Assembly (NCBI RefSeq): GCF_900299535.1
Contig: NZ_OMKE01000039.1
Span: 124,001 to 188,000, forward strand
Source of the DNA: Aquimarina aquimarini
Lineage (GTDB): Bacteria; Bacteroidota; Bacteroidia; Flavobacteriales; Flavobacteriaceae
Length of the DNA: 64,000 bases
Reading direction: 5' to 3'
Below, in pieces: positions 1 through 64,000 of the stretch; within the stretch, counting starts at the first letter, position 1; each line of letters starts with the position of its first letter. The notes under the pieces are model-generated. The model searched no databases. It worked only from the letters and a program-made list of their open reading frames with translations, and had not been told where the DNA came from. The position numbers and the translations under genes are program-made.

Positions 1-1220
1 GCTTTTGCTATAATGGTAAGAGGTTTATTAATTGTTTTAAGAGGAATTTGATCTCGTGGTATCAAAGCTTCTATAGCGGGGTGTAAATCTTCAGAATTAA
101 TGTTTCCAAAAACATATCCATTTTTGAGTTGTAATACCGCGGCAACACTTTCTATACTACCTGAAGCTGCAAGACAATGGCCAACAAGACTTTTGAGTGA
201 ATTAATATAAGGAAAATCTTTCCCTTTTCTCCCCAAGGCTTCGCTCCAGTTTTGTATTTCTATACTATCCATAGTGGTGGCAGTCAAATGACCATTGATA
301 GCATCGATATCTTTAGAGTTAATATGTGCATTGGTAATAGCCTTTTGAATACAGTATTGTACTGCTTGACTATTAGGAGCAGTCATACTCCCTCCATTAC
401 GTTGCCCACCACTGTTTACATGTCCTCCTAAAATTTCTGCATAAATAGTAGCTCCTCTTTTTTGCGCACTTTCTAAACTTTCTATAACTAAAGCTCCCGC
501 TCCACTACCAGGAACAAAGCCACTGGCTGTTGCGCTCATTGGTCGCGATGCTTTGGTAGGGTTATCATTATATTTATAAGGCAAAATACGCATCGCATCA
601 AAACCTCCCCATACATACGGCCCGCTATCGCTTGTGCTTCCAGCAAGAATAATTTCGGCATTACCTTGTGCAATATGATTATAGGCCATCAAGATAGCTT
701 CAGTTCCTGTACTACAGGCAGAGGAATTTGTGGTAACTATATTACCACACCCAAGCATTCCTCCTAAAAAAGCACTAATACCACTTGCCATTGTTTGTGT
801 GACACTAGTACTACCTAACCTTCTTACTTTTCCTTCATCTACTTTATAAATTGCTTCACGAAATTTATCAACTCCTAAGATTCCTGTTCCAAAAATTACT
901 CCTGTATCCCAAAGAGGAGTTTGAGAATTATTGATTGATAATCCAGCATCTTTCCATGCATCCATTCCTGCGATAACTCCATATTCCATTCCAGAAGCAT
1001 TCAATCCTTTTAACTGAATATTATTAAAGTAATTGTTTAAATAAGATTCTTTATATAATGGTTTTCCAGCTATTTGACATGAAAAATTTAATTCTTTTAG
1101 TTTTTCAATATAACGAATTCCACTTTTTCCTTTTTGGATATTATTATTAAAATCTGAAACGCTCGTTCCATTTGGAGCAACTACACCTAAACCTGTTATA
1201 ACTACTCTTCTTTTATTCAT
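1..1220 (-). CDS. Beta-ketoacyl-ACP synthase (KAS I/II type), 3' end outside the window
   Basis: Open frame on the minus strand with no stop before the left edge, so the C-terminus is missing; about 406 codons are visible. The protein begins MNKRRVVITGLGVVAPNG, the usual start of FabF-type condensing enzymes. The catalytic cysteine lies in SSACSTG (about residue 169), the two histidines in NGHLTATTMD and SLVGHCLAASG, so the Cys-His-His triad is complete and the enzyme should condense rather than act as a chain-length factor. A second ATG lies directly upstream (1223). The start overlaps the dehydratase gene by 8 bp, placing it in the type III PKS operon. Inferred role: elongating an acyl starter for that PKS. 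Family call is firm, substrate unknown. Confidence 0.9.
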   Translation of the reverse strand, partial: MNKRRVVITGLGVVAPNGTSVSDFNNNIQKGKSGIRYIEKLKELNFSCQIAGKPLYKESYLNNYFNNIQLKGLNASGMEYGVIAGMDAWKDAGLSINNSQTPLWDTGVIFGTGILGVDKFREAIYKVDEGKVRRLGSTSVTQTMASGISAFLGGMLGCGNIVTTNSSACSTGTEAILMAYNHIAQGNAEIILAGSTSDSGPYVWGGFDAMRILPYKYNDNPTKASRPMSATASGFVPGSGAGALVIESLESAQKRGATIYAEILGGHVNSGGQRNGGSMTAPNSQAVQYCIQKAITNAHINSKDIDAINGHLTATTMDSIEIQNWSEALGRKGKDFPYINSLKSLVGHCLAASGSIESVAAVLQLKNGYVFGNINSEDLHPAIEALIPRDQIPLKTINKPLTIIAK

Positions 1221-1659
1221 CATTTTTTATAAAAGTCATTCCTGAAACAATTCCTTTGGCAACCAAAATATCTTCTGAGTTATACATCGCTACTTTGCAT
1301 TTAAGCTTATTAAATCTAAAATATTCCTTCTCTGCAATTACAACCACCTTTTCTGTTGGATACACTGGTTTATAAAAATTCATATCACTACTAGTTATGG
1401 CAATCCCATTCTTTGCTTGATTCCACTCTCCTTTTAATAGATAAATCCCAAAACATGCCATTCCTATTTGAGCCATACATTCGGTAAGAATAACTCCAGG
1501 AGTTATAGGGTTATCTTTAAAATGACCTTTGTAGAAATACTCATCTTGCAAAAATGTATACGCCCCTTTAATATGTATATCATCTATCTCTATTATTTCA
1601 TCTACAAATAGAAAAGGTTTGGTATATGGTAATTTCTGTATGATATTTTCTTTATTCAA
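1213..1659 (-). CDS. FabZ/FabA-like hotdog 3-hydroxyacyl-ACP dehydratase
   Basis: 148 aa, the usual size of FabZ. It has the single hotdog fold with the catalytic histidine in YKGHFKDNPITPGV (His46) and the glutamate in LTECMAQIG (Glu60), the two active-site residues of FabZ/FabA dehydratases. It would dehydrate 3-hydroxyacyl-ACP. It lies 12 bp after a lipoprotein gene and overlaps the ketosynthase start, so it is part of one minus-strand operon. Together with the neighbouring ketosynthase and FabL-like reductase it makes a partial dedicated fatty acid cycle; a ketoreductase and acyl carrier protein are not visible and could be beyond the left edge. Confidence 0.85.
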   Translation of the reverse strand: MNKENIIQKLPYTKPFLFVDEIIEIDDIHIKGAYTFLQDEYFYKGHFKDNPITPGVILTECMAQIGMACFGIYLLKGEWNQAKNGIAITSSDMNFYKPVYPTEKVVVIAEKEYFRFNKLKCKVAMYNSEDILVAKGIVSGMTFIKNDE

Positions 1660-1671
1660 AATAAAATTGAT

Positions 1672-2154
1672 TTAAAATGCACACCCATCAGGAAGTGGTT
1701 CTTTTGTTTGTAAATCAACGGCAAACGTACTTTCTAAAGTACCTTTTTTAAACCCTTGGTTTACATTACCTGTAAAAACTTTATCACTATATCCACTCGT
1801 ATTCATATGAACGCGTATATAGACTGTTTGCTCTTTATTTATTGCTATCGGCCCTCCAGATCTTACAAAAGGTTGTTCATTCACATGACTATGTGCCAAA
1901 ATTCTCCTGTATAAAAGTGCTCCCTCATCAGAAATAACCTCCCACCAATCTGCATATTGCTCACAACCCTTATCAGGGCTTTTAATCCCTACGGCAAAAG
2001 AATAGTTGCCTTCATCCCCAGAAACAGTAACACTAATAATTTCTGCCTGAAAATTAGGTTCAGAAATATCACCCTCTGCTATTGTATTATCTTCTTTACA
2101 CGACATACTATAGAATAGCATGGGCAAACACAGTACTAATATATTTTTCATCAT
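1672..2154 (-). CDS. Small secreted lipoprotein of unknown function
   Basis: 160 aa. The N-terminus is a lipoprotein signal: MMK, a hydrophobic stretch, then the lipobox YSMSC with the cysteine at about residue 19. The mature part contains several cysteines (KGCEQYADWW, DGCAF at the C-terminus) and looks beta-rich. I recognise no family. It sits between the enoyl reductase and dehydratase genes, 9 bp from the former and 12 bp from the latter, so it is cotranscribed with the polyketide genes. A lipoprotein inside a biosynthetic operon could handle an envelope-localised product, but nothing in the sequence shows that. Confidence 0.75.
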   Translation of the reverse strand: MMKNILVLCLPMLFYSMSCKEDNTIAEGDISEPNFQAEIISVTVSGDEGNYSFAVGIKSPDKGCEQYADWWEVISDEGALLYRRILAHSHVNEQPFVRSGGPIAINKEQTVYIRVHMNTSGYSDKVFTGNVNQGFKKGTLESTFAVDLQTKEPLPDGCAF

Positions 2155-2163
2155 CTATTTATT

Positions 2164-2955
2164 TTAATTTAAATGTTCTCCTCCGTTTACTGGTATGATG
2201 CAACCATTAATCCATGCGGCTTCATCTTTACATAATAAATATACAGCATTAGCTACATCTTCTGGGGTTGTTATTCTATTAAACGGATTACGTTGCAGGC
2301 TATTTGCTATAAGTTGCTCATATCCCGGTATCATTCGTAATGATTGTGTATCTACAGCGCCAGGTTGTAAGCAGTTTGCTTTCACCCCATAAGGTGCAAA
2401 TTCTAGAGCAATACTTCTACTTATCGCTTCCAGCGCAACTTTGGCGGCAGAAACTGCTGCATAATTAGTCCATGCTTTTGTATTTCCTTCACTTGTAAAA
2501 GAGATAACTCTCGTATCTTTTGTAAATAATTGGGCTTTAAATACAGCTGACACCCAGTCATAAAGACTAATTGCCATAGCATCAATTGTCAATCGAAAAT
2601 CATCATTTTTTAGCACATGTGTCGCATCTACCATTGGTTTTAGGTTTCCTTTGGCAACACTGTGTATAATTGTTTTTATCAATCCGTTACCAATCGTATT
2701 CTTGATGTTTGTAATTACTTCTTTTTGTTTATCTTCTTTCAGTAGATCTATATTAAACGAAAGGAATTCAATACCAATTTCTCTAATCTCATTAAAATCA
2801 GTGTCTATCTGTTTCATTTCGCTTTTTCGGTTGCGATGCACAATGATAATATTCATACCATGAAGTGCTAGTTTTTTGGCTGATGCTAGTCCTAAACCAC
2901 TACTACCACCTAGAATAAGTGCCCATTCATTTTTATTTATAAAATCTTTACTCAT
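2164..2955 (-). CDS. SDR-family enoyl-ACP reductase, FabL-like
   Basis: 263 aa Rossmann-fold SDR with the cofactor loop GGSSGLGLASA (residues 16-26). The active site is Tyr165-x6-Lys172 (NYAAVSAAK), the spacing of FabI/FabL enoyl-ACP reductases, rather than the Tyr-x3-Lys of ketoreductases. IIHSVAKG (about 97-103) also matches the HS(I/V)A element of enoyl reductases, and the flanking text resembles Bacillus FabL. It is therefore better called an enoyl reductase than a generic SDR. It lies 36 bp downstream of the type III PKS and in the same operon. It would saturate the acyl chain feeding the PKS (inference). Confidence 0.8.
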   Translation of the reverse strand: MSKDFINKNEWALILGGSSGLGLASAKKLALHGMNIIIVHRNRKSEMKQIDTDFNEIREIGIEFLSFNIDLLKEDKQKEVITNIKNTIGNGLIKTIIHSVAKGNLKPMVDATHVLKNDDFRLTIDAMAISLYDWVSAVFKAQLFTKDTRVISFTSEGNTKAWTNYAAVSAAKVALEAISRSIALEFAPYGVKANCLQPGAVDTQSLRMIPGYEQLIANSLQRNPFNRITTPEDVANAVYLLCKDEAAWINGCIIPVNGGEHLN

Positions 2956-2991
2956 ACTGAAATTTAAATGCTGTTTAATTCATCAAAAAAA

Positions 2992-4044
2992 TTACCATTC
3001 CAATAATATACGTTGAGCAGAAAAACCAGGACCAAAACTAAGCATCAACCCTGTTTCTCCAGAGGAAGGTTTTTGCCTCATAAATCGTTCTAGCACGTAT
3101 AAAACTGTTGCGCTACTCATATTACCATATTCTTTTAAAACCGCCTTTGTATCCTCAATATTTTTGCCCATATGTCCAAAAAGCTCTTCTACTGTTTGTA
3201 CAATTTTTTTTCCTCCTGGGTGAAAAATTAGATGATCGACTTCTTCTATCGTTGTATTATGTTTTGATAAGAATGGATGAATGATTTGTGGAAAATGTGA
3301 AGCGATGGTTTCAGGAACCTTTGGGTCCAAAATCATTTGCAAACCTCCATTACTAAGCTTAAATCCCATCATTGTAGTCACATCATAAAAATGATACATT
3401 TCATCGCCTATTATTTTAGGCCCAACTATATTTTCTTCTGAAGATAATAAAGCACAAGCAGCACCATCACCAAAAATGGCAGCACTTACCATATTGGTCA
3501 TACTATAATCATCTAGTTGAAATGTTGCAGTTGGAGATTCTAACGCTATTACAGCTGCTCTTTTACCTGGATTGGCTTGTAGAAAGTTTCTGGCATAAAT
3601 AATTCCTGAAACCCCTGCAACACATCCCATTTCTGTAACAGGAAGTCGTACAATATCTTGTTTGAGTTGTAGCTCATTGATAATATATGCATCTACAGAA
3701 GGAATCATGATGCCTGTACAGCTTACTGTTATAATATAATCTATAGACTCTGGTGTCCAATTTATTTCTTCTAAAGCTTTTTTTAGCACAGAAACTCCTA
3801 GTTTTTTAATCTCTCGCACATAGATATTATTTTTCTCTTCAAACGAAGTTGCAGAAAACACTTCTTCTATACTCATGATGCCATAGCGTTTGTCTACAGC
3901 AGCATTTTCAAAAATTTTGAGAACCTTCCGTTTGAAACGATCGTTCTGATCCGATAACCACCTAGAAACAAAGGGTACTATTTCTTTGGTCTCTCTTTTG
4001 TATTGTGGGAGCTCTTTGGTTACGGCAGCAATTTTTACACTCAA
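2992..4044 (-). CDS. Type III polyketide synthase (chalcone/stilbene synthase family)
   Basis: 350 aa, the usual length of bacterial type III PKS. The catalytic triad is complete: Cys141 in TEMGCVAGVSG, His275 in IFHPGGKK and Asn308 in YGNMSSATV. These enzymes extend an acyl-CoA or acyl-ACP starter with malonyl-CoA and cyclise it to a pyrone, resorcinol or phloroglucinol. The gene follows a methyltransferase and an FAD oxidoreductase, the same trio as the Streptomyces srsABC phenolic-lipid cluster (PKS, methyltransferase, flavoprotein). With the ketosynthase, dehydratase and enoyl reductase downstream, an alkylresorcinol or alkylquinone-like lipid is the best guess. The product cannot be read from sequence. 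Confidence 0.92.
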   Translation of the reverse strand: MSVKIAAVTKELPQYKRETKEIVPFVSRWLSDQNDRFKRKVLKIFENAAVDKRYGIMSIEEVFSATSFEEKNNIYVREIKKLGVSVLKKALEEINWTPESIDYIITVSCTGIMIPSVDAYIINELQLKQDIVRLPVTEMGCVAGVSGIIYARNFLQANPGKRAAVIALESPTATFQLDDYSMTNMVSAAIFGDGAACALLSSEENIVGPKIIGDEMYHFYDVTTMMGFKLSNGGLQMILDPKVPETIASHFPQIIHPFLSKHNTTIEEVDHLIFHPGGKKIVQTVEELFGHMGKNIEDTKAVLKEYGNMSSATVLYVLERFMRQKPSSGETGLMLSFGPGFSAQRILLEW

Positions 4045-4057
4045 ATTATTTACAGTT

Positions 4058-4780
4058 TTATCTTTGTGATTGTTGTTTTATGATCCATCTATACCTAAAA
4101 GCCCATTTCCAGTCAATGGAATAAGTATTCAAATTAAGATTGTTTGCTAAATCTAGTAGCTCACTCTTTTTAAACCCTCTTTTTATAGAAACCAACCCAT
4201 CATTTTTTGCTATAAATCCTCTTATAAAAAAGAAACTAAATAATTTAAACAAATAATAGGCTATTGTACTACGATGAAGATCGTTTATAATTACTCCAAT
4301 AGTGCTTAATTTTATAGCTTTATTTATCACTTTCTCTATCTCTTGATTGCTGAGATGATGTAGCGTTAATGTACAAATAACAATATCGCATGAAAATTGA
4401 GATGGCTCTATATCTATAATATCTTGTTGATATATTGATATTTCTGGATATGAGATATTTAATTTTTTACCAGATTCTATGCTCTTTTTATTTACATCTA
4501 CACCTATCAATTTTACAGCTCTTTTCTGTTTTCTAAAGGAATCTGCTATTGCCCTCAACATCTCCCCATTTCCACATCCTAAATCAAGAATACTTATACA
4601 GCTATTATTGAGCACATCTTTACTCAACTTATCTACAGCTCTAATTGTTATTTTATTCCCCCCTAGTAGTTGATTAGCTCTAGATATATCTGATAAAGCT
4701 ACCAAGAGGTCTTTTTTATTGACTTTTGGATCATCCATAAGTTCTACCTCATTGCTTCTATGTTTAAGATTTACTAGCAT
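4058..4780 (-). CDS. Class I SAM-dependent methyltransferase
   Basis: 240 aa. Motif I is ILDLGCGNGEML (about 64-75), followed by the acidic strand end GVDVNKKS and a post-motif DIVICTLTLHH, all typical of class I SAM-dependent methyltransferases. The start overlaps the end of the FAD oxidoreductase by 7 bp and the stop is 13 bp before the type III PKS, so the three are cotranscribed. By analogy with srsB it probably methylates the PKS product on carbon or oxygen (inference). Confidence 0.85.
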   Translation of the reverse strand: MLVNLKHRSNEVELMDDPKVNKKDLLVALSDISRANQLLGGNKITIRAVDKLSKDVLNNSCISILDLGCGNGEMLRAIADSFRKQKRAVKLIGVDVNKKSIESGKKLNISYPEISIYQQDIIDIEPSQFSCDIVICTLTLHHLSNQEIEKVINKAIKLSTIGVIINDLHRSTIAYYLFKLFSFFFIRGFIAKNDGLVSIKRGFKKSELLDLANNLNLNTYSIDWKWAFRYRWIIKQQSQR

Positions 4781-5901
4781 ATCAATGGAGCTCCATGAGT
4801 TTGTTTTATAATTTTTGGTACAATGGCAGGTATCGTATTTGCCAACGTATAAGAGAATTCTTGTAGCGTATCATTGAGTAGTATTTTTTGCAAAATCCTA
4901 CCTGTATATAATCGTTTAGAGAATGCTTGATCCCATTGCTTTTTATATAGTTTTTCTATCTCTTTTCTTGATTTTTTTGTAGTTTCAAAATAATTAGTAG
5001 CCAATAGCTTACTAGCTATTTGAGCACCTTGTATAGCCATTGCCATTCCATTACCACAAAGTGGATGAATTAAACCTGCAGCATCTCCTACCATTAAGAT
5101 ATGATTATCTACCGCTTTCTTTTTATCAAAATTGATTTGACTGATCGTTATTGGTTTTTCAAAAAGCAATGTAGCTTCTTTAAAAAAACTATGTAAATAT
5201 GGATTTTGCTCCATTATTTCTTTTTGAAAATCTGTAATATTTTTATGCTTTTTAAAACTATCATATGCTACAAGATAACAAGCATTCACCTTTTGTTCTT
5301 CTATCATAGAAAGGCCACAATATCCTCCATCAAAATTATGTAAGGAAACCGTATTGGGATCAAAATTAGCAGTATAATGGGCTTTTACCGCTAGCCAAGA
5401 TGATTTTTTAAAGCTAAAATCACGTTGTAATTTTTTATCTAACTGTGCACGTTTTCCATATGCGCCAATTATATAATCACTTGTGAGCATTTGATTTTTT
5501 GCGGTTTCTATTTTAAAACCTATACTCTGCTTATATTTTATATCTATTACCTGATCTTGTATTAATTGTACCCCAGAAACTGCGGCTTTGTTCCAGAGAT
5601 AATAATCTAGCGTATATCTACTTATACCAAATCCACCTAGAGGTAATTCACTCTCTATACGATTCCCTTTTTGCGTAGTAATAACAAATTTTGAAATATT
5701 AGTGGGTTGTAAACTCTGAACATCGATATCTAGAAAATCAAAATAAGGAAGCACCTCATTAGATATATATTCTCCACAGACTTTGTGTTTAGGGTATACA
5801 TTTTTTTCTACCAGAGTAACAGGGACTCCTGCTCTTGCCAAATGGATAGCGCTAGTTAACCCTGCCAATCCTCCTCCTATAATTATAACGTGTGAATGCA
5901 T
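4774..5901 (-). CDS. FAD-dependent oxidoreductase (geranylgeranyl reductase / hydroxylase type)
   Basis: 375 aa from the ATG at 5901. A longer frame reaches 5973 but would run through a terminator hairpin, and the Rossmann start MHSHVIIIGGGLAGL fits the shorter form. FAD binding is shown by GGGLAG (9-14) and by the distal motif VGDAAGLIHPLCGNGMAMA. KVCGEYIS near residue 45 is typical of the geranylgeranyl-reductase-like COG0644 group, which also includes phenol hydroxylases. It is the first gene of the type III PKS operon. It may hydroxylate an alkylresorcinol to a quinone precursor or reduce a double bond; the sequence does not choose between these. Confidence 0.85.
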   Translation of the reverse strand: MHSHVIIIGGGLAGLTSAIHLARAGVPVTLVEKNVYPKHKVCGEYISNEVLPYFDFLDIDVQSLQPTNISKFVITTQKGNRIESELPLGGFGISRYTLDYYLWNKAAVSGVQLIQDQVIDIKYKQSIGFKIETAKNQMLTSDYIIGAYGKRAQLDKKLQRDFSFKKSSWLAVKAHYTANFDPNTVSLHNFDGGYCGLSMIEEQKVNACYLVAYDSFKKHKNITDFQKEIMEQNPYLHSFFKEATLLFEKPITISQINFDKKKAVDNHILMVGDAAGLIHPLCGNGMAMAIQGAQIASKLLATNYFETTKKSRKEIEKLYKKQWDQAFSKRLYTGRILQKILLNDTLQEFSYTLANTIPAIVPKIIKQTHGAPLIC

Positions 5902-5938
5902 ATTTATGTAATGAAGATACGTAAAATTAGAGCATAAA

Positions 5939-5966
5939 AAAATCCCGACTGTATAGTCGGGATTTT
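5939..5966 (-). terminator. Intrinsic terminator after the OmpA lipoprotein gene
   Basis: Perfect 12-bp arms (AAAATCCCGACT / AGTCGGGATTTT) around a 4-nt loop, with A-rich flank on the plus strand giving a U tract on the minus-strand transcript. It closes the OmpA gene and lies just upstream of the type III PKS operon start. Confidence 0.85.
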
Positions 5967-5986
5967 GAATCAAATATTACAAAATT

Positions 5987-6682
5987 TTATTGTTTCACTT
6001 GTTTTTCTGCATCTTGCTTCATTTTTTCATTCGCTACAATACCAAGTTCTACTCTTCTATTTTTTGCTCTTCCTTCTGGTGTTGCATTGTCATATTTAGG
6101 CAATGTTTCTCCATGTGCATAGGTTGTTAATCTATTTTTACTTATTCCCTGAGATACTAAATAGTTAGTTACTGCATTTGCTCTTTTTTGAGACAATGTC
6201 ATATTGTAACTATCATTACCTGTATTATCTGTATGTCCTTCTACAACAATATTGGTATCTGGATATTCTTTAAAAATACCAGCAAGTTTATTAAGATTTG
6301 CTTTTGACTTTGCATTGATAGCTGATTTATTAGTATCAAAATAAACTCCACTATTCTCATCAAATACTACATCAATACCTTCTCCTACTCTAGTTACTTC
6401 GGCTCCTGGTATTTCTGATTCTATTTTTTGAGCTTGTTTATCCATTTGTTTACCGATTACCCCCCCGGCAACACCACCTACAACACCGCCAATTACAGCA
6501 CCTAGAGCAGAATTCTTCTTTTTTACATTATTTCCTATAATTCCTCCAAGCACAGCTCCTGCTGTAGTACCTATTACAGCTCCTCTTTGTGTATTGTTTG
6601 AATTTTTAACGGCTTCACAGCTTGTAAACATTGAAACAGCCATAACTGCAACCGCTAATTTTTTGAGATTTGCATTCATCAT
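5987..6682 (-). CDS. OmpA-family lipoprotein with glycine-zipper segment
   Basis: 231 aa. The lipobox FTSC puts the acylated cysteine at residue 22. Residues about 33-80 are a glycine-zipper (GAVIGTTAGAVLGGIIG and GAVIGGVVGGVAGG), followed by a C-terminal OmpA domain with VVEGHTDNTGND and the NRRVEL end motif that binds peptidoglycan. It is likely an outer-membrane lipoprotein anchored to the cell wall. It is 15 bp downstream of the lipocalin-like gene and they may be cotranscribed. Confidence 0.88.
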   Translation of the reverse strand: MMNANLKKLAVAVMAVSMFTSCEAVKNSNNTQRGAVIGTTAGAVLGGIIGNNVKKKNSALGAVIGGVVGGVAGGVIGKQMDKQAQKIESEIPGAEVTRVGEGIDVVFDENSGVYFDTNKSAINAKSKANLNKLAGIFKEYPDTNIVVEGHTDNTGNDSYNMTLSQKRANAVTNYLVSQGISKNRLTTYAHGETLPKYDNATPEGRAKNRRVELGIVANEKMKQDAEKQVKQ

Positions 6683-6697
6683 TTAAAAATTTGAGTG

Positions 6698-7177
6698 TTA
6701 TTGTAGTTTATTAAAGTTCATCGTGATTACAAAAGGTTTCCCTTCTAGACTCACAGTCATTGTCCATGTCATTGTTGTTGTATCTAAATGTTTTAACAAC
6801 ATTCTATACCCTGCATTGTTATTCGTGCTTTTTTTCTTTTCGTTTATAGGTTTAAATAAAAAGCTATAATCACCATTTGATTCTGGCTTAGGGATTGTAA
6901 ATCTAAAATTTCTAGCTCCTGTAGAAACACAACTACTTTGGTTTACTACATATTTTCCTGTATTGTTATTTGGGATAAACTTCCAAACACTTCCGCTAAA
7001 ACACTCTGCTGGAGCATCATTATAAAGGTTTACTTCAAATATCCCTGAGCGATCATACGTGATTTCATCAAGAGACCATTCTCCTTTTAGTGTTTTTTTG
7101 GCAGCAATAACAGTTTGCTGAGTAGTATTACAAGAGGCCATTAATACAACAGCCAATAATAAGATGATTTTTTTCAT
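6698..7177 (-). CDS. Lipocalin-like lipoprotein
   Basis: 159 aa from the ATG at 7177. An in-frame ATG 84 bp upstream would add a hydrophobic leader in front of the real signal peptide, so it was not used. Signal MKKIILLLAVVLMASC ends in a lipobox with Cys16. LKGEWSLDEITYD and the following beta-rich sequence resemble the lipocalin-like lipoproteins common in flavobacteria. Upstream of the OmpA lipoprotein by 15 bp. The ligand is unknown. Confidence 0.75.
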   Translation of the reverse strand: MKKIILLLAVVLMASCNTTQQTVIAAKKTLKGEWSLDEITYDRSGIFEVNLYNDAPAECFSGSVWKFIPNNNTGKYVVNQSSCVSTGARNFRFTIPKPESNGDYSFLFKPINEKKKSTNNNAGYRMLLKHLDTTTMTWTMTVSLEGKPFVITMNFNKLQ

Positions 7178-7298
7178 TGTAATGAGTTTTATTATATAAA
7201 AGTAGCTAATAACGATAAGGTTTCCAATATTATTATATTTCAAAATTATATTTAATAACAAACTATATTAAATCTCAAAAAAGTAGATAAAATGCATA

Positions 7299-7338
7299 AA
7301 AAAAGGATAAAACATCTTATAGCGTACTATCCTTTTTT
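7299..7338 (-). terminator. Intrinsic terminator after the UMF1 transporter gene
   Basis: Arms AAAAAAGGATA and TATCCTTTTTT (11 bp, perfect) around an 18-nt loop, in the gap downstream of the transporter on the minus strand. A and T tracts on both sides mean it could work in either direction. Confidence 0.65.
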
Positions 7339-7379
7339 ACAAAGTCGTTTAAACCGTACAGTTACTAAATAATATCTTT

Positions 7380-8720
7380 TTAGGAATTTGTTTTTGGGAC
7401 TCTGAATAACAAAATAAGCCCTATTACAAAGAAGAGGATAAGAAAAAGAATAGAATACCTTACACTTCCTGTTACTTGAGCAATAATACCATAAGAAAAC
7501 ATTCCTATCACAATTCCTATTTTTTCTGATACATCATAAAAACTGAAATATGATGCTGTATCTATAGCGTCTTTAGGTAAGAATTTAGAATATGTTGATC
7601 TTGATAGTGCTTGTATTCCTCCCATAACCAACCCTACTATAGCGGCGGTTACATAAAACTGATTGGGAGTAGTAACGGTGTATGCATATATACAGATTCC
7701 AATCCAAATAATATTAATTACGATTAGCGTATTGATGTTTCCAAATTTTGAAGATGCTTTAGAAGTTAATATAGCTCCTAATACTGCTACTAATTGAATT
7801 AATAAAATACTTATAATTAATCCTGTAGTAGCATTTTGCTCTCCCCAATCTAATTCTTCTATACCAAAATAAGTAGCTATCAGCATTATGGTTTGCACTG
7901 CCATGCTGTATACAAAAAAAGCACCTAGATATCTACGTAGTCTTTTGTCTTGTTTCAAAGATTTCCAGATCATTTTCAACTCTTTGAAACCATTAAAAAC
8001 TACTGCTTTGGTCAACACATCTTTTTTATTTCCTTTTGGAAGGTGATAGTAGGTATATTGGCTAAATCCTATCCACCATATCCCTACCATGGCAAAAGAA
8101 ATCTTCATAGGCATCCATTCATTTTCAAAACCAAACCAATCGTATTTCATTATCATTATTAAATTTAAAATAAGTAGGATAACACTCCCTATATACCCCA
8201 ACGAATAGCCTTTGGCACTGATAGCATCTTGTTGCTCAGGAAAAGCTATATCTGGCAAATATGAATTATAAAAAACCAAGCTTGACCAGAATCCTATTAA
8301 TGCTAGAAAATAACATAGTAGTCCGAACCATAAATAATCGGGATCCTCATTAAGGTCAAGGTCAAAAAAATAAAGTCCTATACAAGATAATGCACCCAAA
8401 TAGCAGAAAAACTTTAAAAAATTCTTTTTATTACCAACATAATCAGCAATACCAGATAAGAGTGGGCTAATAATAGAAACTACCAAGAACGCTAATGCTG
8501 TGACATAGCTAATTAGAGAATCATTATTGAAGTCATATCCCAAAAACCGGACTGTATCATTAATTATAGTACCATCATCATCTTTTGTTATGGTCAATGC
8601 TCCCCAAAAAATAGGAAATACAGCTGATGATATGGTTAGATTATATACTGAGTTTGCCCAGTCATAAAAAGCCCAGGCATTCAATAACTTTTTATGTCCT
8701 TTTGGTAGTATTTTTTTCAT
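7380..8720 (-). CDS. UMF1-family MFS transporter
   Basis: 446 aa membrane protein with about 12 hydrophobic segments. The N-terminal NAWAFYDWANSVYNL is the signature of the UMF1 family of MFS transporters (relatives of fungal Atg22). The substrate is unknown. It is a single gene with a terminator downstream and a 170-bp gap upstream. Confidence 0.88.
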   Translation of the reverse strand: MKKILPKGHKKLLNAWAFYDWANSVYNLTISSAVFPIFWGALTITKDDDGTIINDTVRFLGYDFNNDSLISYVTALAFLVVSIISPLLSGIADYVGNKKNFLKFFCYLGALSCIGLYFFDLDLNEDPDYLWFGLLCYFLALIGFWSSLVFYNSYLPDIAFPEQQDAISAKGYSLGYIGSVILLILNLIMIMKYDWFGFENEWMPMKISFAMVGIWWIGFSQYTYYHLPKGNKKDVLTKAVVFNGFKELKMIWKSLKQDKRLRRYLGAFFVYSMAVQTIMLIATYFGIEELDWGEQNATTGLIISILLIQLVAVLGAILTSKASSKFGNINTLIVINIIWIGICIYAYTVTTPNQFYVTAAIVGLVMGGIQALSRSTYSKFLPKDAIDTASYFSFYDVSEKIGIVIGMFSYGIIAQVTGSVRYSILFLILFFVIGLILLFRVPKTNS

Positions 8721-8814
8721 AATTATTTTTAAAGTTGTAATACAAAAACGAATCTAAGTGATTGTTTTTAAAGAAAAAAAAATCAAGTCTTGAAAAAACA
8801 AAAAAATATCACAT

Positions 8815-8848
8815 AAAAAAAGCTGTTCTGGGAATTCCCAGAACAGCT
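8815..8848 (-). terminator. Intrinsic terminator after the M48 peptidase gene
   Basis: Perfect palindrome with 12-bp arms AGCTGTTCTGGG / CCCAGAACAGCT around AATT, followed on the minus-strand transcript by a run of U (AAAAAA at 8815-8820 on the plus strand). Confidence 0.88.
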
Positions 8849-8890
8849 TCTAAAATAAGTATAATCTTTTTAAGAATGTAGTCTTTACAA

Positions 8891-9712
8891 TTATTTAAAG
8901 GAAGTAATTCCAAATTTTCTAGCTTCTGCTTTAGCAGAAGGAGCCCATGCGGTAAGGTTTGCAATACGTGTATCACTTGAAGGGTGAGTACTCATAAACT
9001 CTGGTGGTGCTTGTCCGCCACTATTTGCTTTCATACGTCTCCATAACTCTGCTGCTTCATCAGGATTATATCCTGCAATTGCCATTAGCTGTAACCCTAT
9101 ACGATCTGCTTCTGTCTCATGACTTCTGCTAAAAGGTAACATTACTCCAAATTGACTACCTAAACCAAAGGCAGTACCTACAATTTGTTGTGTTTTTTCA
9201 TCTTTACCACTTATAGCAATCGCTGTGGCGGCTCCTGCTACTTGTTGAAGTTGACCTGCACTCATGCGTTGTTGTCCATGATTTGCTAATGCATGTGCGA
9301 CTTCATGTCCCATTATTGCGGCTATCCCATTTTCATTTTTTGCAATAGGTAAAATTCCTGTATAAAATACAATTTTACCCCCAGGCATACACCAAGCATT
9401 TACATTTTTATCATCTACTAGATTGTATTCCCATTTATAATCTTTAAGATATCCTTGATATCCATTGGCATTCAACCAACGTTCTGATGCTTTTGCTATT
9501 TTCTGACCAACTCTACTAATCATTTGTGCATCAGATGTACCACGTATCACCTTATTCTCTCCCAAAAACTGATTATATTGTTGAAAAGCCATTGGTAAAA
9601 TCTGAGAATTGGGTACTAATGCCAGTGTTTGTTTACCTGTAAATGGATTTGTCGCACAGGACATAAATAATAAAATAGTTCCTGCAAGGGCTATAGTGTT
9701 TCGTGTATTCAT
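8891..9712 (-). CDS. M48-family metallopeptidase lipoprotein
   Basis: 273 aa from the ATG at 9712; an upstream in-frame ATG at 9766 would put 18 extra residues in front of the signal. The signal ends in LLFMSC (lipobox). The zinc site is HEVAHALANH (HExxH) with the third ligand in the SHETEADRIG segment, as in BepA/LoiP-type M48 peptidases. The end has STHPSSDTRI, also typical. Predicted role: periplasmic protease for outer-membrane protein quality control. Confidence 0.9.
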   Translation of the reverse strand: MNTRNTIALAGTILLFMSCATNPFTGKQTLALVPNSQILPMAFQQYNQFLGENKVIRGTSDAQMISRVGQKIAKASERWLNANGYQGYLKDYKWEYNLVDDKNVNAWCMPGGKIVFYTGILPIAKNENGIAAIMGHEVAHALANHGQQRMSAGQLQQVAGAATAIAISGKDEKTQQIVGTAFGLGSQFGVMLPFSRSHETEADRIGLQLMAIAGYNPDEAAELWRRMKANSGGQAPPEFMSTHPSSDTRIANLTAWAPSAKAEARKFGITSFK

Positions 9713-9832
9713 AGTTATCGTAAGATTCTTTCTGTTAAATTTACAAAAATAACAGTCTAACTTCAAAAAACATAGGATAATATTTACATTAAATAATCTA
9801 TATAATACCTAAAATACCGATAAAGCGCACTA

Positions 9833-12238
9833 TTATCCAGCTGTAATATGTACTTCTGTAAAGTTTTTAGGAACTATAACTATATTATTATTCACATCAA
9901 ATTGTACACTGTCAAAAGAAACTACCACATTGTCAATCTCAATCTCTTGGATAGTAAAAGGAATTCCTATTAGTTCTATTTTTATAAAATCATAATCGGT
10001 GATATAGCTTCCATTTTTATGTTGTTGAATGATAATTTCATTTTCTTTTCCTGTAAATGAAAAACTTCTAAGACTATATCTACCTTTTGTATAATCATAT
10101 CCATCCTGTGCATCTTCATATACTTTGGACACTTCTTTATCTCCAAGTTTATAATATACTTCCAGTTTTAATTCGTCTATTTCTTTCTCTCCTACATATT
10201 GTTGTACTGGATATTTTGGAATAATTGCCCCTTCTTTTATAAATAACGGAATAATATCCAAATCTGCATCAACCCATTGTTCCATTCCTCCTTTTACATA
10301 CTCACGAGTCCAATAGTTGTACCAATTACCTCTAGGAACGTACATTCTTCTTCCTTTTGCATTAGGTTCTTGTATTGGACATACCAAAATTTGGTTTCCA
10401 AAAACAAATTCATCTGTTCTATAGTGTGTTTGTAAATCATTCTGATCATATAGTACTAATGATTTTAACATAGGTATCCCTTCTTCTGCATACTCCCAAA
10501 ACATGGTGTATAAATAGGGCAACAATTGATATCGTAATTCAACATATTTTCTTGTTACATCTACTACTTCTTCTCCAAATGTCCAAGGTTCTTGATTACC
10601 ATGATCTCCTGAAGAATGTGTTCTACAAAATGGATGAAATACTCCCAATTGAATCCATCTAGCATATAATTCTCCTGTTGGATGTTCTGCAAAACCGCCT
10701 ATATCACTACCAGTAAACGACATACCACTCATACTCATTCGCTGTGCTTGTATATTGGCTATCCAGAGATGTTCCCAAGTGGCAATGTTATCCCCAGTCC
10801 AAGAAGAAGTATATCGTTGTGCTCCAGAATATGCTGATCTTGTAATGATAAATGGTCGCTTAGGGTATGCAAAACGTTTTACGCCTTCGTATGTTGCTCT
10901 AGCCATCTGAGTACCATAAATATTGTGTGCTTTTCTATGACTACAGTAATTACCATCATAGCTATGACGAACATCATTGGGAAATGTTTTATCTGGAACC
11001 TCCATTACTGCAGGTTCATTCATATCATTCCACACCCCTTTTACACCAATCTCATCTATAATTTCTTTAAATAAACCTGCCCACCATTCTCTTACTTTCG
11101 GATTTGTAAAATCTGGAAAAAAGCATTCTCCAGGCCATACTTTACCTCTCATATAAGGGCCATCGGCTCTTTTACAGAAATAATCATTCTGCATAGCTTC
11201 TTGATATACAGAATACTCATCATCTATCTTGATTCCTGGGTCAATAATTACTATAGTTTTAAAACCATCTTCTGCCAATTCTGCGACCATACGTTTTGGA
11301 TCAGGAAAATATTCTTTATTCCAGGTAAAACACCTAAAACCATCCATATAGTCAATATCCAGATAAATAGCATCACATGGAATCCTTAGTTCTCTGAATT
11401 TTTGAGTTACTTCTTTTACTTTTTTTTCGGGATAATAACTCCATTTACATTGATGATACCCTAATGCCCATAATGGGGGTAGTTCTGGTTTACCAGTGAG
11501 ATCTGTATACCGTGTTACTACATCCTGCATATTGGGGCCATAGAAGAAATAGTAGTTCATTTCTCCTCCTTGCGCCCAAAAACTAGTTACATTACGCCTC
11601 TCATGACAAAAGTCAAAAAATGTCTTGAAAGTATTATCAAAAAATATCCCATACGCTCTTTCTTCATACATCCCTATATAAAAAGGAACACTTTTATATA
11701 AAGGGTCTTGGTCTTTACCATATGCATATTGATCAGTAGCCCAGTTTTGTAATCGTTTTCCTTTTAGGTTAAGATGCATAGGTTTATCACCTAATCCGTA
11801 ATAACATTCTCCTTGAGGCGCAGATTTACTCATTTTTACTATGTTACCTCCGTATTCATAGCTTTGTTCCCAATGAAACCCCCAATCATCTTTGCAAATC
11901 ACATTGCCATCATTATCATAGATTGCCACATGAATATTAGCTTTTGCAATACGAATGGTAATTTTTGCGGTGATTATAATATATTCATCATCTCCTTCTT
12001 CTACTTTAAGAATACTATATCCTCTTACACCATATTTGCTGATAGCATACGAGAAATCTTTTTCAAAATTATTATCTGTAGCATACCTAAACCGGATTAC
12101 ACTACCCCGTAAAATTGTAAGTTGTAAAATAACTCCGTTTTCTGTAGTAAAATTTAGTGTATCAACATGCTGTGAAAAGGAAATAATCTTACCGGGAAAC
12201 ATATTTCCTTTTTGTTCTAATTCTGTATTAATGATCAT
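9833..12238 (-). CDS. GH31 alpha-glucosidase
   Basis: 801 aa glycoside hydrolase family 31. The nucleophile is the aspartate of GVWNDMNEPAVM, and the acid/base region is the SGDHGNQEPW segment; SFTGSDIGGF and TRSAYSGAQRY are further family motifs. There is no signal peptide, so the enzyme should act in the cytoplasm on alpha-glucans or maltooligosaccharides. It is the last gene of the glgA-glgC-glgB operon, 33 bp after glgB, suggesting a part in glycogen turnover. Confidence 0.9.
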   Translation of the reverse strand: MIINTELEQKGNMFPGKIISFSQHVDTLNFTTENGVILQLTILRGSVIRFRYATDNNFEKDFSYAISKYGVRGYSILKVEEGDDEYIIITAKITIRIAKANIHVAIYDNDGNVICKDDWGFHWEQSYEYGGNIVKMSKSAPQGECYYGLGDKPMHLNLKGKRLQNWATDQYAYGKDQDPLYKSVPFYIGMYEERAYGIFFDNTFKTFFDFCHERRNVTSFWAQGGEMNYYFFYGPNMQDVVTRYTDLTGKPELPPLWALGYHQCKWSYYPEKKVKEVTQKFRELRIPCDAIYLDIDYMDGFRCFTWNKEYFPDPKRMVAELAEDGFKTIVIIDPGIKIDDEYSVYQEAMQNDYFCKRADGPYMRGKVWPGECFFPDFTNPKVREWWAGLFKEIIDEIGVKGVWNDMNEPAVMEVPDKTFPNDVRHSYDGNYCSHRKAHNIYGTQMARATYEGVKRFAYPKRPFIITRSAYSGAQRYTSSWTGDNIATWEHLWIANIQAQRMSMSGMSFTGSDIGGFAEHPTGELYARWIQLGVFHPFCRTHSSGDHGNQEPWTFGEEVVDVTRKYVELRYQLLPYLYTMFWEYAEEGIPMLKSLVLYDQNDLQTHYRTDEFVFGNQILVCPIQEPNAKGRRMYVPRGNWYNYWTREYVKGGMEQWVDADLDIIPLFIKEGAIIPKYPVQQYVGEKEIDELKLEVYYKLGDKEVSKVYEDAQDGYDYTKGRYSLRSFSFTGKENEIIIQQHKNGSYITDYDFIKIELIGIPFTIQEIEIDNVVVSFDSVQFDVNNNIVIVPKNFTEVHITAG

Positions 12239-12271
12239 ATGTTTCTCTTTTTCTAATTAGGTTATGTTTTT

Positions 12272-14182
12272 TTAATTCTCTATTCTAAAAATAAGTGCTG
12301 CTAGTGGAGGTATTACAATTTCTACTGAATATTCTCTAAAATGAGATGCTACTGATTCTATACTTATCGCTTTTGAATTAGATACTCCACTACCACCATA
12401 TATAACAGCATCACTATTAAATAATTCTATTAACTTTCCTGTATCTGGTAGTCCTATTCGATAACTATTTCTAGGAACAGGAGTAAAATTACACACTATC
12501 ACTAGACGATCATTTATTTGGTTCCCCTCTCTTATATAAGCTATTACAGAGTTCTCATGGTCATCATAAGAAATCCATTCAAAACCAGCATCTTCAAATT
12601 GTCTTTCATACAATGCAGGAGTTTCTTTGTATAACGTGTTTAAATCGGTAACAATTTTTTTAACTCCATAATGATATTCATATTGTAATACATACCAATC
12701 CAAGCTTTGCCGAAAATTCCATTCTTCTCGTTGCCCAAATTCTCCTCCCATAAATAAGAGATTACTTCCAGGGTGGGTAAACATATAGGTATATAGCAAC
12801 CTTAAATTGGCAAATTGTTGCCATTCATCACCAGGCATTTTATTAAGTATACTACTTTTGCCATGCACTACTTCATCATGCGATAAAGGAAGCATAAAGT
12901 TTTCTGTAAATGCATAGGTGAGGCTAAAGGTAATTTCATTTTGGTGGTGTTTTCTGTAAATTGATTCTTTTGCAAAATACTGAAGTGTATCATTCATCCA
13001 CCCCATCATCCATTTCATACCAAAACCTAATCCTCCTATATCTGTTGGGCTAGAAACCATAGAAAAAGAGGTAGATTCTTCTGCTATTGTTTGTACATCA
13101 GGAAAACAACGATATACCTCCTCATTGAGCTCTCTAATGAAAGCTATGGCTTCAAGGTTTTCTCTTTCGCCGTATATATTGGCATCCCATTCTCCTTCTT
13201 CTCTAGAATAATCTAAATATAACATGGATGCAACGGCATCTACACGTAATCCATCTACGTGGTATTGATCTAACCAGAAAATAGCATTGCTTATCAAAAA
13301 ACTCTTTACTTCATTTCTACCATAATTAAAAATCAGACTTTTCCAGTCTGGGTGATATCCTTTTTTTCTATCAGGGTGTTCATATAAGCATGTACCATCA
13401 AATAAACCTAATCCATGGCTATCTTCTGGAAAATGAGAAGGTACCCAATCTAATAAAACTCCTATTCTGTTTTGATGAAATTTATCTACCAATACTTTAA
13501 ACTCTTCGGGGTACCCAAAACGTGATGTTGGTGCAAAATATCCAGTAATCTGATATCCCCATGAGGGATCATAAGGATGCTCCATTACTGGCATTAATTC
13601 TACATGAGTAAATCCCATTTCTTTTACATACGCTACTAATTCGTCTGCTAATTCTATATAGGACAGAGATCTATTTTCTTCTATTTTTTTTCTCCAAGAC
13701 CCTAAATGTACTTCATATACAGACCATGGAGCATTGAGTGCATTATTTTTTTTACGTGTATTGATCCACTCAATATCATTCCATTGATAATGATCTTCCC
13801 AGACCACAGAGGCAGTTTTGGGAGGGTGCTCAAATCGTCGGGCGTATGGATCTGCTTTTTCAGTAATAATCTGATTGTGATTAGAGTGAATTTTATATTT
13901 GTACAAGGTTCCTTTTCCTATTTTTGGAATAAACCCTTCCCAAATACCTGATTTATCCCATCGCACAAACAATTGATGTTCTGTTTCATTCCAATGATTA
14001 AAATCTCCAATTACAGCAACAGACTTGGCAGAGGGTGCCCAAACCGAAAAATAGGTTCCTTCTACTCCATTTACACTAGTGATATGTGATCCTAATTTTT
14101 CGTATAAGCGATAGTGCTTCCCTGCCTTAAAGAGGTTGATATCAAATTCAGAAAAAAAACTATAAGAAACTACCTTGCTCAT
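12272..14182 (-). CDS. glgB: 1,4-alpha-glucan branching enzyme
   Basis: 636 aa from the ATG at 14182. An earlier ATG at 14212 would overlap glgC and add MGLNYNKKQY, which is not typical. It has an N-terminal CBM48 domain (SVWAPSAKSVAVIGDFNHW) and a GH13 barrel with VLLDWVPSHF, GLRVDAVASM (nucleophile Asp), TIAEEST (acid/base Glu) and LSHDEVVHG. The enzyme introduces alpha-1,6 branches into glycogen. Cotranscribed with glgC upstream and the GH31 gene downstream. Confidence 0.95.
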   Translation of the reverse strand: MSKVVSYSFFSEFDINLFKAGKHYRLYEKLGSHITSVNGVEGTYFSVWAPSAKSVAVIGDFNHWNETEHQLFVRWDKSGIWEGFIPKIGKGTLYKYKIHSNHNQIITEKADPYARRFEHPPKTASVVWEDHYQWNDIEWINTRKKNNALNAPWSVYEVHLGSWRKKIEENRSLSYIELADELVAYVKEMGFTHVELMPVMEHPYDPSWGYQITGYFAPTSRFGYPEEFKVLVDKFHQNRIGVLLDWVPSHFPEDSHGLGLFDGTCLYEHPDRKKGYHPDWKSLIFNYGRNEVKSFLISNAIFWLDQYHVDGLRVDAVASMLYLDYSREEGEWDANIYGERENLEAIAFIRELNEEVYRCFPDVQTIAEESTSFSMVSSPTDIGGLGFGMKWMMGWMNDTLQYFAKESIYRKHHQNEITFSLTYAFTENFMLPLSHDEVVHGKSSILNKMPGDEWQQFANLRLLYTYMFTHPGSNLLFMGGEFGQREEWNFRQSLDWYVLQYEYHYGVKKIVTDLNTLYKETPALYERQFEDAGFEWISYDDHENSVIAYIREGNQINDRLVIVCNFTPVPRNSYRIGLPDTGKLIELFNSDAVIYGGSGVSNSKAISIESVASHFREYSVEIVIPPLAALIFRIEN

Positions 14183-14195
14183 ATATTGCTTTTTA

Positions 14196-15467
14196 TTATA
14201 GTTTAAACCCATTAGGGATTATAGTTCCATTTTTGATGACAACAACTCCTTCTCTTACTACATATGATTCTTGTTCTGTATCTACAAGATGTGCCCCTCC
14301 GTTAATGATGACATCATCACCTATTCTTGCATCTTTATCTATAATTGTATTTGTAATTGTACATCTGTTTCCTACTCCAATAGCTGGAATCCCTTTCATA
14401 CGATCATTTTCTAATTCTGTTAAGCTTTGATATGAATTACTTCCTATCATATAGGTATTCTTGATAGTAGTGTCATTTCCTATTCTAGATCGTATTCCTA
14501 TCACAGAATGTTCAATTTCTTTAGCATTAATGATACATCCTTCTGCAATCATTGATTTATCCAATTGTGTCCCTGATATTTTTGATGGTGGCAGTATTCT
14601 AGGACGTGTTAACACCGTATTTTCTTTATTAAATAGATCAAATTGAGGAATATCATCGGTTAAACTAATATTAGCTTCAAAAAATGAAGATACAGTCCCT
14701 ATATCTGTCCAATATCCTGTGTATTGATAGGCTAATACTTTGTGCTTATTGATAGATTCTGGAATTATTTCTTTTCCAAAATCTACTGTATCAGGGTTAG
14801 ACAAAATATCAATTAATAATTGTCTGTTGAAAATATAAATCCCCATGGATGCCAGGTAGTTTCGGTTCTCTTTTTTCATATCCTCATGTACCTCAGATTC
14901 CCACCCTGATAGTTCTTCTGCTTTTGGTTTTTCTATAAAAGATGAGATAAAACTATGGTCATCTGTTTTTAGAATTCCAAACTGTGTTGCTTCTTTTGCC
15001 TTAACAGGTATGGTAGCAATAGAAATATCTGCTTTTTTTTGTATATGAGCATCCAGCATTTCGTTTAAATCCATTTGATATAATTGATCTCCTGATAAAA
15101 TCAATGCATATTCAAATTCATGATTTAATAACTGATACATTGATTGTCGTACTGCATCTGCAGTACCTTGATACCATGTTTTATTATCTGGAGTTTGTTC
15201 TGCTGCCAGAATATCAACAAATGCACCACTAAAATTACTAAAAATGTAGGTGTTTTTTATATGCCTGTTTAGCGATGCCGAATTAAATTGTGTGAGCACA
15301 AACATTCGTTTTATATCGCAATGAATACAATTAGAAATTGGTATATCTACTAATCGATATTTTCCGGCAATAGAGACAGCGGGTTTAGATCGCTGGTCTG
15401 TAAGAGGTGATAATCTAGTACCTTGGCCTCCTCCTAGAATAATGGCTAGAACTTTTTTGTTGATCAT
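14196..15467 (-). CDS. glgC: Glucose-1-phosphate adenylyltransferase
   Basis: 423 aa. The nucleotidyltransferase motif GGGQGTRLSPLTDQRSKPAV lies near residue 12, followed by YRLVDIPISNC. The C-terminus is a left-handed beta-helix with short hexapeptide-like repeats. It makes ADP-glucose, the committed step of bacterial glycogen synthesis. It lies 7 bp after glgA on the minus strand. Confidence 0.95.
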   Translation of the reverse strand: MINKKVLAIILGGGQGTRLSPLTDQRSKPAVSIAGKYRLVDIPISNCIHCDIKRMFVLTQFNSASLNRHIKNTYIFSNFSGAFVDILAAEQTPDNKTWYQGTADAVRQSMYQLLNHEFEYALILSGDQLYQMDLNEMLDAHIQKKADISIATIPVKAKEATQFGILKTDDHSFISSFIEKPKAEELSGWESEVHEDMKKENRNYLASMGIYIFNRQLLIDILSNPDTVDFGKEIIPESINKHKVLAYQYTGYWTDIGTVSSFFEANISLTDDIPQFDLFNKENTVLTRPRILPPSKISGTQLDKSMIAEGCIINAKEIEHSVIGIRSRIGNDTTIKNTYMIGSNSYQSLTELENDRMKGIPAIGVGNRCTITNTIIDKDARIGDDVIINGGAHLVDTEQESYVVREGVVVIKNGTIIPNGFKL

Positions 15468-15474
15468 TTATTGT

Positions 15475-16887
15475 CTATTGGTTGGTTAGTGATTCATATA
15501 TAGTAATATATTGATGAGCTGACTGGCTCCAAGAATGATCTATTTTCATAATTTGATGTTGTATTCCTCTGTATTTTTGTTGATCTTCATACAAGTTTAT
15601 AGCCCGTTGTATAGAGTAACAAACATCCCAAACAGAGGTATTCTCATGGCATATACCAAAGCCATTTTCTCCGATATCAATAACTGTATCTTTGAGCCCT
15701 CCTGTTTTTCTAGTAATTGGTACTGTTCCGTATCGTAAGGCATATAGCTGATTTAAACCACATGGTTCTACTCTAGATGGCATCAGCAAAAAATCAACTC
15801 CTGCATAAATAATGTGGGATAACCTCTCATCATATCCAATATGTGTATTGTATTTCCCTGTAAACTCGTTTATCAAGGATTGCAACTCTTCTTCTACTTC
15901 TAAGTTACCTGAGCCTAAAACAACTATACTACAATCAAAATTTGTTAAGGTTTCTCTTATAATTTCTGGTAATAGATCGGCTCCTTTTTCTTCTACTAGT
16001 CGTCCTATAAAACCAAAAAGAGGTTTATTTATGTCTAAACCAAAGTGATTACAAATCCATTTTTTATTTTCTTTTTTTCCTGATACAACCGTGGTTTCTT
16101 TATAATTTTTAATAATCATTGGATCGGTTTCGGTATTCCATGTATGCGTATCAATGCCATTAAGAATTCCAATGCATTTTTTCTTCTCGTGGCGTAAAAG
16201 TTGTTCTAACCCATTTGCTTTTTGTTGTAATTCTTGCATATAAGTAGGTGAAACTGCAGTAACTCTCCATGCACACTTTATCCCAGACGCTAGTGGATTT
16301 ATACAATTACTCCAATCTAACAGACCTATTTTATTATGATCAAAAGGAGGTAAATAATGCAACTTATCATAGGATAGTTGTCCTTGATATTGAGCATTGT
16401 GAATCGTAAGAACAGTAGGTGTTTTTTGTAGCTTTGCAAACTGGTCACAATGAGAAACCAAAAAAGGGATTAAACCTGTATGATGATCATGGCAATGAAT
16501 AATGTCTGGGATATTGTCTGTATTGGTTATCCAATCAAGAACTGCTAGCTGGAAAGCAATACATCTTTCTGCATCATCATCATAATTATATACATTAGGT
16601 CTATCTAAAAGCCCTTTGATATATACACGGTAAGCCTCGAATCCTAATTGTGGAGACAATATTTTTTCTATAGAATATCGATATGAAGTATCACCAAGGT
16701 GAATCGTATTTTTATATATTGATTTACGTCGTGACGTACTATTAAATTGATTGTCATAATACGGTGTTATAATACTTGCTGTAACACCTACATTGTTTTG
16801 ATATTTTGGTAAAGCGCCTACTACATCAGCTAACCCACCAACCTTTGCAATAGGATAGCACTCAAAACTTGTGTGAAGAATATTCAT
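15475..16887 (-). CDS. glgA: Glycogen synthase (ADP-glucose type)
   Basis: 470 aa GT5 family. The N-terminal KVGGLADVVGALPK is the ADP-glucose binding motif, and RVEPCGLNQLYALRYG with the catalytic glutamate and TGGLKDTV close the C-terminal domain. First gene of the glgA-glgC-glgB-GH31 operon. Its leader region carries a long inverted repeat (16898-16960). Confidence 0.95.
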   Translation of the reverse strand: MNILHTSFECYPIAKVGGLADVVGALPKYQNNVGVTASIITPYYDNQFNSTSRRKSIYKNTIHLGDTSYRYSIEKILSPQLGFEAYRVYIKGLLDRPNVYNYDDDAERCIAFQLAVLDWITNTDNIPDIIHCHDHHTGLIPFLVSHCDQFAKLQKTPTVLTIHNAQYQGQLSYDKLHYLPPFDHNKIGLLDWSNCINPLASGIKCAWRVTAVSPTYMQELQQKANGLEQLLRHEKKKCIGILNGIDTHTWNTETDPMIIKNYKETTVVSGKKENKKWICNHFGLDINKPLFGFIGRLVEEKGADLLPEIIRETLTNFDCSIVVLGSGNLEVEEELQSLINEFTGKYNTHIGYDERLSHIIYAGVDFLLMPSRVEPCGLNQLYALRYGTVPITRKTGGLKDTVIDIGENGFGICHENTSVWDVCYSIQRAINLYEDQQKYRGIQHQIMKIDHSWSQSAHQYITIYESLTNQ

Positions 16888-16897
16888 AAAATAAAAT

Positions 16898-16960
16898 CAG
16901 CTGGTTTCTTTAGTTTTTTAATTATTTTAAAGCTATAAAAAACCTACTAGAAACCAGTTG
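16898..16960. promoter_or_regulatory. Inverted repeat in the glgA leader region
   Basis: CAGCTGGTTTCT at 16898-16909 pairs with AGAAACCAGTTG at 16949-16960 (11 of 12 positions), separated by 39 nt. It begins 11 bp upstream of the glgA start. It could be an mRNA hairpin in the leader or a pair of operator half-sites. The rest of the 264-bp gap to the alkylation-repair gene shows nothing else. Confidence 0.45.
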
Positions 16961-17151
16961 TATTACCTATAAAAAGAAGCAGTATTAATGATTATTTAAT
17001 AAAAAAATAACTAAAAAATTTCATTATTAATATTGATGAATTTATATATACTTTACAGTAAAACATTTTACCCTTTCATGTATTACGCAAAACACTTACA
17101 AACAACAGTTTAAACCCTTATTACAAATACTTTAACCCCACAAAAAAACAT

Positions 17152-17952
17152 CTATTTATTGATTGTACGTAAGGCTTTTTTAAGAATATATGCTGTTTCT
17201 TTTGAAGGAGAGTCTTTTTCCCATTCATTACATATTTTTTGTACCCAATCAGGTCTTGTTTTACTAGCATCATTTAACCAGTTACCAACAGAATCTCTTA
17301 CATATTTTGAAGTATCAGATTTGAGAGGAGCTAATAATGAGATTGCTTTTTCTGGATGCTCTTTAAGAGCATCAATCTTTTTTGTCCACACTCCAATAGG
17401 TCGAATGGCTTCTATAGCATATCGTCTTATATTTTCATCTTTATCAAGAACCCATTTTGATAATATCTCAATTGTTTTGTCTAAATTTTTGATAATCGCA
17501 TCTTTACTTGCAAAAATCGCTACTTCTCTAACTCCAAAATGAGAGTCAGCAGCATAAGGGCGTATTGCTTCTAATTTTTTATCAATTTCAGTTTCTTTTA
17601 AACCGATCCATTGTGCTGCCCAACACCTAGGAACATCAGATACATGATTGTATAGATATGTAAGTATATCTTTATCGTGAGTTAATTGAAAAAATGTAGC
17701 TCCTATGACTTTGGTATTAGAATTTGCAGAAGGTTTTTTTTGCACAGCTATTGCTTCATAAAAACTATCATACCATGCTGGTTTTTTGATCTCATCTAAT
17801 ACCTTTTTAAGAAGTGCTAATTGATTTACAGATAACCATTCTGTAAGATTTGCTGTCTCTATCAATCCATTATTTAAATACTCCATGACCTCGTCATCAA
17901 TATCTTTAAAACTTCTCGCCCCTTTTCTATTACTTATGTGTTGTGGAATCAT
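17152..17952 (-). CDS. HEAT-repeat DNA alkylation repair protein (AlkC/AlkD-like)
   Basis: 266 aa helical-repeat protein. NIRRYAIEAIRPIGVW and the later SKYVRDSVGNWLNDASKTRPDW closely follow the pattern of AlkC/AlkD DNA glycosylases, which remove alkylated purines with HEAT-like repeats and no base flipping. The first ~25 residues include SNRKGARSFKDID. Single gene. The catalytic residues could not be assigned by eye, so repair activity is inferred from the family. Confidence 0.75.
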   Translation of the reverse strand: MIPQHISNRKGARSFKDIDDEVMEYLNNGLIETANLTEWLSVNQLALLKKVLDEIKKPAWYDSFYEAIAVQKKPSANSNTKVIGATFFQLTHDKDILTYLYNHVSDVPRCWAAQWIGLKETEIDKKLEAIRPYAADSHFGVREVAIFASKDAIIKNLDKTIEILSKWVLDKDENIRRYAIEAIRPIGVWTKKIDALKEHPEKAISLLAPLKSDTSKYVRDSVGNWLNDASKTRPDWVQKICNEWEKDSPSKETAYILKKALRTINK

Positions 17953-18091
17953 ATTATCTAGTTATAATCAATATTTAGTATGTACTCAAATTTAGTAGTT
18001 TATTATTTATTCTTTTTTTAGCCTTGAAATTTCACATATAGAAATCGAGTTTATTGGTGTTATTTCAGAATTAAAATAATAGTATTCAAAA

Positions 18092-18457
18092 TTATTCTTC
18101 GAATCTATTAAACGTATCAAAATGATACATCTGGATAGATTCAGGTTTTATAATACTAAAAATTGCTGTTGCTTCCTTATTATTTTTTATGTCTATAGCA
18201 GAAGATTTGGCAGAGTCTATATCGCTCCAATAAATAATATCAATATATCTTCCATCTTCGTTACTAGCTGTAATTCGTTCTACAAATCCATAATATAACT
18301 TTATAACATCATTAAAAGATGACAATGCCTTTTCTGCTTCTTTTTTAGAATACCCAGGATTTATTTCAAACAATACGACCTCTACTACTTTGGCTTGGGT
18401 ATGTATAGAAGAAAAAGAATTGGGTTTTTGTGTAGTATTAAATAATAGGTTGACCAT
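18092..18457 (-). CDS. ABM-like dimeric alpha/beta-barrel protein, function unknown
   Basis: 121 aa. VVEVVLFEINPGYSKKEAEKAL, then a central GRYIDIIYWSDIDSAKSSA, follow the strand-helix pattern of antibiotic biosynthesis monooxygenase-like (ABM) ferredoxin folds. No catalytic residues are recognisable. It lies 77 bp downstream of the WYL regulator on the same strand. Small ABM proteins often neighbour YafY-type regulators, but the link here is only positional. Confidence 0.6.
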   Translation of the reverse strand: MVNLLFNTTQKPNSFSSIHTQAKVVEVVLFEINPGYSKKEAEKALSSFNDVIKLYYGFVERITASNEDGRYIDIIYWSDIDSAKSSAIDIKNNKEATAIFSIIKPESIQMYHFDTFNRFEE

Positions 18458-18534
18458 GATTAATTAAAATTGAGTATTTATTTTAACCAAAAGTAAATCC
18501 AGTAAATGACAACCCTATGTCAGTAGTATTTATT

Positions 18535-19239
18535 TTAAGGAAAAGTTGAAGAAAAATTATATGCTTCTGCTTGTTTTTTATAGTATTCTTCTAGACTAAA
18601 ATGCTTAGAAGAAAATATTTCATGAGTTTCAATAAGGTTATGTATACGATCTGTTCTAAACTCTCGATATTCTTTTCTCAACCGACAATAAGTAATCATT
18701 ATCCAGGTATTATTTGTAAAATACACACCTAATGGCTCTACCTTTCTTTTACTATATTCTCCAGAAGCTTTGGTATACTCCATTTCTAATACTCTATTAT
18801 CTGTAATTGCTTGTTGAATTACTGATAAAGAAGTACTGGGTTGCGTTTGAATTTTATTATATGTAAAAACACGTTGTTCAAGAATCTTTAGCTTTTCTTT
18901 TTGCGTCGTTTTGAGTACAGCAATTACTTTATCAATTGCCTCCTGATACTCATTAATTAATGATTGATCATTATTTGTTTTTATAATCTTTGAGGCAGTA
19001 AGCAAGGCATTAGCTTCTTTTTCTGTAAACATAATTGGTGGTAGTGAATACCCATCTACCAGATAATATCCTGTACCTGCTTCTGCACCAATAGGAACCC
19101 CCGCTTCTGTAAGTGCTTGCATATCTCTATAGATCGTTCGCATACTTACATCAAACTTATCAGCAAGTTCTGATGCCTGAACAATTTTTTTGGATTGTAA
19201 TTTTACTAATATCGCTGTTAATCGATGTAACCGTTTCAT
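18535..19239 (-). CDS. YafY-type transcriptional regulator (HTH plus WYL domain)
   Basis: 234 aa. N-terminal HTH_11 domain (MKRLHRLTAILVKLQSKK, VSMRTIYRDMQAL), then a WYL domain (LEMEYTKASGEYSKRKVEPLGVYF) that binds a ligand or nucleic acid. Its ATG overlaps the stop of the antiporter gene (TAATG), so translation is coupled to that gene. The target is unknown; the antiporter or the ABM-like gene are candidates. Confidence 0.85.
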   Translation of the reverse strand: MKRLHRLTAILVKLQSKKIVQASELADKFDVSMRTIYRDMQALTEAGVPIGAEAGTGYYLVDGYSLPPIMFTEKEANALLTASKIIKTNNDQSLINEYQEAIDKVIAVLKTTQKEKLKILEQRVFTYNKIQTQPSTSLSVIQQAITDNRVLEMEYTKASGEYSKRKVEPLGVYFTNNTWIMITYCRLRKEYREFRTDRIHNLIETHEIFSSKHFSLEEYYKKQAEAYNFSSTFP

Positions 19240-20552
19240 TACTCTGTTTCATGTTGATCAGAGGAAGTAGTATCACTTAAATCACTCAAATCGGTTGTAT
19301 TATTAATAAAATATTCTGTTTCTTCTATACTTTCTATTGGTTCATCGGTTACCAATTCTTCTACTGGCCTTTTCTTTTTATCTCTTATCATTCCCCCAGT
19401 CATTATTAAACTGGTTCCAATAATAACAAATAATAAAATTCCTGGTTCAAAACCTTCTATCATTGCTTCTGCTGGAATTGCATAAAATAAAAGTACCGTA
19501 ATTAATCCTCTTGGAGCTATAAATAATTGGGGAGAAATATCTTTTCCCATAAAAACACGTAACAACCCATAGCGTATGACATAAATAGAGATTAATATCA
19601 AAAGACTAATCAAAGTAACCTTAAGACTTAATAATGAAGAAAGCACAATTGTAATTCCAAAAATCACAAAAAATAAGGTACGTACTACAAATGCAGTCTC
19701 TGCGGTAATTACATGTAATTCATGATAAATTGATTTTGCTTTTTCTAGATCTAGATATCCTCGAAGTTTACCTTGAAAAAATAATTTCATATTTGCTATA
19801 ACCAATCCAAAAATCAAAATTATTATCAATGACGATAGATGCATCTTTTTTCCTAGTGCATATAACAACAATAACACGGCAATCAATAAAAATAACTTTA
19901 CTTGACTTTTAATTTTTTGAAATATCAATATAATTGCATAACTCGCTATTAGAGAAATTACTATGGTAATAATCAGATTTAAGAAAAATCCCCCTACCCC
20001 AGCATCTTCTGCTGGATTTAATCTACCTGTCAAGAAATAGAATAACATAATCCCTAAAATATCAGAAAATGTACTCTCATAAATATGGAATTCTTTTTTG
20101 GCAAGTGATAATGAAGAAACACTAGGGATTATAATAGCACTAGATAATATAGATAAAGGGGTGGCATACAACCATGCAGACTCCATCGTCATTCCTTCCA
20201 CCAATGCTTTTAGAATCACTGCGGCTATAAATGTAGAAGCGACTAATCCGATTAAAGCAATAGCCATAGATTTAAGAATGGGCATGAGCTTATCACTTTT
20301 GAGCTCTAGCTCTAGAGCAGCTTCGAGTACAATCATAATCAGCCCAACAATACCTAATATCTCAAGCATGGGGAAAAAATCAATAATATCACCTCCAAAA
20401 GATTTAAGGATATATTGGATTACAATTCCTAGAATGATTAATAATAATACTGCGGGAACGTTTGTTTTTTTTGCTACTCCATTAAAAACAAAAGACAGTA
20501 TGATGATAAGTGAAACTCCTATAATGACATTGTATGAAGAAAAAATTTCCAT
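19239..20552 (-). CDS. CPA-family cation:proton antiporter
   Basis: 437 aa with about 12 transmembrane segments and a charged cytoplasmic tail rich in Glu, Asp, Ser and Thr. The segment STFSDILGIMLFYF and LEAALELELKSDKLMP match NhaP/CPA-type Na+(K+)/H+ antiporters. It is cotranscribed with the downstream WYL regulator through a TAATG overlap. The ion carried cannot be read. Confidence 0.8.
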   Translation of the reverse strand: MEIFSSYNVIIGVSLIIILSFVFNGVAKKTNVPAVLLLIILGIVIQYILKSFGGDIIDFFPMLEILGIVGLIMIVLEAALELELKSDKLMPILKSMAIALIGLVASTFIAAVILKALVEGMTMESAWLYATPLSILSSAIIIPSVSSLSLAKKEFHIYESTFSDILGIMLFYFLTGRLNPAEDAGVGGFFLNLIITIVISLIASYAIILIFQKIKSQVKLFLLIAVLLLLYALGKKMHLSSLIIILIFGLVIANMKLFFQGKLRGYLDLEKAKSIYHELHVITAETAFVVRTLFFVIFGITIVLSSLLSLKVTLISLLILISIYVIRYGLLRVFMGKDISPQLFIAPRGLITVLLFYAIPAEAMIEGFEPGILLFVIIGTSLIMTGGMIRDKKKRPVEELVTDEPIESIEETEYFINNTTDLSDLSDTTSSDQHETE

Positions 20553-20723
20553 AGATAGGTTTAAAGGTTGATTATATTAAGTTGATTCTATAATTGAACG
20601 AAAAGATAGTAAATTATTTTAAAGTAAGTGGTTTACTTTTATTCTGTTTGTCGACTGATAAAACTATCTTCCAGAAATGCAGGTTTTTACTAAATAAATC
20701 CATTTTTATATTATTTCTTCTTT

Positions 20724-20741
20724 ATGTAACTTATGTTACAT
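20724..20741. promoter_or_regulatory. Perfect palindrome, candidate Crp/Fnr-type operator
   Basis: ATGTAAC-TTAT-GTTACAT, 7-bp arms and a 4-nt spacer, in the divergent gap between the antiporter and the sulfide:quinone-type reductase, about 53 bp before the latter's ATG. The arm and spacer geometry is that of Crp/Fnr-family dimer sites. No such regulator is in the window. Confidence 0.5.
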
Positions 20742-20793
20742 ATATCCATTCTTTTATCTTCTAATTTTATTAGGAATAAAAATAGTAAAGAAA

Positions 20794-22053
20794 ATGACCA
20801 CACATCATCAAATCTTAATTGTTGGAGGAGGAACAGCAGGTATAATGACTGCTACTCAACTATTAAAAAGGGATAAAAACTTGAATATAGGAATTATAGA
20901 ACCCTCAGAAAAACATTATTATCAACCAGCATGGACCTTGGTAGCTGGAGGTGCTTATAAATTTAAAAATACATGGCGTTTTATGGCTGATTTAATTCCT
21001 GAAAAAACAACTTGGGTAAAGGATTATGCCATTGTAATTAATCCTGAAAATAATAGTGTGACAACTGAGTCAAATGGTGTAATAACTTATAATTATCTTG
21101 TTATAGCTCCTGGATTGATTATGGCTCCTGAGCTTATAGAAGGTTTACCTGAAGCCATAGATAAAGGTGTTGCATGTAGTATCTATATTGATCCAGAATA
21201 TGTTTGGTCTAGTATAAGGAATTTTAAAGGAAAAAATGCAGTTTTTACACAACCCGCTACACCAATAAAGTGTGGTGGCGCTCCGCAGAAAATCGCATAT
21301 TTAACTGCCGATTATTTTAAACGAAAGAAACTACAAAACACTGTAAATATTACTTTTGCAACTCCTGGAAGCGTCATCTTTGGTGTAGAACCAATTAAAA
21401 AAACTTTAATGAAAGTAATCAAACGTTATGGTATTGATTTTAAGCCTTTTTATACCTTATATAAAATTGATTCAGAAAATAAAATTATATATTTTAAAAA
21501 TAATAGCCCAGATGAGAACAAATGTATTATAAACAAAGATGCTACATCAACTACAAATAATAATCCTGAAACGATAGCAATTCCTTTTGATTTATTACAT
21601 ATTGCACCACCTCAAACAGCTCCTAAATTTATAAAAGATTCTATTTTGGCAAATAAAGAAGGATGGCTAGATGTGGATCACTACTCATTACAACATAATA
21701 AATTTATAAATATATTTGGTGTAGGAGATGTAGCTGGATTGCCCACCGCCAAAACTGGGGCGGCAATTAGAAAACAAGTTCCCGTTATTGTAGACAATAT
21801 TTTACTATTACTACGACAAAATAAATTAGGTGTTAAATCATACAATGGCTACTCCTCCTGTCCTTTGGTTACTGGATACGGAAAAATGGTTCTTGCAGAA
21901 TTTGATTATAAAAGCCAATTCGTACCAGACCCCAAACTCAAACGAATGTTCATCTTTGATAGTAGTAAAGAACATTGGAGACTCTGGGTATTCAAAAAAA
22001 TAGGACTCCCTTATCTATATTGGAATAAAATGATGAAAGGAAAAAACATATAA
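20794..22053 (+). CDS. Sulfide:quinone oxidoreductase-type flavoprotein
   Basis: 419 aa. FAD-binding start HHQILIVGGGTAGIMTA. TPIKCGGAPQK holds a conserved cysteine and SSCPLVTGYGKMVLAEF a second; both match type II SQR proteins, relatives of mitochondrial SQOR, which oxidise sulfide and pass electrons to quinone. FGVGDVAGLPTAKTGAAIRKQ is the second FAD motif. Single gene with a Crp/Fnr-like palindrome upstream. Some family members have other substrates, so activity on sulfide is likely but not proven. Confidence 0.85.
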   Translation: MTTHHQILIVGGGTAGIMTATQLLKRDKNLNIGIIEPSEKHYYQPAWTLVAGGAYKFKNTWRFMADLIPEKTTWVKDYAIVINPENNSVTTESNGVITYNYLVIAPGLIMAPELIEGLPEAIDKGVACSIYIDPEYVWSSIRNFKGKNAVFTQPATPIKCGGAPQKIAYLTADYFKRKKLQNTVNITFATPGSVIFGVEPIKKTLMKVIKRYGIDFKPFYTLYKIDSENKIIYFKNNSPDENKCIINKDATSTTNNNPETIAIPFDLLHIAPPQTAPKFIKDSILANKEGWLDVDHYSLQHNKFINIFGVGDVAGLPTAKTGAAIRKQVPVIVDNILLLLRQNKLGVKSYNGYSSCPLVTGYGKMVLAEFDYKSQFVPDPKLKRMFIFDSSKEHWRLWVFKKIGLPYLYWNKMMKGKNI

Positions 22054-22055
22054 TA

Positions 22056-22622
22056 TTACACCAATTCTCTTCTTAATTCATTTAGCGTAATATTACTATT
22101 AATAAGCCTTGTAATTACTTCTTCACGAAACTCTTCTAAGTCATCATAATCATAATATTTTGCCCATTTATGAGTTTCTAGAAGATTTTTTATCTGCTTG
22201 ATAAGTTTTCTTGTGGCATCAGCAGAGCGCAACACAGCTACTTGATCATAATCAGGGTTGTCTTTATGCATGTAGCTTACTTTTTTGTATTCAAAATCTA
22301 CAGAAATATAGTAAGCATCGACATCTGGATCAAGGTTTTCTCTAAAATCTGACCAATCCGCAAATCCTAATCTTAAATCATCTATCTCTACTGGTAAATC
22401 AGATACCAAACGCCATTGGCAATTTGCAGCTCTACCCCAATGGTTTGATAATCTGTATACACCATGCTTAGTATAATAATAAGTACTACCTGAGTCACTC
22501 CTGTAATTAGGTTTTCTTCTTGATATTTCTCGTAACGAAGCTCCTCTAAATACACAATACGTTTTATTAAAAAAGTTATATCGTGTATATACTTTTACGT
22601 GTTCCTTTTCCTGTTGTTCCAA
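22056..22622 (-). CDS. Hypothetical protein
   Basis: 188 aa, no signal peptide, rich in Tyr, Arg and Asp. I do not recognise the family. YTRYNFFNKTYCVFRG and SNHWGRAANCQWRLVSD are distinctive. It ends 2 bp from the end of the convergent SQR-type gene with no visible terminator between. Probably cytoplasmic. Confidence 0.6.
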   Translation of the reverse strand: MEQQEKEHVKVYTRYNFFNKTYCVFRGASLREISRRKPNYRSDSGSTYYYTKHGVYRLSNHWGRAANCQWRLVSDLPVEIDDLRLGFADWSDFRENLDPDVDAYYISVDFEYKKVSYMHKDNPDYDQVAVLRSADATRKLIKQIKNLLETHKWAKYYDYDDLEEFREEVITRLINSNITLNELRRELV

Positions 22623-22694
22623 TCTTTTCTTTTTTTCCCGATGGCAAAGAAATCACATTTTTTCGGGAAAGTAAAAACAAGTTTTTAACAAAAT

Positions 22695-23522
22695 TTATTT
22701 TCTGCTTTTATAGTTCTCTGGTAACAACTTTTCTCCATCCCATGTAAGATTACATTGTTGTTTTATAGTTACATACCATTCTGTTTCTTCATCTTTCATT
22801 TCTCCTTGTTCTTCTTGATAAACAATTACATTAGGTATTCCTCTATCATCATCAGGAAATATATATTTTGATTCGTAATGATATAAATCTCCATCACTAA
22901 TTTCTGATGTATTGGCAATATTGCTTAATTTTATTCCATTCCAAAAAAGATATGACTTCCCTCCATCAACCCCACAAGATTCGCTCTCATTGTCAACAAT
23001 AAGAATATCACGAATATTTTTCACTCCTTTATTACCTTCGTTTTTAATACTAAATCCTCCATTACCAACTAATCGTATAGACAATTCATTTATGAGTTTA
23101 TTTTTATTTATAGCTCTGACATTTACAGAAGTAATTTCATCTTTTTTGGATAAAATAAATAGAAAAGAGTCTTCTTTATTAGTACTCCCAACAAGTTTAT
23201 CCATAGCTATTAACCCTCCTACAACATATCCAATAGTGTTTTTATAAGCTACCTTATACCAGAGCGATACAATTCCTTTATAAGTATATGTTACTTTTGT
23301 TTTTTCTAATATTTTCACTTCACTTCCTATAGGTAATAAAATGATAGTTTCAGAATTAGTATTTGGGGCTTCTCTTAGTTTGACATTATCACCAAACATG
23401 TGATACGCTTGATCAACATTAAAAATGTATTCTTCACTATATCGTTGTCCCCTTACGTTAATTAATGAGCATAAAAATAAGATTAAAAAACATTGTATGT
23501 TTCTCATTATAAGTTTTTTCAA
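22695..23522 (-). CDS. Secreted protein with bacterial SH3 domain
   Basis: 275 aa. Signal peptide at the N-terminus (MKKLIMRNIQCFLILFLCSL, cleavage probably near VRGQ). Residues about 40-105 form an SH3-like fold: NVKLREAPNTNSETIILLPIGSEV and GYVVGGLI. The C-terminal half is unrecognised. SH3b domains usually bind cell-wall or other ligands in the periplasm. An in-frame ATG five codons in could also be the start. Confidence 0.7.
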   Translation of the reverse strand: MKKLIMRNIQCFLILFLCSLINVRGQRYSEEYIFNVDQAYHMFGDNVKLREAPNTNSETIILLPIGSEVKILEKTKVTYTYKGIVSLWYKVAYKNTIGYVVGGLIAMDKLVGSTNKEDSFLFILSKKDEITSVNVRAINKNKLINELSIRLVGNGGFSIKNEGNKGVKNIRDILIVDNESESCGVDGGKSYLFWNGIKLSNIANTSEISDGDLYHYESKYIFPDDDRGIPNVIVYQEEQGEMKDEETEWYVTIKQQCNLTWDGEKLLPENYKSRK

Positions 23523-23595
23523 TAGTTTAAATTATTAGTATGTGTATTCGTAACTTTATTTTAACAGGGTGTAAAAACTATAATTATATTACTTC

Positions 23596-24033
23596 TCACT
23601 TTCGCTGTGATACTATAATATTATTTATAATATTCAAGCATTTAAATTTTACTGGATTCTCTCCCCATTGAAACGAATTAATGATTTTTTCATTTGTAAC
23701 ATCAAATTCCAGTTGTTCTCCTTCATAATCTTTATCTTTTTTAACACCTACTATCGGTGTTATTTCTATGATTGCTTGTTTGTTATGAATTGAATCATTG
23801 GTATGGTCTAGAAACCTTTCGGATACATGAATATTTTTTATAAATGGCTTCCTATTGTTCTCATAACATAATTTTCCCTTTATATGATAACTTATAAGAG
23901 ATTGACTATTGAATAAATTAAGTTTACTTTCAATTATTTTAACTTCAAAAGTTTCAACAGTTAGGGTATTTTGTTTAGACCACCATCCTATTGTATGGCT
24001 TTCTTTTATTTCAACTTTTGGGTTTCTAGGCAT
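23596..24033 (-). CDS. Hypothetical protein
   Basis: 145 aa without signal peptide or membrane segments. Beta-strand-rich pattern; no family recognised. Single gene downstream of a gap that carries a C-run motif at 24155-24180 shared with other intergenic sites in this window. Confidence 0.5.
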   Translation of the reverse strand: MPRNPKVEIKESHTIGWWSKQNTLTVETFEVKIIESKLNLFNSQSLISYHIKGKLCYENNRKPFIKNIHVSERFLDHTNDSIHNKQAIIEITPIVGVKKDKDYEGEQLEFDVTNEKIINSFQWGENPVKFKCLNIINNIIVSQRK

Positions 24034-24284
24034 CAGTAATACTCTTTAATACAATACACTAAGAGTGGTTATAATCAAACTATTCCAAATTATTATTTTT
24101 GTCATTTTTGGTAGAATAAGTTTATTACAAATATATGCGCTATTAATACTATGAAATCCCCCCTTTTTCAGTGAAAATATATGGTATTAGATACTGATAT
24201 ATCATTAAAAAAAGCAAATTCGTATATTACAATGATTTTTATAATTCCTAATTATAAAATAGGAAATAGAACCCAACTTTAAGA

Positions 24285-24959
24285 ATGTCTATTACAAAAT
24301 ATCTCGATTATATACAAAATCCTTGGTCTTTTTGGGGAATATTATTTGTTGCTAACATAATAATGTTTTTACTCACAATCATAACCAGTTATGTATGGTC
24401 TTCTGTTTATAAACATAAAAAATTACCACTGGAAAAGAACGATATTATTGCATCTATTCTGGTAGTATTCATCAATGTAATTATTGCAATTCCAGGTTAT
24501 TTATTATTTATTAATTCTAAAATTACTTTTACTGACACCAATTTTTTAAGAGATTTTATAGTACTTTTTTTTGTTGTAGATATTTTGATGTATTTATTTC
24601 ATTATGCATCTCATTATATCTGGCCATTCAAACTATTTCATGAAGCACATCATGAACATTATAATTTTAATGAGATCAGTTTATATGTAATGCATCCTGC
24701 TGAGGCTATTCTATTTGGTTTTGTATTGACAATCATCCCCTATTTGTTACCACTTAATTTATATAGTTTTATTGTTTTTCTTGTATTTAATTGGTTAATA
24801 GGCGTATTATCACACCTAAACACTTCTTCTAATAGAGCTACAATAGTATTTGGAAACAATGTTTTTCATAAAAACCACCATGAATATTCTAAATATAACT
24901 TTGGTTTTTATACAGTAATTTGGGATAAGGTTTTTGGCACGTATTTTCCTAAAAAATAA
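24285..24959 (+). CDS. Fatty acid hydroxylase / sterol desaturase family membrane protein
   Basis: 224 aa with about five membrane segments. Eight-histidine di-iron pattern: MYLFHYASHYIW, FHEAHHEHYN, SHLNTSSN and FHKNHHEYS. These HxxxH and HxxHH boxes define the fatty acid hydroxylase superfamily, which acts on lipids or carotenoids using O2. The stop is 4 bp from the convergent DUF1272 gene. Confidence 0.88.
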   Translation: MSITKYLDYIQNPWSFWGILFVANIIMFLLTIITSYVWSSVYKHKKLPLEKNDIIASILVVFINVIIAIPGYLLFINSKITFTDTNFLRDFIVLFFVVDILMYLFHYASHYIWPFKLFHEAHHEHYNFNEISLYVMHPAEAILFGFVLTIIPYLLPLNLYSFIVFLVFNWLIGVLSHLNTSSNRATIVFGNNVFHKNHHEYSKYNFGFYTVIWDKVFGTYFPKK

Positions 24960-24962
24960 GTA

Positions 24963-25268
24963 CTATCGTTTACGAGGGTTTATATTTATGAAAACCTCTA
25001 AAACTTTTTCAAACTTGCTTTTATTTATAGGTTTATGTACTATTTTGGTACTTGTAGGATATTTTTCTATGCAAGCACCAGTAAAGCAATTTGTTGGTCG
25101 GGTAGGTCTTTTTTCAAAACCACCACCACAATTAGGACACACATTATATAGAATTGTATCTACACAATTCGTACAATAAGTACACTCAAAAGTACAAATC
25201 ATAGCTTCATCACTAGTATTAGGTAACGCTTTATTACAATTTTCACAAGTGGGTCTCATTTCTAACAT
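24963..25268 (-). CDS. DUF1272 zinc-ribbon-like protein
   Basis: 101 aa. Eight cysteines in CENCNKALP, FECTYCTNC and CPNCGGGF in the first 55 residues match the DUF1272 family of small putative zinc-binding proteins. It is 13 bp downstream of an FMN split-barrel gene on the minus strand and likely cotranscribed. Role unknown. Confidence 0.8.
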   Translation of the reverse strand: MLEMRPTCENCNKALPNTSDEAMICTFECTYCTNCVDTILYNVCPNCGGGFEKRPTRPTNCFTGACIEKYPTSTKIVHKPINKSKFEKVLEVFININPRKR

Positions 25269-25281
25269 ATGTGTGTTCTTT

Positions 25282-25731
25282 TTATGGTTTATATTGTTTT
25301 ATTGCTTCTTCTATTTGCTGTTGTTCTGTCGTCTCAGGATATATGATATATTTTGGCGCAAGAATAGGTTTTACTTTTTCTATATAAATATTGGTTATAC
25401 TAGAAAAAGGGTATTTGTCTGTAGTTAGTATTGATAAAGACGCTTTCATGGATTCAAAATTTGCATTCTCTTTTGTCAGTATCTTTGCTTTCCCTTTTAA
25501 TTGATATCCTTTTTGGATAAATACATCTATAAAACTGATACATACATTAGAGTTTTGTTTTATATTTCTGATCGTTTGCGGTGAAGCTATATTAGCTACT
25601 ATAATTTCAGATTCACCAAAATATGTAAATACTTCTTTTGGTGATACATTAGGAATATTGTCTTCTGATGAAGTTGCCAGCCAGCACAAAACACTTTTAT
25701 CGATATACATTTTTATTTCATCAGTCAACAT
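25282..25731 (-). CDS. Pyridoxamine 5'-phosphate oxidase-like FMN split-barrel protein
   Basis: 149 aa. VLCWLATSSEDNIPNVSPKE, then IANIASPQTIRNIKQNSNVCISF, follow the FMN-binding split-barrel (PNPOx-like) pattern. Usually a flavin or F420/heme-binding reductase or oxidase of unknown substrate. Upstream of DUF1272 by 13 bp. Confidence 0.8.
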   Translation of the reverse strand: MLTDEIKMYIDKSVLCWLATSSEDNIPNVSPKEVFTYFGESEIIVANIASPQTIRNIKQNSNVCISFIDVFIQKGYQLKGKAKILTKENANFESMKASLSILTTDKYPFSSITNIYIEKVKPILAPKYIIYPETTEQQQIEEAIKQYKP

Positions 25732-25908
25732 AGTTTTTATTTTAATCCTCTTTATATATTAGAACTTCGTTATGAAGCTAGAAAGTACAATAAAAAGGTG
25801 GGGGTTAATTTTAGCATGCACCGTACGGTTCAATTTAAAAACACAGTGTAACATTCATTTTTACAAAACTTACAAGATGAAATAGATTTTCTAATGCATA
25901 AAGCGAAT

Positions 25909-26571
25909 TTAATAGGTATTTTCTTTTACATAATTAAGTACCGCATCTGGTATTTTTATTCCTTTATCCAAAGCTGGATCAGAGATTGCTGGTTCTGCTA
26001 CCATTTTTAATGGTACAATTCCTGCCCAAATTGGTAGCTCTAGATCCTTTTGCTCATCGACTACTCCTTCTGCCCTAACTTTTGCAGATGCTGTTTCTAT
26101 AGAAATCTCTAATATCAAAGTAGCATTAAACTCTTTATCATTAGGATATCGCACATTATCCCAATGACCTGGAACCATATGATTTAATATACATTTTAGA
26201 GCGTCCATTTTTGTGTCAGGATCATCTACTCTATTTACTTTACCAAAAATATTGACCGATCTATAATTTGCAGAATGATGAAATGCAGATCGTGCCAATA
26301 CTAAACCATCTAAATGTGTGACAGATACACTAGCTTCTCCTGCTTTGAGTAAACTCAACATCATTCGGTTTTTTAATGAGCCATGTATGTATATTTTATC
26401 GTCTATTCTACCATAAGCTGTAGGTATAACAATTGCTTTATCATCATATACATATCCAATATTGCATAAAAATGCATCATCTAATATTTTATGAATACTT
26501 GTCACATCATAAGTTGCCCTTTTTGAGCCACGAATTACTTTATTGAGTTTTGATATTGAATATTCTCCCAT
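25909..26571 (-). CDS. Pyridoxamine 5'-phosphate oxidase-family protein divergent from a MocR regulator
   Basis: 220 aa, PNPOx-like split barrel (FLCNIGYVYDDKAIVIPTAYG, KIYIHGSLKNRMM, FHHSANYRSVNIFGKV). Divergently paired with the MocR regulator at 26656, with tandem CTGGA(C/T)TATTA repeats between. A Bacteroidota -7 element (TATTTTTG on the minus strand, 26593-26600) sits 22 bp before the start. The pairing suggests a B6-related role under MocR control, though this subfamily is broad. Confidence 0.82.
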   Translation of the reverse strand: MGEYSISKLNKVIRGSKRATYDVTSIHKILDDAFLCNIGYVYDDKAIVIPTAYGRIDDKIYIHGSLKNRMMLSLLKAGEASVSVTHLDGLVLARSAFHHSANYRSVNIFGKVNRVDDPDTKMDALKCILNHMVPGHWDNVRYPNDKEFNATLILEISIETASAKVRAEGVVDEQKDLELPIWAGIVPLKMVAEPAISDPALDKGIKIPDAVLNYVKENTY

Positions 26572-26620
26572 AATTTCCTTTTATTTCTTGACCAAAAATA
26601 ATAGTTTTATGGTGTGCTAT

Positions 26621-26653
26621 AATAATCCAGTTTGCACAAAACTAATAGTCCAG
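26621..26653. promoter_or_regulatory. Candidate MocR operator (tandem direct repeat)
   Basis: Read on the minus strand, CTGGACTATTA and CTGGATTATTA occur as direct repeats about 23 bp apart. The first one, TAGTCCAG on the plus strand (26646-26653), is 2 bp before the ATG of the MocR gene. The same TAGTCCAG is at the start of the second MocR gene (60912-60919). Similar TGGACTA motifs are known for PdxR-type MocR proteins. Confidence 0.6.
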
Positions 26654-26655
26654 TT

Positions 26656-28143
26656 ATGTTTCCTTTTAAAAATAATATTATACTTGTTCGTAATCATACT
26701 CGTAATTTATATTTACAGCTATGTGATCAGATTATCGGATTTATAAAATCTGGAAAATTGCCTCCGTCTACAAAATTACCAGGGTCTAGGAAATTAGCAG
26801 ATGACTTAAACATACACCGCAAAACTGTTATTGCTGCATATGAGGAGCTTGCATCTCAAGGTTGGATAGAAACAATTCCTGCTAGAGGAACTTTTGTAAT
26901 GGCATCATTACCTGTCATCAAACCTAAAAACTTTGATCTATCGGTAACCAAATCTAAAACAAAAAATAAAAGTAATTTTTCTTATACCACCAGACCACAT
27001 CTGGTACGTAGACCTACTAATGTTGCTCAACATTCTATAAAAATTGATGATGGAATACCCGACCACAGGTTAGCTCCTATTGAGGAAATTGCCAAAGTAT
27101 ATAGAAATATTACCAAGAAAACACATTATCAAGAGTTATTGACTTATGGTTCTATATATGGTAATCTGGACCTTAGAAAAACTCTGGCAACTTTTCTTAA
27201 TCAAACCAGAGGGTTACGTGTTACTATAGACAATATTTTAATTACACGTGGTAGCCAGATGGGAATCTATTTGGTGAGTCAATTATTACTATCCTCTAAA
27301 AATAAGTTTATTGTTGTTGGTAATACAAATTATATGACTGCCGATAATACATTTGAAGAAGCAGGAGGTAAAATTATATATATTCCTGTAGATAAGGAAG
27401 GGTTGGATACTTATGCTCTTAAAAAATTATGTGAAACCAGAAAGATTGATGTTGTATATGTTACTTCTCATCATCATCACCCAACTACTGTAACCCTATC
27501 TGCTAAACGGCGTATGCATTTATTACAACTTGCACAACAGTATCATTTTGCTATTATAGAAGATGATTATGATTATGATTTTCATTATAGTAATGCTCCT
27601 ATCTTGCCACTAGCTAGTAATGATGAGGATGGAAATGTAATTTATATAGGTGGTTTCACCAAGCTTATTGCTCCTTCAATGCGAATTGGATATCTCGTTG
27701 CTCCTACTGATTTTGTTGAAGAAGCAGCCAGATTAAGGCGAATTATTGATCGTCAAGGAGATACTATATTAGAACAAACCTTGAGTCAAATGATTACTAC
27801 AGGAGATATACAAAGACATTGTAGTAAAGTACTTAAAATTTATAAATCCCGTCGAGATCTATTTTGTAAATTACTAGAAGAAAAACTCAGCTTTTATTTT
27901 GATTTTGAAATTCCTAAAGGTGGTATGGCTGTATGGGTAAAATTGCATACTTCTTATAATTGGGATGATGTTTCTGAGAAAGCTACTGCTATTGGCCTAA
28001 ACTTAAGTACTAACTGGAGGCGTTATGATAATAATAACTCTGGACATAATGGTATTCGTATGGGGTTTGCCTCTCTGAATGAACAAGAAATTTATCAGGT
28101 TATTGATAAACTAGTAAAAGTGTTTGAATTGATTGAATCATAG
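26656..28143 (+). CDS. MocR-family regulator (GntR HTH plus aminotransferase domain)
   Basis: 495 aa from the ATG at 26656; a TTG 24 bp upstream lies inside the operator. N-terminal winged HTH (LPGSRKLADDLNIHRKTVIAAYEELASQGW) followed by a type I aminotransferase fold. The PLP site includes AIIEDDYDYDF and the lysine in YIGGFTKLIAPSMRIGYL. MocR proteins sense PLP or amino-acid adducts and commonly autoregulate. The neighbour is a PNPOx-like gene, as in PdxR systems. Confidence 0.88.
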   Translation: MFPFKNNIILVRNHTRNLYLQLCDQIIGFIKSGKLPPSTKLPGSRKLADDLNIHRKTVIAAYEELASQGWIETIPARGTFVMASLPVIKPKNFDLSVTKSKTKNKSNFSYTTRPHLVRRPTNVAQHSIKIDDGIPDHRLAPIEEIAKVYRNITKKTHYQELLTYGSIYGNLDLRKTLATFLNQTRGLRVTIDNILITRGSQMGIYLVSQLLLSSKNKFIVVGNTNYMTADNTFEEAGGKIIYIPVDKEGLDTYALKKLCETRKIDVVYVTSHHHHPTTVTLSAKRRMHLLQLAQQYHFAIIEDDYDYDFHYSNAPILPLASNDEDGNVIYIGGFTKLIAPSMRIGYLVAPTDFVEEAARLRRIIDRQGDTILEQTLSQMITTGDIQRHCSKVLKIYKSRRDLFCKLLEEKLSFYFDFEIPKGGMAVWVKLHTSYNWDDVSEKATAIGLNLSTNWRRYDNNNSGHNGIRMGFASLNEQEIYQVIDKLVKVFELIES

Positions 28144-28171
28144 TAAAAAGAACCTTATTCTACATGGTCTT

Positions 28172-28561
28172 TTATTGCTTTTTTATATCCTTATTATAGT
28201 TATTCTCTTTTTCAAACCAAATTACCACTATCGCACCAAAAGTATATGCTATTATATCCAACCAAGAGAACGATTTACCTAATATAATTGGGGCTAATGT
28301 ACACTCTTTTAATCCCATTATACCAATAATATCAAAATATTGTAAAATCTCGAGTATATAACATACCATGAGAACTACTATAACCAATGGTATTGTTTTT
28401 ATCTCAAAAAAGCTTTTTACTGCACAATACAACAGAATAACAAATATAGTATCTCCTATATGTGGACGTATAATAACATCATCAATAAAAACTGCAATGA
28501 TAACTTCTATAAGAAATAAAGATACCGTAAAGGTGAAATTTTTTTTTTCGAATCTAAACAT
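28172..28561 (-). CDS. DUF2809 membrane protein
   Basis: 129 aa with four hydrophobic segments. HIGDTIFVILLYC and KSFSWLDIIAYTFGAIVVIWFE match DUF2809, a small membrane family of unknown function. It is 29 bp after the pentapeptide gene and may be the last gene of that operon. Confidence 0.7.
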   Translation of the reverse strand: MFRFEKKNFTFTVSLFLIEVIIAVFIDDVIIRPHIGDTIFVILLYCAVKSFFEIKTIPLVIVVLMVCYILEILQYFDIIGIMGLKECTLAPIILGKSFSWLDIIAYTFGAIVVIWFEKENNYNKDIKKQ

Positions 28562-28590
28562 TATGTATAAAAATTATAATGTATGTTTAC

Positions 28591-29169
28591 TTATAGTTCT
28601 ATTTCTAAATCATATTTAGACAATAAACCTAATACTCCTGATATATTAAATCTTGCTTTTCGTATTTTATTTCTTTCTGGATCTATCGTGTAATTGATAG
28701 CTGACTTAAAATCAGTTTTTTCTGCGATTGTATTATCAAAAATAGCACCATATAAATTACACTCATTTAATATAGATCCACTAATATTTGCTGCTGTAAA
28801 ATCAACCTCTTTTAAACTACAATGATTGAACAATGTGTTTTTGATAGGAAAATCATAAAAAGAAGTATAATCCATATGACAATGATCAAACTCTACTTGA
28901 AATAAAAAATCACTACAGCTACTAAAATTCATTCCTAACATTTTACAAGAGTAAAAAATCACCTCTTGAAAAGATGTTTTTTTATTAAGTGTTTTATTAA
29001 AATTACAAGTATCAAACCTACATTCTAAAAACGAAACTACAGACATATCTGTATTGCTAAAATTACAGTTAATAAATATACAATTGTCATATTCCTTAGA
29101 GGGGAGTTTTTGTTCAGAAAAATCCTTATTTTCAAAAGTTGTATCTATAATCGGTTTACTCATATTCAT
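28591..29169 (-). CDS. Pentapeptide-repeat protein, Qnr-like
   Basis: 192 aa. Repeats of A(N/D)LXX type across most of the length (CIFINCNFSNTDMS, FNHCSLKEVDFTAANISGS), forming a right-handed quadrilateral beta-helix. The end NKIRKARFNISGVLGLLSKY resembles Qnr-type proteins that protect DNA gyrase. No resistance should be assumed. It lies 3 bp after the VOC gene. Confidence 0.8.
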   Translation of the reverse strand: MNMSKPIIDTTFENKDFSEQKLPSKEYDNCIFINCNFSNTDMSVVSFLECRFDTCNFNKTLNKKTSFQEVIFYSCKMLGMNFSSCSDFLFQVEFDHCHMDYTSFYDFPIKNTLFNHCSLKEVDFTAANISGSILNECNLYGAIFDNTIAEKTDFKSAINYTIDPERNKIRKARFNISGVLGLLSKYDLEIEL

Positions 29170-29172
29170 AGG

Positions 29173-29550
29173 TTAATTGATTCTCCAAGGTGGATTTTTT
29201 CTATTATCCCCTGCAAAATACAAAATGATTTGATTTCCATCAGGATCTTTTAATCTGGCTTCACGCCATAACCAACGCTGATCTGTTGGCATTTGATCAA
29301 ATTGAATTCCTTTGGTAATAAGACGAGCCACTTCTTGATCTAATTCTTCAATTTCAAAATAGATGTATATTCCATCTATAGTGGGTATTTTTTCTACTTG
29401 ATGAATAGAAAAAGTAGCTCCTCCTTCTATACATTCAAAACGAGCATAATGAGGTAAAGACTCTACAATAAGATGTAATCCTAATTTTTTATAGAAAATA
29501 ATGGATTTTGAGACATCTAGTGACGGTACTGTAATTTGGTTGAGATTCAT
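29173..29550 (-). CDS. VOC-family (glyoxalase/bleomycin resistance fold) protein
   Basis: 125 aa with the two beta-alpha-beta-beta-beta units of the VOC fold. QITVPSLDVSKSIIFYKKLGL opens the first, and LKDPDGNQIILYF closes the second. Metal ligands could include His in LHLIVE and the Glu of the last strand region, but assignment is uncertain. First gene of a small operon with the pentapeptide protein and DUF2809. Confidence 0.82.
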   Translation of the reverse strand: MNLNQITVPSLDVSKSIIFYKKLGLHLIVESLPHYARFECIEGGATFSIHQVEKIPTIDGIYIYFEIEELDQEVARLITKGIQFDQMPTDQRWLWREARLKDPDGNQIILYFAGDNRKNPPWRIN

Positions 29551-29636
29551 ATTTTTATGATTCTTTTGTTTGTAATAAGTACTATATTCTTTTCCTTATA
29601 AAGATAAAAATAGCTGTGCTCAAAATATAAAACAAT

Positions 29637-29663
29637 AAAAGCCCATCAATATGATGAGCTTTT
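29637..29663 (-). terminator. Terminator-like hairpin after cspA
   Basis: Imperfect arms AAAAGC..ATCA and TGAT..GCTTTT with a two-base internal mismatch, 26 bp beyond the stop of the cold-shock gene. Flanking A tract on the plus strand gives U residues on the transcript. Confidence 0.55.
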
Positions 29664-29688
29664 AAAATTAAACTTGAAAGTATATGTA

Positions 29689-29880
29689 TTAAATAACTTT
29701 TACGTTTACTGCATTTAATCCTTTGTTTCCTTCTTTTAGATCAAACTCAACTTCATCGCCTTCACGAATTTCATCTATTAATCCAGAAATGTGTACAAAG
29801 TGATCTTTGTTAGCACCTTCTTCAGTGATAAAACCAAAACCTTTAGCGTCATTGAAGAATTTTACTGTTCCTTTACTCAT
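29689..29880 (-). CDS. Cold-shock domain protein (CspA family)
   Basis: 63 aa, a bare cold-shock domain. KFFNDAKGFGFITEEG is RNP1 and HFVHISGL is RNP2, the two RNA-binding motifs. These proteins act as RNA chaperones and often have long leaders. The 283-bp gap to the next gene (29881-30163) carries no clear leader structure that I could see. Confidence 0.95.
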   Translation of the reverse strand: MSKGTVKFFNDAKGFGFITEEGANKDHFVHISGLIDEIREGDEVEFDLKEGNKGLNAVNVKVI

Positions 29881-30163
29881 TGTAATTTAATTAAAATTTA
29901 TAATACTATTAGTTTTGCAAAGATGATGCCAATTATTTGATTTATAACTAAATAATCCATTATTTTTTCAAAAGAGCTTTTTGTTTATTCTTTTTTTTCC
30001 TGAAATATGTCTTTAAATCACCAGATAATCAGTGTATTTACATTTATATAACTAAGAAATAACCTACATACTTCTTGTTCTATATCATATACTATAACTT
30101 GTCATTATCAATTGATTTTAATAGATTGTAAACTATTAACGAACTTAATTTTTACACCCTCTC

Positions 30164-31549
30164 ATGAAAAACCTAACCAATTACCTACTTATTCTTGCTA
30201 TGATTTTTATTGCTTCATGTAGTAATGAAGATATAGATACTAATGATTCTGGAAATGGAACCAGTTCTGAAGATTTAGACGAAAACGGATTACCAAAAAT
30301 TATTTTTGATATACAATTACCTACTATGTCCAATGATCAAGAGTATATTATTGATTTGGCTCGTTGGGATATTCCTAATAATAGAACAGATGCAATTAAA
30401 ACTACGGCAAATTTACAAGCGGCAATAGATTGGGCTCACCAAGAAGGCTATAGTAGAGTTATATTACCTACTGGGGAATATCTGGTTGGTGAAGATGTAA
30501 ATAATATTTACCAAGGAGGGATAGAAATTTATGAGAATACTGAATTTGTATTTAGCCCAGGTGCAATTTTAGAAATTGACACTAATAATAAATGGAACTA
30601 TTGTGTTATCAGCCTCAAAGGAGATAATATTATTATTCGAGATGGTACTATAAAAGGAGATAGAGATACGCATGTTTTTACACCTCGCGAAAATGATGGG
30701 AAAACTGCGCATGATGAAGGTCATGGTATTTGTGTTTGGAATAAAAGTAATCAGGTATTAGTAAAAAACATGATTATTCATAATTTGACAGGAGATGGCT
30801 CTTTGGTACTAGATGCAAATGATGTCACTTTTATAGATAATAATATTTATAACAACAGACGACAAGGTATATCTATCGTTGGAGGTACACGTATTGAAAT
30901 AAAAGATAATGAGATACACCATATTAATGGTACAACTCCTCAATTTGGTATTGATATTGAAGGCCCTGGACGTATAGATGAAGATATATTAATTCATAAA
31001 AACTATTTTCATCACAATACTGGTGGTGATATTGTAAATACCAGTGGAGAAAATGTGTATATTCTGGATAATAGTATGGAACAGGGTGATGGAAATACTT
31101 ATGTAGATGGCCCTATAGTAAGTTGGCATAAAACTCATACTATTATTGCTAGAAATACCATTACTATGGATTCTGGATCAGTTAATGGACGATTAGGGTA
31201 CATTCAATACTCAAGTGGTGGTGATAAAGGGCATAACCGAGCCACTTATGTACATGATAATGTTTGTAATAATTGTGGTATGTATATGTATAAAAGTGCT
31301 GATGCAGATGTTCGACGTAATAAATTTCTTGGCTATTTTGTAGCTTTTAGTGATTTTAAAAATGTAGTGTTAATTGATAACCTAGTTACTTATTCTCAAG
31401 AACATCCTAACTTAAGGTTTTGCTGGTCATATCGTTTTAAAGAAGTTACGGGTTCTGCTAGTGGTAATCTTCTGGAAGATACGCTAGAAGAAATACCTTT
31501 ATCAGAAACCACAACATATACTATGCAATGTGTGCTGGATGGTTGGTAA
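30164..31549 (+). CDS. Right-handed beta-helix lipoprotein (pectate-lyase-like fold)
   Basis: 461 aa. Lipobox in IFIASC (about residue 19), then an acidic low-complexity linker (SNEDIDTNDSGNG). A pectate lyase-like superfamily start, NLQAAIDWAHQEGYSRVILP, is followed by parallel beta-helix coils (repeated short HN/NN-rich turns such as VKNMIIHNLTGDGSLVLD). Such proteins bind or cleave polysaccharides; catalytic residues could not be assigned. Single gene, surface or periplasmic. Confidence 0.8.
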   Translation: MKNLTNYLLILAMIFIASCSNEDIDTNDSGNGTSSEDLDENGLPKIIFDIQLPTMSNDQEYIIDLARWDIPNNRTDAIKTTANLQAAIDWAHQEGYSRVILPTGEYLVGEDVNNIYQGGIEIYENTEFVFSPGAILEIDTNNKWNYCVISLKGDNIIIRDGTIKGDRDTHVFTPRENDGKTAHDEGHGICVWNKSNQVLVKNMIIHNLTGDGSLVLDANDVTFIDNNIYNNRRQGISIVGGTRIEIKDNEIHHINGTTPQFGIDIEGPGRIDEDILIHKNYFHHNTGGDIVNTSGENVYILDNSMEQGDGNTYVDGPIVSWHKTHTIIARNTITMDSGSVNGRLGYIQYSSGGDKGHNRATYVHDNVCNNCGMYMYKSADADVRRNKFLGYFVAFSDFKNVVLIDNLVTYSQEHPNLRFCWSYRFKEVTGSASGNLLEDTLEEIPLSETTTYTMQCVLDGW

Positions 31550-31661
31550 CAACTATTTGATATATAAACAAACCTATGTATTGTCTGTAATAAATTTCTC
31601 TAGATTAACTTTTATAAATACTTCACTTTGCAAAGTTGTTTAAAAACTTATCTTCGCGCCC

Positions 31662-32561
31662 ATGTGGATGTATTTAGGTCTTTTGACAGCTTTATTTTTA
31701 GGATTACACAACTTATGTAAAAAACATGCAGTACAAGGAAACGAGGTATTCCCAGTGCTGTTGGGCACAATAGGATCAGGTTTTTTAGTACTACTTCCTG
31801 TTTTTATTGGCTCAGTCTATTTCCCTGATTATATTAATAAAATTGGGTTTACTATTACTGATATTTCATGGAAAATTCATGGTTTTATTTTTATAAAATC
31901 AATGATTATGGCTGGATCTTGGGTTTTAGCCTATCAAGCTTTAAAACATTTACCTATTACGATTGTTACTCCTATACGTTCGGCAGGTCCTTTTTTTACA
32001 TTTATAGGAGCTATTTTAATTTATCAGGAAAAACCTAATTTTTTACAATGGATTGGCTTTTTCCTTATTATTTTCTCGGTATTACTATATTCTAGAATTG
32101 GAAAAAAAGAAGGTATAAATTTTAAAAAGAATAAATGGATATTTGCAATTATTGGTGCTACTTTCTTAGGGGCTTCTAGTGGATTGTATGATAAATTCTT
32201 GATTCAGAGCTTACAATTAAATCCACAGACATTACAATTTTGGTTTTGTTTCTACATGAGTATAATTCTGCTAATCATCTTATCGATTACTTGGTTTCCT
32301 AATAAAGAAAAAAGAAAAGCATTTAAATGGCGATGGAGTATTCCTGCTGTTGGAGTTTTATTACAGGCTGCAGATTATTTCTATTATAAAGCACTTCAAG
32401 ACCCTGATGCATTAATTATGTTATTATCTGCTATAAAAAGAAGTCAGATACTAATTGCAGTTGTCATTGGTGGTTTAGTATTTAAAGAGAAAAACAAACG
32501 CAAAAAGTTAATTCCTTTATTGGGTATTATGATGGGTGTATTTCTGATTTTGTATTCTTAA
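31662..32561 (+). CDS. EamA/DMT-family membrane transporter
   Basis: 299 aa with about ten transmembrane helices in two repeated halves, each with an EamA-like pattern (LPITIVTPIRSAGPFFTFIGA; DPDALIMLLSAIKRSQILIAV). It exports or imports small metabolites; substrate unknown. Starts 112 bp after the beta-helix gene on the same strand. Confidence 0.85.
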   Translation: MWMYLGLLTALFLGLHNLCKKHAVQGNEVFPVLLGTIGSGFLVLLPVFIGSVYFPDYINKIGFTITDISWKIHGFIFIKSMIMAGSWVLAYQALKHLPITIVTPIRSAGPFFTFIGAILIYQEKPNFLQWIGFFLIIFSVLLYSRIGKKEGINFKKNKWIFAIIGATFLGASSGLYDKFLIQSLQLNPQTLQFWFCFYMSIILLIILSITWFPNKEKRKAFKWRWSIPAVGVLLQAADYFYYKALQDPDALIMLLSAIKRSQILIAVVIGGLVFKEKNKRKKLIPLLGIMMGVFLILYS

Positions 32562-32569
32562 TTAAGTAT

Positions 32570-33463
32570 TTATCTCCATTGTAAAAGAGATAAACCTACT
32601 CCAAAAGTTGTTTGTTTATGATTATAATCAATAAGACTTTCTCCATATCCGTGAAATACCTGAGCATGAACTTGCAAATGCCCTAGTATTCTAACTGCAT
32701 AATCCAATGTAACACTCCCTCTACTCTTGCTACCTCCACGCAACGAATGTTTTGCCAGAATACTAACATCATGTCGCCCTCTAGAAAATGCAGATAGTAC
32801 CTCCATGCGTCCTATGTAATTTTCTATTCCAGGGTTATTATTTTCTATAGGATCTTCTGGAATTCGCCACCATGGACGTAATACTACACTCCAAGAAGGA
32901 GTCTCTAATCCTAATTGCATTACAACTCGATTCCAACTTCGAGATAAAGGATTTGATCTTCCATTACTCTCATGGTTAATCCCAATTCCTGCAAATGTGC
33001 CATTAATCCCAAAAAACTTGTACGGAGTTGGAAAAATCAACATAACTTCTGGCTCATAATTGGTCTCTCTAAAAGGTCTGGAAATATGAGGGCTATACAA
33101 TTGCCATCTCGAAGATTGAGTGTATGCAACCCACAAATCTCCACCTATTTTTTTACCGAGTAAATTGCGTACTGCTCTCGTCTTAAAACTCAGCTGAAAT
33201 TTTAATTCTGTATTAAAAAAATCAGAAGGTTCTTCTACAGAATTAAGTGAATTACCGCTCATTGGCTGATTATTCATATCTGATGTATAATTAGCCAATA
33301 AGAAATAGACTGGTTTATACGGTATTATTTTGAATAATTTAGTAGAATCATTATGGATTTGCCAACGTTCTGTCAAACTTTCGCCTGGATCATCTAGCAA
33401 TTTTTGTGCTTGAATAAACGAGCTACAAAAAATTACTATAAAGAGAGAAATGAATGTTTTCAT
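32570..33463 (-). CDS. pldA: Outer-membrane phospholipase A
   Basis: 297 aa. Signal peptide ends near SSFIQAQ. The OMPLA signature NHESNGRSNPLSRSWNR holds His164, Ser166 and Asn178, with exactly the spacing of E. coli OMPLA His142/Ser144/Asn156. A 12-stranded outer-membrane barrel that hydrolyses phospholipids in a calcium-dependent, dimer-activated way. Single gene, convergent with the EamA transporter. Confidence 0.93.
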   Translation of the reverse strand: MKTFISLFIVIFCSSFIQAQKLLDDPGESLTERWQIHNDSTKLFKIIPYKPVYFLLANYTSDMNNQPMSGNSLNSVEEPSDFFNTELKFQLSFKTRAVRNLLGKKIGGDLWVAYTQSSRWQLYSPHISRPFRETNYEPEVMLIFPTPYKFFGINGTFAGIGINHESNGRSNPLSRSWNRVVMQLGLETPSWSVVLRPWWRIPEDPIENNNPGIENYIGRMEVLSAFSRGRHDVSILAKHSLRGGSKSRGSVTLDYAVRILGHLQVHAQVFHGYGESLIDYNHKQTTFGVGLSLLQWR

Positions 33464-33592
33464 AAGTGCAAATTAAGATAAAAACACACAAACAAGTACT
33501 AAAAAAGTACTTCTATTCAGTAGTACAAGATCATCTATACTTAGATTTCTCATTTAGAGCTACTCATAGAATAAAAAAGATATTATAATACT

Positions 33593-33709
33593 CTATTATT
33601 ACTCACTCAGTAAGATTTTTATGCTTCAAAGTTTGCTTCTAAATTAAAGGTTCTCTTCAAATGAATACTTCATGGGCTAACTTCAAGCTAATTTATTTTT
33701 TGAGAATTG
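33593..33709. repeat. Dispersed ~115-bp repeat, copy A
   Basis: Sequence similar to copy B at 40609-40719. Shared blocks in the same order are TACTCACT, AGTxAGxTTTT, TTGCxTCxAAATTAAAGGTT, TTCAAAxGAAT, GGCT and TTTATTTT. It overlaps the last codons of the DUF4136-like lipoprotein gene. Intergenic, no coding sense seen. Confidence 0.55.
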
Positions 33710-34334
33710 AATCATTTACTAAATGATGTACCATTTTATTTGTAAAACTACTAGCCGCAGATTCTATAGAAGATGGATCAATTAATGAAGATTGCCCAGT
33801 CCAGACAACAGTCTCTTTTCCTTTGTATATTTCTTCTTTAAGGTTGTATAAGATGGCTTCTATCAAATATGATTTTGACGGAACATAGTAGCCTGGAGTT
33901 CTAATCGTTTCATAGCGTCTTACTACATATTTTCCTACACGATAATACCCCCCTGGCATTACATAATCCTGACCATGTTTATAACGTGAATTTTCTTTTG
34001 AATCGATAAGACTAATAGTGATTACTGCATCTACTTTATTTTCTTTTATAATAGCAATCAAATTTTCTGGGGTTAATTTTTCTTTAGTCATTTTAGGAGG
34101 AAAAATAGTGACCCCTTCGATTGCATTATACCCTTGATCTGCCAGTTTTTGAACAGCAGTTTTCTCAAACTCATTTCGTGCTTTTAGGTTATCACTAATT
34201 CCTATAACGGCAATTTTAGTAAAAGTATCCCCATAATATCCCTCTTTTGTCCAACTAGACCCTAGCTTATGAGAACAAGAGCTAATAATTAAATAGATTG
34301 TAAACAAAACACCTAGCTTCTTTATTATTTTCAT
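33693..34334 (-). CDS. Lipoprotein, DUF4136-like
   Basis: 213 aa. Lipobox LIISSCSH (Cys about 20). The rest is a soluble alpha/beta protein (FTKIAVIGISDNLKARNEFEKTAV, VDAVITISLIDSKENSRYK) like DUF4136-type envelope lipoproteins. It lies 20 bp after the Tat-type SDR and is the last gene of that operon. Its last codons are part of repeat copy A. Function unknown. Confidence 0.75.
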   Translation of the reverse strand: MKIIKKLGVLFTIYLIISSCSHKLGSSWTKEGYYGDTFTKIAVIGISDNLKARNEFEKTAVQKLADQGYNAIEGVTIFPPKMTKEKLTPENLIAIIKENKVDAVITISLIDSKENSRYKHGQDYVMPGGYYRVGKYVVRRYETIRTPGYYVPSKSYLIEAILYNLKEEIYKGKETVVWTGQSSLIDPSSIESAASSFTNKMVHHLVNDSILKK

Positions 34335-34354
34335 TTCAAAGTAATGTTATAAAT

Positions 34355-35377
34355 TCAATAGGAAGTAAACCCTCCATCTGTAGCATAATTTGCTCCAGTA
34401 ATGTTTGATGCTTCATCAGATAACAAAAATAACATTACTGCTACTTGTTCTTCTGGAGTAGCATCTCTTTGATTAGAGTCAGTATACTGTAACAAGCTTT
34501 TTGTTTTGATATTTCCCATTCCAACTGCTCCTTTACTAGCCTTAACTTTGGCCATAACTAGTTTATATGCACGTTCTACCATTGGTGTAGCAGTATTTGC
34601 CATGCATACAGAGTTAATTCGTATGCCATATTCTGCATAATCAATAGCTGCATTTTTGGTAAGCCCATTAACAGCATGTTTACTAGCTACATATGAAGGT
34701 GTTCCCGAAAACCCACGTAAACCAGCTACAGAAGCTACATTTACGATAGCACCTCCTTGATTTTGTGCTACCATTTGCTTTAGTTGTTCCCGCATGCACT
34801 TAAATACTCCTGTGGTATTTACTCGCATGACGACATCCCAATATTCATCTGTGGCTTCATGACACCTACTAAATGTAAGGTGTTTTTGTTTATCATAATC
34901 TATAGCATCTCCTGGAAAAATAGCATCCATCACTCCCGCATTATTTATGGCATAATCTAATCTACCATATGATTCTACTGCTGTTTTTACCATTTCTTTA
35001 CAGGTCTCATTGGTAGAAACATCCCCATAAACAAATTTGGCAGTCCCCCCTTGCTTATTTATTTCTTGAATTACGGTACTTCCTTCATCCTTTAACCAAT
35101 CTACTCCCACTACATTTGCTCCTTCTTTAGCCGCTCTTCTTACTGCGGCTGCTCCCATACCTCTAGCACAACCAGTTACAATAATTGTTTTTCCTTTAAA
35201 GCGATCAGAAATAAAATAATTTGGATTTATTGGGGAAACGTCTGTATTATCAGTAGTATCTTGTGTAGCTATTCCAGCAATAGTTTCTGGTGTATTTGGA
35301 TCATTAGTACAACTTATACCAGCCGTAGCACCTATGGTAGCTAAAGTGGTGTTTTTTAACATATTTCTTCGGTTCAT
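34355..35377 (-). CDS. Short-chain dehydrogenase with a Tat-like, lipoprotein-type leader
   Basis: 340 aa. MNRRNMLKNTTLATIGATAGISC begins with a twin-arginine RRNMLK, a hydrophobic region and a lipobox-like cysteine. The SDR domain follows (TIIVTGCARGMGAAAVRRA; NNAGV; YVASKHAVNGL with Tyr-x3-Lys; ITGANYATDGG). A Tat route would allow export of a folded, cofactor-loaded NAD(P) enzyme, as in glucose-fructose oxidoreductase. This is unusual for SDRs. It sits between an alginate-export-like porin and a lipoprotein. Confidence 0.8.
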   Translation of the reverse strand: MNRRNMLKNTTLATIGATAGISCTNDPNTPETIAGIATQDTTDNTDVSPINPNYFISDRFKGKTIIVTGCARGMGAAAVRRAAKEGANVVGVDWLKDEGSTVIQEINKQGGTAKFVYGDVSTNETCKEMVKTAVESYGRLDYAINNAGVMDAIFPGDAIDYDKQKHLTFSRCHEATDEYWDVVMRVNTTGVFKCMREQLKQMVAQNQGGAIVNVASVAGLRGFSGTPSYVASKHAVNGLTKNAAIDYAEYGIRINSVCMANTATPMVERAYKLVMAKVKASKGAVGMGNIKTKSLLQYTDSNQRDATPEEQVAVMLFLLSDEASNITGANYATDGGFTSY

Positions 35378-35415
35378 GCCTTTCGTTTTTATAAGTTAGT
35401 GAGTGTGATTTAATT

Positions 35416-37176
35416 CTATAATGCATATCGTATAAACAACATAGTACTCCACCAATTAGAAGCTTTCTGTTCTAGGTTTCTTTCTACTGCATCCCCAGGA
35501 AATGTTGCTGCTACATGCCCTTGAATAAAAATTTTACGGGACATGAATACTTTAAAAGTCAAATTTCCTTCGAATCCATAATCTTTTGATTCTAGAAATG
35601 ATAATGCAGGGTTACCTCCTAGGTTTGTTTTACTATCTGCTCTAAATAGCCAAAACTGAGGTACCAATTCTAGCTTTGGTTTTGGGCGTAAACGTAGTTG
35701 AAATCTATGAGCAATAACATTTGATATTTGTACTACTTTAAAATGATTTATTCCTTGTACCCATTGTTCTCCCGTTCCTCCAGATAATAATGGATCCCAA
35801 CGTTCAAACCTATCTGTATTTATATCATCTCCAGAAAAATGAGCATGACGATAACTAAATGTGGGTTTCCAAGGTAATTTTGAAAAATTCCAGCCTATTT
35901 CTCCAAAAAAACCATAAGCATGCATTGGGAAATCTGTATTTGTTTGTATTCCCCCTTCTCCAGCCAAGAACATCCCTGAATGTCCAGAAGGTTGTGGTTG
36001 CCATCTAAAACGTGCATCTATAACTTGAAGCCCTTCTCTACTCAAAACTTCTGTAGGTGTAAAATACCCATATTCAGATTTTGGTACATACAAAAAACTT
36101 CCTCCCAGAGAAACTCCTGTAAATGGTTTTACTTCTGCATTGACCCCCATAATTCTTGTTTTGGAATCTACAACAGGTAATTCATCTGGATCTAAATAAA
36201 AGAATTCAAGTAAGTTATTATTATATTTTATACTACCGCGGGCGAGCATATCTGTAGCCCATCTTGGATTTGATTGTAGTGATGCTCGTTTGCTTCCATT
36301 TGCAGAAGTATTTACGATAAGAAACCCTTCTCCCAGTGTAAATCGTTGTCGCCCTGCAGATGCATTTATTACAAGACGATCACCATTGCTCCATGTTTTA
36401 CCTGTTATTAAACCAATATATGCATCTTCAACACCTATATAAGCTCTAGATTCATTGGTAAAAAGTTCATTTCCTGTTGATCCGCTTATTATTGTACTAA
36501 AACCACCATACAGATGCAGGTTCTTATATAAAGGCGTAATACCGTATACTCCCAGATGAGTAAAACCTTCTACCCAATCTTTATACCCTTTTCCTGATGG
36601 TCTTCCAGAAACAAGCGGATTACCATCAAGAAGTGCATCTGGATCACCATACCAAGCATCTGTATTACTATAATGAATGGCTAGTGCTTCTAATTTTAAT
36701 CTAATAAATGTACCTCTAGAGTCATACAGTCTGGGTAAATCTGTTATTTCTTTTGTTTTCAAAAAACCTTTTTCTGATAACTCCCCTACATCAGTTCCTA
36801 TTACCACATAAATAGTAAGAATTACGCCACCAGTAGCACCAAATTGAGGTTCTATCATAGTGGATGCTATTCTAGAATCACGACGTGATAAGGATAAAGA
36901 AAATTCAACCTGATTTCTTGAAAATTTATTATCTGGAAATACATTTAAATCTTGTCGTACTTTTTCTTGAATTCGATTATTGAGAATTGAATCCTTTGAT
37001 GGATTAGAAATGATTATTTGTACTTCTTCAATTCTTCTATTATCATATGGGTCTATAGTACCTATTCCTTGCGTAAAAGCGGTAGTATATACAAATACAA
37101 TAGTTATAAAAATTAGAATTGTCCTTAGTATAGAAAATGTTTTGAGATGATCTGGCGATGTAGAAATTTCACTCAT
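35416..37176 (-). CDS. Outer-membrane porin, alginate-export-like, with POTRA-like N-terminal domain
   Basis: 586 aa. A membrane segment near residue 20-35 looks like a signal peptide (TILIFITIVFVYTTAFTQG). Residues about 45-130 (VQIIISNPSKDSILNNRIQ, then VILTIYVVIG) resemble a POTRA-like fold. The remainder alternates in beta-barrel fashion, with AGRQRFTLGEGFLI typical of alginate-export-type porins. First gene of an operon with the Tat SDR and the lipoprotein. The substrate is probably an anionic oligosaccharide or similar (inference). Confidence 0.7.
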   Translation of the reverse strand: MSEISTSPDHLKTFSILRTILIFITIVFVYTTAFTQGIGTIDPYDNRRIEEVQIIISNPSKDSILNNRIQEKVRQDLNVFPDNKFSRNQVEFSLSLSRRDSRIASTMIEPQFGATGGVILTIYVVIGTDVGELSEKGFLKTKEITDLPRLYDSRGTFIRLKLEALAIHYSNTDAWYGDPDALLDGNPLVSGRPSGKGYKDWVEGFTHLGVYGITPLYKNLHLYGGFSTIISGSTGNELFTNESRAYIGVEDAYIGLITGKTWSNGDRLVINASAGRQRFTLGEGFLIVNTSANGSKRASLQSNPRWATDMLARGSIKYNNNLLEFFYLDPDELPVVDSKTRIMGVNAEVKPFTGVSLGGSFLYVPKSEYGYFTPTEVLSREGLQVIDARFRWQPQPSGHSGMFLAGEGGIQTNTDFPMHAYGFFGEIGWNFSKLPWKPTFSYRHAHFSGDDINTDRFERWDPLLSGGTGEQWVQGINHFKVVQISNVIAHRFQLRLRPKPKLELVPQFWLFRADSKTNLGGNPALSFLESKDYGFEGNLTFKVFMSRKIFIQGHVAATFPGDAVERNLEQKASNWWSTMLFIRYAL

Positions 37177-37551
37177 ACTAAAAAGCTATCGTAAATTGCA
37201 TTCAAAAAGCACTTTACCTATTGATATTACTTAAATATACAAAAAGGCAGGCTTTCAAAACACACTTTAACTCAACAAACACCTTGATTAATAGTATTTT
37301 AACATAAGGAAATCTTAATTTTAACAAAAAAACAACTCCCCCTTTATTGAAAAACATATAATCACAAATGTTTTGAAAATTTGTGGGTATCTCAAAATAA
37401 CCCAAAAACAAAGACTGCCTAAATTACTTTTTAGACAGCCTCATTCTTATTTTATTATTCTTATCTCCCTATGTTTATTAGACTAGTGATAGATCGTAAT
37501 AATTATATTTTATATTCTGGTCGAATGACTCGATAATACTTCTTACTTTTT
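37177..37551. other. Gene-free stretch of 375 bp
   Basis: Between the porin and the ankyrin protein. It holds a C-run motif at 37338-37350 and an imperfect hairpin (GACTGCCTAAA / TTTTTAGACAGCC, about 37412-37439) that may terminate the ankyrin gene. No convincing gene; one 65-aa frame here is AT-rich noise. Confidence 0.5.
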
Positions 37552-40500
37552 TTATTGAACAATACCCTCAAATTCCCAATTGATCATTTCATCTGGATCA
37601 TTATCTATGATATATCTACCCACACTACGGTGAAACAGTATTGTTGGTAAATGCTCTTTCAACCGAAAGAATAATGCTCCATTAGCTTTCTCTGCATCTA
37701 TTACAAGTTCACAACGTATCCAATCCTTTGGTTTATTTTCTTTAAATATAGATTTAGGAAAAGCGCCACAAGCAATTACATCTAAAAGATTTATTGCGAA
37801 ATAATCTTCCCATACGGTTCCATCTTTTTTACTTTTGATGCTCACAGGAAATGTTTGTATGGTATCTACACCAGCCTCTAGAAGCAAATCAAGAAATTTT
37901 TTGGATATAACAGGGATTTTACCACTATTAAAATCACGTATTGTATCTCCTGCTTTTGCGTTGGTAACAAATACTATTGGAGTATCCATAGGCAATTCAA
38001 CTTTATTTCCTGATAAGAAATCTATTTTACCTAATACTTCTTCGGGAGCTTTAATCCTTATTTTTGAATCTGAAGAAGTGTCTTCTTTCAAGATAAAATA
38101 ATTATTTTTACCATAAGGTGATTGCTCTTTTAGCTTTTTAAAATACATCACCAATGCCTGTGCTTTTGATGTATATAAACGTTCTATTACTTTTCCTTCT
38201 TCTCCAATAGTTCCTGTTGTGTAACTTACTTCATGTTCTTCATTTTCAAAAGAAAACGTTCCTGTATTGTAAAAGGCTTTTACATTGATTTTCTTAAAAG
38301 TTTTAGATTCAGAATCTTCTGCGTATTCTTCTAATTCTATGGTATTTTTATGATCCTGATTTAGTACAAACAGAAATAATTCATTTGCATGATATGCTGT
38401 AAAATCGCTCTCGTTAATAAAATCTTCTTTGGTATATTTACGTTCTAAAGCATTTATAACATATGGTAACATTTCGTGTATGTCATTTGCTAATGCATAC
38501 ATACAGGCAATATTAAAATTCATCACTCCTTTTTCATGCTTAGATTCTGTACATATACTAAAAAAAGGACTTAAAACTTCAATACCTTCTTTTATTTGAT
38601 TACTAGCACAATAAGCTACAATAAGATTGGCTATAATATTACTTGCTAATGCTCTTTCTGGTTGAAAGTTTTTCTTATGTATTAAAAATAAATCGATACT
38701 TTCCTGAGCCTGACCAAGTCTTATAAGGCTCATAAAAAGAATATTTAATGATTTGTTATTGGATTCTAGTGATAGCGCACGTTTTGCATATTCTAAAGCT
38801 TTTCTATAATTCGCTTCTGAGAAATAATGTGCTTGGGCTAGATTAAGGATAATGATAAACTCTTCAGGATACTCTGCAATGATCTCTTCTTCCATTTCAA
38901 CAAGTTGATCCCATTCTTGTTTGGAGGCACATCTTATAAACTTAATTTTAAGAAGCTCTCTTTCGGGTGCAGTTGCACCAGCCTGAGTCAATATATCAAT
39001 CAACATAGCATTAGCACCCTGATGTGCTAGCATTAGAGGGTTCTTACCATTACTAGGCATTGCATTTACATCTGCAGCAGCATTAATAAGTAATTTAGTA
39101 ATTTCTACAGCTTCATTTTTTACTGCATAATGAAGTGGCATCATACCTTTTTCCCAACCCTCTTCATTTAAACTAATATTTGGGTTTGCCATATGCTCTA
39201 AAAGAAGTTTTACTACATCTATATACTTTTGATTCTCTCCTTTTGCATAAGAGCATACGCTCCTTAATATAGTATCCCCTTTACTATCTCTATGGTTTAC
39301 ATTTACTCCTTTTTTTAATAATACTTCTAAAAGGTCTTTGTTTTCATCTACAAAGAATAATAAGTTCTTGTTTGATTCTTTAGCTATATAATCAATCGCT
39401 ATTATATCTGTTTCTATACCTTCAATTAATAGACCTATATGTTCTTCTGGGTTCTTAAAAAGCTCTTCTATATTAAATTGGATTCCTTTATTTTTAAATA
39501 GCTTAACAAAGGATAAATCATTTTTTTCTAATGTTTTCTCAAGTACTTTTTCGATTAATTGCTCATCAAATAGTATTTCCTGATCAAGTAGTTCTTCTAT
39601 TTTTAAGAGGTTAAATTCTTCAATTGCATCAAGTAAGACTTCTTTTTTTTGTTTATTTTCTTTTATACGTTCAATACCCTCAACAATAGTATCATTGGTA
39701 GAATCAACCTCCAAGATTCCTTTTAATAAGGTGTCAAAATACTCCTCGTCTACATATTCTTCTTCTTCATATTCTTTTTTATAAGCTTCCAGAATATCTA
39801 GTATCTTTTGTTGGATGTCTTTGTCATCTGTATTATGTAATGCATGAATAAAAAGACCATCCATCTCATCACTATGAAGCATATCTCTTGAAATATTTTT
39901 TAATAATTTCAATAATGCTTCTGATTCGAATTTAGGAAAAAAGGTATCTATTAATTCATCTTGATTGGTACTACTCCAAAATCGATGACCCGCATCATAA
40001 TACTCACAAGCTTCAAAAAATTGGTCTATAATAGCTATTTGTGCCTCTAGATCTTTTCTTTTAATAATCTCTTCTACTACAAGACTTGTAGCTTCAAAAT
40101 TAAAATAAATATTCTGTAGTGTCATCTTAAACACATGTACTAATGATGATGACGAAAGAGCACTCATATGCTTTTGTAGAAATTCATCTAGTATAGGAGT
40201 TGTTACCAACTCTTCATCTTTCATCTCTATCTCAAGAAATTTAACAAAAGGATGATCATTTCTGTTATCATAGATATCTACAAGGTTTTTTAAAGTAAGA
40301 AGGTTATTCTCAAATTGAACTATATCTTCAGTTTTTAACCGTTCTATGGCAATAGAAAAGACAGAAAGCTCCTCAGGTTGTATTTCTTCTTTATATCCTT
40401 GTTCTAGTTTAATATGAATAAGGCTATTTACTTCTTTCTGTAAAGTTTCGCTATCTTCATATTTCTTTATTTCGAACGTTACTGTTTGTTCTGATGTTCC

Positions 40501-40602
40501 AGTAGTAATAATACTGATATTTTTTTTTGATATAATAAGACAAAAATGGGTGTTTTTATCTTTCTTAACTACAAGGTATTTTTGTAAATCATTTTTAATC
40601 AT
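37552..40602 (-). CDS. Large WGR-like / ankyrin / TPR protein with DUF1629 (Imm11)-like end
   Basis: 1016 aa. Residues 1-75 have the spacing and end motif of a WGR domain (SETLQKEVNSLIHIKLEQGYKEE) but lack the Trp-Gly-Arg core. A helical region follows, then ankyrin repeats at about 430-550 (DENKDLLEVLLKKGVNVNHRD; GMMPLHYAVKNEAVEITKLLI), then TPR-like helices at about 555-690. The last ~150 residues (VFVTNAKAGDTIRDF, KKFLDLLLEAGVDTIQTFPV) resemble DUF1629/Imm11 immunity-type domains. No signal peptide. Role unknown; a toxin-immunity-like or DNA-repair-associated scaffold is possible. Confidence 0.7.
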   Translation of the reverse strand: MIKNDLQKYLVVKKDKNTHFCLIISKKNISIITTGTSEQTVTFEIKKYEDSETLQKEVNSLIHIKLEQGYKEEIQPEELSVFSIAIERLKTEDIVQFENNLLTLKNLVDIYDNRNDHPFVKFLEIEMKDEELVTTPILDEFLQKHMSALSSSSLVHVFKMTLQNIYFNFEATSLVVEEIIKRKDLEAQIAIIDQFFEACEYYDAGHRFWSSTNQDELIDTFFPKFESEALLKLLKNISRDMLHSDEMDGLFIHALHNTDDKDIQQKILDILEAYKKEYEEEEYVDEEYFDTLLKGILEVDSTNDTIVEGIERIKENKQKKEVLLDAIEEFNLLKIEELLDQEILFDEQLIEKVLEKTLEKNDLSFVKLFKNKGIQFNIEELFKNPEEHIGLLIEGIETDIIAIDYIAKESNKNLLFFVDENKDLLEVLLKKGVNVNHRDSKGDTILRSVCSYAKGENQKYIDVVKLLLEHMANPNISLNEEGWEKGMMPLHYAVKNEAVEITKLLINAAADVNAMPSNGKNPLMLAHQGANAMLIDILTQAGATAPERELLKIKFIRCASKQEWDQLVEMEEEIIAEYPEEFIIILNLAQAHYFSEANYRKALEYAKRALSLESNNKSLNILFMSLIRLGQAQESIDLFLIHKKNFQPERALASNIIANLIVAYCASNQIKEGIEVLSPFFSICTESKHEKGVMNFNIACMYALANDIHEMLPYVINALERKYTKEDFINESDFTAYHANELFLFVLNQDHKNTIELEEYAEDSESKTFKKINVKAFYNTGTFSFENEEHEVSYTTGTIGEEGKVIERLYTSKAQALVMYFKKLKEQSPYGKNNYFILKEDTSSDSKIRIKAPEEVLGKIDFLSGNKVELPMDTPIVFVTNAKAGDTIRDFNSGKIPVISKKFLDLLLEAGVDTIQTFPVSIKSKKDGTVWEDYFAINLLDVIACGAFPKSIFKENKPKDWIRCELVIDAEKANGALFFRLKEHLPTILFHRSVGRYIIDNDPDEMINWEFEGIVQ

Positions 40603-40608
40603 AATATG

Positions 40609-40719
40609 CTATTTTACTCACTAAGTGAGGTTTTAATGTTCCTAAGCTTGCCTCAAAATTAAAGGTTGGTTTCAAACGAATTCTTGGCTTGCCCCGAAGT
40701 TCTTTATTTTAAACAATTG
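40609..40719. repeat. Dispersed ~110-bp repeat, copy B
   Basis: Partner of copy A (33593-33709). The longest identical block is AAATTAAAGGTT (40656-40667 here, 33641-33652 in copy A). Copy B also contains the short palindrome CTCACT-A-AGTGAG. It lies directly upstream of the ankyrin gene start. Confidence 0.55.
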
Positions 40720-40778
40720 ATAATATACCATACAGGTATGGCTGCTTTTAATAGCGGGAAAATAGCTTTTTATAATAA

Positions 40779-40809
40779 GATATTACCCCCTGAAAACAGG
40801 GGTAATATC
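40779..40809. promoter_or_regulatory. Inverted repeat with C-run, function unknown
   Basis: GATATTACCCCCTG (40779-40792), AAAA, CAGGGGTAATATC (40797-40809); the arms match except for one extra C. It could be an operator or a hairpin. It is one of five similar C-run sites in the window. Confidence 0.45.
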
Positions 40810-41003
40810 AATTCATAATTTATCTTTTATGTTTACTTAAATCATCAACTTCTCATATACAACACTTCTTCAGGAAAAAACACAATCGTTTTTTATGTAT
40901 GGAAATACTCAAAATATCCTAAAACTAATACATTCCTATTAATATTTCTTTTTTTGTACATTGTCTTTTAAATAGTTATACTTTTCTTAAAAACACAACT
41001 CAC

Positions 41004-42110
41004 ATGCTTACTAGAAAAAATTATCCTTTACGAGCTATGTTACTATGGACTCGTAGAAATATTTATGTATTTATTATTCTTTCAGCTATACCTGTTGTTT
41101 TATATACTCAACTACATTGGTATTGGTTGCATCTACCATGGTTACCTATCGGAGTTTTGGGTACCGCGGTAGCTTTTGTTATTGGTTTTAAGAACAATGC
41201 ATCTTATGATCGTTTATGGGAAGCTCGTAAGATTTGGGGAGGTATTGTAAATACTTCTCGTTCTTTTACCATTATGGTTAATGATTTTATCACAAATGAG
41301 CATGCTATCAAAAAACTATCAGATGAAGAATTATTTTCTATAAGAAAAAAAATGATACTTAGACATATAGCATGGATGACCTCTTTGCGCCATGCACTAC
41401 GAACTCCAAAACCATGGGAGGTTTCTATACGTAATAAAGCTGATAAAGAATATATGAAGCGTCATAAAGTACGAGAGCGAACTTATACTTTAGAAGATGA
41501 ATTAGAAGGATATGTTTCTAATGATGAAAAACAGTATATTTTAAGTAAAAGAAATAAGCAAACTGCATGTATAAATCTACAGTCTAAACATTTAAGAAAT
41601 ATAAAAGAACAAGGGTTAATCTGGCAGTTTTCATACCTGGAAATAGAAAAAATATTAGTAGAATTATATACGCTCCAAGGTAAATGTGAACGGATTAAAA
41701 ATTTCCCTTACCCTAGACAATTTGCCACACTGAATTATATTTTTGTATGGATATTCATATTTCTATTACCATTTGGAATGATGAATGAGTTTGATGAAAT
41801 AGGTATAAAAATTGTTGAGAATATGAATCAATATAAACCGTATCCTATTGGAGGATACCACTATATTATTGAATTAATAGGTAAACATTTCGTTTGGTTT
41901 ACTGTACCTTTTAGTGCTATTTTATCGTGGGTATTTCATACAATGGAACGTATTGGCGAGTCAACAGAGAACCCTTTTGAAGGTAACCCTAATGATGTGC
42001 CTATAACAACTATGTCTAGAGGTATAGAAATTGATATCCGACAAATGATTGATGATGATGAAAACAAAATCCCTGAACCTGAAAAAGAAAGGTTTGATAC
42101 ACAATTGTAA
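41004..42110 (+). CDS. Bestrophin-family (UPF0187) anion channel-like protein
   Basis: 368 aa. Family motifs GTAVAFVIGFKNNASYDRLWEARK and IWGGIVNTSRS near residues 55-90, plus NPFEGNPNDVP near the C-terminus. Bestrophins form pentameric chloride or other anion/cation channels. Paralogous to the convergent gene at 42164-43198. The tail is acidic (DDDENKIPEPEKER). Confidence 0.9.
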   Translation: MLTRKNYPLRAMLLWTRRNIYVFIILSAIPVVLYTQLHWYWLHLPWLPIGVLGTAVAFVIGFKNNASYDRLWEARKIWGGIVNTSRSFTIMVNDFITNEHAIKKLSDEELFSIRKKMILRHIAWMTSLRHALRTPKPWEVSIRNKADKEYMKRHKVRERTYTLEDELEGYVSNDEKQYILSKRNKQTACINLQSKHLRNIKEQGLIWQFSYLEIEKILVELYTLQGKCERIKNFPYPRQFATLNYIFVWIFIFLLPFGMMNEFDEIGIKIVENMNQYKPYPIGGYHYIIELIGKHFVWFTVPFSAILSWVFHTMERIGESTENPFEGNPNDVPITTMSRGIEIDIRQMIDDDENKIPEPEKERFDTQL

Positions 42111-42114
42111 CATG

Positions 42115-42156
42115 ACAATATACTTGGGGTATAATTCCTTTTCCTGAGTATATTGT
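42115..42156. terminator. Bidirectional hairpin between convergent bestrophin genes
   Basis: ACAATATACT (42115-42124) and AGTATATTGT (42147-42156) are perfect 10-bp arms with a 22-nt loop, located between the stop codons of the two convergent bestrophins. Confidence 0.6.
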
Positions 42157-42163
42157 TTCTATA

Positions 42164-43198
42164 TCACATTAATATTCCTTTTTTTGCTTCTATGGCAGGT
42201 GGTAAATCGGTTTCTTCTAGGATTTCTCGTAAATCTATCTCAATTATTCTACATAAAGATAACATAGGGATATCATTGGCCATTCCTTGAAATGGGTTTT
42301 CTGAATAATCTCCTACCACCTCCATCATTACATAAATCCAGCCTATTAACGTTGCAATAGGAATGGATAACCAGATTCCAAAATTTGTTAGTTTCATTAA
42401 CTCTGGGATCATACTAAACGGTAATAGAAATATAAAAATTGCAACAAAGTACCTACTCATATTGGCATACTGCCGGGGTAAAGGAAACTTTTTTATTCTT
42501 TCATTTTTACCTTGTAATGTATAAAAGTTTTTTAACAAGTTTACCATTTCCATATGGCGAAAGTCTTCTATCACACCTAGTTCTCTCAATTTCTTTAAAT
42601 CTCTGGATTGTTCATTAATTATCTGAGTAGCTGTATTTACATATCCAATTAATCGATCGTATTCTTCTGGTGGTAAAAACAATTTAAGTTCGGTACGGGT
42701 TACTTCATCATCTACTAAACCAATCCCAAATTTTCTTTGATACATTTTTGCTGTCTTAGCAATATGCCCACTTTGACTTATATGTTCCCAAGGGGTAGCA
42801 ACCAAAAGTTGACTTCTATGTGCATATAACCAACCTATGTGGCGATATAGTAATCTTTTTTTAATCCCTTTAATTTTATCTTCTGATATCTTTTTTTCTG
42901 TAAATTGATTTGTAATAAATCCATCTACCATCATTCCCCAGGAACGACTATCATTAACAATTCCTCCCCAAATTTTACGAGCCTCCCACATTCTGTCATA
43001 GGCTTGATTATTTTTGAAACCAACATAAAAGGCAACAGCTGTACCAATAACTGATACAGGTAACCAAGGAATAACAATGTTTATAATTTTAAAATAATAC
43101 AATGTTGTTATCAAACTCATAAAAATCAATAACCAGATAATATGATGCCCTGACCATTTTATCAATTTCCCTACACTAATTCCTTTGGTAATTATCAT
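42164..43198 (-). CDS. Bestrophin-family (UPF0187) anion channel-like protein, second paralog
   Basis: 344 aa. GTAVAFYVGFKNNQAYDRMWEARK and IWGGIVNDSRSW match the first bestrophin, as does NPFQGMANDIPM near the end. The two genes point toward each other with a shared terminator-like hairpin between. Same fold, different central and C-terminal sequence, so old paralogs rather than a fresh duplication. Confidence 0.9.
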   Translation of the reverse strand: MIITKGISVGKLIKWSGHHIIWLLIFMSLITTLYYFKIINIVIPWLPVSVIGTAVAFYVGFKNNQAYDRMWEARKIWGGIVNDSRSWGMMVDGFITNQFTEKKISEDKIKGIKKRLLYRHIGWLYAHRSQLLVATPWEHISQSGHIAKTAKMYQRKFGIGLVDDEVTRTELKLFLPPEEYDRLIGYVNTATQIINEQSRDLKKLRELGVIEDFRHMEMVNLLKNFYTLQGKNERIKKFPLPRQYANMSRYFVAIFIFLLPFSMIPELMKLTNFGIWLSIPIATLIGWIYVMMEVVGDYSENPFQGMANDIPMLSLCRIIEIDLREILEETDLPPAIEAKKGILM

Positions 43199-43216
43199 GT
43201 TGCTAAATATATAAAA

Positions 43217-43250
43217 AAGAAAACTACCGTTGATTTACGGTAGTTTTCTT
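43217..43250 (-). terminator. Intrinsic terminator after the S9 peptidase gene
   Basis: Perfect 14-bp arms AAGAAAACTACCGT / ACGGTAGTTTTCTT around TGATTT, with A/T tracts on each side. It lies between the S9 stop and the bestrophin start. Confidence 0.88.
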
Positions 43251-43269
43251 AAAAAAAATGATAAATTAT

Positions 43270-45447
43270 CTATTTTTTTATTCCTTCTAGATCCATCATA
43301 AATGCATAATTTAAGGCTGTACGTTTATAACGCTCAAAACGACCTGATGCGCCACCATGACCAGTTTTCATATCACAATCCATAATCAACAGATTATCAT
43401 CGGTTTTGAGTTCTCTAAGTTTTGCTGTCCATTTGGCAGGTTCCCAGTATTGCACTTGGCTATCCCAATAACCTGTAGTAATCATAATATTAGGATATTC
43501 CTTTGCTTCTACATTATCATAAGGTGAGTAGGATTTCATATAATCATAGTACTCTTTATTTTTTGGATTTCCCCATTCATCAAATTCAAATGTGGTCAAG
43601 GGTATTGTTTCATCCATCATAGTAGAAACTACATCTACAAAAGGTACGGCGGCAACTACACCATTCCATAATTCTGGTTTCATATTTAGAACGGCTCCCA
43701 TTAATAATCCTCCGGCACTGCCTCCCATTGCATACATATGTTTAGGGCTCGTATACCCTTTTTCTACCAAAAACTCTCCACAATCAATAAAATCAGTAAA
43801 TGTATTTTTCTTTTTTAGTAGTTTTCCATCCTCATACCAATGTCTACCCATTTCCTGACCTCCTCGTATATGTGCTATTGCATATACAAAACCTCTATCT
43901 AATAAACTAAGTCTATTGGATCTAAATGTTGGTTCAGAACTACTACCATATGATCCATAAGAGTATAATAATAGTGGAGTTGTACTACTTTTCTCGATTC
44001 CTTTTTTATATACTATCGAGATTGGAACTTTAACACCATCTTTGGCTGTAGCATATACCCGTTCTGATACATAGTTATCTTTAGAAAAATTAGGATCTAA
44101 CACCTCTTGCTCTTTTAGCACCACTTTTTCTTTGGTATCCATATTATAATCTATAGTACTACTTGGAGTAGTCAAAGAGGTATATACATATCGTAAAATA
44201 TTGGTATCAAAATCAAGGTTATCACGCAAATAAGTAGCATACGCAGGATCATTAAACTCTATGTAGTGATCGTCGTCTCCATTCCATTTCATTGTTCTTA
44301 GGGTACGTAATCCATTTACACGCTCTTGTAATACCAAATGTTCTTTAAACACTACAAAACTTTGTAGTAAAACATCTTCTCTATGGGGGATTACATCTAC
44401 CCAGTTTTCTTTTGTTGTAGCCGTAATTGGTGTTTTTACTAAACGAAAATTTCGTGCGTCGAGATTGGTTCTGATATAAAAATGATCTTTATAGTGATCT
44501 ACACTATATTCTAAATCTTTTTCTCTTGGTTGAATAACTTTCCAATCGTCATTAGGGGTATCTGCACTTACATATCTATATTCTGTTGATAATGTTTGGC
44601 TGCTACCTATCATTATATATTTACTAGATTTTGATTTAAATACAAAACAAAGATAAGTTTCATCTTTTTCGTCAAAAACTAATACATCTTCAGATTGTTT
44701 TGTTCCTAAGATGTGTTTGTAGATTTTATTCTGTCGTAACGTTACAGGGTCTTTTGAGGCATAAAAAACGGTTTTATTATCATTTGCCCATACAATATTA
44801 CCACTTGTATTTTCTAATCTATCCGATAGTAATTCTCCAGACTCTAAATTTTTAAAATAAATTGTATATCGACGACGAGAAACTGTATCAACACTATAAG
44901 CTAGCAGTGTATTGTTTGTACTTATTGTACGAGTTCCTACTGCAAAATATGAGTGGCCTTTTGCTAATTTTGGCCCGTTAAGTATGATCTCTTCTTTTGC
45001 TTCTTTATCAGTAAGTTTTTTACGACAGTATAAGGCATAATCCATTCCTTTTTCATATCGTGTATAATATGAATACCCATTATCATTATAAGGTACAGAA
45101 GCATCATCTTTTTTAATTCTCCCAACGATCTCATTATATAATTTTTCCTGAATACCTTGTGTATGTTTCATTACACTATCCTTGTAGGTATTTTCTGCAA
45201 TCAGATAATCTAATACGTCTTGGGTTTGTGCGTCTGGAGTTTCAGCATTCTTTTGTGCATCACTTAAACGCATCCAGAAATAATCATCTACACGTGTGTC
45301 ACCGTGCGCTTCTAGTTTTTTAGGTATTTTTTTGGCTACAGGAGCTTTTATAGATACCTGTTTTTTTTCTGCCTGTTTTTTTTCTTTGGAACATGCCATA
45401 AAGAGTACGGTAGTTATTAGAAATAAATAAATGGTATTAGTTTTCAT
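43270..45447 (-). CDS. S9-family prolyl oligopeptidase / oligopeptidase B lipoprotein
   Basis: 725 aa. Lipobox VLFMACSK (Cys about 19). N-terminal beta-propeller (DYFWMRLSDAQKN, DGYSYYTRYEKGM form the usual start), C-terminal alpha/beta hydrolase with the nucleophile serine in AMGGSAGGLLMG and a histidine in TGHGGASGRF. Oligopeptidase B-type enzymes cleave short peptides. Periplasmic or membrane-attached. A terminator follows. Confidence 0.92.
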   Translation of the reverse strand: MKTNTIYLFLITTVLFMACSKEKKQAEKKQVSIKAPVAKKIPKKLEAHGDTRVDDYFWMRLSDAQKNAETPDAQTQDVLDYLIAENTYKDSVMKHTQGIQEKLYNEIVGRIKKDDASVPYNDNGYSYYTRYEKGMDYALYCRKKLTDKEAKEEIILNGPKLAKGHSYFAVGTRTISTNNTLLAYSVDTVSRRRYTIYFKNLESGELLSDRLENTSGNIVWANDNKTVFYASKDPVTLRQNKIYKHILGTKQSEDVLVFDEKDETYLCFVFKSKSSKYIMIGSSQTLSTEYRYVSADTPNDDWKVIQPREKDLEYSVDHYKDHFYIRTNLDARNFRLVKTPITATTKENWVDVIPHREDVLLQSFVVFKEHLVLQERVNGLRTLRTMKWNGDDDHYIEFNDPAYATYLRDNLDFDTNILRYVYTSLTTPSSTIDYNMDTKEKVVLKEQEVLDPNFSKDNYVSERVYATAKDGVKVPISIVYKKGIEKSSTTPLLLYSYGSYGSSSEPTFRSNRLSLLDRGFVYAIAHIRGGQEMGRHWYEDGKLLKKKNTFTDFIDCGEFLVEKGYTSPKHMYAMGGSAGGLLMGAVLNMKPELWNGVVAAVPFVDVVSTMMDETIPLTTFEFDEWGNPKNKEYYDYMKSYSPYDNVEAKEYPNIMITTGYWDSQVQYWEPAKWTAKLRELKTDDNLLIMDCDMKTGHGGASGRFERYKRTALNYAFMMDLEGIKK

Positions 45448-45927
45448 AAAATGATTGATCTATTTTAAATCTGCTTATTTGCTTAATGAGTATTGTTATT
45501 TATTGAACTCACTTGACTTTCTATTTCCTAAAAAATGGCTAAAATCCACTCATATTTCGTTACTTTTCTTACCCGTAGCGCTGCTATGGCTTTCAAAAAG
45601 TGCCTCATCTGATCAAATTTCAATTCATTTTCGGTTAAAAATAGAAATTGTATGAATATTCTTTATTTTTTTAACGAAACCTTATCATCTTACCCCCTAT
45701 TTATTATCAATTATGGCTTCTAATACTTAAAAAATAATTGATTTTCACTTCTTATGTTAAATAAATACTAATCAAAAATCATACAAATATTCAATCACTA
45801 ATTTTTAGTAAATTTCAATACTTATTACCATTTTAACTGGTTATTTTTCAATTATACCTATCACCAAATAATATTATGTTTGAATACACTATGTATTCTT
45901 TAAATACTATAAACTACTAACTATTGT
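45448..45927. other. Gene-free stretch of 480 bp with an unexplained GC-richer block
   Basis: Divergent gap between the S9 peptidase and a small hypothetical gene. Around 45530-45640 is a block that is richer in GC than its surroundings, with hairpin CCGTAGC-GCT-GCTATGG (45573-45589, one G-T wobble). Short frames there are interrupted; a 66-codon plus-strand frame starting at 45455 is not convincing. A C-run (CCCCC at 45693-45697) is also present. No gene assigned. Confidence 0.5.
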
Positions 45928-46188
45928 ATGATGACAAAAGAAAATTTAATTGAAGTAATGATCTATCATGCTAAAAATCTGACTGATACTGATACTGATA
46001 TTACAAAAGACACCATTCATAAAGATGTATTGAATCGTGATGTGGGTGTAACTTCATTGCAAGCCAAAAGATTATATAAAGGATTTATTCGATATACTTT
46101 ATTGATAAATGATCGAGAAGATAAACCTTGGCCAAAATCATGGTTTGACAAATCATTGGAAGATCTTGCTACTAAATTATTAGACTAA
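45928..46188 (+). CDS. Small hypothetical protein
   Basis: 86 aa, soluble and charged, no family recognised. The stop overlaps the next ATG (TAATG), so it is translationally coupled to the secreted protein that follows. A second ATG follows the first. Role unknown. Confidence 0.65.
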   Translation: MMTKENLIEVMIYHAKNLTDTDTDITKDTIHKDVLNRDVGVTSLQAKRLYKGFIRYTLLINDREDKPWPKSWFDKSLEDLATKLLD

Positions 46189-47039
46189 TGGATTTAAAAA
46201 AAACAACCCTAATTACTATATTGATTCTATGTTTTCAGTATATATCGTATGCGCAGGATGAAAAGCCTATTACAATATCATTATCAACCATAAAAACAGA
46301 ATTAAAAAATAATGCAATTAGTTATGCTTTTGATTTTTTTGATAAAAAAATTGATGAGATAGCTACAGAAATGATACGACCAAAAGGTTTTTGGTTATTA
46401 GCTCCTGATTTGACCATGAGATCTGGAGGAGAAGATGCTTTTTCTAGTATTGATCTACAGGCAAAAGCTACCTATGTTCCTGTAAGAGTTGTAGAGGTTG
46501 GAGGAACCCCTACAGGGTGCTCTGATTGTACTTTACACCTTATTCATTTTGCTGCTGGAGTAGAAACCAATAATGATTTTACTATTCTTAATAGTATTGC
46601 AGAAGTTGGATATGAACCCCTATTTAGTTTCAATAAAAAAATGCCTAAAATCATTAAAGAGACTACTAGTATTGCAATCTTTGCTCAAGGAGGGTATAAA
46701 TTTGATTTTATTAATGCTGAGGACATCAATGTGGGTGGAGATAAAGATGAAAGTGAAGAAGATATAGAAGATCCTATTTTTAGAGCGAAAGGAGTTTTTC
46801 TATTTGATAGCAAAAAATTATTTGAATTAGGAACTTTTAAATTTAGCATTGTGGGAGATGCTACAGGATGGTATGATATTCTTTCTGATGATTTTTATCA
46901 CCGCATTGCTGGAAACTTTAGAATGACCTTGACCAATGATGATACCATGGCTATTGATTTGAAATATGAGAATGGTAGTGGTGCTCCCAATTTTAACCAA
47001 GGAGATCAGTTTGGACTTGGTTTGACAGTAAAATATTAA
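46188..47039 (+). CDS. Secreted protein of unknown function, probably outer-membrane barrel-like
   Basis: 283 aa with a signal peptide (MDLKKTTLITILILCFQYIS, cleavage after YAQ). The rest has alternating beta-strands ending in LGLTVKY, an aromatic end typical of outer-membrane barrels. Cys-rich turn GCSDCTLH. Coupled to the 86-aa gene. No family recognised. Confidence 0.6.
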   Translation: MDLKKTTLITILILCFQYISYAQDEKPITISLSTIKTELKNNAISYAFDFFDKKIDEIATEMIRPKGFWLLAPDLTMRSGGEDAFSSIDLQAKATYVPVRVVEVGGTPTGCSDCTLHLIHFAAGVETNNDFTILNSIAEVGYEPLFSFNKKMPKIIKETTSIAIFAQGGYKFDFINAEDINVGGDKDESEEDIEDPIFRAKGVFLFDSKKLFELGTFKFSIVGDATGWYDILSDDFYHRIAGNFRMTLTNDDTMAIDLKYENGSGAPNFNQGDQFGLGLTVKY

Positions 47040-47061
47040 TTTCTTCTAGATAATTGTATAA

Positions 47062-47103
47062 AAAAAACAGCACTTGTAGCAACGAACTACAAGCGCTGTT
47101 TTT
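47062..47103. terminator. Bidirectional terminator between the secreted protein and NAMPT genes
   Basis: AACAGCACTTGTAG and CTACAAGCGCTGTT pair over 14 bp with one G-U type mismatch, flanked by A and T tracts. It serves two convergent genes. Confidence 0.85.
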
Positions 47104-47123
47104 ATGTTTTTTTGAGTACTATA

Positions 47124-48566
47124 TTATGATAATCGTTCTCTTATTTGTTGTAATGTATCATCAACAACCAATTTACCATCTATAAACACTGTTTGCAAAA
47201 GCCCTTCTTCTTCCTCTGCTTTGGTTACCTGATCTTTATAAACAATCTCACCATTGTGTTCGTATAGTTGAATACGACCTTTTGCAGATTTTTTGGTACC
47301 GTCATCGGTAATAGGATCTTTAAAAATTTCTCTTCCTTCTCCATTCACTTCTACATATGTTGCTTTCATAGCAAACCCAAAAGTATCTCTAGTGTTATAT
47401 TGATATGTAAAACTACCGATTCCTAAAACTACATTGGTAGAGGCAAATCCTTTTTGTTTTAGACGTTCACATATTTGTGTAGCTCTCTCCAGTGTAATAC
47501 TATCACCATAAATAGCTCCTATCTTAGGATCAAGCACTTTATAGCCTTGTTCGTTTATGGTTCCTCCAAACTCATCCCATAGCAATTCTATTACACCTTT
47601 GGCTACGACAGGGTTTTCATGCTCACATCCACAGATTATATCTACTGGATCTCCAGAATCTGGTCTTATTACTAGTTTACCATCACGTTCTAGTATTTCT
47701 TGTTTTAATTGTGGCAAGTACTCTGTAAGTACTTTCCATAAATCCCAGGTATCAGATACTACAGACAGGATTCCTGTAGGATACGTATCTAGTAGCCTTT
47801 TGAATGTACCTATCTCATCATCTTTACTACCTGCACACATAACACTATGCTCTGTTGCATTCACACTACCTATCACAAGTTCTTTGGTTACATCAGCATT
47901 ATAAAAAACCTCATATGCTTTGGCTACTGGAAGGGTATCACTCCCAGAAAACGATAATGCATGTCCCATTCCACTTAGTAATGACGATTCTGTACCAGAC
48001 ATTCCTCTCATGGAGAAATCATGACCCTGCCAGGTTACAAATTCCTGATTTGCCTGATCCGTTTCTTTTGCATATTGATTTAGTATTTTTTTGTATTGTT
48101 TTGCAATGGTTGCAGAAGTGCAGGGTTGCCAGATAATACAAGATAATAATGTCTCTAGGTAGTTTGTCAACCAAAAAAACTCTGGTTTGGTATTGACCAT
48201 TGTAAACATAGGTACTCGTATGGGTACTTCTGTGCCTTCTGGTATTGCTTTTATTTCTATAGGTAAATATCCCAAGTCATGCAATGCTGCTATGTGAGCT
48301 ATATCATAATCAACTCCTAGGTAATGGTCTACATATTTTTTGTATTCTGCTGTTACTTTTACTTTGGGTTGTTCAAAAAACTCTTGATTAAATCGTTTGA
48401 TCAAATATTCCTTGACAAAATATTGTAATCCAAAAAATACTACTTTATCAACTCCTTCTACTCTACTCTTACGTGGTGTCCAATTAGAATATACCAAAGT
48501 AGTTCCTTGTGGATATTGTTCTTTGTGACCTAATTTATAACCGTCTGTTAATAGTAATGGATTCAT
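47124..48566 (-). CDS. nadV: Nicotinamide phosphoribosyltransferase (NAMPT/NadV type)
   Basis: 480 aa, the size of NAMPT. MNPLLLTDGYKLGHKEQYPQ, then SNWTPRKSR at the N-terminus and VSDTWDLWKV, RPDSGDPVD in the barrel, match the nicotinamide-specific NAMPT branch. It makes NMN from nicotinamide and PRPP. It is a single gene, but its promoter carries a perfect NrtR-type operator (48579-48599), linking it to the ADP-ribose operon 4 kb away. Confidence 0.9.
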   Translation of the reverse strand: MNPLLLTDGYKLGHKEQYPQGTTLVYSNWTPRKSRVEGVDKVVFFGLQYFVKEYLIKRFNQEFFEQPKVKVTAEYKKYVDHYLGVDYDIAHIAALHDLGYLPIEIKAIPEGTEVPIRVPMFTMVNTKPEFFWLTNYLETLLSCIIWQPCTSATIAKQYKKILNQYAKETDQANQEFVTWQGHDFSMRGMSGTESSLLSGMGHALSFSGSDTLPVAKAYEVFYNADVTKELVIGSVNATEHSVMCAGSKDDEIGTFKRLLDTYPTGILSVVSDTWDLWKVLTEYLPQLKQEILERDGKLVIRPDSGDPVDIICGCEHENPVVAKGVIELLWDEFGGTINEQGYKVLDPKIGAIYGDSITLERATQICERLKQKGFASTNVVLGIGSFTYQYNTRDTFGFAMKATYVEVNGEGREIFKDPITDDGTKKSAKGRIQLYEHNGEIVYKDQVTKAEEEEGLLQTVFIDGKLVVDDTLQQIRERLS

Positions 48567-48578
48567 ACTTAAATTTAT

Positions 48579-48599
48579 TTTGCGTTAATCATACGCAAA
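48579..48599. promoter_or_regulatory. NrtR-type operator upstream of nadV
   Basis: TTTGCGT-TAATCAT-ACGCAAA, perfect 7-bp arms around 7 nt. The core GCGT-N7-ACGC is found with the same spacing at the nrtR start (58868-58882) and, in two imperfect copies, at the PRPP-synthetase-like gene (57700-57714 and 57752-57766). Confidence 0.78.
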
Positions 48600-48626
48600 T
48601 ATATATTATTTTTTCGAGTAGTCAAA
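48596..48626 (-). promoter_or_regulatory. Bacteroidota-type promoter of nadV
   Basis: On the minus strand: -33 TTTG (plus coordinates 48623-48626), 19-bp spacer, then -7 TATATTTG (48596-48603), exact matches to the Bacteroidota sigma consensus. The -7 element overlaps the NrtR operator, so binding should block it. Confidence 0.72.
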
Positions 48627-48765
48627 ATAAATAAGTTTAATTTATAAATTTTTGAATAAAAATAAAGGCTCATTATTTTAGAGCAAAATACTTGTAATTT
48701 TATTTAAAAAAAAATAATTTTGACAGCATACAAAACTCAACTTAGGCCTATAAAAACAAAATCAT

Positions 48766-50463
48766 ATGATACGGCTACTTCTTTTTTTATCTACTTTTTT
48801 TATTGTCTTTAATTTTTATGGGCAACGACAGAAAAAAATAGATAAAATAATTGTCAAAGGGCGTATATATCAAAATGCGTATGTTTATAAACAAGATCCT
48901 ATTGCTCCAAGATCATTTATTGATCCTTTAACCCCTTCAAAAATTACAAATTTTCATAGGAACTCCCAGTATCGTGTTCTTTCCTATAAAAAAAGGACAA
49001 TTAAGAATAAAAAAAGTGGTTCTTCTTCTACGTATGTTATTGAGTTCAGTTTCTTGCCTGAGAATGACCTAAGTTATTTCTTTGAACGTTTTTCGAATAA
49101 AGCATATTACGAAACAAAAGCTACTGGATTACTACCTTTTTTTAAAAAAGAAGGACAATTTGTTTTTGAAAATTTTGAAACATCTGCTTGGACTGGAGAG
49201 GTTCAAAATGGGAAATTACATGGTAAAGGTGTTGGAATGATCAATTATGATAACAACCCTATATTTTTTGAAGGTGTATATGACCAAGGAATTCCTGTAG
49301 GAGAGGTATTTGTACAATTTGTTCACATTAAAACAAATTACAATCGTACTGGTTTTAGTTTAAGAAAAAATATTGATAAATATAAGGTAGTAGTAGATAA
49401 GGATGGAAATTTTAAACTGGAAGTCCTTCAAAAAGATATTAAAAGAAATACTCCTATAGTTACTAAAGTAGATGGGCAAATCAATTCTTCTGGAATTGTA
49501 AAATTAAACTCCCATAAAAAGTCTGAACAGTTTTATCACGATAAAGCGATGACACTAGTAAGAGAAAAAAAGCTTGATGAATTAAAAAAATTAGCTGAAA
49601 AAACTCATTCATATGGTTTTCCTGAATCGTATTATCTAGAAGGAATATATTATTTGCATTCTGATGAGTTTTTAGCCAACTCTTCTGCAGAAAAACAATT
49701 TAAGCTTGCTTTGGAAAAGAATGTACATCTGGCAAAATTCCAATTAGCAAATTTATATCTTAACAATGATAATTTGGATAAGGCTGAACGCTATTTTGAT
49801 CTATTTTTTGGAGAGACCAAAAAAAATGAAAATACCTATTATTTTTCTTATGGAAAATATTGGGAGAAAAGAGGAACTAAGCCTGAATATATGACCAAAG
49901 CGGCTGAGAATTATTACAAAGCCTACCAAATAAGTGGTAGTTTGGATGCTCTTTTTATGGCTGCAGCTTCTATCGTAAAAAGTGATGCTCCTGATAAAAT
50001 GAAAAAGACTTTAGAGTCGACAAATGAATTGGTAAACAAAGGATACAAGATGGCTACTAATATTGATCATCTGTATTCGCATATTGATGTATCCTCAACC
50101 GATCTTATGTATCTTCAATGGAATACCCAACGAAGAAAGAACCTGGGAACAGTTTATGAAGGTGATGAATTATGTTTCAGAGGTGGTTTTACTGTAGTTG
50201 GCAAAAATGGATTATACAACTTTAATAGTACTGCAGTAATTGAAGCAATCAACCCTAATAATAAAAAGGTAAAGATTAGAATTAAGGAAAATATGACCAC
50301 TTCTAGTGGATATAAGTATGATTTGTTAATGGCTATGGGTTCAAACCCTATGAGTGAAAATACCAGTGTAAATGGATATGGTGCTACAGTGTATCATTCT
50401 TATAATTTTAGTCCGTATGTTTGGATTTCATTAGATACCCCAAAATGGTTTACATGTAAGTAA
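48766..50463 (+). CDS. Secreted protein with MORN-like and TPR-like segments
   Basis: 565 aa. Signal peptide ends near FYGQ. Around residues 145-180, TGEVQNGKLHGKGVGMINYD reads as MORN repeats; later (about 255-395) TPR-like helices occur (YYLEGIYYLHSDEFLANSS). No family assigned. It is divergent from nadV and its gap includes the NrtR operator, so it may respond to it, but it is not otherwise linked. Confidence 0.65.
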   Translation: MIRLLLFLSTFFIVFNFYGQRQKKIDKIIVKGRIYQNAYVYKQDPIAPRSFIDPLTPSKITNFHRNSQYRVLSYKKRTIKNKKSGSSSTYVIEFSFLPENDLSYFFERFSNKAYYETKATGLLPFFKKEGQFVFENFETSAWTGEVQNGKLHGKGVGMINYDNNPIFFEGVYDQGIPVGEVFVQFVHIKTNYNRTGFSLRKNIDKYKVVVDKDGNFKLEVLQKDIKRNTPIVTKVDGQINSSGIVKLNSHKKSEQFYHDKAMTLVREKKLDELKKLAEKTHSYGFPESYYLEGIYYLHSDEFLANSSAEKQFKLALEKNVHLAKFQLANLYLNNDNLDKAERYFDLFFGETKKNENTYYFSYGKYWEKRGTKPEYMTKAAENYYKAYQISGSLDALFMAAASIVKSDAPDKMKKTLESTNELVNKGYKMATNIDHLYSHIDVSSTDLMYLQWNTQRRKNLGTVYEGDELCFRGGFTVVGKNGLYNFNSTAVIEAINPNNKKVKIRIKENMTTSSGYKYDLLMAMGSNPMSENTSVNGYGATVYHSYNFSPYVWISLDTPKWFTCK

Positions 50464-50553
50464 ATATCTATTTATACAGATCTGTTTATTGGTTGTAGCT
50501 CATATTTGTTGACTACCTACAAAGCGGTTGTTTCACTTTTATAGCTAGGTTTG

Positions 50554-51612
50554 TTATTCATCATCTTCAGGATAGAGTGTTTTTACATATGCCTCAAAAA
50601 CTTCTTGAAATGTATCTACATTAGTCTTTTCTTCTTTGATCTTTTTACTGTCTTTGAATATTTGATAATAGCCTTCTTTTTTATCATTCAAAAAACGAAT
50701 TCCGTTTTTAATTGTACCATCGTTGTTTGTAACAAAGTACCCCATTATTTTTGAAGAATGATCGTAAGTTCTTTCTTCTATAAAATCTTTCCCAGAAATT
50801 AAAGAGTTTTTAAACTGTTCAAAGATCCCCCATTGTTTTTTTGTAGACTGTACATCTATTTGATTAAAAATCCTTAACATCAATTCTGATTTACTATACA
50901 CTTCTTCTGATGTATCAAAATTTTGATATGCTATTCCTTTTACAATTCCTTCTTCTTCATACATTCTTATATCACTATCTACGGGAAAAACAGATTGGTC
51001 TTTATTAACACTTTGTACTCTGGTTAGTATGACATCATTATTCAATAATTCTGCTACTACATTTTGGTTTTTTTGAAAAACTCGAATGCTCTGGTCTTTT
51101 TCTCTAAACGACTTGATAGTAATAGCATCATTTTCTTTCTTAAAATGTATTCTATTATAATAATGTACCGCAAAAATATCGACATAAACCCCAATAACGA
51201 TTCCTTTTTCATACTCTTCTGTTACAATTCTGTCTTTTGCCTTGTATAGCTTTACCCCTGTATAAATTTCATCATTTTTATAAGTAGTTTTTACATTTAA
51301 TTCTGATTCCATTCCTCCATCAAACATATGCATCACATCTAATGAGTATGTATATTTCTTTATTCCTTTTTCATAATAATCTACTGTAAAAAACTCGTCT
51401 TCTCCTTGCTTAAAATACCCTTTGTATGGTTTCTCTTCTTTATAAGTTCCTTCATAAAAATCCTGAGGATTTTCTAAGATTACATAAGAGCTATCTCTTT
51501 TAATTTGTTCCTTTTCTTGTGCTTCCATATAATTATATTGAAAAATAACCAGAACTATTACCAGAGTTTTATAAAAAATGCTAGGGGATATTTCTTTTGT
51601 ATATAAACTCAT
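50554..51612 (-). CDS. Secreted protein of unknown function
   Basis: 352 aa. Signal-like N-terminus (YKTLVIVLVIFQYNYMEAQ). Rich in YEKG/FKQGE-type turns (YKGYFKQGEDEF, YEKGIKKYTYS), resembling MORN/YwqK-like repeats, but no firm family. Lies 190 bp downstream of the phosphatase gene, so probably a separate transcript. A C-run motif sits 50 bp upstream (51664). Confidence 0.6.
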   Translation of the reverse strand: MSLYTKEISPSIFYKTLVIVLVIFQYNYMEAQEKEQIKRDSSYVILENPQDFYEGTYKEEKPYKGYFKQGEDEFFTVDYYEKGIKKYTYSLDVMHMFDGGMESELNVKTTYKNDEIYTGVKLYKAKDRIVTEEYEKGIVIGVYVDIFAVHYYNRIHFKKENDAITIKSFREKDQSIRVFQKNQNVVAELLNNDVILTRVQSVNKDQSVFPVDSDIRMYEEEGIVKGIAYQNFDTSEEVYSKSELMLRIFNQIDVQSTKKQWGIFEQFKNSLISGKDFIEERTYDHSSKIMGYFVTNNDGTIKNGIRFLNDKKEGYYQIFKDSKKIKEEKTNVDTFQEVFEAYVKTLYPEDDE

Positions 51613-51802
51613 AATTCTTGATTTTTTAAAAAGACTAAGGTAGAATCATTCATGTGCTTTATACCCCCTGTTTTCAGTTAAAATATAATTTTTTAAAACA
51701 CTATTTTTGGGTATTAATTACATGTTGAGGAATCATAAAGATATAGTAAAAAAGTGTGTTGTTCTTTTTTTAAGGATCGATTTTTGTCCTGTAATAGTAA
51801 GT

Positions 51803-52543
51803 CTAATTCCTTCCTTTTTCTGTTGGGTATAATGAGGGTAGCGGATCACTTTGCCAAAAATCTTTGGTGTCTATATCTAGTATTGTAAGTTTACCAGTAA
51901 AAGCGGTACCTGTATCAATGTTCCATAAGTTGTATGCTTTTATTGGGGTATCTCTATCATGGTGTATAGTAGGTGTATGACCTATATATATTTCTTTATA
52001 ATGATTTAGTCTTTTGGGTTTGGTTAGAATATCTTCTAGAGTATGCTTGTCTACTTTATCTGCCAATAATGCCGATTCCCACAATGTTCTATCCCAATAG
52101 TAATTAGATTCATACTCCTCACGCCCTACTCCATGCATTGAAGTAAATCCTGCATGTAGAAACAATCTGTTATCCTGATCTATATAATAGTTTTGTAGGG
52201 TATTAAAAAAGGGTTTATGAGTATATGTATATAGGGATTGATACCCTGATTGGATATAACTGTTTATAGTTTCTTTTCCCCCATGAGCCATCCATATAGG
52301 GTCTGTTACTCCTGTTTCTAACCACGATCCACACCAAAAATCATGATTTCCTCTTATAAAAATACAGGTATTTGATTGCGATAGCTCGATTAATTTTTCG
52401 ATTGTTTCTACTGCTTCACTCCACCCATCTACATAGTCTCCCAAAAAGATCAATGTATCATTGGGGGTTACATCTGCCCTATCTAGCACTTGAAGTAATG
52501 CTTTACATCCGCCATGTATATCCCCTATTACTAGCGTTCTCAT
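51803..52543 (-). CDS. PPP-family metallophosphatase (ApaH/Ser-Thr phosphatase-like)
   Basis: 246 aa. Metal motifs GDIHGG (7-12), GDYVDG (about 35-40) and RGNHDFW (about 64-70) define the PPP phosphoesterase fold. The substrate could be a dinucleotide, a phosphoprotein or an ADP-ribose phosphate; the last fits because the preceding gene is KptA, which yields ADP-ribose cyclic phosphate. It is the last gene of the ADP-ribose operon, starting 21 bp after kptA. Confidence 0.8.
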   Translation of the reverse strand: MRTLVIGDIHGGCKALLQVLDRADVTPNDTLIFLGDYVDGWSEAVETIEKLIELSQSNTCIFIRGNHDFWCGSWLETGVTDPIWMAHGGKETINSYIQSGYQSLYTYTHKPFFNTLQNYYIDQDNRLFLHAGFTSMHGVGREEYESNYYWDRTLWESALLADKVDKHTLEDILTKPKRLNHYKEIYIGHTPTIHHDRDTPIKAYNLWNIDTGTAFTGKLTILDIDTKDFWQSDPLPSLYPTEKGRN

Positions 52544-52564
52544 ACTACAATCACTTTACATTTT

Positions 52565-53107
52565 TTATTTAAAATGAATGTACTCAGGAAGTACGGTATC
52601 GGTTAACCAAACACCGTTTTCTGATTGAAAAAACTCAATTCCCTGAGCATACATTTCTCCTGACCTAATAGTTAATATAATAGGTTTTCCTCTTCTTGAA
52701 CCTACTTTTGTAGCTGTTTCTAGTTCCTCACTAAGGTGTACATGATGTCTATTCATTTTGAGTAATCCCTGCTGCTTGATTGCAGGCATAAATTTTGCTA
52801 CAGTACCATGATATAAATATCCTGGTGGTTTTATGGGTTTATATTCTAAATCAACGGTTATAGAATGTCCTTGATTTGCTCTTATTTTTGATTGATCGTC
52901 ATTAAAAGCAAAACGTTTTTTATCGTTGGTATCAACAATTTCTTGTAATATATCTCTATCTAGTTGTGGCTGGTGTTTTTTTACTTTTATTAGTAATTCA
53001 TCTACATTAGCCCAACCGTTTTGATCTAGTTGTAATCCTATTTTATCGGGATTATGCCTAAGAATAAGGCTTAAAAATTTACTTATTTGTTTATGGTTTG
53101 GTTTCAT
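52565..53107 (-). CDS. kptA: RNA 2'-phosphotransferase (KptA/Tpt1)
   Basis: 180 aa. ISKFLSLILRHNPDKIGLQ and YLYHGTVAKFMPAIKQQGL, then HHVHLSEE, are KptA signatures. It moves a 2'-phosphate from RNA to NAD+, releasing nicotinamide and ADP-ribose 1''-2'' cyclic phosphate. It overlaps the preceding 2OG-oxygenase gene by 17 bp, so it belongs to the same operon. Confidence 0.92.
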   Translation of the reverse strand: MKPNHKQISKFLSLILRHNPDKIGLQLDQNGWANVDELLIKVKKHQPQLDRDILQEIVDTNDKKRFAFNDDQSKIRANQGHSITVDLEYKPIKPPGYLYHGTVAKFMPAIKQQGLLKMNRHHVHLSEELETATKVGSRRGKPIILTIRSGEMYAQGIEFFQSENGVWLTDTVLPEYIHFK

Positions 53108-53654
53108 TTTTTAATTTTTTATACATAATATCGCTTCGCAATACGTATTTAACCCCATCCTGTATAGGAGTACTTTCATGTTTTTGTTCGTGGATAAAAC
53201 ATAATGCTTTTCCTTGAACTGGGTGAATGGTAAGGTCATCAAATTTTGTTTTACCTCCTGTAAAGTTATCGTTCAAATAAACGAGAAAAGTGATTCTACT
53301 CTCTTCTTCTTCATTTCTTTTAAAACGACCATCTATATGTCTTTTAAATTTTTGCCCAGTATCGTATTTATAAAACCTGAACCTTTCGTTTAATCCACCT
53401 ATTCTCATATTTCCTACCCGTGTGGGAATAAATGAAGCTAATTTTAACCAAATCTTATCCCTAAAATTACTATCCTCATAAATCAAACGTTCATTATTCC
53501 TAACGTTTTTCATTATTTTGGCTCCTGTTGCTAGGCTAACGTCTGCTTCATCATACCCTTTATGCTCGCTAAATAAAATGAGGTCTTCGCACTCTTTTAT
53601 AGAAAGAAAATTATCTATAGTCCATATTTTATCAGTTATTTTATGAAGTTTCAT
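53091..53654 (-). CDS. 2-oxoglutarate/Fe(II) oxygenase (prolyl 4-hydroxylase-like)
   Basis: 187 aa double-stranded beta-helix enzyme. The iron triad reads HIDGRF (HxD) and a histidine in HEQKHEST, with the 2OG-binding arginine in YVLRSDIMY. Prolyl-hydroxylase-type members occur near ADP-ribose and RNA-repair genes. Overlaps kptA by 17 bp and lies 11 bp after the macro-domain gene. Substrate unknown. Confidence 0.82.
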   Translation of the reverse strand: MKLHKITDKIWTIDNFLSIKECEDLILFSEHKGYDEADVSLATGAKIMKNVRNNERLIYEDSNFRDKIWLKLASFIPTRVGNMRIGGLNERFRFYKYDTGQKFKRHIDGRFKRNEEEESRITFLVYLNDNFTGGKTKFDDLTIHPVQGKALCFIHEQKHESTPIQDGVKYVLRSDIMYKKLKNETKP

Positions 53655-53665
53655 AGTTTACTATT

Positions 53666-54178
53666 TTATTCTGATATTAATGTTGTGTACTGCTCAAAGT
53701 TTTCTTGATCAAAACATACAAAGATTACTTCTTTTATTATTTTTTGTTGTTTGTATTCTTTAATAGTTTTTATTGCAATTTGTGCAGCTAATTCTTTTGG
53801 AAACCTATAAATACCTGTACTTATCCCTGGAAAAGCTATAGTACTTATTTTATTGTCTAATGCAAGATTCATTGTGTTTTTATAACAATCTGCCAATAAC
53901 ATTTCTTTTTCCTTTCCTCCTTGATTCCACACAGGTCCTACTGTATGAATCACATATTTTGCGGGTAGATTACCAGCTGTAGTTATTACCGCTTCTCCTA
54001 CTTTACATTTCCCTTGTTTTGCTCTGATAGCTTGACATGCTTTTAGGATTTCCTCTCCTCCTTTACGGTGGATGGCACCATCTACCCCTCCACCCCCTAA
54101 AAGAGAAGAATTTGCCGCATTTACAATAGCCTCAGTGTCTATTATTGTTATATCTGATTGAATTACTGAAATTTTCAT
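53666..54178 (-). CDS. Macro domain ADP-ribose hydrolase (MacroD/YmdB type)
   Basis: 170 aa, a single macro domain. [19 protein letters not shown] (about 20-38) and [10 protein letters not shown] are the ADP-ribose loops; this is the MacroD/YmdB type, which removes mono-ADP-ribose or deacetylates O-acetyl-ADP-ribose. In the operon, it directly follows the decayed second macro gene (54182-54386). Confidence 0.92.
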
Positions 54179-54181
54179 GTT

Positions 54182-54386
54182 CTATTCAAAATCATACCCA
54201 TATACCTATATATTATTGTTTAGCAATGCTTCTACTATTATGGATTCTATTTTTTCCCACTTTCCACCCGCTAATCCACAACTTATTCTAGGCATATGTA
54301 TATTTGCTTCTAATTTTTATGCTTCAACAGCAATTTACTCCTTTAACGTTTGGAGCTGTAGCATCTCCTTTTATGTAATGTGTCAT
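54182..54386 (-). pseudogene. Decayed TARG1-like macro domain gene
   Basis: On the minus strand from the ATG at 54386: MTHYIKGDATAPNVKGVN, the usual start of TARG1/OARD1-type macro proteins, then a stop. A shifted frame continues as EA-stop-KLEANIHMPRISCGLAGGKW, EKIESIIVEALL, then a TAG, VYGYDFE and the final stop. That is the C-terminal end of the same family. The middle (about 90 codons) is deleted and two in-frame stops remain. The remnant starts 2 bp after the DUF4291 stop and ends 3 bp before the macro gene, so it was once an intact operon member. Confidence 0.82.
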
Positions 54387-54388
54387 AT

Positions 54389-55024
54389 TCATTTTAACAT
54401 TAGGTATGTATTTAATTTTTCATCCTCAAAAACCAATGGTTTTTCTTTAGGAATCATGAGTTTATCAATATTTTGAGATTTCACTAATTGATATTGCTCG
54501 TTAACAAATGCTGAGATATCTTCGATTTCTATAATATCTTCTTGTGCAAATGATTTTATAAACTCTTTTCTCAACCCTATTTGTATGGCTCTTCGTTCTA
54601 GTTTAGCTCCGTATGGATCATGGTCTGGGTCCCACTGCAATCGTATATTTGATTGTTGTATATCTTCTTGCCATGATTCATAGGATGTATACAATTCTGG
54701 TTTGAAAGAAGAATATACTGCATTTTTCAGGTATTTTTCAAAAACCTTTTTTTTGAGGTGTATTGCCAAGACTACTTCTTGTCCTTCTTTGGTTCCCCAA
54801 CCATTACGATACATCATCCATAAAAAATTTGGCTTGATCCATGTCATTCGTTCCAGACTGAATGCTCCTCCGAAATACTGATTCTTTACTGCAAAATTTC
54901 CTATTTCAGGTCGATACGACTGGTACACTACAATTTTATCATCATTATATTGTCCCATAATATGATATCCTTGTTGTGGCCACTTTTTTTGTTGTTCTGT
55001 ATATTTTTCTAATTCTAATTTCAT
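54389..55024 (-). CDS. DUF4291 protein
   Basis: 211 aa. YNDDKIVVYQSYRPEIGNFA, then MTWIKPNFLWMMYRNGWGTK, and RRAIQIGLR are typical of DUF4291, a family without known activity. Its ATG overlaps the TIGR02452 stop (TAATG), so it is coupled in the ADP-ribose operon. Expected to act on ADP-ribose or NAD derivatives only by context. Confidence 0.82.
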   Translation of the reverse strand: MKLELEKYTEQQKKWPQQGYHIMGQYNDDKIVVYQSYRPEIGNFAVKNQYFGGAFSLERMTWIKPNFLWMMYRNGWGTKEGQEVVLAIHLKKKVFEKYLKNAVYSSFKPELYTSYESWQEDIQQSNIRLQWDPDHDPYGAKLERRAIQIGLRKEFIKSFAQEDIIEIEDISAFVNEQYQLVKSQNIDKLMIPKEKPLVFEDEKLNTYLMLK

Positions 55025-55848
55025 TACTCAAATTCATTTTGAAAAGCTTCTAAAAACTTTTTATTCTTAGCATAAATTGCAAAAACTACTTTTTTGAATA
55101 CTCCTTTATATTTATTTTTCAACAATTCTGAAAATAATCTGGCTATCATTTTTGGTTCGTTTTGAAATACGCCACACCCCCAAGCTCCCAAAATGAGGGT
55201 ATCGTGTTTATATAGTGTTGATAATGCTAAAAGTTTATCTATTCGTATCCTCATAATTTCTTCTATTGCCGATATTTTATGAGATTCAAAACGTTTTACT
55301 ACCCCTGTATTTACTGCGGCAGATGTTATTATAGAACTCTGCAATGGTGTCTCTAGTAATTGACCATTATCTTTTCTAAAAACAGGTACCTTGGGGCTAT
55401 AAATCATTCCATCTGTATAGATACAGGATTTCATTCCTCTATGTAGTTCATAAAACTCTATTGCCGAAATCTGACAGGGATATAAGCCTGAAGATCTTGC
55501 TATACTTTCTTCTTGTGCTTGTGCGCCATTAAAAAAACCACCTCCTGGATTTTTTGCCGAAGCAAAATTTAAACACATCGGGTTATTATATCCTTCTTTT
55601 ATAAGCCTTTGAACACTCTGAATAGTTGTCTCTTCAACAACTTCAAATGATGTGTCATGGTTGTTAGGCATTTCTAGATCATTTACTATAGTATCTAATT
55701 CTTGAGAAGAATAATATTTGGTTCCTTGAACGGCTTCTTCTTGTATTTTGGCAATAGAAACTTTGATACTTTTGTCAAATATATAGAACCCTTGCTCTGT
55801 AATTTTAAGGGTTTCTTTTGCTGTTATTTTTCGTAATGTTTTTTGCAT
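55024..55848 (-). CDS. TIGR02452 / microbial PARG-like protein
   Basis: 274 aa. VQRLIKEGYNNPMCLNFASAKNPGGGFFNGAQAQEESI holds the GGG-x6-QEE poly(ADP-ribose) glycohydrolase signature, with the tandem glutamates in AQEESIARSS. LILGAWGCGVFQNEP is the second conserved block. The family is a bacterial macro-fold PARG relative that cleaves ADP-ribose links. 22 bp after NADAR and coupled to DUF4291. Confidence 0.88.
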   Translation of the reverse strand: MQKTLRKITAKETLKITEQGFYIFDKSIKVSIAKIQEEAVQGTKYYSSQELDTIVNDLEMPNNHDTSFEVVEETTIQSVQRLIKEGYNNPMCLNFASAKNPGGGFFNGAQAQEESIARSSGLYPCQISAIEFYELHRGMKSCIYTDGMIYSPKVPVFRKDNGQLLETPLQSSIITSAAVNTGVVKRFESHKISAIEEIMRIRIDKLLALSTLYKHDTLILGAWGCGVFQNEPKMIARLFSELLKNKYKGVFKKVVFAIYAKNKKFLEAFQNEFE

Positions 55849-55870
55849 TTTTTAATTTCTTTTATAGTCC

Positions 55871-56419
55871 TCATGGACTTAATTCATCTCTGACTTCCAT
55901 TAGAACAAACCCTAATAGATTTTGTCCTCTCCACAGGTTAGGGTTTTGTGCTTTTTCATTGCTTTGCCCCATACCAATCCCCCAAATTCTATCTCTTGGA
56001 CTGGCTTCTACCAATACTTGCTTTTTTGTACTCAACAAAAATTCTTTTAGATCTTTATGTTGAGAAAACTTATATAGGTTTCCTTCTTTTACTATTTGAT
56101 ATTTATGTTGGTTCCAAACTTCTGGGTCAAAATTCTTTACTTTTCTTCCTAGCTGTTTGGCTTCCATAGGGTCATTACATGCTATTATTTGTTTTTGTAT
56201 ATCGGTATCTCCAAATAGTTTTGCTTTTCCTGCCATCATCCAATGTTCAGCTGTTTTATAAGTTTCTTGATCTACTATAAAGGCAGATTTCCACCATTGG
56301 CTGAAACAGCTTTTTCCTATACTGCCATCTTTATTGGGTGTATGCCCCCAGAAAAATAGGTATTTGATACTTTTTCCTTTATTGAATTGTTCTTGTATTC
56401 CTTGTAATGTGTATTTCAT
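55871..56419 (-). CDS. NADAR-family protein (YbiA/DUF1768)
   Basis: 182 aa. FFWGHTPNKDGSIGKSCFSQWW and YKTAEHWMMAGKAKLFGD, then NLWRGQNLLGFVLMEVRD, are the NADAR signatures. The superfamily removes ADP-ribose from guanine bases or cleaves N-glycosidic bonds of riboflavin intermediates. The operon context favours ADP-ribose. It overlaps the deoxyribosyltransferase-like gene by 4 bp. Confidence 0.9.
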   Translation of the reverse strand: MKYTLQGIQEQFNKGKSIKYLFFWGHTPNKDGSIGKSCFSQWWKSAFIVDQETYKTAEHWMMAGKAKLFGDTDIQKQIIACNDPMEAKQLGRKVKNFDPEVWNQHKYQIVKEGNLYKFSQHKDLKEFLLSTKKQVLVEASPRDRIWGIGMGQSNEKAQNPNLWRGQNLLGFVLMEVRDELSP

Positions 56420-56874
56420 TTCAATTCCTTCTTTACTTTCTCAATTAACTCCTCTATGGTATCTACTTGTTTAATATTGTAATGTTCGCATACAATATCT
56501 ACATTTCCTTTTCTCCAAAATCCTTTTGGGCAACATACGGTCAACTTTTTACTTTTTGCAAACAGTCCCAATTCTAATAATGTTATGGGGGACTTTGTGG
56601 TTTTATCAAAGTACATAATAATCATATCTGCTTGCTCTAATGCTTGTAACTCCCAAGTTACTTGCTCTTTAAATATTGGGTTGCTTATTTCTTGTTTCCA
56701 ACTACTATCCCAACTTAACCTTCTGGGGTTTAATATTACTATTTCTTCTTTGGTCAGGTTTTGGATAATAATATCCTGCCATTTGGTTGCTTTGTCTCCT
56801 TCTATACTTCCTGCTAGAAAGACACTGAATTGGTTGTTTATATTTACTTCTTCTGGGGCTTCTATTACGTTCAT
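56416..56874 (-). CDS. Nucleoside 2-deoxyribosyltransferase-like protein
   Basis: 152 aa. SVFLAGSIEGDKATKWQ, ILNPRR and IIMYFDKTTKSPITLLELGL follow the nucleoside deoxyribosyltransferase-like fold (Nuc_deoxyri_tr2), where the glutamate in LLELGLFA would be the nucleophile. Relatives cleave or transfer N-glycosidic bonds of nucleosides. In this operon it could act on NAD or ADP-ribose derivatives (inference). It begins at the last base of the PRPP-synthetase gene. Confidence 0.8.
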   Translation of the reverse strand: MNVIEAPEEVNINNQFSVFLAGSIEGDKATKWQDIIIQNLTKEEIVILNPRRLSWDSSWKQEISNPIFKEQVTWELQALEQADMIIMYFDKTTKSPITLLELGLFAKSKKLTVCCPKGFWRKGNVDIVCEHYNIKQVDTIEELIEKVKKELK

Positions 56875-57695
56875 TACTGTATGGGTATCTGTACTACTTT
56901 TTCTTCTGTAATATCTCTAAAAGAGTTTGTTGTATATACAGTATCAAAACTTTGTTGTACTACTGTTGTTCCTTTACTAAAAATACCGTGACTTACGATT
57001 AAACTAAGTCTTCCTGCATTTTTATCTTTAAGTGCTTTTGCTAATCCTAAGAAAGTTCCTCCTCCGTCACATATATCATCTACTATCACACAGTGTTTTC
57101 CTTCTAGGTCTTCTTGATATACTGTAAAACCAGATAACTGACCTGTTTTGACATCTCTTTTTTTAGAGCATTCTACTACTTCTATTCCGCCTAGGTATTC
57201 AGAAACTTTATAAATCTTTTTTAGTGCTCCTCCATCTGGAGAGATTAGTAAAACATCCTCATTAATTGTATCTAAGCATTGTTTTACAAAGTCATAATTA
57301 TGAATCACTTTTACATTGTTTAGCAATGCGGGGGTTACTTCAGAATGTGGATCAAAAATGGTTACCTGATCGTATTGTTGCGCATTGATACAATCTGCAT
57401 ATACTTTTACTGATAAGGGTTCTCCGGCTACCATCACTCTATCTTGCCTTGCTGCTGGAAAATAGGGTATAAATACATTTATAATTTTTACATCCATTCT
57501 TCTTAGTGCATCTGTTGCAATAAGTAGCAACCCTAGATCATTAAATGAATTGATACGGTGTGTTATGGTTATTTCTTCTCCTATGTTTTGCTCTAAAATT
57601 TTTATATGAGGTTCTCCCCCATTAAACACAAAGGCTTCAAATACTATAGATTCTTTATATGGGGTAAATGCTGGATCAAGATGTAAATACTTCAT
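56874..57695 (-). CDS. Short ribose-phosphate pyrophosphokinase-like protein
   Basis: 273 aa from the ATG at 57695; a TTG 21 bp upstream lies inside the -7/operator region. Shorter than the usual ~315 aa. IPYFPAARQDRVMVAGEPLSV matches the flexible loop of PRPP synthetases and VIVDDICDGGGTFLG the PRPP-binding loop. It would make PRPP for NAMPT. Phage NARP1 uses a homologous pair (Adps and Namat) to turn ADP-ribose plus nicotinamide into NAD+, so the true substrate here is open. First gene of the operon, behind an NrtR-type promoter. Confidence 0.85.
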   Translation of the reverse strand: MKYLHLDPAFTPYKESIVFEAFVFNGGEPHIKILEQNIGEEITITHRINSFNDLGLLLIATDALRRMDVKIINVFIPYFPAARQDRVMVAGEPLSVKVYADCINAQQYDQVTIFDPHSEVTPALLNNVKVIHNYDFVKQCLDTINEDVLLISPDGGALKKIYKVSEYLGGIEVVECSKKRDVKTGQLSGFTVYQEDLEGKHCVIVDDICDGGGTFLGLAKALKDKNAGRLSLIVSHGIFSKGTTVVQQSFDTVYTTNSFRDITEEKVVQIPIQ

Positions 57696-57699
57696 AATT

Positions 57700-57714
57700 G
57701 TGTTATTTTTACGC
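57700..57714. promoter_or_regulatory. Imperfect NrtR-type operator, site 1
   Basis: GTGT-TATTTTT-ACGC, the GCGT-N7-ACGC pattern with one mismatch, overlapping the -7 element and leader of the PRPP-synthetase-like gene. Confidence 0.55.
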
Positions 57715-57745
57715 AAATTTAGAATACTATTTATATTCTACCAAA
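57714..57745 (-). promoter_or_regulatory. Bacteroidota-type promoter of the ADP-ribose operon
   Basis: On the minus strand: -33 TTTG (plus 57742-57745), 20-bp spacer, -7 TAAATTTG (57714-57721). The predicted start of transcription is about 13 nt before the ATG at 57695. Flanked on both sides by NrtR-like half-palindromes. Confidence 0.72.
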
Positions 57746-57751
57746 TATTTT

Positions 57752-57766
57752 GCGTAAAAATTACAA
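57752..57766. promoter_or_regulatory. Imperfect NrtR-type operator, site 2
   Basis: GCGT-AAAAATT-ACAA, a good left half and a weak right half of the GCGT-N7-ACGC pattern, just upstream of the -33 element of the ADP-ribose operon. Confidence 0.45.
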
Positions 57767-57890
57767 TAAAATAAATTCCTTGCTTATATATACCCTATTT
57801 ATGCTTAAAATATTGACACACTTAATTGAACACTACCTTATATAGTTGAATCTTTATGACACACTTTAATGAACAGTCTCTAGCTTCATG

Positions 57891-58121
57891 TTGCCCAAGC
57901 ATTGCTTCACGTTGCCCAAGCATTGCTTCATGTTGCCCAAGCATTGCTTCATGTTGCTCAAGCATTGCTTCACGTTGCTCAAGCATTGCTTCACGTTGCT
58001 CAAGCATTGCTTCACGTTGCCCAAGCGTTGCTTCACGTTGCCCAAGCATTGCTTCACGTTGCTCAAGCATTGCTTCACATTGCCCAAGCATTGCTTCATG
58101 TTACTCAAGTTTTACTTCATG
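57891..58121. repeat. 21-bp tandem repeat, 11 units
   Basis: Eleven adjoining 21-bp units in the gap between the ADP-ribose operon and nrtR; the last is degenerate and a partial unit precedes the first. The consensus is TTGCCCAAGCATTGCTTCAC plus G. Most variation is C/T at positions 5 and 20, with single changes at 11 and 21. Units are GC-richer than the surroundings and have a short dyad AAGCATTGCTT. No spacers, so it is not a CRISPR array. The rest of the gap (57767-57890 and 58122-58195) shows nothing else. Confidence 0.93.
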
Positions 58122-58195
58122 TATTATTTCACTAAATGGTATCTATAAGAAAGCATAGTTATTATTAAAAAGACAGAGATCGTTAAGAAAAATAA

Positions 58196-58876
58196 CTACT
58201 TTATATCAAACAGAAACCCTTCTCTTTTTAGGGTGAAGTATTGTTTTTTATTGAATCTAAAGAGGTTTGCAGGTCTTCCTCTTCCTTCAGATACTTTTTC
58301 GTCTAGTTCTTCTAGTATATCAAAACTGAGTATTTTCTTTCTAAAGTTTCTTCTATCTATTTGTTTTTCTAAAATGATCATATACAGTCGTTCTAGATCA
58401 GAAAACAGAAATTTATCTTCTAATAAGTCAAACCCTATGGGTTCGTATGTTAGTTTATTTTGTAGTCGTTCTTTTGCTTTTTGTAAAATCATTTTATGAT
58501 CAAAAGCTAACTCAGGGAGTTTTTGAAGATCAAACCAGGCTACATCTTTGGCATCTGTATCTGCTTTGATTTTATGATGTTCTGGTTTTACCAATGCAAA
58601 ATAGGTAATACTTATTACTCTATTTCTAGGGTCTCTATCGGGTGTACCAAAAGAATATAACTGCTCCATATAATCTACAGTTACATTGGTTTCTTCTTTT
58701 AGTTCTCGTTCTACAGCGTGTTCTAAACTTTCATTTTCTACTACTAATCCTCCTGGTAATGCCCAAGAATCCTTAAAAGGATCAATGTTTCTTTTGATTA
58801 ATAATACATTTAATGATTTGTCTTTGTATCCAAAGACTACTGCATCTACGGCGACTTTAATATTTTGGCGTATCAT
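58196..58876 (-). CDS. nrtR: NrtR-family Nudix-HTH transcriptional regulator
   Basis: 226 aa. N-terminal Nudix domain with GGLVVENESLEHAVERELKE (the Nudix box continues ETNV, so the usual Gly before the final hydrophobic is Asn), C-terminal winged helix (LDEKVSEGRGRPANLFRFNKK). NrtR represses NAD genes and is released by ADP-ribose in studied bacteria. A GCGT-N7-ACGC operator overlaps the start codon, so it represses itself. Flanked by the ADP-ribose operon. Confidence 0.88.
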   Translation of the reverse strand: MIRQNIKVAVDAVVFGYKDKSLNVLLIKRNIDPFKDSWALPGGLVVENESLEHAVERELKEETNVTVDYMEQLYSFGTPDRDPRNRVISITYFALVKPEHHKIKADTDAKDVAWFDLQKLPELAFDHKMILQKAKERLQNKLTYEPIGFDLLEDKFLFSDLERLYMIILEKQIDRRNFRKKILSFDILEELDEKVSEGRGRPANLFRFNKKQYFTLKREGFLFDIK

Positions 58877-58889
58877 ATACGCAAAATTA
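58868..58889 (-). promoter_or_regulatory. nrtR promoter -7 element with operator over the start codon
   Basis: Operator GCGT-ATCATAT-ACGC (58868-58882) contains the nrtR start codon at its centre. TAATTTTG on the minus strand (plus 58882-58889) is a full match to the -7 consensus; transcription would start at or next to the ATG, so the mRNA is probably leaderless. No good -33 element is visible. Confidence 0.6.
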
Positions 58890-58931
58890 TGAATTTAAAC
58901 TTAAAACTTCTTAGGTATTTATCTCTAAGTT

Positions 58932-59174
58932 TTAAGGTTTGTTTTTATAAAAACCAAAATTAAATGTAACTGGTTCTGTATATAAATAACTCTTCTTCTC
59001 TGAGTCGAATATAATTGGAGCGTTTAGGGATTTCATCACATTGAGTAATCTATGTAGTTTTGTTCTTGAGATTCCGATGTTAGCGGCAAAATCTTCTGGT
59101 CTTCCTGTAGCTCCTTCTCTAATGGAATCATCTATACGTCTAATAATTTCCATATTTTTTATAATAAGAGTCAT
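58932..59174 (-). CDS. Small HTH-type DNA-binding protein
   Basis: 80 aa from the ATG at 59174; an in-frame ATG at 59258 would add a hydrophobic leader and was rejected. MEIIRRIDDSIREGATGRPE and DFAANIGISRTKLHRLLNVM form a helix-turn-helix of the AsnC/GntR-like small regulator type. It follows nrtR on the same strand by 42 bp but is separately started. Target unknown. Confidence 0.55.
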   Translation of the reverse strand: MTLIIKNMEIIRRIDDSIREGATGRPEDFAANIGISRTKLHRLLNVMKSLNAPIIFDSEKKSYLYTEPVTFNFGFYKNKP

Positions 59175-59317
59175 AATTATACTATTTGGTTGTTTTATTT
59201 TGTATAAATGTATGAGGTTATTTACTACAAAAAAAGTACCTATTATAAAAACATACAATTTTTATTCACAACTAGGGGGCGTATCAAAAAATATATTTCA
59301 TAGATAATTATATCGTA

Positions 59318-60043
59318 TTACCCTTCGTTCCAGTAATAACTATCTGGATATGGGCGTTTTCCGAAAACTGCTGTACCTACTCGTATCATAGTACTACCTT
59401 CTGCAATGGCTATTTCTAAATCGTTTGACATTCCCATTGAGAGTTCATCAAAACTTGTATTGGGTAGCTGTAATGCTATAGCTTTTGATTGAATTTCTTT
59501 TAGGCGTTTAAAACAATCACGTACTTTATCATTTTGTGAAGATAGAATCCCGATAGTCATGAGCCCTTTGATATGTAATCGAGGGTATTTTGAAACTTGT
59601 TTTATAAATTCTAATGCTTTTTCTGGCGGAACCCCAAATTTGCTATGCTCATATGAGGTATTTACTTGAATAAATATATCAATATCTCTCTGATCATATT
59701 CACAACGATTTTGTAATTTTTCTACCAATCGTATTCGATCTATAGATTGGATCAAATTTGCATACTTGAGTACATATTTTACCTTATTGGTTTGTAAATG
59801 CCCTATCATATGCCAAGTACAATTTTGCTCTTTTAGTAGTTCGTATTTGCCTTCTGCTTCTTTTACTTTGTTTTCTCCTACTAGTGTATAACCTGCATCT
59901 ATGGCATGTTGTATTCTTTCTGTTTCAACAGTTTTGGTAGAAAGCAATATTTTTACTTCTTTCGGATCTCTGCCCGAATTCTCACATGCTGTTTGTATTC
60001 TTTTTTCTAGTATTTCGAGATTTTCTTTGATGGGGTTTTTCAT
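59318..60043 (-). CDS. YggS/PLPBP-family pyridoxal phosphate homeostasis protein
   Basis: 241 aa. The PLP lysine lies in ILLSTKTVETERIQHAI, GENKVKEAEGKYE follows, WHMIGHLQTNKVKYVL, and the C-terminal SMGMSNDLEIAIAEGSTMIRVGTAVFG closes the fold. YggS proteins buffer PLP. Overlaps the AAA ATPase gene by 4 bp and is divergent from a MocR regulator through that gene. Confidence 0.93.
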   Translation of the reverse strand: MKNPIKENLEILEKRIQTACENSGRDPKEVKILLSTKTVETERIQHAIDAGYTLVGENKVKEAEGKYELLKEQNCTWHMIGHLQTNKVKYVLKYANLIQSIDRIRLVEKLQNRCEYDQRDIDIFIQVNTSYEHSKFGVPPEKALEFIKQVSKYPRLHIKGLMTIGILSSQNDKVRDCFKRLKEIQSKAIALQLPNTSFDELSMGMSNDLEIAIAEGSTMIRVGTAVFGKRPYPDSYYWNEG

Positions 60044-60777
60044 TGATTTTCTATATTGTTTGAAGTATTGATTTTTTCTCCTTCTTCTAGTACCATTTTT
60101 TTTACCGTATTAATGACTTTTACTTTTGCTTCGGCAAATGAGATGGCATATTGTCTATCTATGTCACGAAACCGAGAAGGAAAACGAGATAATTGCTGGT
60201 CATAATACGTATCTAGTAGCTCATTGTTTGGTAATGTAAATTCTATTTTATGTTCAAAACGCCTTATTAAGGCGTGATCAATAAGTTTAACTTGATTGGT
60301 AGCTGCTACTAATAGAATGTCTTTATCAAGATAATCTATTAGTTGTATAATCGCATTTGCCACTCTTCTCATTTCGCCGGATTCTTTACTATCTATTTCA
60401 CGAATAGAACCTAATGAATCAAATTCATCTAGAAATAATACTGATTTGGCTCTTTTTGCTTTTTGAAAAAGTTCGGATATATTTTGTGCTGTTTGCCCTA
60501 ATCTGGCTGATACTATTGATGATAGATTTATGGTATGTAATTTTCTGTTTAACTCTGTTGCCAGTGCTTTTGCTGCAAACGTCTTTCCGCACCCACTAGG
60601 TCCAAAAAATAATAGTTTCCTACTTACAGGTAAATTATACTGATCGAGTAATTCTCTTTGATTGTATTCTTTTATAAAAAGTGCTAGTTGAGTTGCTGTA
60701 TCTTGATCTGCAAAAACATCGGTTAAGTGATGTTCTTCCTTGTTTTCAAAAAAAGTAGTGTTATAATTATATGCCAT
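60040..60777 (-). CDS. Single-domain AAA ATPase
   Basis: 245 aa, one AAA domain with Walker A GPSGCGKTFA (about 54-63), Walker B VLFLDEFDS, sensor VAATNQ and RRFEHKI. No extra domain at either end. It shares an operon with yggS by a 4-bp overlap. Usual partners are proteases or remodelling targets; with yggS the role is unknown. Divergent from the MocR gene at 60919. Confidence 0.82.
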   Translation of the reverse strand: MAYNYNTTFFENKEEHHLTDVFADQDTATQLALFIKEYNQRELLDQYNLPVSRKLLFFGPSGCGKTFAAKALATELNRKLHTINLSSIVSARLGQTAQNISELFQKAKRAKSVLFLDEFDSLGSIREIDSKESGEMRRVANAIIQLIDYLDKDILLVAATNQVKLIDHALIRRFEHKIEFTLPNNELLDTYYDQQLSRFPSRFRDIDRQYAISFAEAKVKVINTVKKMVLEEGEKINTSNNIENQ

Positions 60778-60868
60778 TAATAGTTATTGTAATTGAATGT
60801 TTTTTTAAGTTGCACCTAATATACGTTGATATAACAAATCATATAAAGATCAAATGACAAAATTACTA

Positions 60869-60918
60869 TATATTTGGACTATCTAAATGATACAGTTTTA
60901 ACATAAATATATAGTCCA
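60869..60918 (+). promoter_or_regulatory. Candidate promoter and MocR operator of the second MocR gene
   Basis: -7 TATATTTG (60869-60876) overlaps TTGGACTAT (60874-60882). The inverted partner ATAGTCCA lies at 60911-60918, next to the start codon. The half-site is the one found at the first MocR gene (TAGTCCAG). Suggests autorepression. Confidence 0.6.
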
Positions 60919-62334
60919 GTGTTACGTCCTTGGAATCTTCAAATAAAAACTGATCCTGATAGCAAAATTCCTATCTACATGCAAATAGTGAATGCTATTA
61001 TTCATGGTATAAAATCAGGGGTTTTACAAAAAGATACGGTGCTTCCTGGTAGTAGAAATCTTGCTGAATTACTAAATTTAAATCGTAATACGATTGTAAA
61101 AGCATTGAATATTCTAACGGCTGAAGGTTGGTTGGTTTCTATAGAAAGAAAAGGAATTTTTGTGGCTGGCAACATTCCTGAAATGCATACAAATACTAGT
61201 GTCTCTGAAATTCCTAAATACACTAGAAAAAAAATAATACAGGCTGATATTATTTTTGATGATGGTATCCCTGATACAAATATTGCTCCTATGGAGTCCT
61301 TGTCGCGCGCATATAGAAGAGTTTTTAATCAAAAAGCACGTAGAAGATTAATGAATTATAGTAATGCATTGGGTTCTGTAGAGTTTAGAGAGGCTATTGC
61401 ACAAATGTTATATTTCAAAAGAGGGTTGTGTATTGATGTTGATCATATTTGTATTACTCGTGGTAGCCAAATGGCTATGTATCTAATTGCACAAATTCTT
61501 TTTACCAAGGGGGATGTTGTTATTGTAGAAAACCCGGGGTACCTTTCTGCATGGAAAGCTTTTGAAACATCTGAGGTAACAGTTATACCTGTAGAGATTG
61601 ATCGTGAAGGACTCTTGGTGGATCACATAGAGTTGATTCTAAAAAAGAACACAAAAATTAAAGCAGTTTTTGTGACACCACATCATCAATATCCAACTAC
61701 AGTAACGATGAGTTTAACTCGTAGATTAAAACTTATTGAACTTTCTAATATGTATGGTTTTACCATTATAGAGGATGATTATGATCATGAATTTCATTTC
61801 GGACAAAGGCCTGTGCTTCCTATATCTAGCCATAAGGAGATTCAAAACTACTTGTATATTGGGTCAATGAGTAAAGTGGTAGCTCCTGCATTGCGTATTG
61901 GTTATCTGGTAGGTAGTCCTGATTTTATACATAAAATTGGGTCTTTGCGCGAGACTATTGATGTTCAAGGGGATATTATTATGGAGCTTGCTGTACTTGA
62001 TTTGATTCATTCTGGTGAGATACGAAAACACCTAAAACGTGCTACTGCTTATTACAAAGAGAAACGAGAAGCTTTTAAATGCTTATTGGAAAAACATTTG
62101 TCTGGTAAGATCACTTATACCATTCCTGAAGGAGGATTGGCTTTTTGGGTACAATCAAATGAGGTCATAGATTATGAGAATGTCTATACTTCATTGTTAC
62201 AAAAAAGAATTGAAATAATTCATCCTAATAAATTCAGTTATCAAAAAGAGGTACAGGGCTTGCGTTTGGGGTATGCATCACTTTCTTCAGAGGATCTCAG
62301 AAAAGGGTTGATCGAAATAGGTAAATTACTATAA
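60919..62334 (+). CDS. MocR-family regulator (GntR HTH plus aminotransferase domain)
   Basis: 471 aa, start GTG (60919), which overlaps the operator half-site. N-terminal winged HTH (LPGSRNLAELLNLNRNTIVKALNILTAEGW), then a type I aminotransferase domain with FTIIEDDYDHEF and the lysine of YIGSMSKVVAPALRIGYL. Paralogous in architecture to the gene at 26656. Divergent from the AAA-yggS pair, so it may sense PLP and control yggS. Confidence 0.88.
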   Translation: MLRPWNLQIKTDPDSKIPIYMQIVNAIIHGIKSGVLQKDTVLPGSRNLAELLNLNRNTIVKALNILTAEGWLVSIERKGIFVAGNIPEMHTNTSVSEIPKYTRKKIIQADIIFDDGIPDTNIAPMESLSRAYRRVFNQKARRRLMNYSNALGSVEFREAIAQMLYFKRGLCIDVDHICITRGSQMAMYLIAQILFTKGDVVIVENPGYLSAWKAFETSEVTVIPVEIDREGLLVDHIELILKKNTKIKAVFVTPHHQYPTTVTMSLTRRLKLIELSNMYGFTIIEDDYDHEFHFGQRPVLPISSHKEIQNYLYIGSMSKVVAPALRIGYLVGSPDFIHKIGSLRETIDVQGDIIMELAVLDLIHSGEIRKHLKRATAYYKEKREAFKCLLEKHLSGKITYTIPEGGLAFWVQSNEVIDYENVYTSLLQKRIEIIHPNKFSYQKEVQGLRLGYASLSSEDLRKGLIEIGKLL

Positions 62335-62364
62335 AAGACAACATAACAACAGATCATTATTTGG

Positions 62365-62937
62365 TTATTTTACAGTTTCTTGATATTCTGGGCAATCTAA
62401 TCTTATTTCTATATCCTGAAGCTCTGATTTTAAAAGGTTGCAGTAATGCCCTTCTTTTTTTTCTTTATAAAATGTACAACCAAAACAGGTTCTTTGTACA
62501 GAAAGTACCCCTGTACGGTTTAATTGATAAATTAACTTGCTTACTGTTTTATAAATAGACTTTAGATCTTCTTCTTCTACTTTACTTAGTTGTTTTTTTA
62601 TTGGGTTTGTATAATTCTTTGTTTGGTCTACTATTTTTTTACCTTTTAGAGATAACATCAATGTATAGCTTCTATTATCACTAGAGGAATAATCTTTAAT
62701 TAATATTTCTTTTTTTACCAATACTCGTATGGCATCACTTATGGTTGGCTTTGTTACATTAAACTCTCTTGATAAATAGCTTACATTACATAATTCTTGT
62801 TTATGATATACTATAAAATTAAGTATTTGTATTTGTATAGGACTTAATTTCAGTTCTTTTGCTTGTTCCCACAAAAGTATTTTAAATACTTCTGAGAGTC
62901 TACTTAAACCTGCCGTAACTTTTGAATTTAAATCCAT
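62365..62937 (-). CDS. MarR-family regulator with cysteine-rich C-terminal tail
   Basis: 190 aa. Winged HTH of MarR type (LSPIQIQILNFI, FNVTKPTISDAIRVLVKKEI). The C-terminal ~40 residues carry four cysteines: RTCFGCTFYKEK, HYCNLL and LDCPEY, which could bind a metal or sense redox. It lies 25 bp after a thioredoxin-fold gene and likely regulates it. Confidence 0.85.
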   Translation of the reverse strand: MDLNSKVTAGLSRLSEVFKILLWEQAKELKLSPIQIQILNFIVYHKQELCNVSYLSREFNVTKPTISDAIRVLVKKEILIKDYSSSDNRSYTLMLSLKGKKIVDQTKNYTNPIKKQLSKVEEEDLKSIYKTVSKLIYQLNRTGVLSVQRTCFGCTFYKEKKEGHYCNLLKSELQDIEIRLDCPEYQETVK

Positions 62938-62962
62938 TTATGTTAAAATTATTCACACAAAG

Positions 62963-63592
62963 TTAACAATCCTTACCATATGTATCGATAAGGCTTTCTA
63001 ACTTGGTTGTAACTACTGTATTTTCAACATGCCCAAATTGTTCAAACAATATTTCATAACTATCATTAAAAACAAGCATAGAAGGTGTTCCTTTTAACTG
63101 ATTTAATATAAATGTTAATGCAATTTTCTCTTGAGATTTCAAGTATTCAATTACTTTTTTTAGAAGTGCACGTTGCTCAAACTCTGGCCAAATCTTATAA
63201 TTTGGATTAATTTGACAAATTTTAGCCGCTGCAATAGAAAAATCAAATGACTCATCAGCCATTTTATCCATTGCTACCGGAAAATCTATATTCTTAGGGT
63301 AGCGATCAAAACCTTGCTCAATCATAGCTTTTTTAGTTTCTCCTACGATTTGCCCAGAATTAATCAATAGATTAGTATTTGTTTCGTTATTATAATCAAA
63401 ATCTTCAAAAGCAGTGGATAACCCTAAAAACGATATATCCTTGTTATACTCGTTATGTAACTCATTTACAAACGGAATTCCATATAAAAAGCAACCAGGG
63501 CAGTTTACTTGAAAAACGAAAAGAAAATTTAGCTTTCTCAAAACAAATTCTCCTTGTAAGGCTTGATTAAAATGTAAATCTAATTTCTTCAA
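62963..63592 (-). CDS. Thioredoxin-fold (TlpA-like) protein
   Basis: 210 aa from a TTG at 63592 that follows the stop of the preceding gene by 4 bp; an ATG at 63649 would overlap that gene by 53 bp, so the start is uncertain. FLFVFQVNCPGCFLYGIPFVNEL holds a CPGC redox pair in a TlpA/Trx-like fold with an additional inserted helical region, and GTPSMLVFND has the cis-proline. No clear signal peptide. It lies next to a redox-type MarR regulator. Confidence 0.75.
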   Translation of the reverse strand: MKKLDLHFNQALQGEFVLRKLNFLFVFQVNCPGCFLYGIPFVNELHNEYNKDISFLGLSTAFEDFDYNNETNTNLLINSGQIVGETKKAMIEQGFDRYPKNIDFPVAMDKMADESFDFSIAAAKICQINPNYKIWPEFEQRALLKKVIEYLKSQEKIALTFILNQLKGTPSMLVFNDSYEILFEQFGHVENTVVTTKLESLIDTYGKDC

Positions 63593-63596
63593 AACT

Positions 63597-63830
63597 TTAT
63601 TTTTTCCAATAGTTATTTGCTGCAGATACTGTTTGAAAATGTAGAGCAACCACCTGCGAAGCAGCTGTTAATCGACTTGCATCATTTGCATATTTACTTC
63701 TTAATTCTTTTAATACCTCTATATCTGGTTGTGTATATTTAACCCCCATTCTTGATAATTTTATTGCTAATTCAAAACCTTCTTGTGGTGTTTTGGTTTG
63801 TAAATTATGTAACCAAATTTCTTGAGTCAT
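63597..63830 (-). CDS. Small hypothetical protein
   Basis: 77 aa, soluble and helical. LHNLQTKTPQEGFELAIKLS and SKYANDASRLTAASQVV; no family recognised. Immediately precedes the thioredoxin-fold gene on the same strand. Likely cotranscribed with it and the MarR gene. Confidence 0.6.
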   Translation of the reverse strand: MTQEIWLHNLQTKTPQEGFELAIKLSRMGVKYTQPDIEVLKELRSKYANDASRLTAASQVVALHFQTVSAANNYWKK

Positions 63831-63945
63831 AATGCTATTCTTTAAATAATAAATAAAAAAGTTTAAATCACTTCAAATCAATGGTAATTTTCTTTTGGCA
63901 TATAGGTGTTATAAACTGAAACTTTCATGTTTTCTATTTTTATCT

Positions 63946-63978
63946 TTAAAAAAGTAAGCGGTGTAGTTTTAACACCGC
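63946..63978 (-). terminator. Terminator-like hairpin near the right edge
   Basis: GCGGTGT and ACACCGC (7-bp arms, 7-nt loop) followed on the minus-strand transcript by a U tract (plus AAAAAA). It would end a gene beyond the right edge of the window. Confidence 0.6.
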
Positions 63979-64000
63979 CTACATAACAATAATGTTTGAA

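What the first reader, a model, noticed from the sequence alone, without database searches (positions are those of the whole stretch)
47124..58889. A single NrtR-controlled NAD+/ADP-ribose metabolism island
Nine intact genes in one minus-strand operon (PRPP-synthetase-like, deoxyribosyltransferase-like, NADAR, TIGR02452, DUF4291, macro, 2OG oxygenase, KptA, PPP phosphatase), plus nearby nadV and nrtR, all act on or near NAD+, ADP-ribose or 2'-phosphate RNA ends. Operator sites tie them together. KptA consumes NAD+ and releases nicotinamide; macro, PARG-like and NADAR proteins can release ADP-ribose. ADP-ribose is the known NrtR inducer in studied bacteria, so damage or attack that uses NAD+ could switch on both cleaning of ADP-ribose marks and NAD+ resynthesis. 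Gene families are known; the integrated system is inferred.
Basis: partly seen in the sequence, partly recalled or inferred. Interest (0 to 1): 0.8.

Follow-up and report, generated by a model that had tools for sequence, protein, structure and literature searches.

The report
ADP-ribose to NAD+ recycling operon
A marine bacterium appears to carry, under one ADP-ribose-sensing switch, both enzymes that strip ADP-ribose off modified molecules and a two-enzyme pathway, best known from phages, that turns the freed ADP-ribose straight back into NAD+; this gives a testable job to a pathway whose role in bacteria is unknown.

Summary
In detail: nine intact minus-strand genes (51803-57695), a nadV-like gene, nrtR and NrtR-type operators. 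Two identities change. "nadV" is Namat: 59% identical to the crystallised phage SPbetaL1 Namat, with its published signature GSFTYQYNTRD. The "PRPP synthetase" is probably Adps: a separate full-length Prs exists, and all 18 Adps-bearing genomes of 249 carry Namat. The pair is NARP1, which rebuilds NAD+ from ADP-ribose plus nicotinamide. The NrtR-Adps-[ADP-ribose enzymes]-Namat cluster recurs in Bacteroidota: of 80 Namat loci (best matches, many related), 66 have Adps, 61 NrtR too, 55 an ADP-ribosyl hydrolase; of 11 canonical Nampt loci, 7 have NrtR but 1 each Adps-like or hydrolase genes. 53 of 64 Adps promoters carry two NrtR sites 51-54 bp apart (0 in 20 randomised sets); the window has the pair, degenerate, 52 bp apart. 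DUF4291 is predicted to have an ADP-ribosyltransferase fold nearest to RNA-targeting RhsP2. Best reading: an ADP-ribose-induced regulon that removes ADP-ribose marks and recycles the freed ADP-ribose directly to NAD+. Regulation and activities are inferred, not measured. Novelty: new variant of a known kind.

The parts
47124..48566 (-). Namat (nicotinamide ADP-ribose transferase; annotated family NadV/NAMPT)
   Evidence: 59.1% identity over 99% to SPbetaL1 Namat; signature GSFTYQYNTRD; PDB 9w5w/9w5x 628 bits against about 221-251 bits for other NAMPT-type chains apart from 9ke8; 19 of 20 NAD+-contact residues identical
48582..48596 (.). NrtR operator of Namat, exact palindrome GCGT-TAATCAT-ACGC
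50554..51612 (-). gene of unknown function between PPP and Namat; weak homologs in the same place in 10 of 80 loci, so possibly a passenger of the cluster
   Evidence: no Pfam match
51803..52543 (-). PPP-type metallophosphoesterase, candidate cyclic-phosphate opener for the KptA product (role inferred)
   Evidence: present in 39 of 42 KptA-bearing Adps loci
52565..53107 (-). KptA/Tpt1 NAD+-dependent RNA 2'-phosphotransferase
   Evidence: Pfam 187 bits, NCBIfam above cut-off
53091..53654 (-). 2OG-Fe(II) oxygenase, role unknown
   Evidence: also in 25 of 80 related loci
53666..54178 (-). Macro domain hydrolase
   Evidence: 167.6 bits
54389..55024 (-). DUF4291, predicted ADP-ribosyltransferase fold (RhsP2-like)
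   Evidence: model pLDDT 96.3; Foldseek 7rt7 E 4.4e-5, prob 1.00
55024..55848 (-). bacterial-type PARG (PF10021/TIGR02452)
55871..56419 (-). NADAR (guanine ADP-ribosyl hydrolase family)
56416..56874 (-). nucleoside deoxyribosyltransferase-like (PF15891), possible N-glycosidase of an ADP-ribose derivative (inferred)
   Evidence: PF15891-type gene also in 37 of 80 viral Namat loci
56874..57695 (-). Adps (ADP-ribose pyrophosphate synthetase; PRPP-synthetase-like), by partnership with Namat
57700..57714 (.). downstream NrtR operator of the Adps operon (1 mismatch), overlapping the -7 box
57714..57721 (-). Bacteroidota-type -7 box TAnnTTTG (TAAATTTG); TTTG -33 box at 57742-57745 (consensus recalled)
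   Evidence: sequence
57752..57766 (.). upstream NrtR operator of the Adps operon (2 mismatches), 52 bp from the first
58196..58876 (-). NrtR (Nudix + winged helix) regulator
   Evidence: PF21906 81.6 bits; ADP-ribose-type Arg84, intact Nudix glutamates; below the NF050029 cut-off
58868..58882 (.). NrtR operator overlapping the nrtR start codon (suggests autoregulation)

Best explanation
An ADP-ribose salvage regulon. NrtR sits on its operators and holds three units off: the Adps operon (two operators bracketing the promoter), Namat and nrtR. When NAD+ is consumed by ADP-ribosyltransferases, NADases or KptA-type RNA repair, and the marks are removed (NADAR from guanine, bacterial PARG from 2'-OH or phosphate, macro domain from phosphate ends), free ADP-ribose rises and NrtR lets go. 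Adps then charges ADP-ribose with pyrophosphate from ATP, and Namat joins it to the nicotinamide released in the first step, giving NAD+ without passing through NMN. [quoted passage not shown] The signal (ADP-ribose) is also the substrate, so the circuit shuts itself off; NrtR's intact Nudix centre might add to that. Shown here: genes, signatures, operator sequences, conservation. Inferred: enzyme activities in this bacterium, repression and induction, and every metabolic step.
For: Namat identity; signature in 80/80 bacterial and 76/80 viral Namat loci, 18/18 Namat-class and 0/11 Nampt-class loci of a phylum sample (the 11 read GGALLQK- or GGGLLQK-type there); tree splits Namat from Nampt with support 100. 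Adps: a separate full-length Prs is present; 18 of 18 Adps genomes have Namat and 230 of 231 others have neither (Fisher p 1.7e-26 without correction for relatedness). Cluster: of 80 Namat loci, Adps in 66, NrtR with Adps in 61, at least one ADP-ribosyl hydrolase in 55 (same strand as Namat), against 1, 1 and 1 of 11 Nampt loci. Operators: 53 of 64 tandem pairs at 51-54 bp, 0 in 20 Markov-randomised sets. NrtR: SoNrtR-type Arg in 62/62, where BtAraR has Gly. Literature seen in part: NARP1 chemistry and bacterial NARP1 activity (PMC12774641), RNA ADP-ribose erasers (PMC11833690), KptA product (PMC6333775), ADP-ribose releasing NrtR (PMC4666351, PMC6800001).
Against: No expression, binding or enzyme data. 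The Adps candidate passes the curated cut-off of the PRPP-synthetase subfamily TIGR01251 (140 against 113 bits) and is only 30% identical to SPbetaL1 Adps, so its name rests on its partner. NrtR is below the equivalog cut-off of NF050029 (147 against 400 bits) and its best solved match is an arabinose regulator. Window operators at the main operon are degenerate and not significant alone. Of 80 Namat loci 14 lack Adps in the stretch held; ten are cut short by a contig end or have cluster genes right at the edge of the stretch, four (L085, L092, L110, L114) are not; in two genomes (G122, G195) Adps and Namat lie on different contigs. 12 loci have only NrtR-Adps-Namat, so the erasers are optional. 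NrtR also sits near canonical Nampt in 7 of 11 control loci, so NrtR alone does not mark this pathway. Only 3 of 9 DUF4291 genes found in 249 genomes lie in or near such a cluster. Namat keeps NMN-forming activity with PRPP in vitro (PMC12774641), so NMN salvage is not excluded. The genome has nadA, so it likely makes NAD+ de novo too. The 2OG oxygenase and the PF15891 protein have no assigned step.
Confidence: 0.72

Rival explanations
1. Ordinary NAD+ salvage: PRPP synthetase feeds NadV, which makes NMN from nicotinamide.
For: Families are annotated so, and the PRPP-synthetase-like protein passes TIGR01251; Namat has NMN activity with PRPP in vitro (PMC12774641).
Against: Namat signature, 59% identity to a characterised Namat, and 18/18 pairing with a diverged PRPP-synthetase-like gene while a normal Prs is encoded elsewhere in the window's genome.
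Confidence: 0.06
2. A captured phage anti-defence module: NARP1 protects a resident element or the cell against NAD+-depleting immunity, and the other genes are further counter-defence parts.
For: Bacterial Namats need three label changes among phage Namats on the tree, at least two of them forced by supported branches; phage loci carry Adps 69/80, PF15891-type 37/80; a phage RyR protein feeds NARP1 (PMC13232231) and RyR-like genes occur in 2/80 bacterial loci.
Against: NrtR in 0/80 viral but 62/80 bacterial loci; KptA, Macro, ARH, DUF4291 and bacterial PARG 0/80 in viral loci at the same threshold (viral stretches are shorter, up to 6 kb a side). Nine other genes between or around the island scanned with Pfam showed no phage family (PHROGs was not run on them).
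Confidence: 0.12
3. An RNA-repair or RNA ADP-ribosylation island in which NAD+ recycling is only a support: KptA, DUF4291 (predicted writer) and the lesion-matched erasers are the point, for example immunity to RNA-modifying toxins of competitors.
For: DUF4291 fold closest to RhsP2; bacterial PARG is the eraser of RhsP2 marks and NADAR of guanosine marks (PMC11833690); KptA with PPP in 39/42 loci.
Against: Adps, Namat and NrtR are the most constant genes, the RNA-acting ones vary; none of the nine genes is an RNA ligase; DUF4291 does not obviously show the R-Y-E triad in its invariant columns.
Confidence: 0.2
4. NrtR here senses a sugar like its Bacteroides relative AraR and its location beside NAD+ genes is incidental.
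For: Best PDB match of the window NrtR is BtAraR (160.7 bits) ahead of SoNrtR (123.8 bits); PF19368 AraR_C match.
Against: Arg in 62/62 where AraR has Gly89; tandem operators lie upstream of Adps in 53/64 loci; none of the window genes next to the operators is a sugar gene.
Confidence: 0.04

Closest known systems
NARP1 (Adps + Namat) of phages and of Paenibacillus foliorum
   Same: Both genes; Namat selectivity-clamp motif; 19 of 20 listed NAD+-contact residues identical to SPbetaL1, the other Ala362 to Ser356
   Different: Here with NrtR and its operators, split into two transcription units in the window, and joined with up to ten accessory families; published bacterial NARP1 is described as a two-gene module with unknown role
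NrtR regulons of NAD+ metabolism (Shewanella, Synechocystis, Mycobacterium)
   Same: Nudix-winged-helix regulator, palindromic operators, site at its own gene, ADP-ribose-contact Arg
   Different: Predicted regulon holds ADP-ribose erasers and NARP1; tandem operators 52 bp apart; Nudix catalytic residues kept; below the NF050029 cut-off
Viral NAD+-ADPr networks and RNA-repair neighbourhoods (KptA-Macro-NADAR) of PMC9503650
   Same: Many of the same families, and the idea that KptA products are cleaned by Macro/2H/NADAR
   Different: That survey treats NadV as an NMN maker and does not mention DUF4291 or TIGR02452; no NrtR-NARP1 operon in the passages seen
RyDEP-NARP1 of phage DyoEdafos (PMC13232231)
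   Same: An enzyme that makes ADP-ribose encoded inside a NARP1 operon
   Different: Phage; a cyclic ADP-ribose glycosidase; NrtR is not mentioned
D. radiodurans ligase-PARG-phosphatase/kinase operon (PMC11833690)
   Same: PARG beside phosphatase/RNA-end enzymes
   Different: Different genes, no NAD+ recycling genes named in the passage seen

Membership tests
Namat (not Nampt) | GSX-Phi1-X-Phi2-X-Phi3-TRD motif with aromatic positions 3 and 7 | tested here: met
   GSFTYQYNTRD in the window; 80/80 bacterial loci; 0/11 Nampt control loci
Namat (not Nampt) | SCL stacking residue (Arg40 in SPbetaL1) | tested here: met
   Arg35 of the window protein aligns with Arg40
Namat (not Nampt) | Prefers ADP-ribose pyrophosphate over PRPP | not testable with these tools
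   needs enzyme assay
Adps | PRPP-synthetase-like gene distinct from housekeeping Prs, paired with Namat | tested here: met
   30% identity to SPbetaL1 Adps, 41% to ctKR88
Adps | Makes ADP-ribose pyrophosphate from ADP-ribose and ATP | not testable with these tools
   needs enzyme assay; the solved relatives listed are all named PRPP synthetases (ribose-phosphate pyrophosphokinases) or their associated proteins; TIGR01251 cut-off is passed
NrtR | Nudix domain plus NrtR winged helix | tested here: met
   PF00293 and PF21906 over cut-off
NrtR | NCBIfam equivalog NF050029 (ADPR-responsive repressor) | tested here: not met
   147.4 bits, cut-off 400; so it is NrtR-family, not shown to be that equivalog
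NrtR | Palindromic operators at NAD+ genes and own gene | tested here: met
   (sites by sequence only)
NrtR | Impaired Nudix catalytic box, as reported for characterised NrtR/AraR | tested here: not met
   all four Glu and Arg kept in 62/62; Gly to Asn in 22/62 including the window
NrtR | ADP-ribose as effector | tested here: inconclusive
   Arg81, Arg84 and His127 as in the ADP-ribose type in 62/62; position 29 Arg in 40/62, Gln in 22; binding not measured
ADP-ribosyltransferase superfamily (DUF4291) | ART fold | tested here: met
   predicted model pLDDT 96.3; 7rt7 RhsP2 E 4.4e-5, prob 1.00, TM 0.70 by target length, 0.49 by query
ADP-ribosyltransferase superfamily (DUF4291) | Canonical catalytic triad (H-Y-E, R-S-E or R-Y-E) | tested here: inconclusive
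   invariant columns hold Tyr34, Arg59, Lys64, Gln130, Asp132, Gln148, Glu194, but no residue-by-residue mapping to RhsP2 was made
KptA/Tpt1 | Family profile over curated cut-off | tested here: met
   NF002014 265 bits, cut-off 239

The most novel reading that the evidence does not exclude
Bacterial NARP1 is the NAD+-recovery end of an inducible anti-ADP-ribosylation response in Bacteroidota: one regulon holds predicted transferases (DUF4291, KptA and, in relatives, a second ART-fold family), erasers matched to each kind of nucleic-acid mark, and Adps-Namat, all switched by the freed ADP-ribose through NrtR on a promoter-bracketing operator pair. Phages would then have taken NARP1 from, or exchanged it with, this host system.
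Probability: 0.35. Interest if true: 0.88.

Novelty: new variant of a known kind. Interest (0 to 1): 0.74.

Why it matters
The authors who showed that a bacterial NARP1 works state that its physiological role needs further investigation (PMC12774641). A conserved cluster in which the ADP-ribose that NARP1 consumes is the expected product of the neighbouring enzymes, and is predicted to be sensed by the neighbouring regulator, makes that question directly testable. It also suggests that some genes annotated as nadV and prs beside nrtR in Bacteroidota need re-naming, and gives an uncharacterised Pfam family (DUF4291) a predicted ADP-ribosyltransferase fold.

Tried and rejected
Rejected: NMN salvage as the main role (Namat signature and pairing); the island gene as the housekeeping PRPP synthetase (full-length Prs at C40); a sugar-sensing AraR (Arg for Gly89 in 62/62). 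Considered and left open: PF15891 protein as a glycosidase of cyclic ADP-ribose signals (37/80 viral Namat loci, not always adjacent); the PPP enzyme as an ADP-ribose pyrophosphatase instead of a cyclic phosphodiesterase (metallophosphatases of both kinds exist, PMC3407115 passages).

PADLOC gave only partial or candidate matches. The third exact operator of the genome (C23:87049) has no clear gene context in the 3-kb stretch held, where open reading frames running off the ends were not listed. The promoter scan of sigma-70 type found no excess (53, expected 59.9) and is not made for this phylum. Of 91 family pairs tested for co-occurrence inside clusters, KptA-PPP was the strongest (conditional p 0.0015, which does not survive correction for 91 tests; unconditionally 39 of 42 against 5 of 24). 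Rodionov et al. 2008 on NrtR, which I recall as having reported nadV and prs in some NrtR regulons, is not held, nor is the original NARP1 paper; neither was seen. 'Not in print' for the NrtR-NARP1-eraser operon rests only on the searches, and on finds in PMC12774641, PMC13232231, PMC9503650, PMC11833690, PMC13036486 and PMC11125620 (passages, not whole texts).

Full report
What was given.

Check of the observation. All nine genes are intact and over the Pfam cut-off of their family. NCBIfam cut-offs are passed for KptA, TIGR02452, one macro-domain model, the NADAR-type model TIGR02464 and, for the PRPP-synthetase-like protein, TIGR01251; NrtR stays below NF050029 (147 against 400 bits), and DUF4291, 2OG and PF15891 proteins have no match. 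Most neighbours overlap or are 11-22 bp apart; the exception is 210 bp between DUF4291 and Macro, where no minus-strand terminator-like site was found. The genome is 4.94 Mb in 64 contigs. The closest named Namat loci are from Aquimarina, a marine flavobacterial genus (up to 88% identity). Exact GCGT-N7-ACGC sites occur twice in the window against 0.02 expected and at only three places in the genome (a reversed control pattern gives 4 per strand, so the count alone is not unusual, the placement is). Two of the three lie at the nadV-like gene and over the start of nrtR. The nine-gene operon has no exact site, and its degenerate pair would not stand out in the window alone (5 matches, 2.0 expected).

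The two NAD+ genes are not what they seemed. The 'nadV' protein is 59.1% identical over 99% of its length to the Namat of Bacillus phage SPbetaL1. PDB chains 9w5w and 9w5x, whose letters match that phage protein in the alignment shown (the entries are titled only 'nicotinamide phosphoribosyltransferase'), score 628 bits, a third such chain (9ke8) 472, and the other listed NAMPT-type chains 221-251 bits. Lan et al. 2026 (PMC12774641; abstract, Results and Discussion read) define Namat by a selectivity clamp with the motif GSX-Phi-X-Phi-X-Phi-TRD, aromatic at positions 3 and 7. The window has GSFTYQYNTRD, identical to SPbetaL1; of the 20 NAD+-contact residues that the paper lists, 19 are identical, including Arg40 (here Arg35), and Ala362 is Ser356. 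The motif is present in 80 of 80 bacterial loci found with the Namat alignment and 76 of 80 viral ones; these sets were found with patterns from other conserved stretches of Namat, but are still the best matches. In a phylum sample of 395 genomes, 30 had a hit at E <= 1e-40: 20 of the Namat class and 10 (11 genes) of a clearly weaker Nampt class. The motif was in 18 of 18 Namat-class loci fetched (the other two genomes were already in hand) and in 0 of 11 Nampt-class loci, which have GGALLQK or GGGLLQK and then [LV][DN]RD there. A quick tree of 103 rows (a thinned set) separates the two classes with support 100.

The 'PRPP synthetase' matches only part of the N-terminal domain model (42 bits), while a full-length Prs with 152 bits is encoded elsewhere. 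It keeps RQDR, PDxG, K-R and DD-D-G-T elements of the family (their catalytic role is recalled). In 249 genomes of the family it is present in 18 at E <= 1e-30, and Namat in the same 18 plus one more, G051, where Namat is split and no Adps was found (Fisher p 1.7e-26, relatedness ignored). It is only 30% identical to SPbetaL1 Adps, so the name Adps rests mainly on the partnership. The pair is best read as NARP1: Adps makes ADP-ribose pyrophosphate, Namat joins it to nicotinamide, giving NAD+ directly. That chemistry is published for phages and for Paenibacillus foliorum; it is inferred for this bacterium.

The cluster is conserved and modular. In 17 of 17 relatives with Adps, neighbourhoods of 20 kb (two shorter, contig-limited) show at least one other member; NrtR lies in 15 of 17 and Namat in 12 of 17 of the same stretches. 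In 80 named Namat loci (10 kb each side where available) the tallies at tblastn E <= 1e-5 are Adps 66, NrtR 62, PPP 51, KptA 47, NADAR 34, Macro 32, DUF4291 31, ADP-ribosylglycohydrolase 28, 2OG oxygenase 25, PF15891 20, a macro-like family 17, an unnamed 137-residue family 16, bacterial PARG 11, a metallo-beta-lactamase-like family 8, sirtuin 7, SLOG 6, RyR 2. These 80 are the best matches, not a random sample: by my count of the titles, 21 are Aquimarina and 12 Tenacibaculum, three are the same loci as unnamed-genome stretches L030, L034 and L252, and two more share contig lengths with G079 and G122. Of the 14 without Adps, ten are cut by a contig end or have cluster genes at the edge of the stretch; L085, L092, L110 and L114 are not, and for G122 (which seems to be L110) Adps lies on another contig. 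In L121 Adps appears in three pieces. Counting only genes on the Namat strand, 61 have NrtR and Adps, 55 at least one ADP-ribosyl hydrolase, and 12 just NrtR-Adps-Namat. NrtR-Adps come first (59 adjacent cases) and Namat usually last. Organisms with Namat loci include Aquimarina, Kordia, Tenacibaculum, Flavobacterium, Cellulophaga, Winogradskyella, Pedobacter, Niabella, Taibaiella and Aureispira. The phylum sample agrees: of 18 Namat loci, Adps 15, NADAR 14, KptA 14, NrtR 13, PPP 12. Control: of 11 Nampt loci, NrtR 7, Adps 1 (24% identity), KptA 1, ADP-ribosylglycohydrolase 1, the 137-residue family 1, NADAR, Macro, PPP and DUF4291 0. So NrtR is shared with ordinary Nampt, while the ADP-ribose genes follow Namat. 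Background is low: KptA is in 15 of 249 family genomes, in 10 of 19 with Namat and 5 of 230 without (p 1.1e-9); comparing coordinates, 8 of the 15 KptA genes lie within about 10 kb of Adps or Namat. DUF4291 is in 6 of 249, 4 of them with Namat (p 3e-4), but only 3 of its 9 genes lie in or near a cluster. Of 80 viral Namat loci (up to 6 kb each side, many contigs shorter), Adps is in 69, PF15891 in 37, macro-like in 14, PPP in 8, NADAR in 5, and NrtR, KptA, Macro, ADP-ribosylglycohydrolase, DUF4291 and PARG in none.

Operators. Of the 66 loci with Adps, 64 had at least 120 bp upstream (two at stretch edges were dropped). 53 of 64 carry two sites with at most two mismatches each, 51-54 bp apart (best pair at exactly 52 in 41; three more at 50; eight without a pair), against 0 in 20 first-order Markov-randomised sets. 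The 53 include loci of at least 15 named genera by the printed list and titles, so this is not one genus repeated. The window pair, 57700-57714 (1 mismatch) and 57752-57766 (2 mismatches), is 52 bp apart. A TTTG-N20-TAnnTTTG element, which I recall as the Bacteroidota promoter consensus, lies between them, its -7 box overlapping the downstream site. Two dimers about five helical turns apart bracketing the promoter would be an efficient lock; cooperativity or looping is inferred. Where Namat is separated from the preceding panel gene by more than 300 bp or has none (32 of 80 loci), 25 have a site with at most one mismatch within 160 bp upstream, against 20 of 48 where it is adjacent; the window is of the first kind.

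The regulator. The best PDB match of the window NrtR is the arabinose regulator BtAraR (160.7 bits), then the ADP-ribose-responsive SoNrtR (123.8 bits). At the position where SoNrtR has Arg98, which contacts ADP-ribose, and BtAraR has Gly89 (PMC4666351 passages), all 62 NrtR proteins aligned (61 loci plus the window) have Arg. Characterised NrtR and AraR proteins have an impaired Nudix box (same paper); here the catalytic glutamates and the Arg are kept in 62 of 62, with Gly replaced by Asn in 22 including the window. ADP-ribose sensing is therefore likely but not proven, and an ADP-ribose-hydrolysing activity is possible. ADP-ribose releases the NrtR of Shewanella, Synechocystis and Mycobacterium smegmatis, while the NrtR relative of Corynebacterium responds to NAD+ (passages).

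DUF4291. No paper in the library holds the word. Its AlphaFold2 model, from 27 of the 34 homologs found plus the window, is confident (pLDDT 96.3, pTM 0.91) and its best solved match is the RhsP2 toxin domain (E 4.4e-5, probability 1.00; TM-score 0.70 by target, 0.49 by query; only that entry is below 0.001), with ParT next at weak scores. RhsP2 ADP-ribosylates 2'-OH groups of structured RNA through an R-Y-E triad (PMC12340436 passages). The invariant columns of DUF4291 do not obviously show that triad, and no residue mapping was made, so the fold is predicted, the activity is not. The unnamed 137-residue family of the relatives (14 of 16 copies aligned) also resembles RhsP2 (E 5.7e-3) and KptA/Tpt1 structures (probability about 0.96), though no hit passes 0.001. 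Bacterial PARG is the family that reverses RhsP2 marks, NADAR reverses guanosine marks, and macro, PARG and ARH enzymes reverse phosphate-end marks (PMC11833690 abstract and passages). The island thus pairs predicted transferases with matching erasers.

KptA loop. [quoted passage not shown] The last gene of the operon is closest among solved structures to 4j6o (named only 'Metallophosphoesterase'; I recall it as the Clostridium thermocellum Pnkp phosphatase) and to 1g5b (named serine/threonine protein phosphatase; I recall lambda phosphatase), both at weak scores of about 32 bits. A paper passage says that C. thermocellum Pnkp hydrolyses 2',3'-cAMP, and its reference list names work on the same activity of lambda phosphatase (PMC3407115). 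39 of 42 KptA-bearing Adps loci have this gene. Opening the cyclic phosphate and removing the phosphate (macro domain; such activity is recalled) would return ADP-ribose to Adps, while the nicotinamide goes to Namat. This closed loop is inference.

Comparison and novelty. NARP1, bacterial NARP1 and NrtR are known; the virus-wide survey PMC9503650 (passages) treats NadV as an NMN maker and names neither DUF4291 nor TIGR02452. Within the searches listed under Tried and rejected, no paper describes NARP1 under NrtR together with ADP-ribose erasers; the 2008 NrtR paper was not available to me. I call it a new variant of a known kind: known parts and chemistry, a new regulated context that suggests what bacterial NARP1 is for. 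Interest 0.74: strong, convergent sequence evidence and a directly testable answer to an open question, but no biochemistry.

Noticed in passing
window 57883-58109: A 21-bp unit repeated 10.8 times (93% match) lies between nrtR and the Adps promoter; function unknown.
   Followed up: no
window 58196-58876 and NrtR of 61 related loci: The Nudix catalytic glutamates are kept in 62 of 62, unlike the NrtR and AraR proteins described in PMC4666351, suggesting the repressor might also degrade ADP-ribose.
   Followed up: partly
window 50554-51612: A gene without Pfam match has weak homologs (25-45% identity) just upstream of Namat in 10 of 80 loci, so it may belong to the cluster.
   Followed up: partly
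L030:4822-5049 (same locus as L128:9635), L033:11328-11585, L124:8301: Small genes inside bacterial NrtR-NARP1 clusters; the L033 one matches the RyR domain just below the Pfam cut-off (25.9 against 27.4 bits), the others match it by BLAST; phage RyR proteins cleave cyclic ADP-ribose to feed NARP1.
   Followed up: partly
L029:14268-14681 and 16 of 80 loci: An unnamed 137-residue family in the clusters has a predicted ADP-ribosyltransferase/KptA-like fold.
   Followed up: partly
L031:7774-9687: A SIR2_2-TPR protein, a domain make-up I recall from NAD+-consuming defence effectors, sits between Adps and PPP in one relative.
   Followed up: no
L029:10566-13726 and other loci: A recurrent cassette of two unnamed genes (111 and 286 aa) and an adenylosuccinate-synthetase-like gene inside the cluster (5 of 80 loci, 9 of 18).
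   Followed up: no
L234:8192-9216: A canonical Nampt gene with KptA and the 137-residue family on its strand, a possible intermediate arrangement.
   Followed up: no
L098: A contig labelled Saccharospirillaceae (Pseudomonadota) groups among Bacteroidota Namats; transfer or wrong binning.
   Followed up: no
L041-L043: Three flavobacteria, one (G177) of the window's own genus, carry a different Adps/Namat lineage nearer to phage Namats but still beside NrtR and NrtR-type sites.
   Followed up: partly
G000:C23:87049-87063 (L004:1501-1515): The third exact GCGT-N7-ACGC site of the genome; gene context not resolved.
   Followed up: partly
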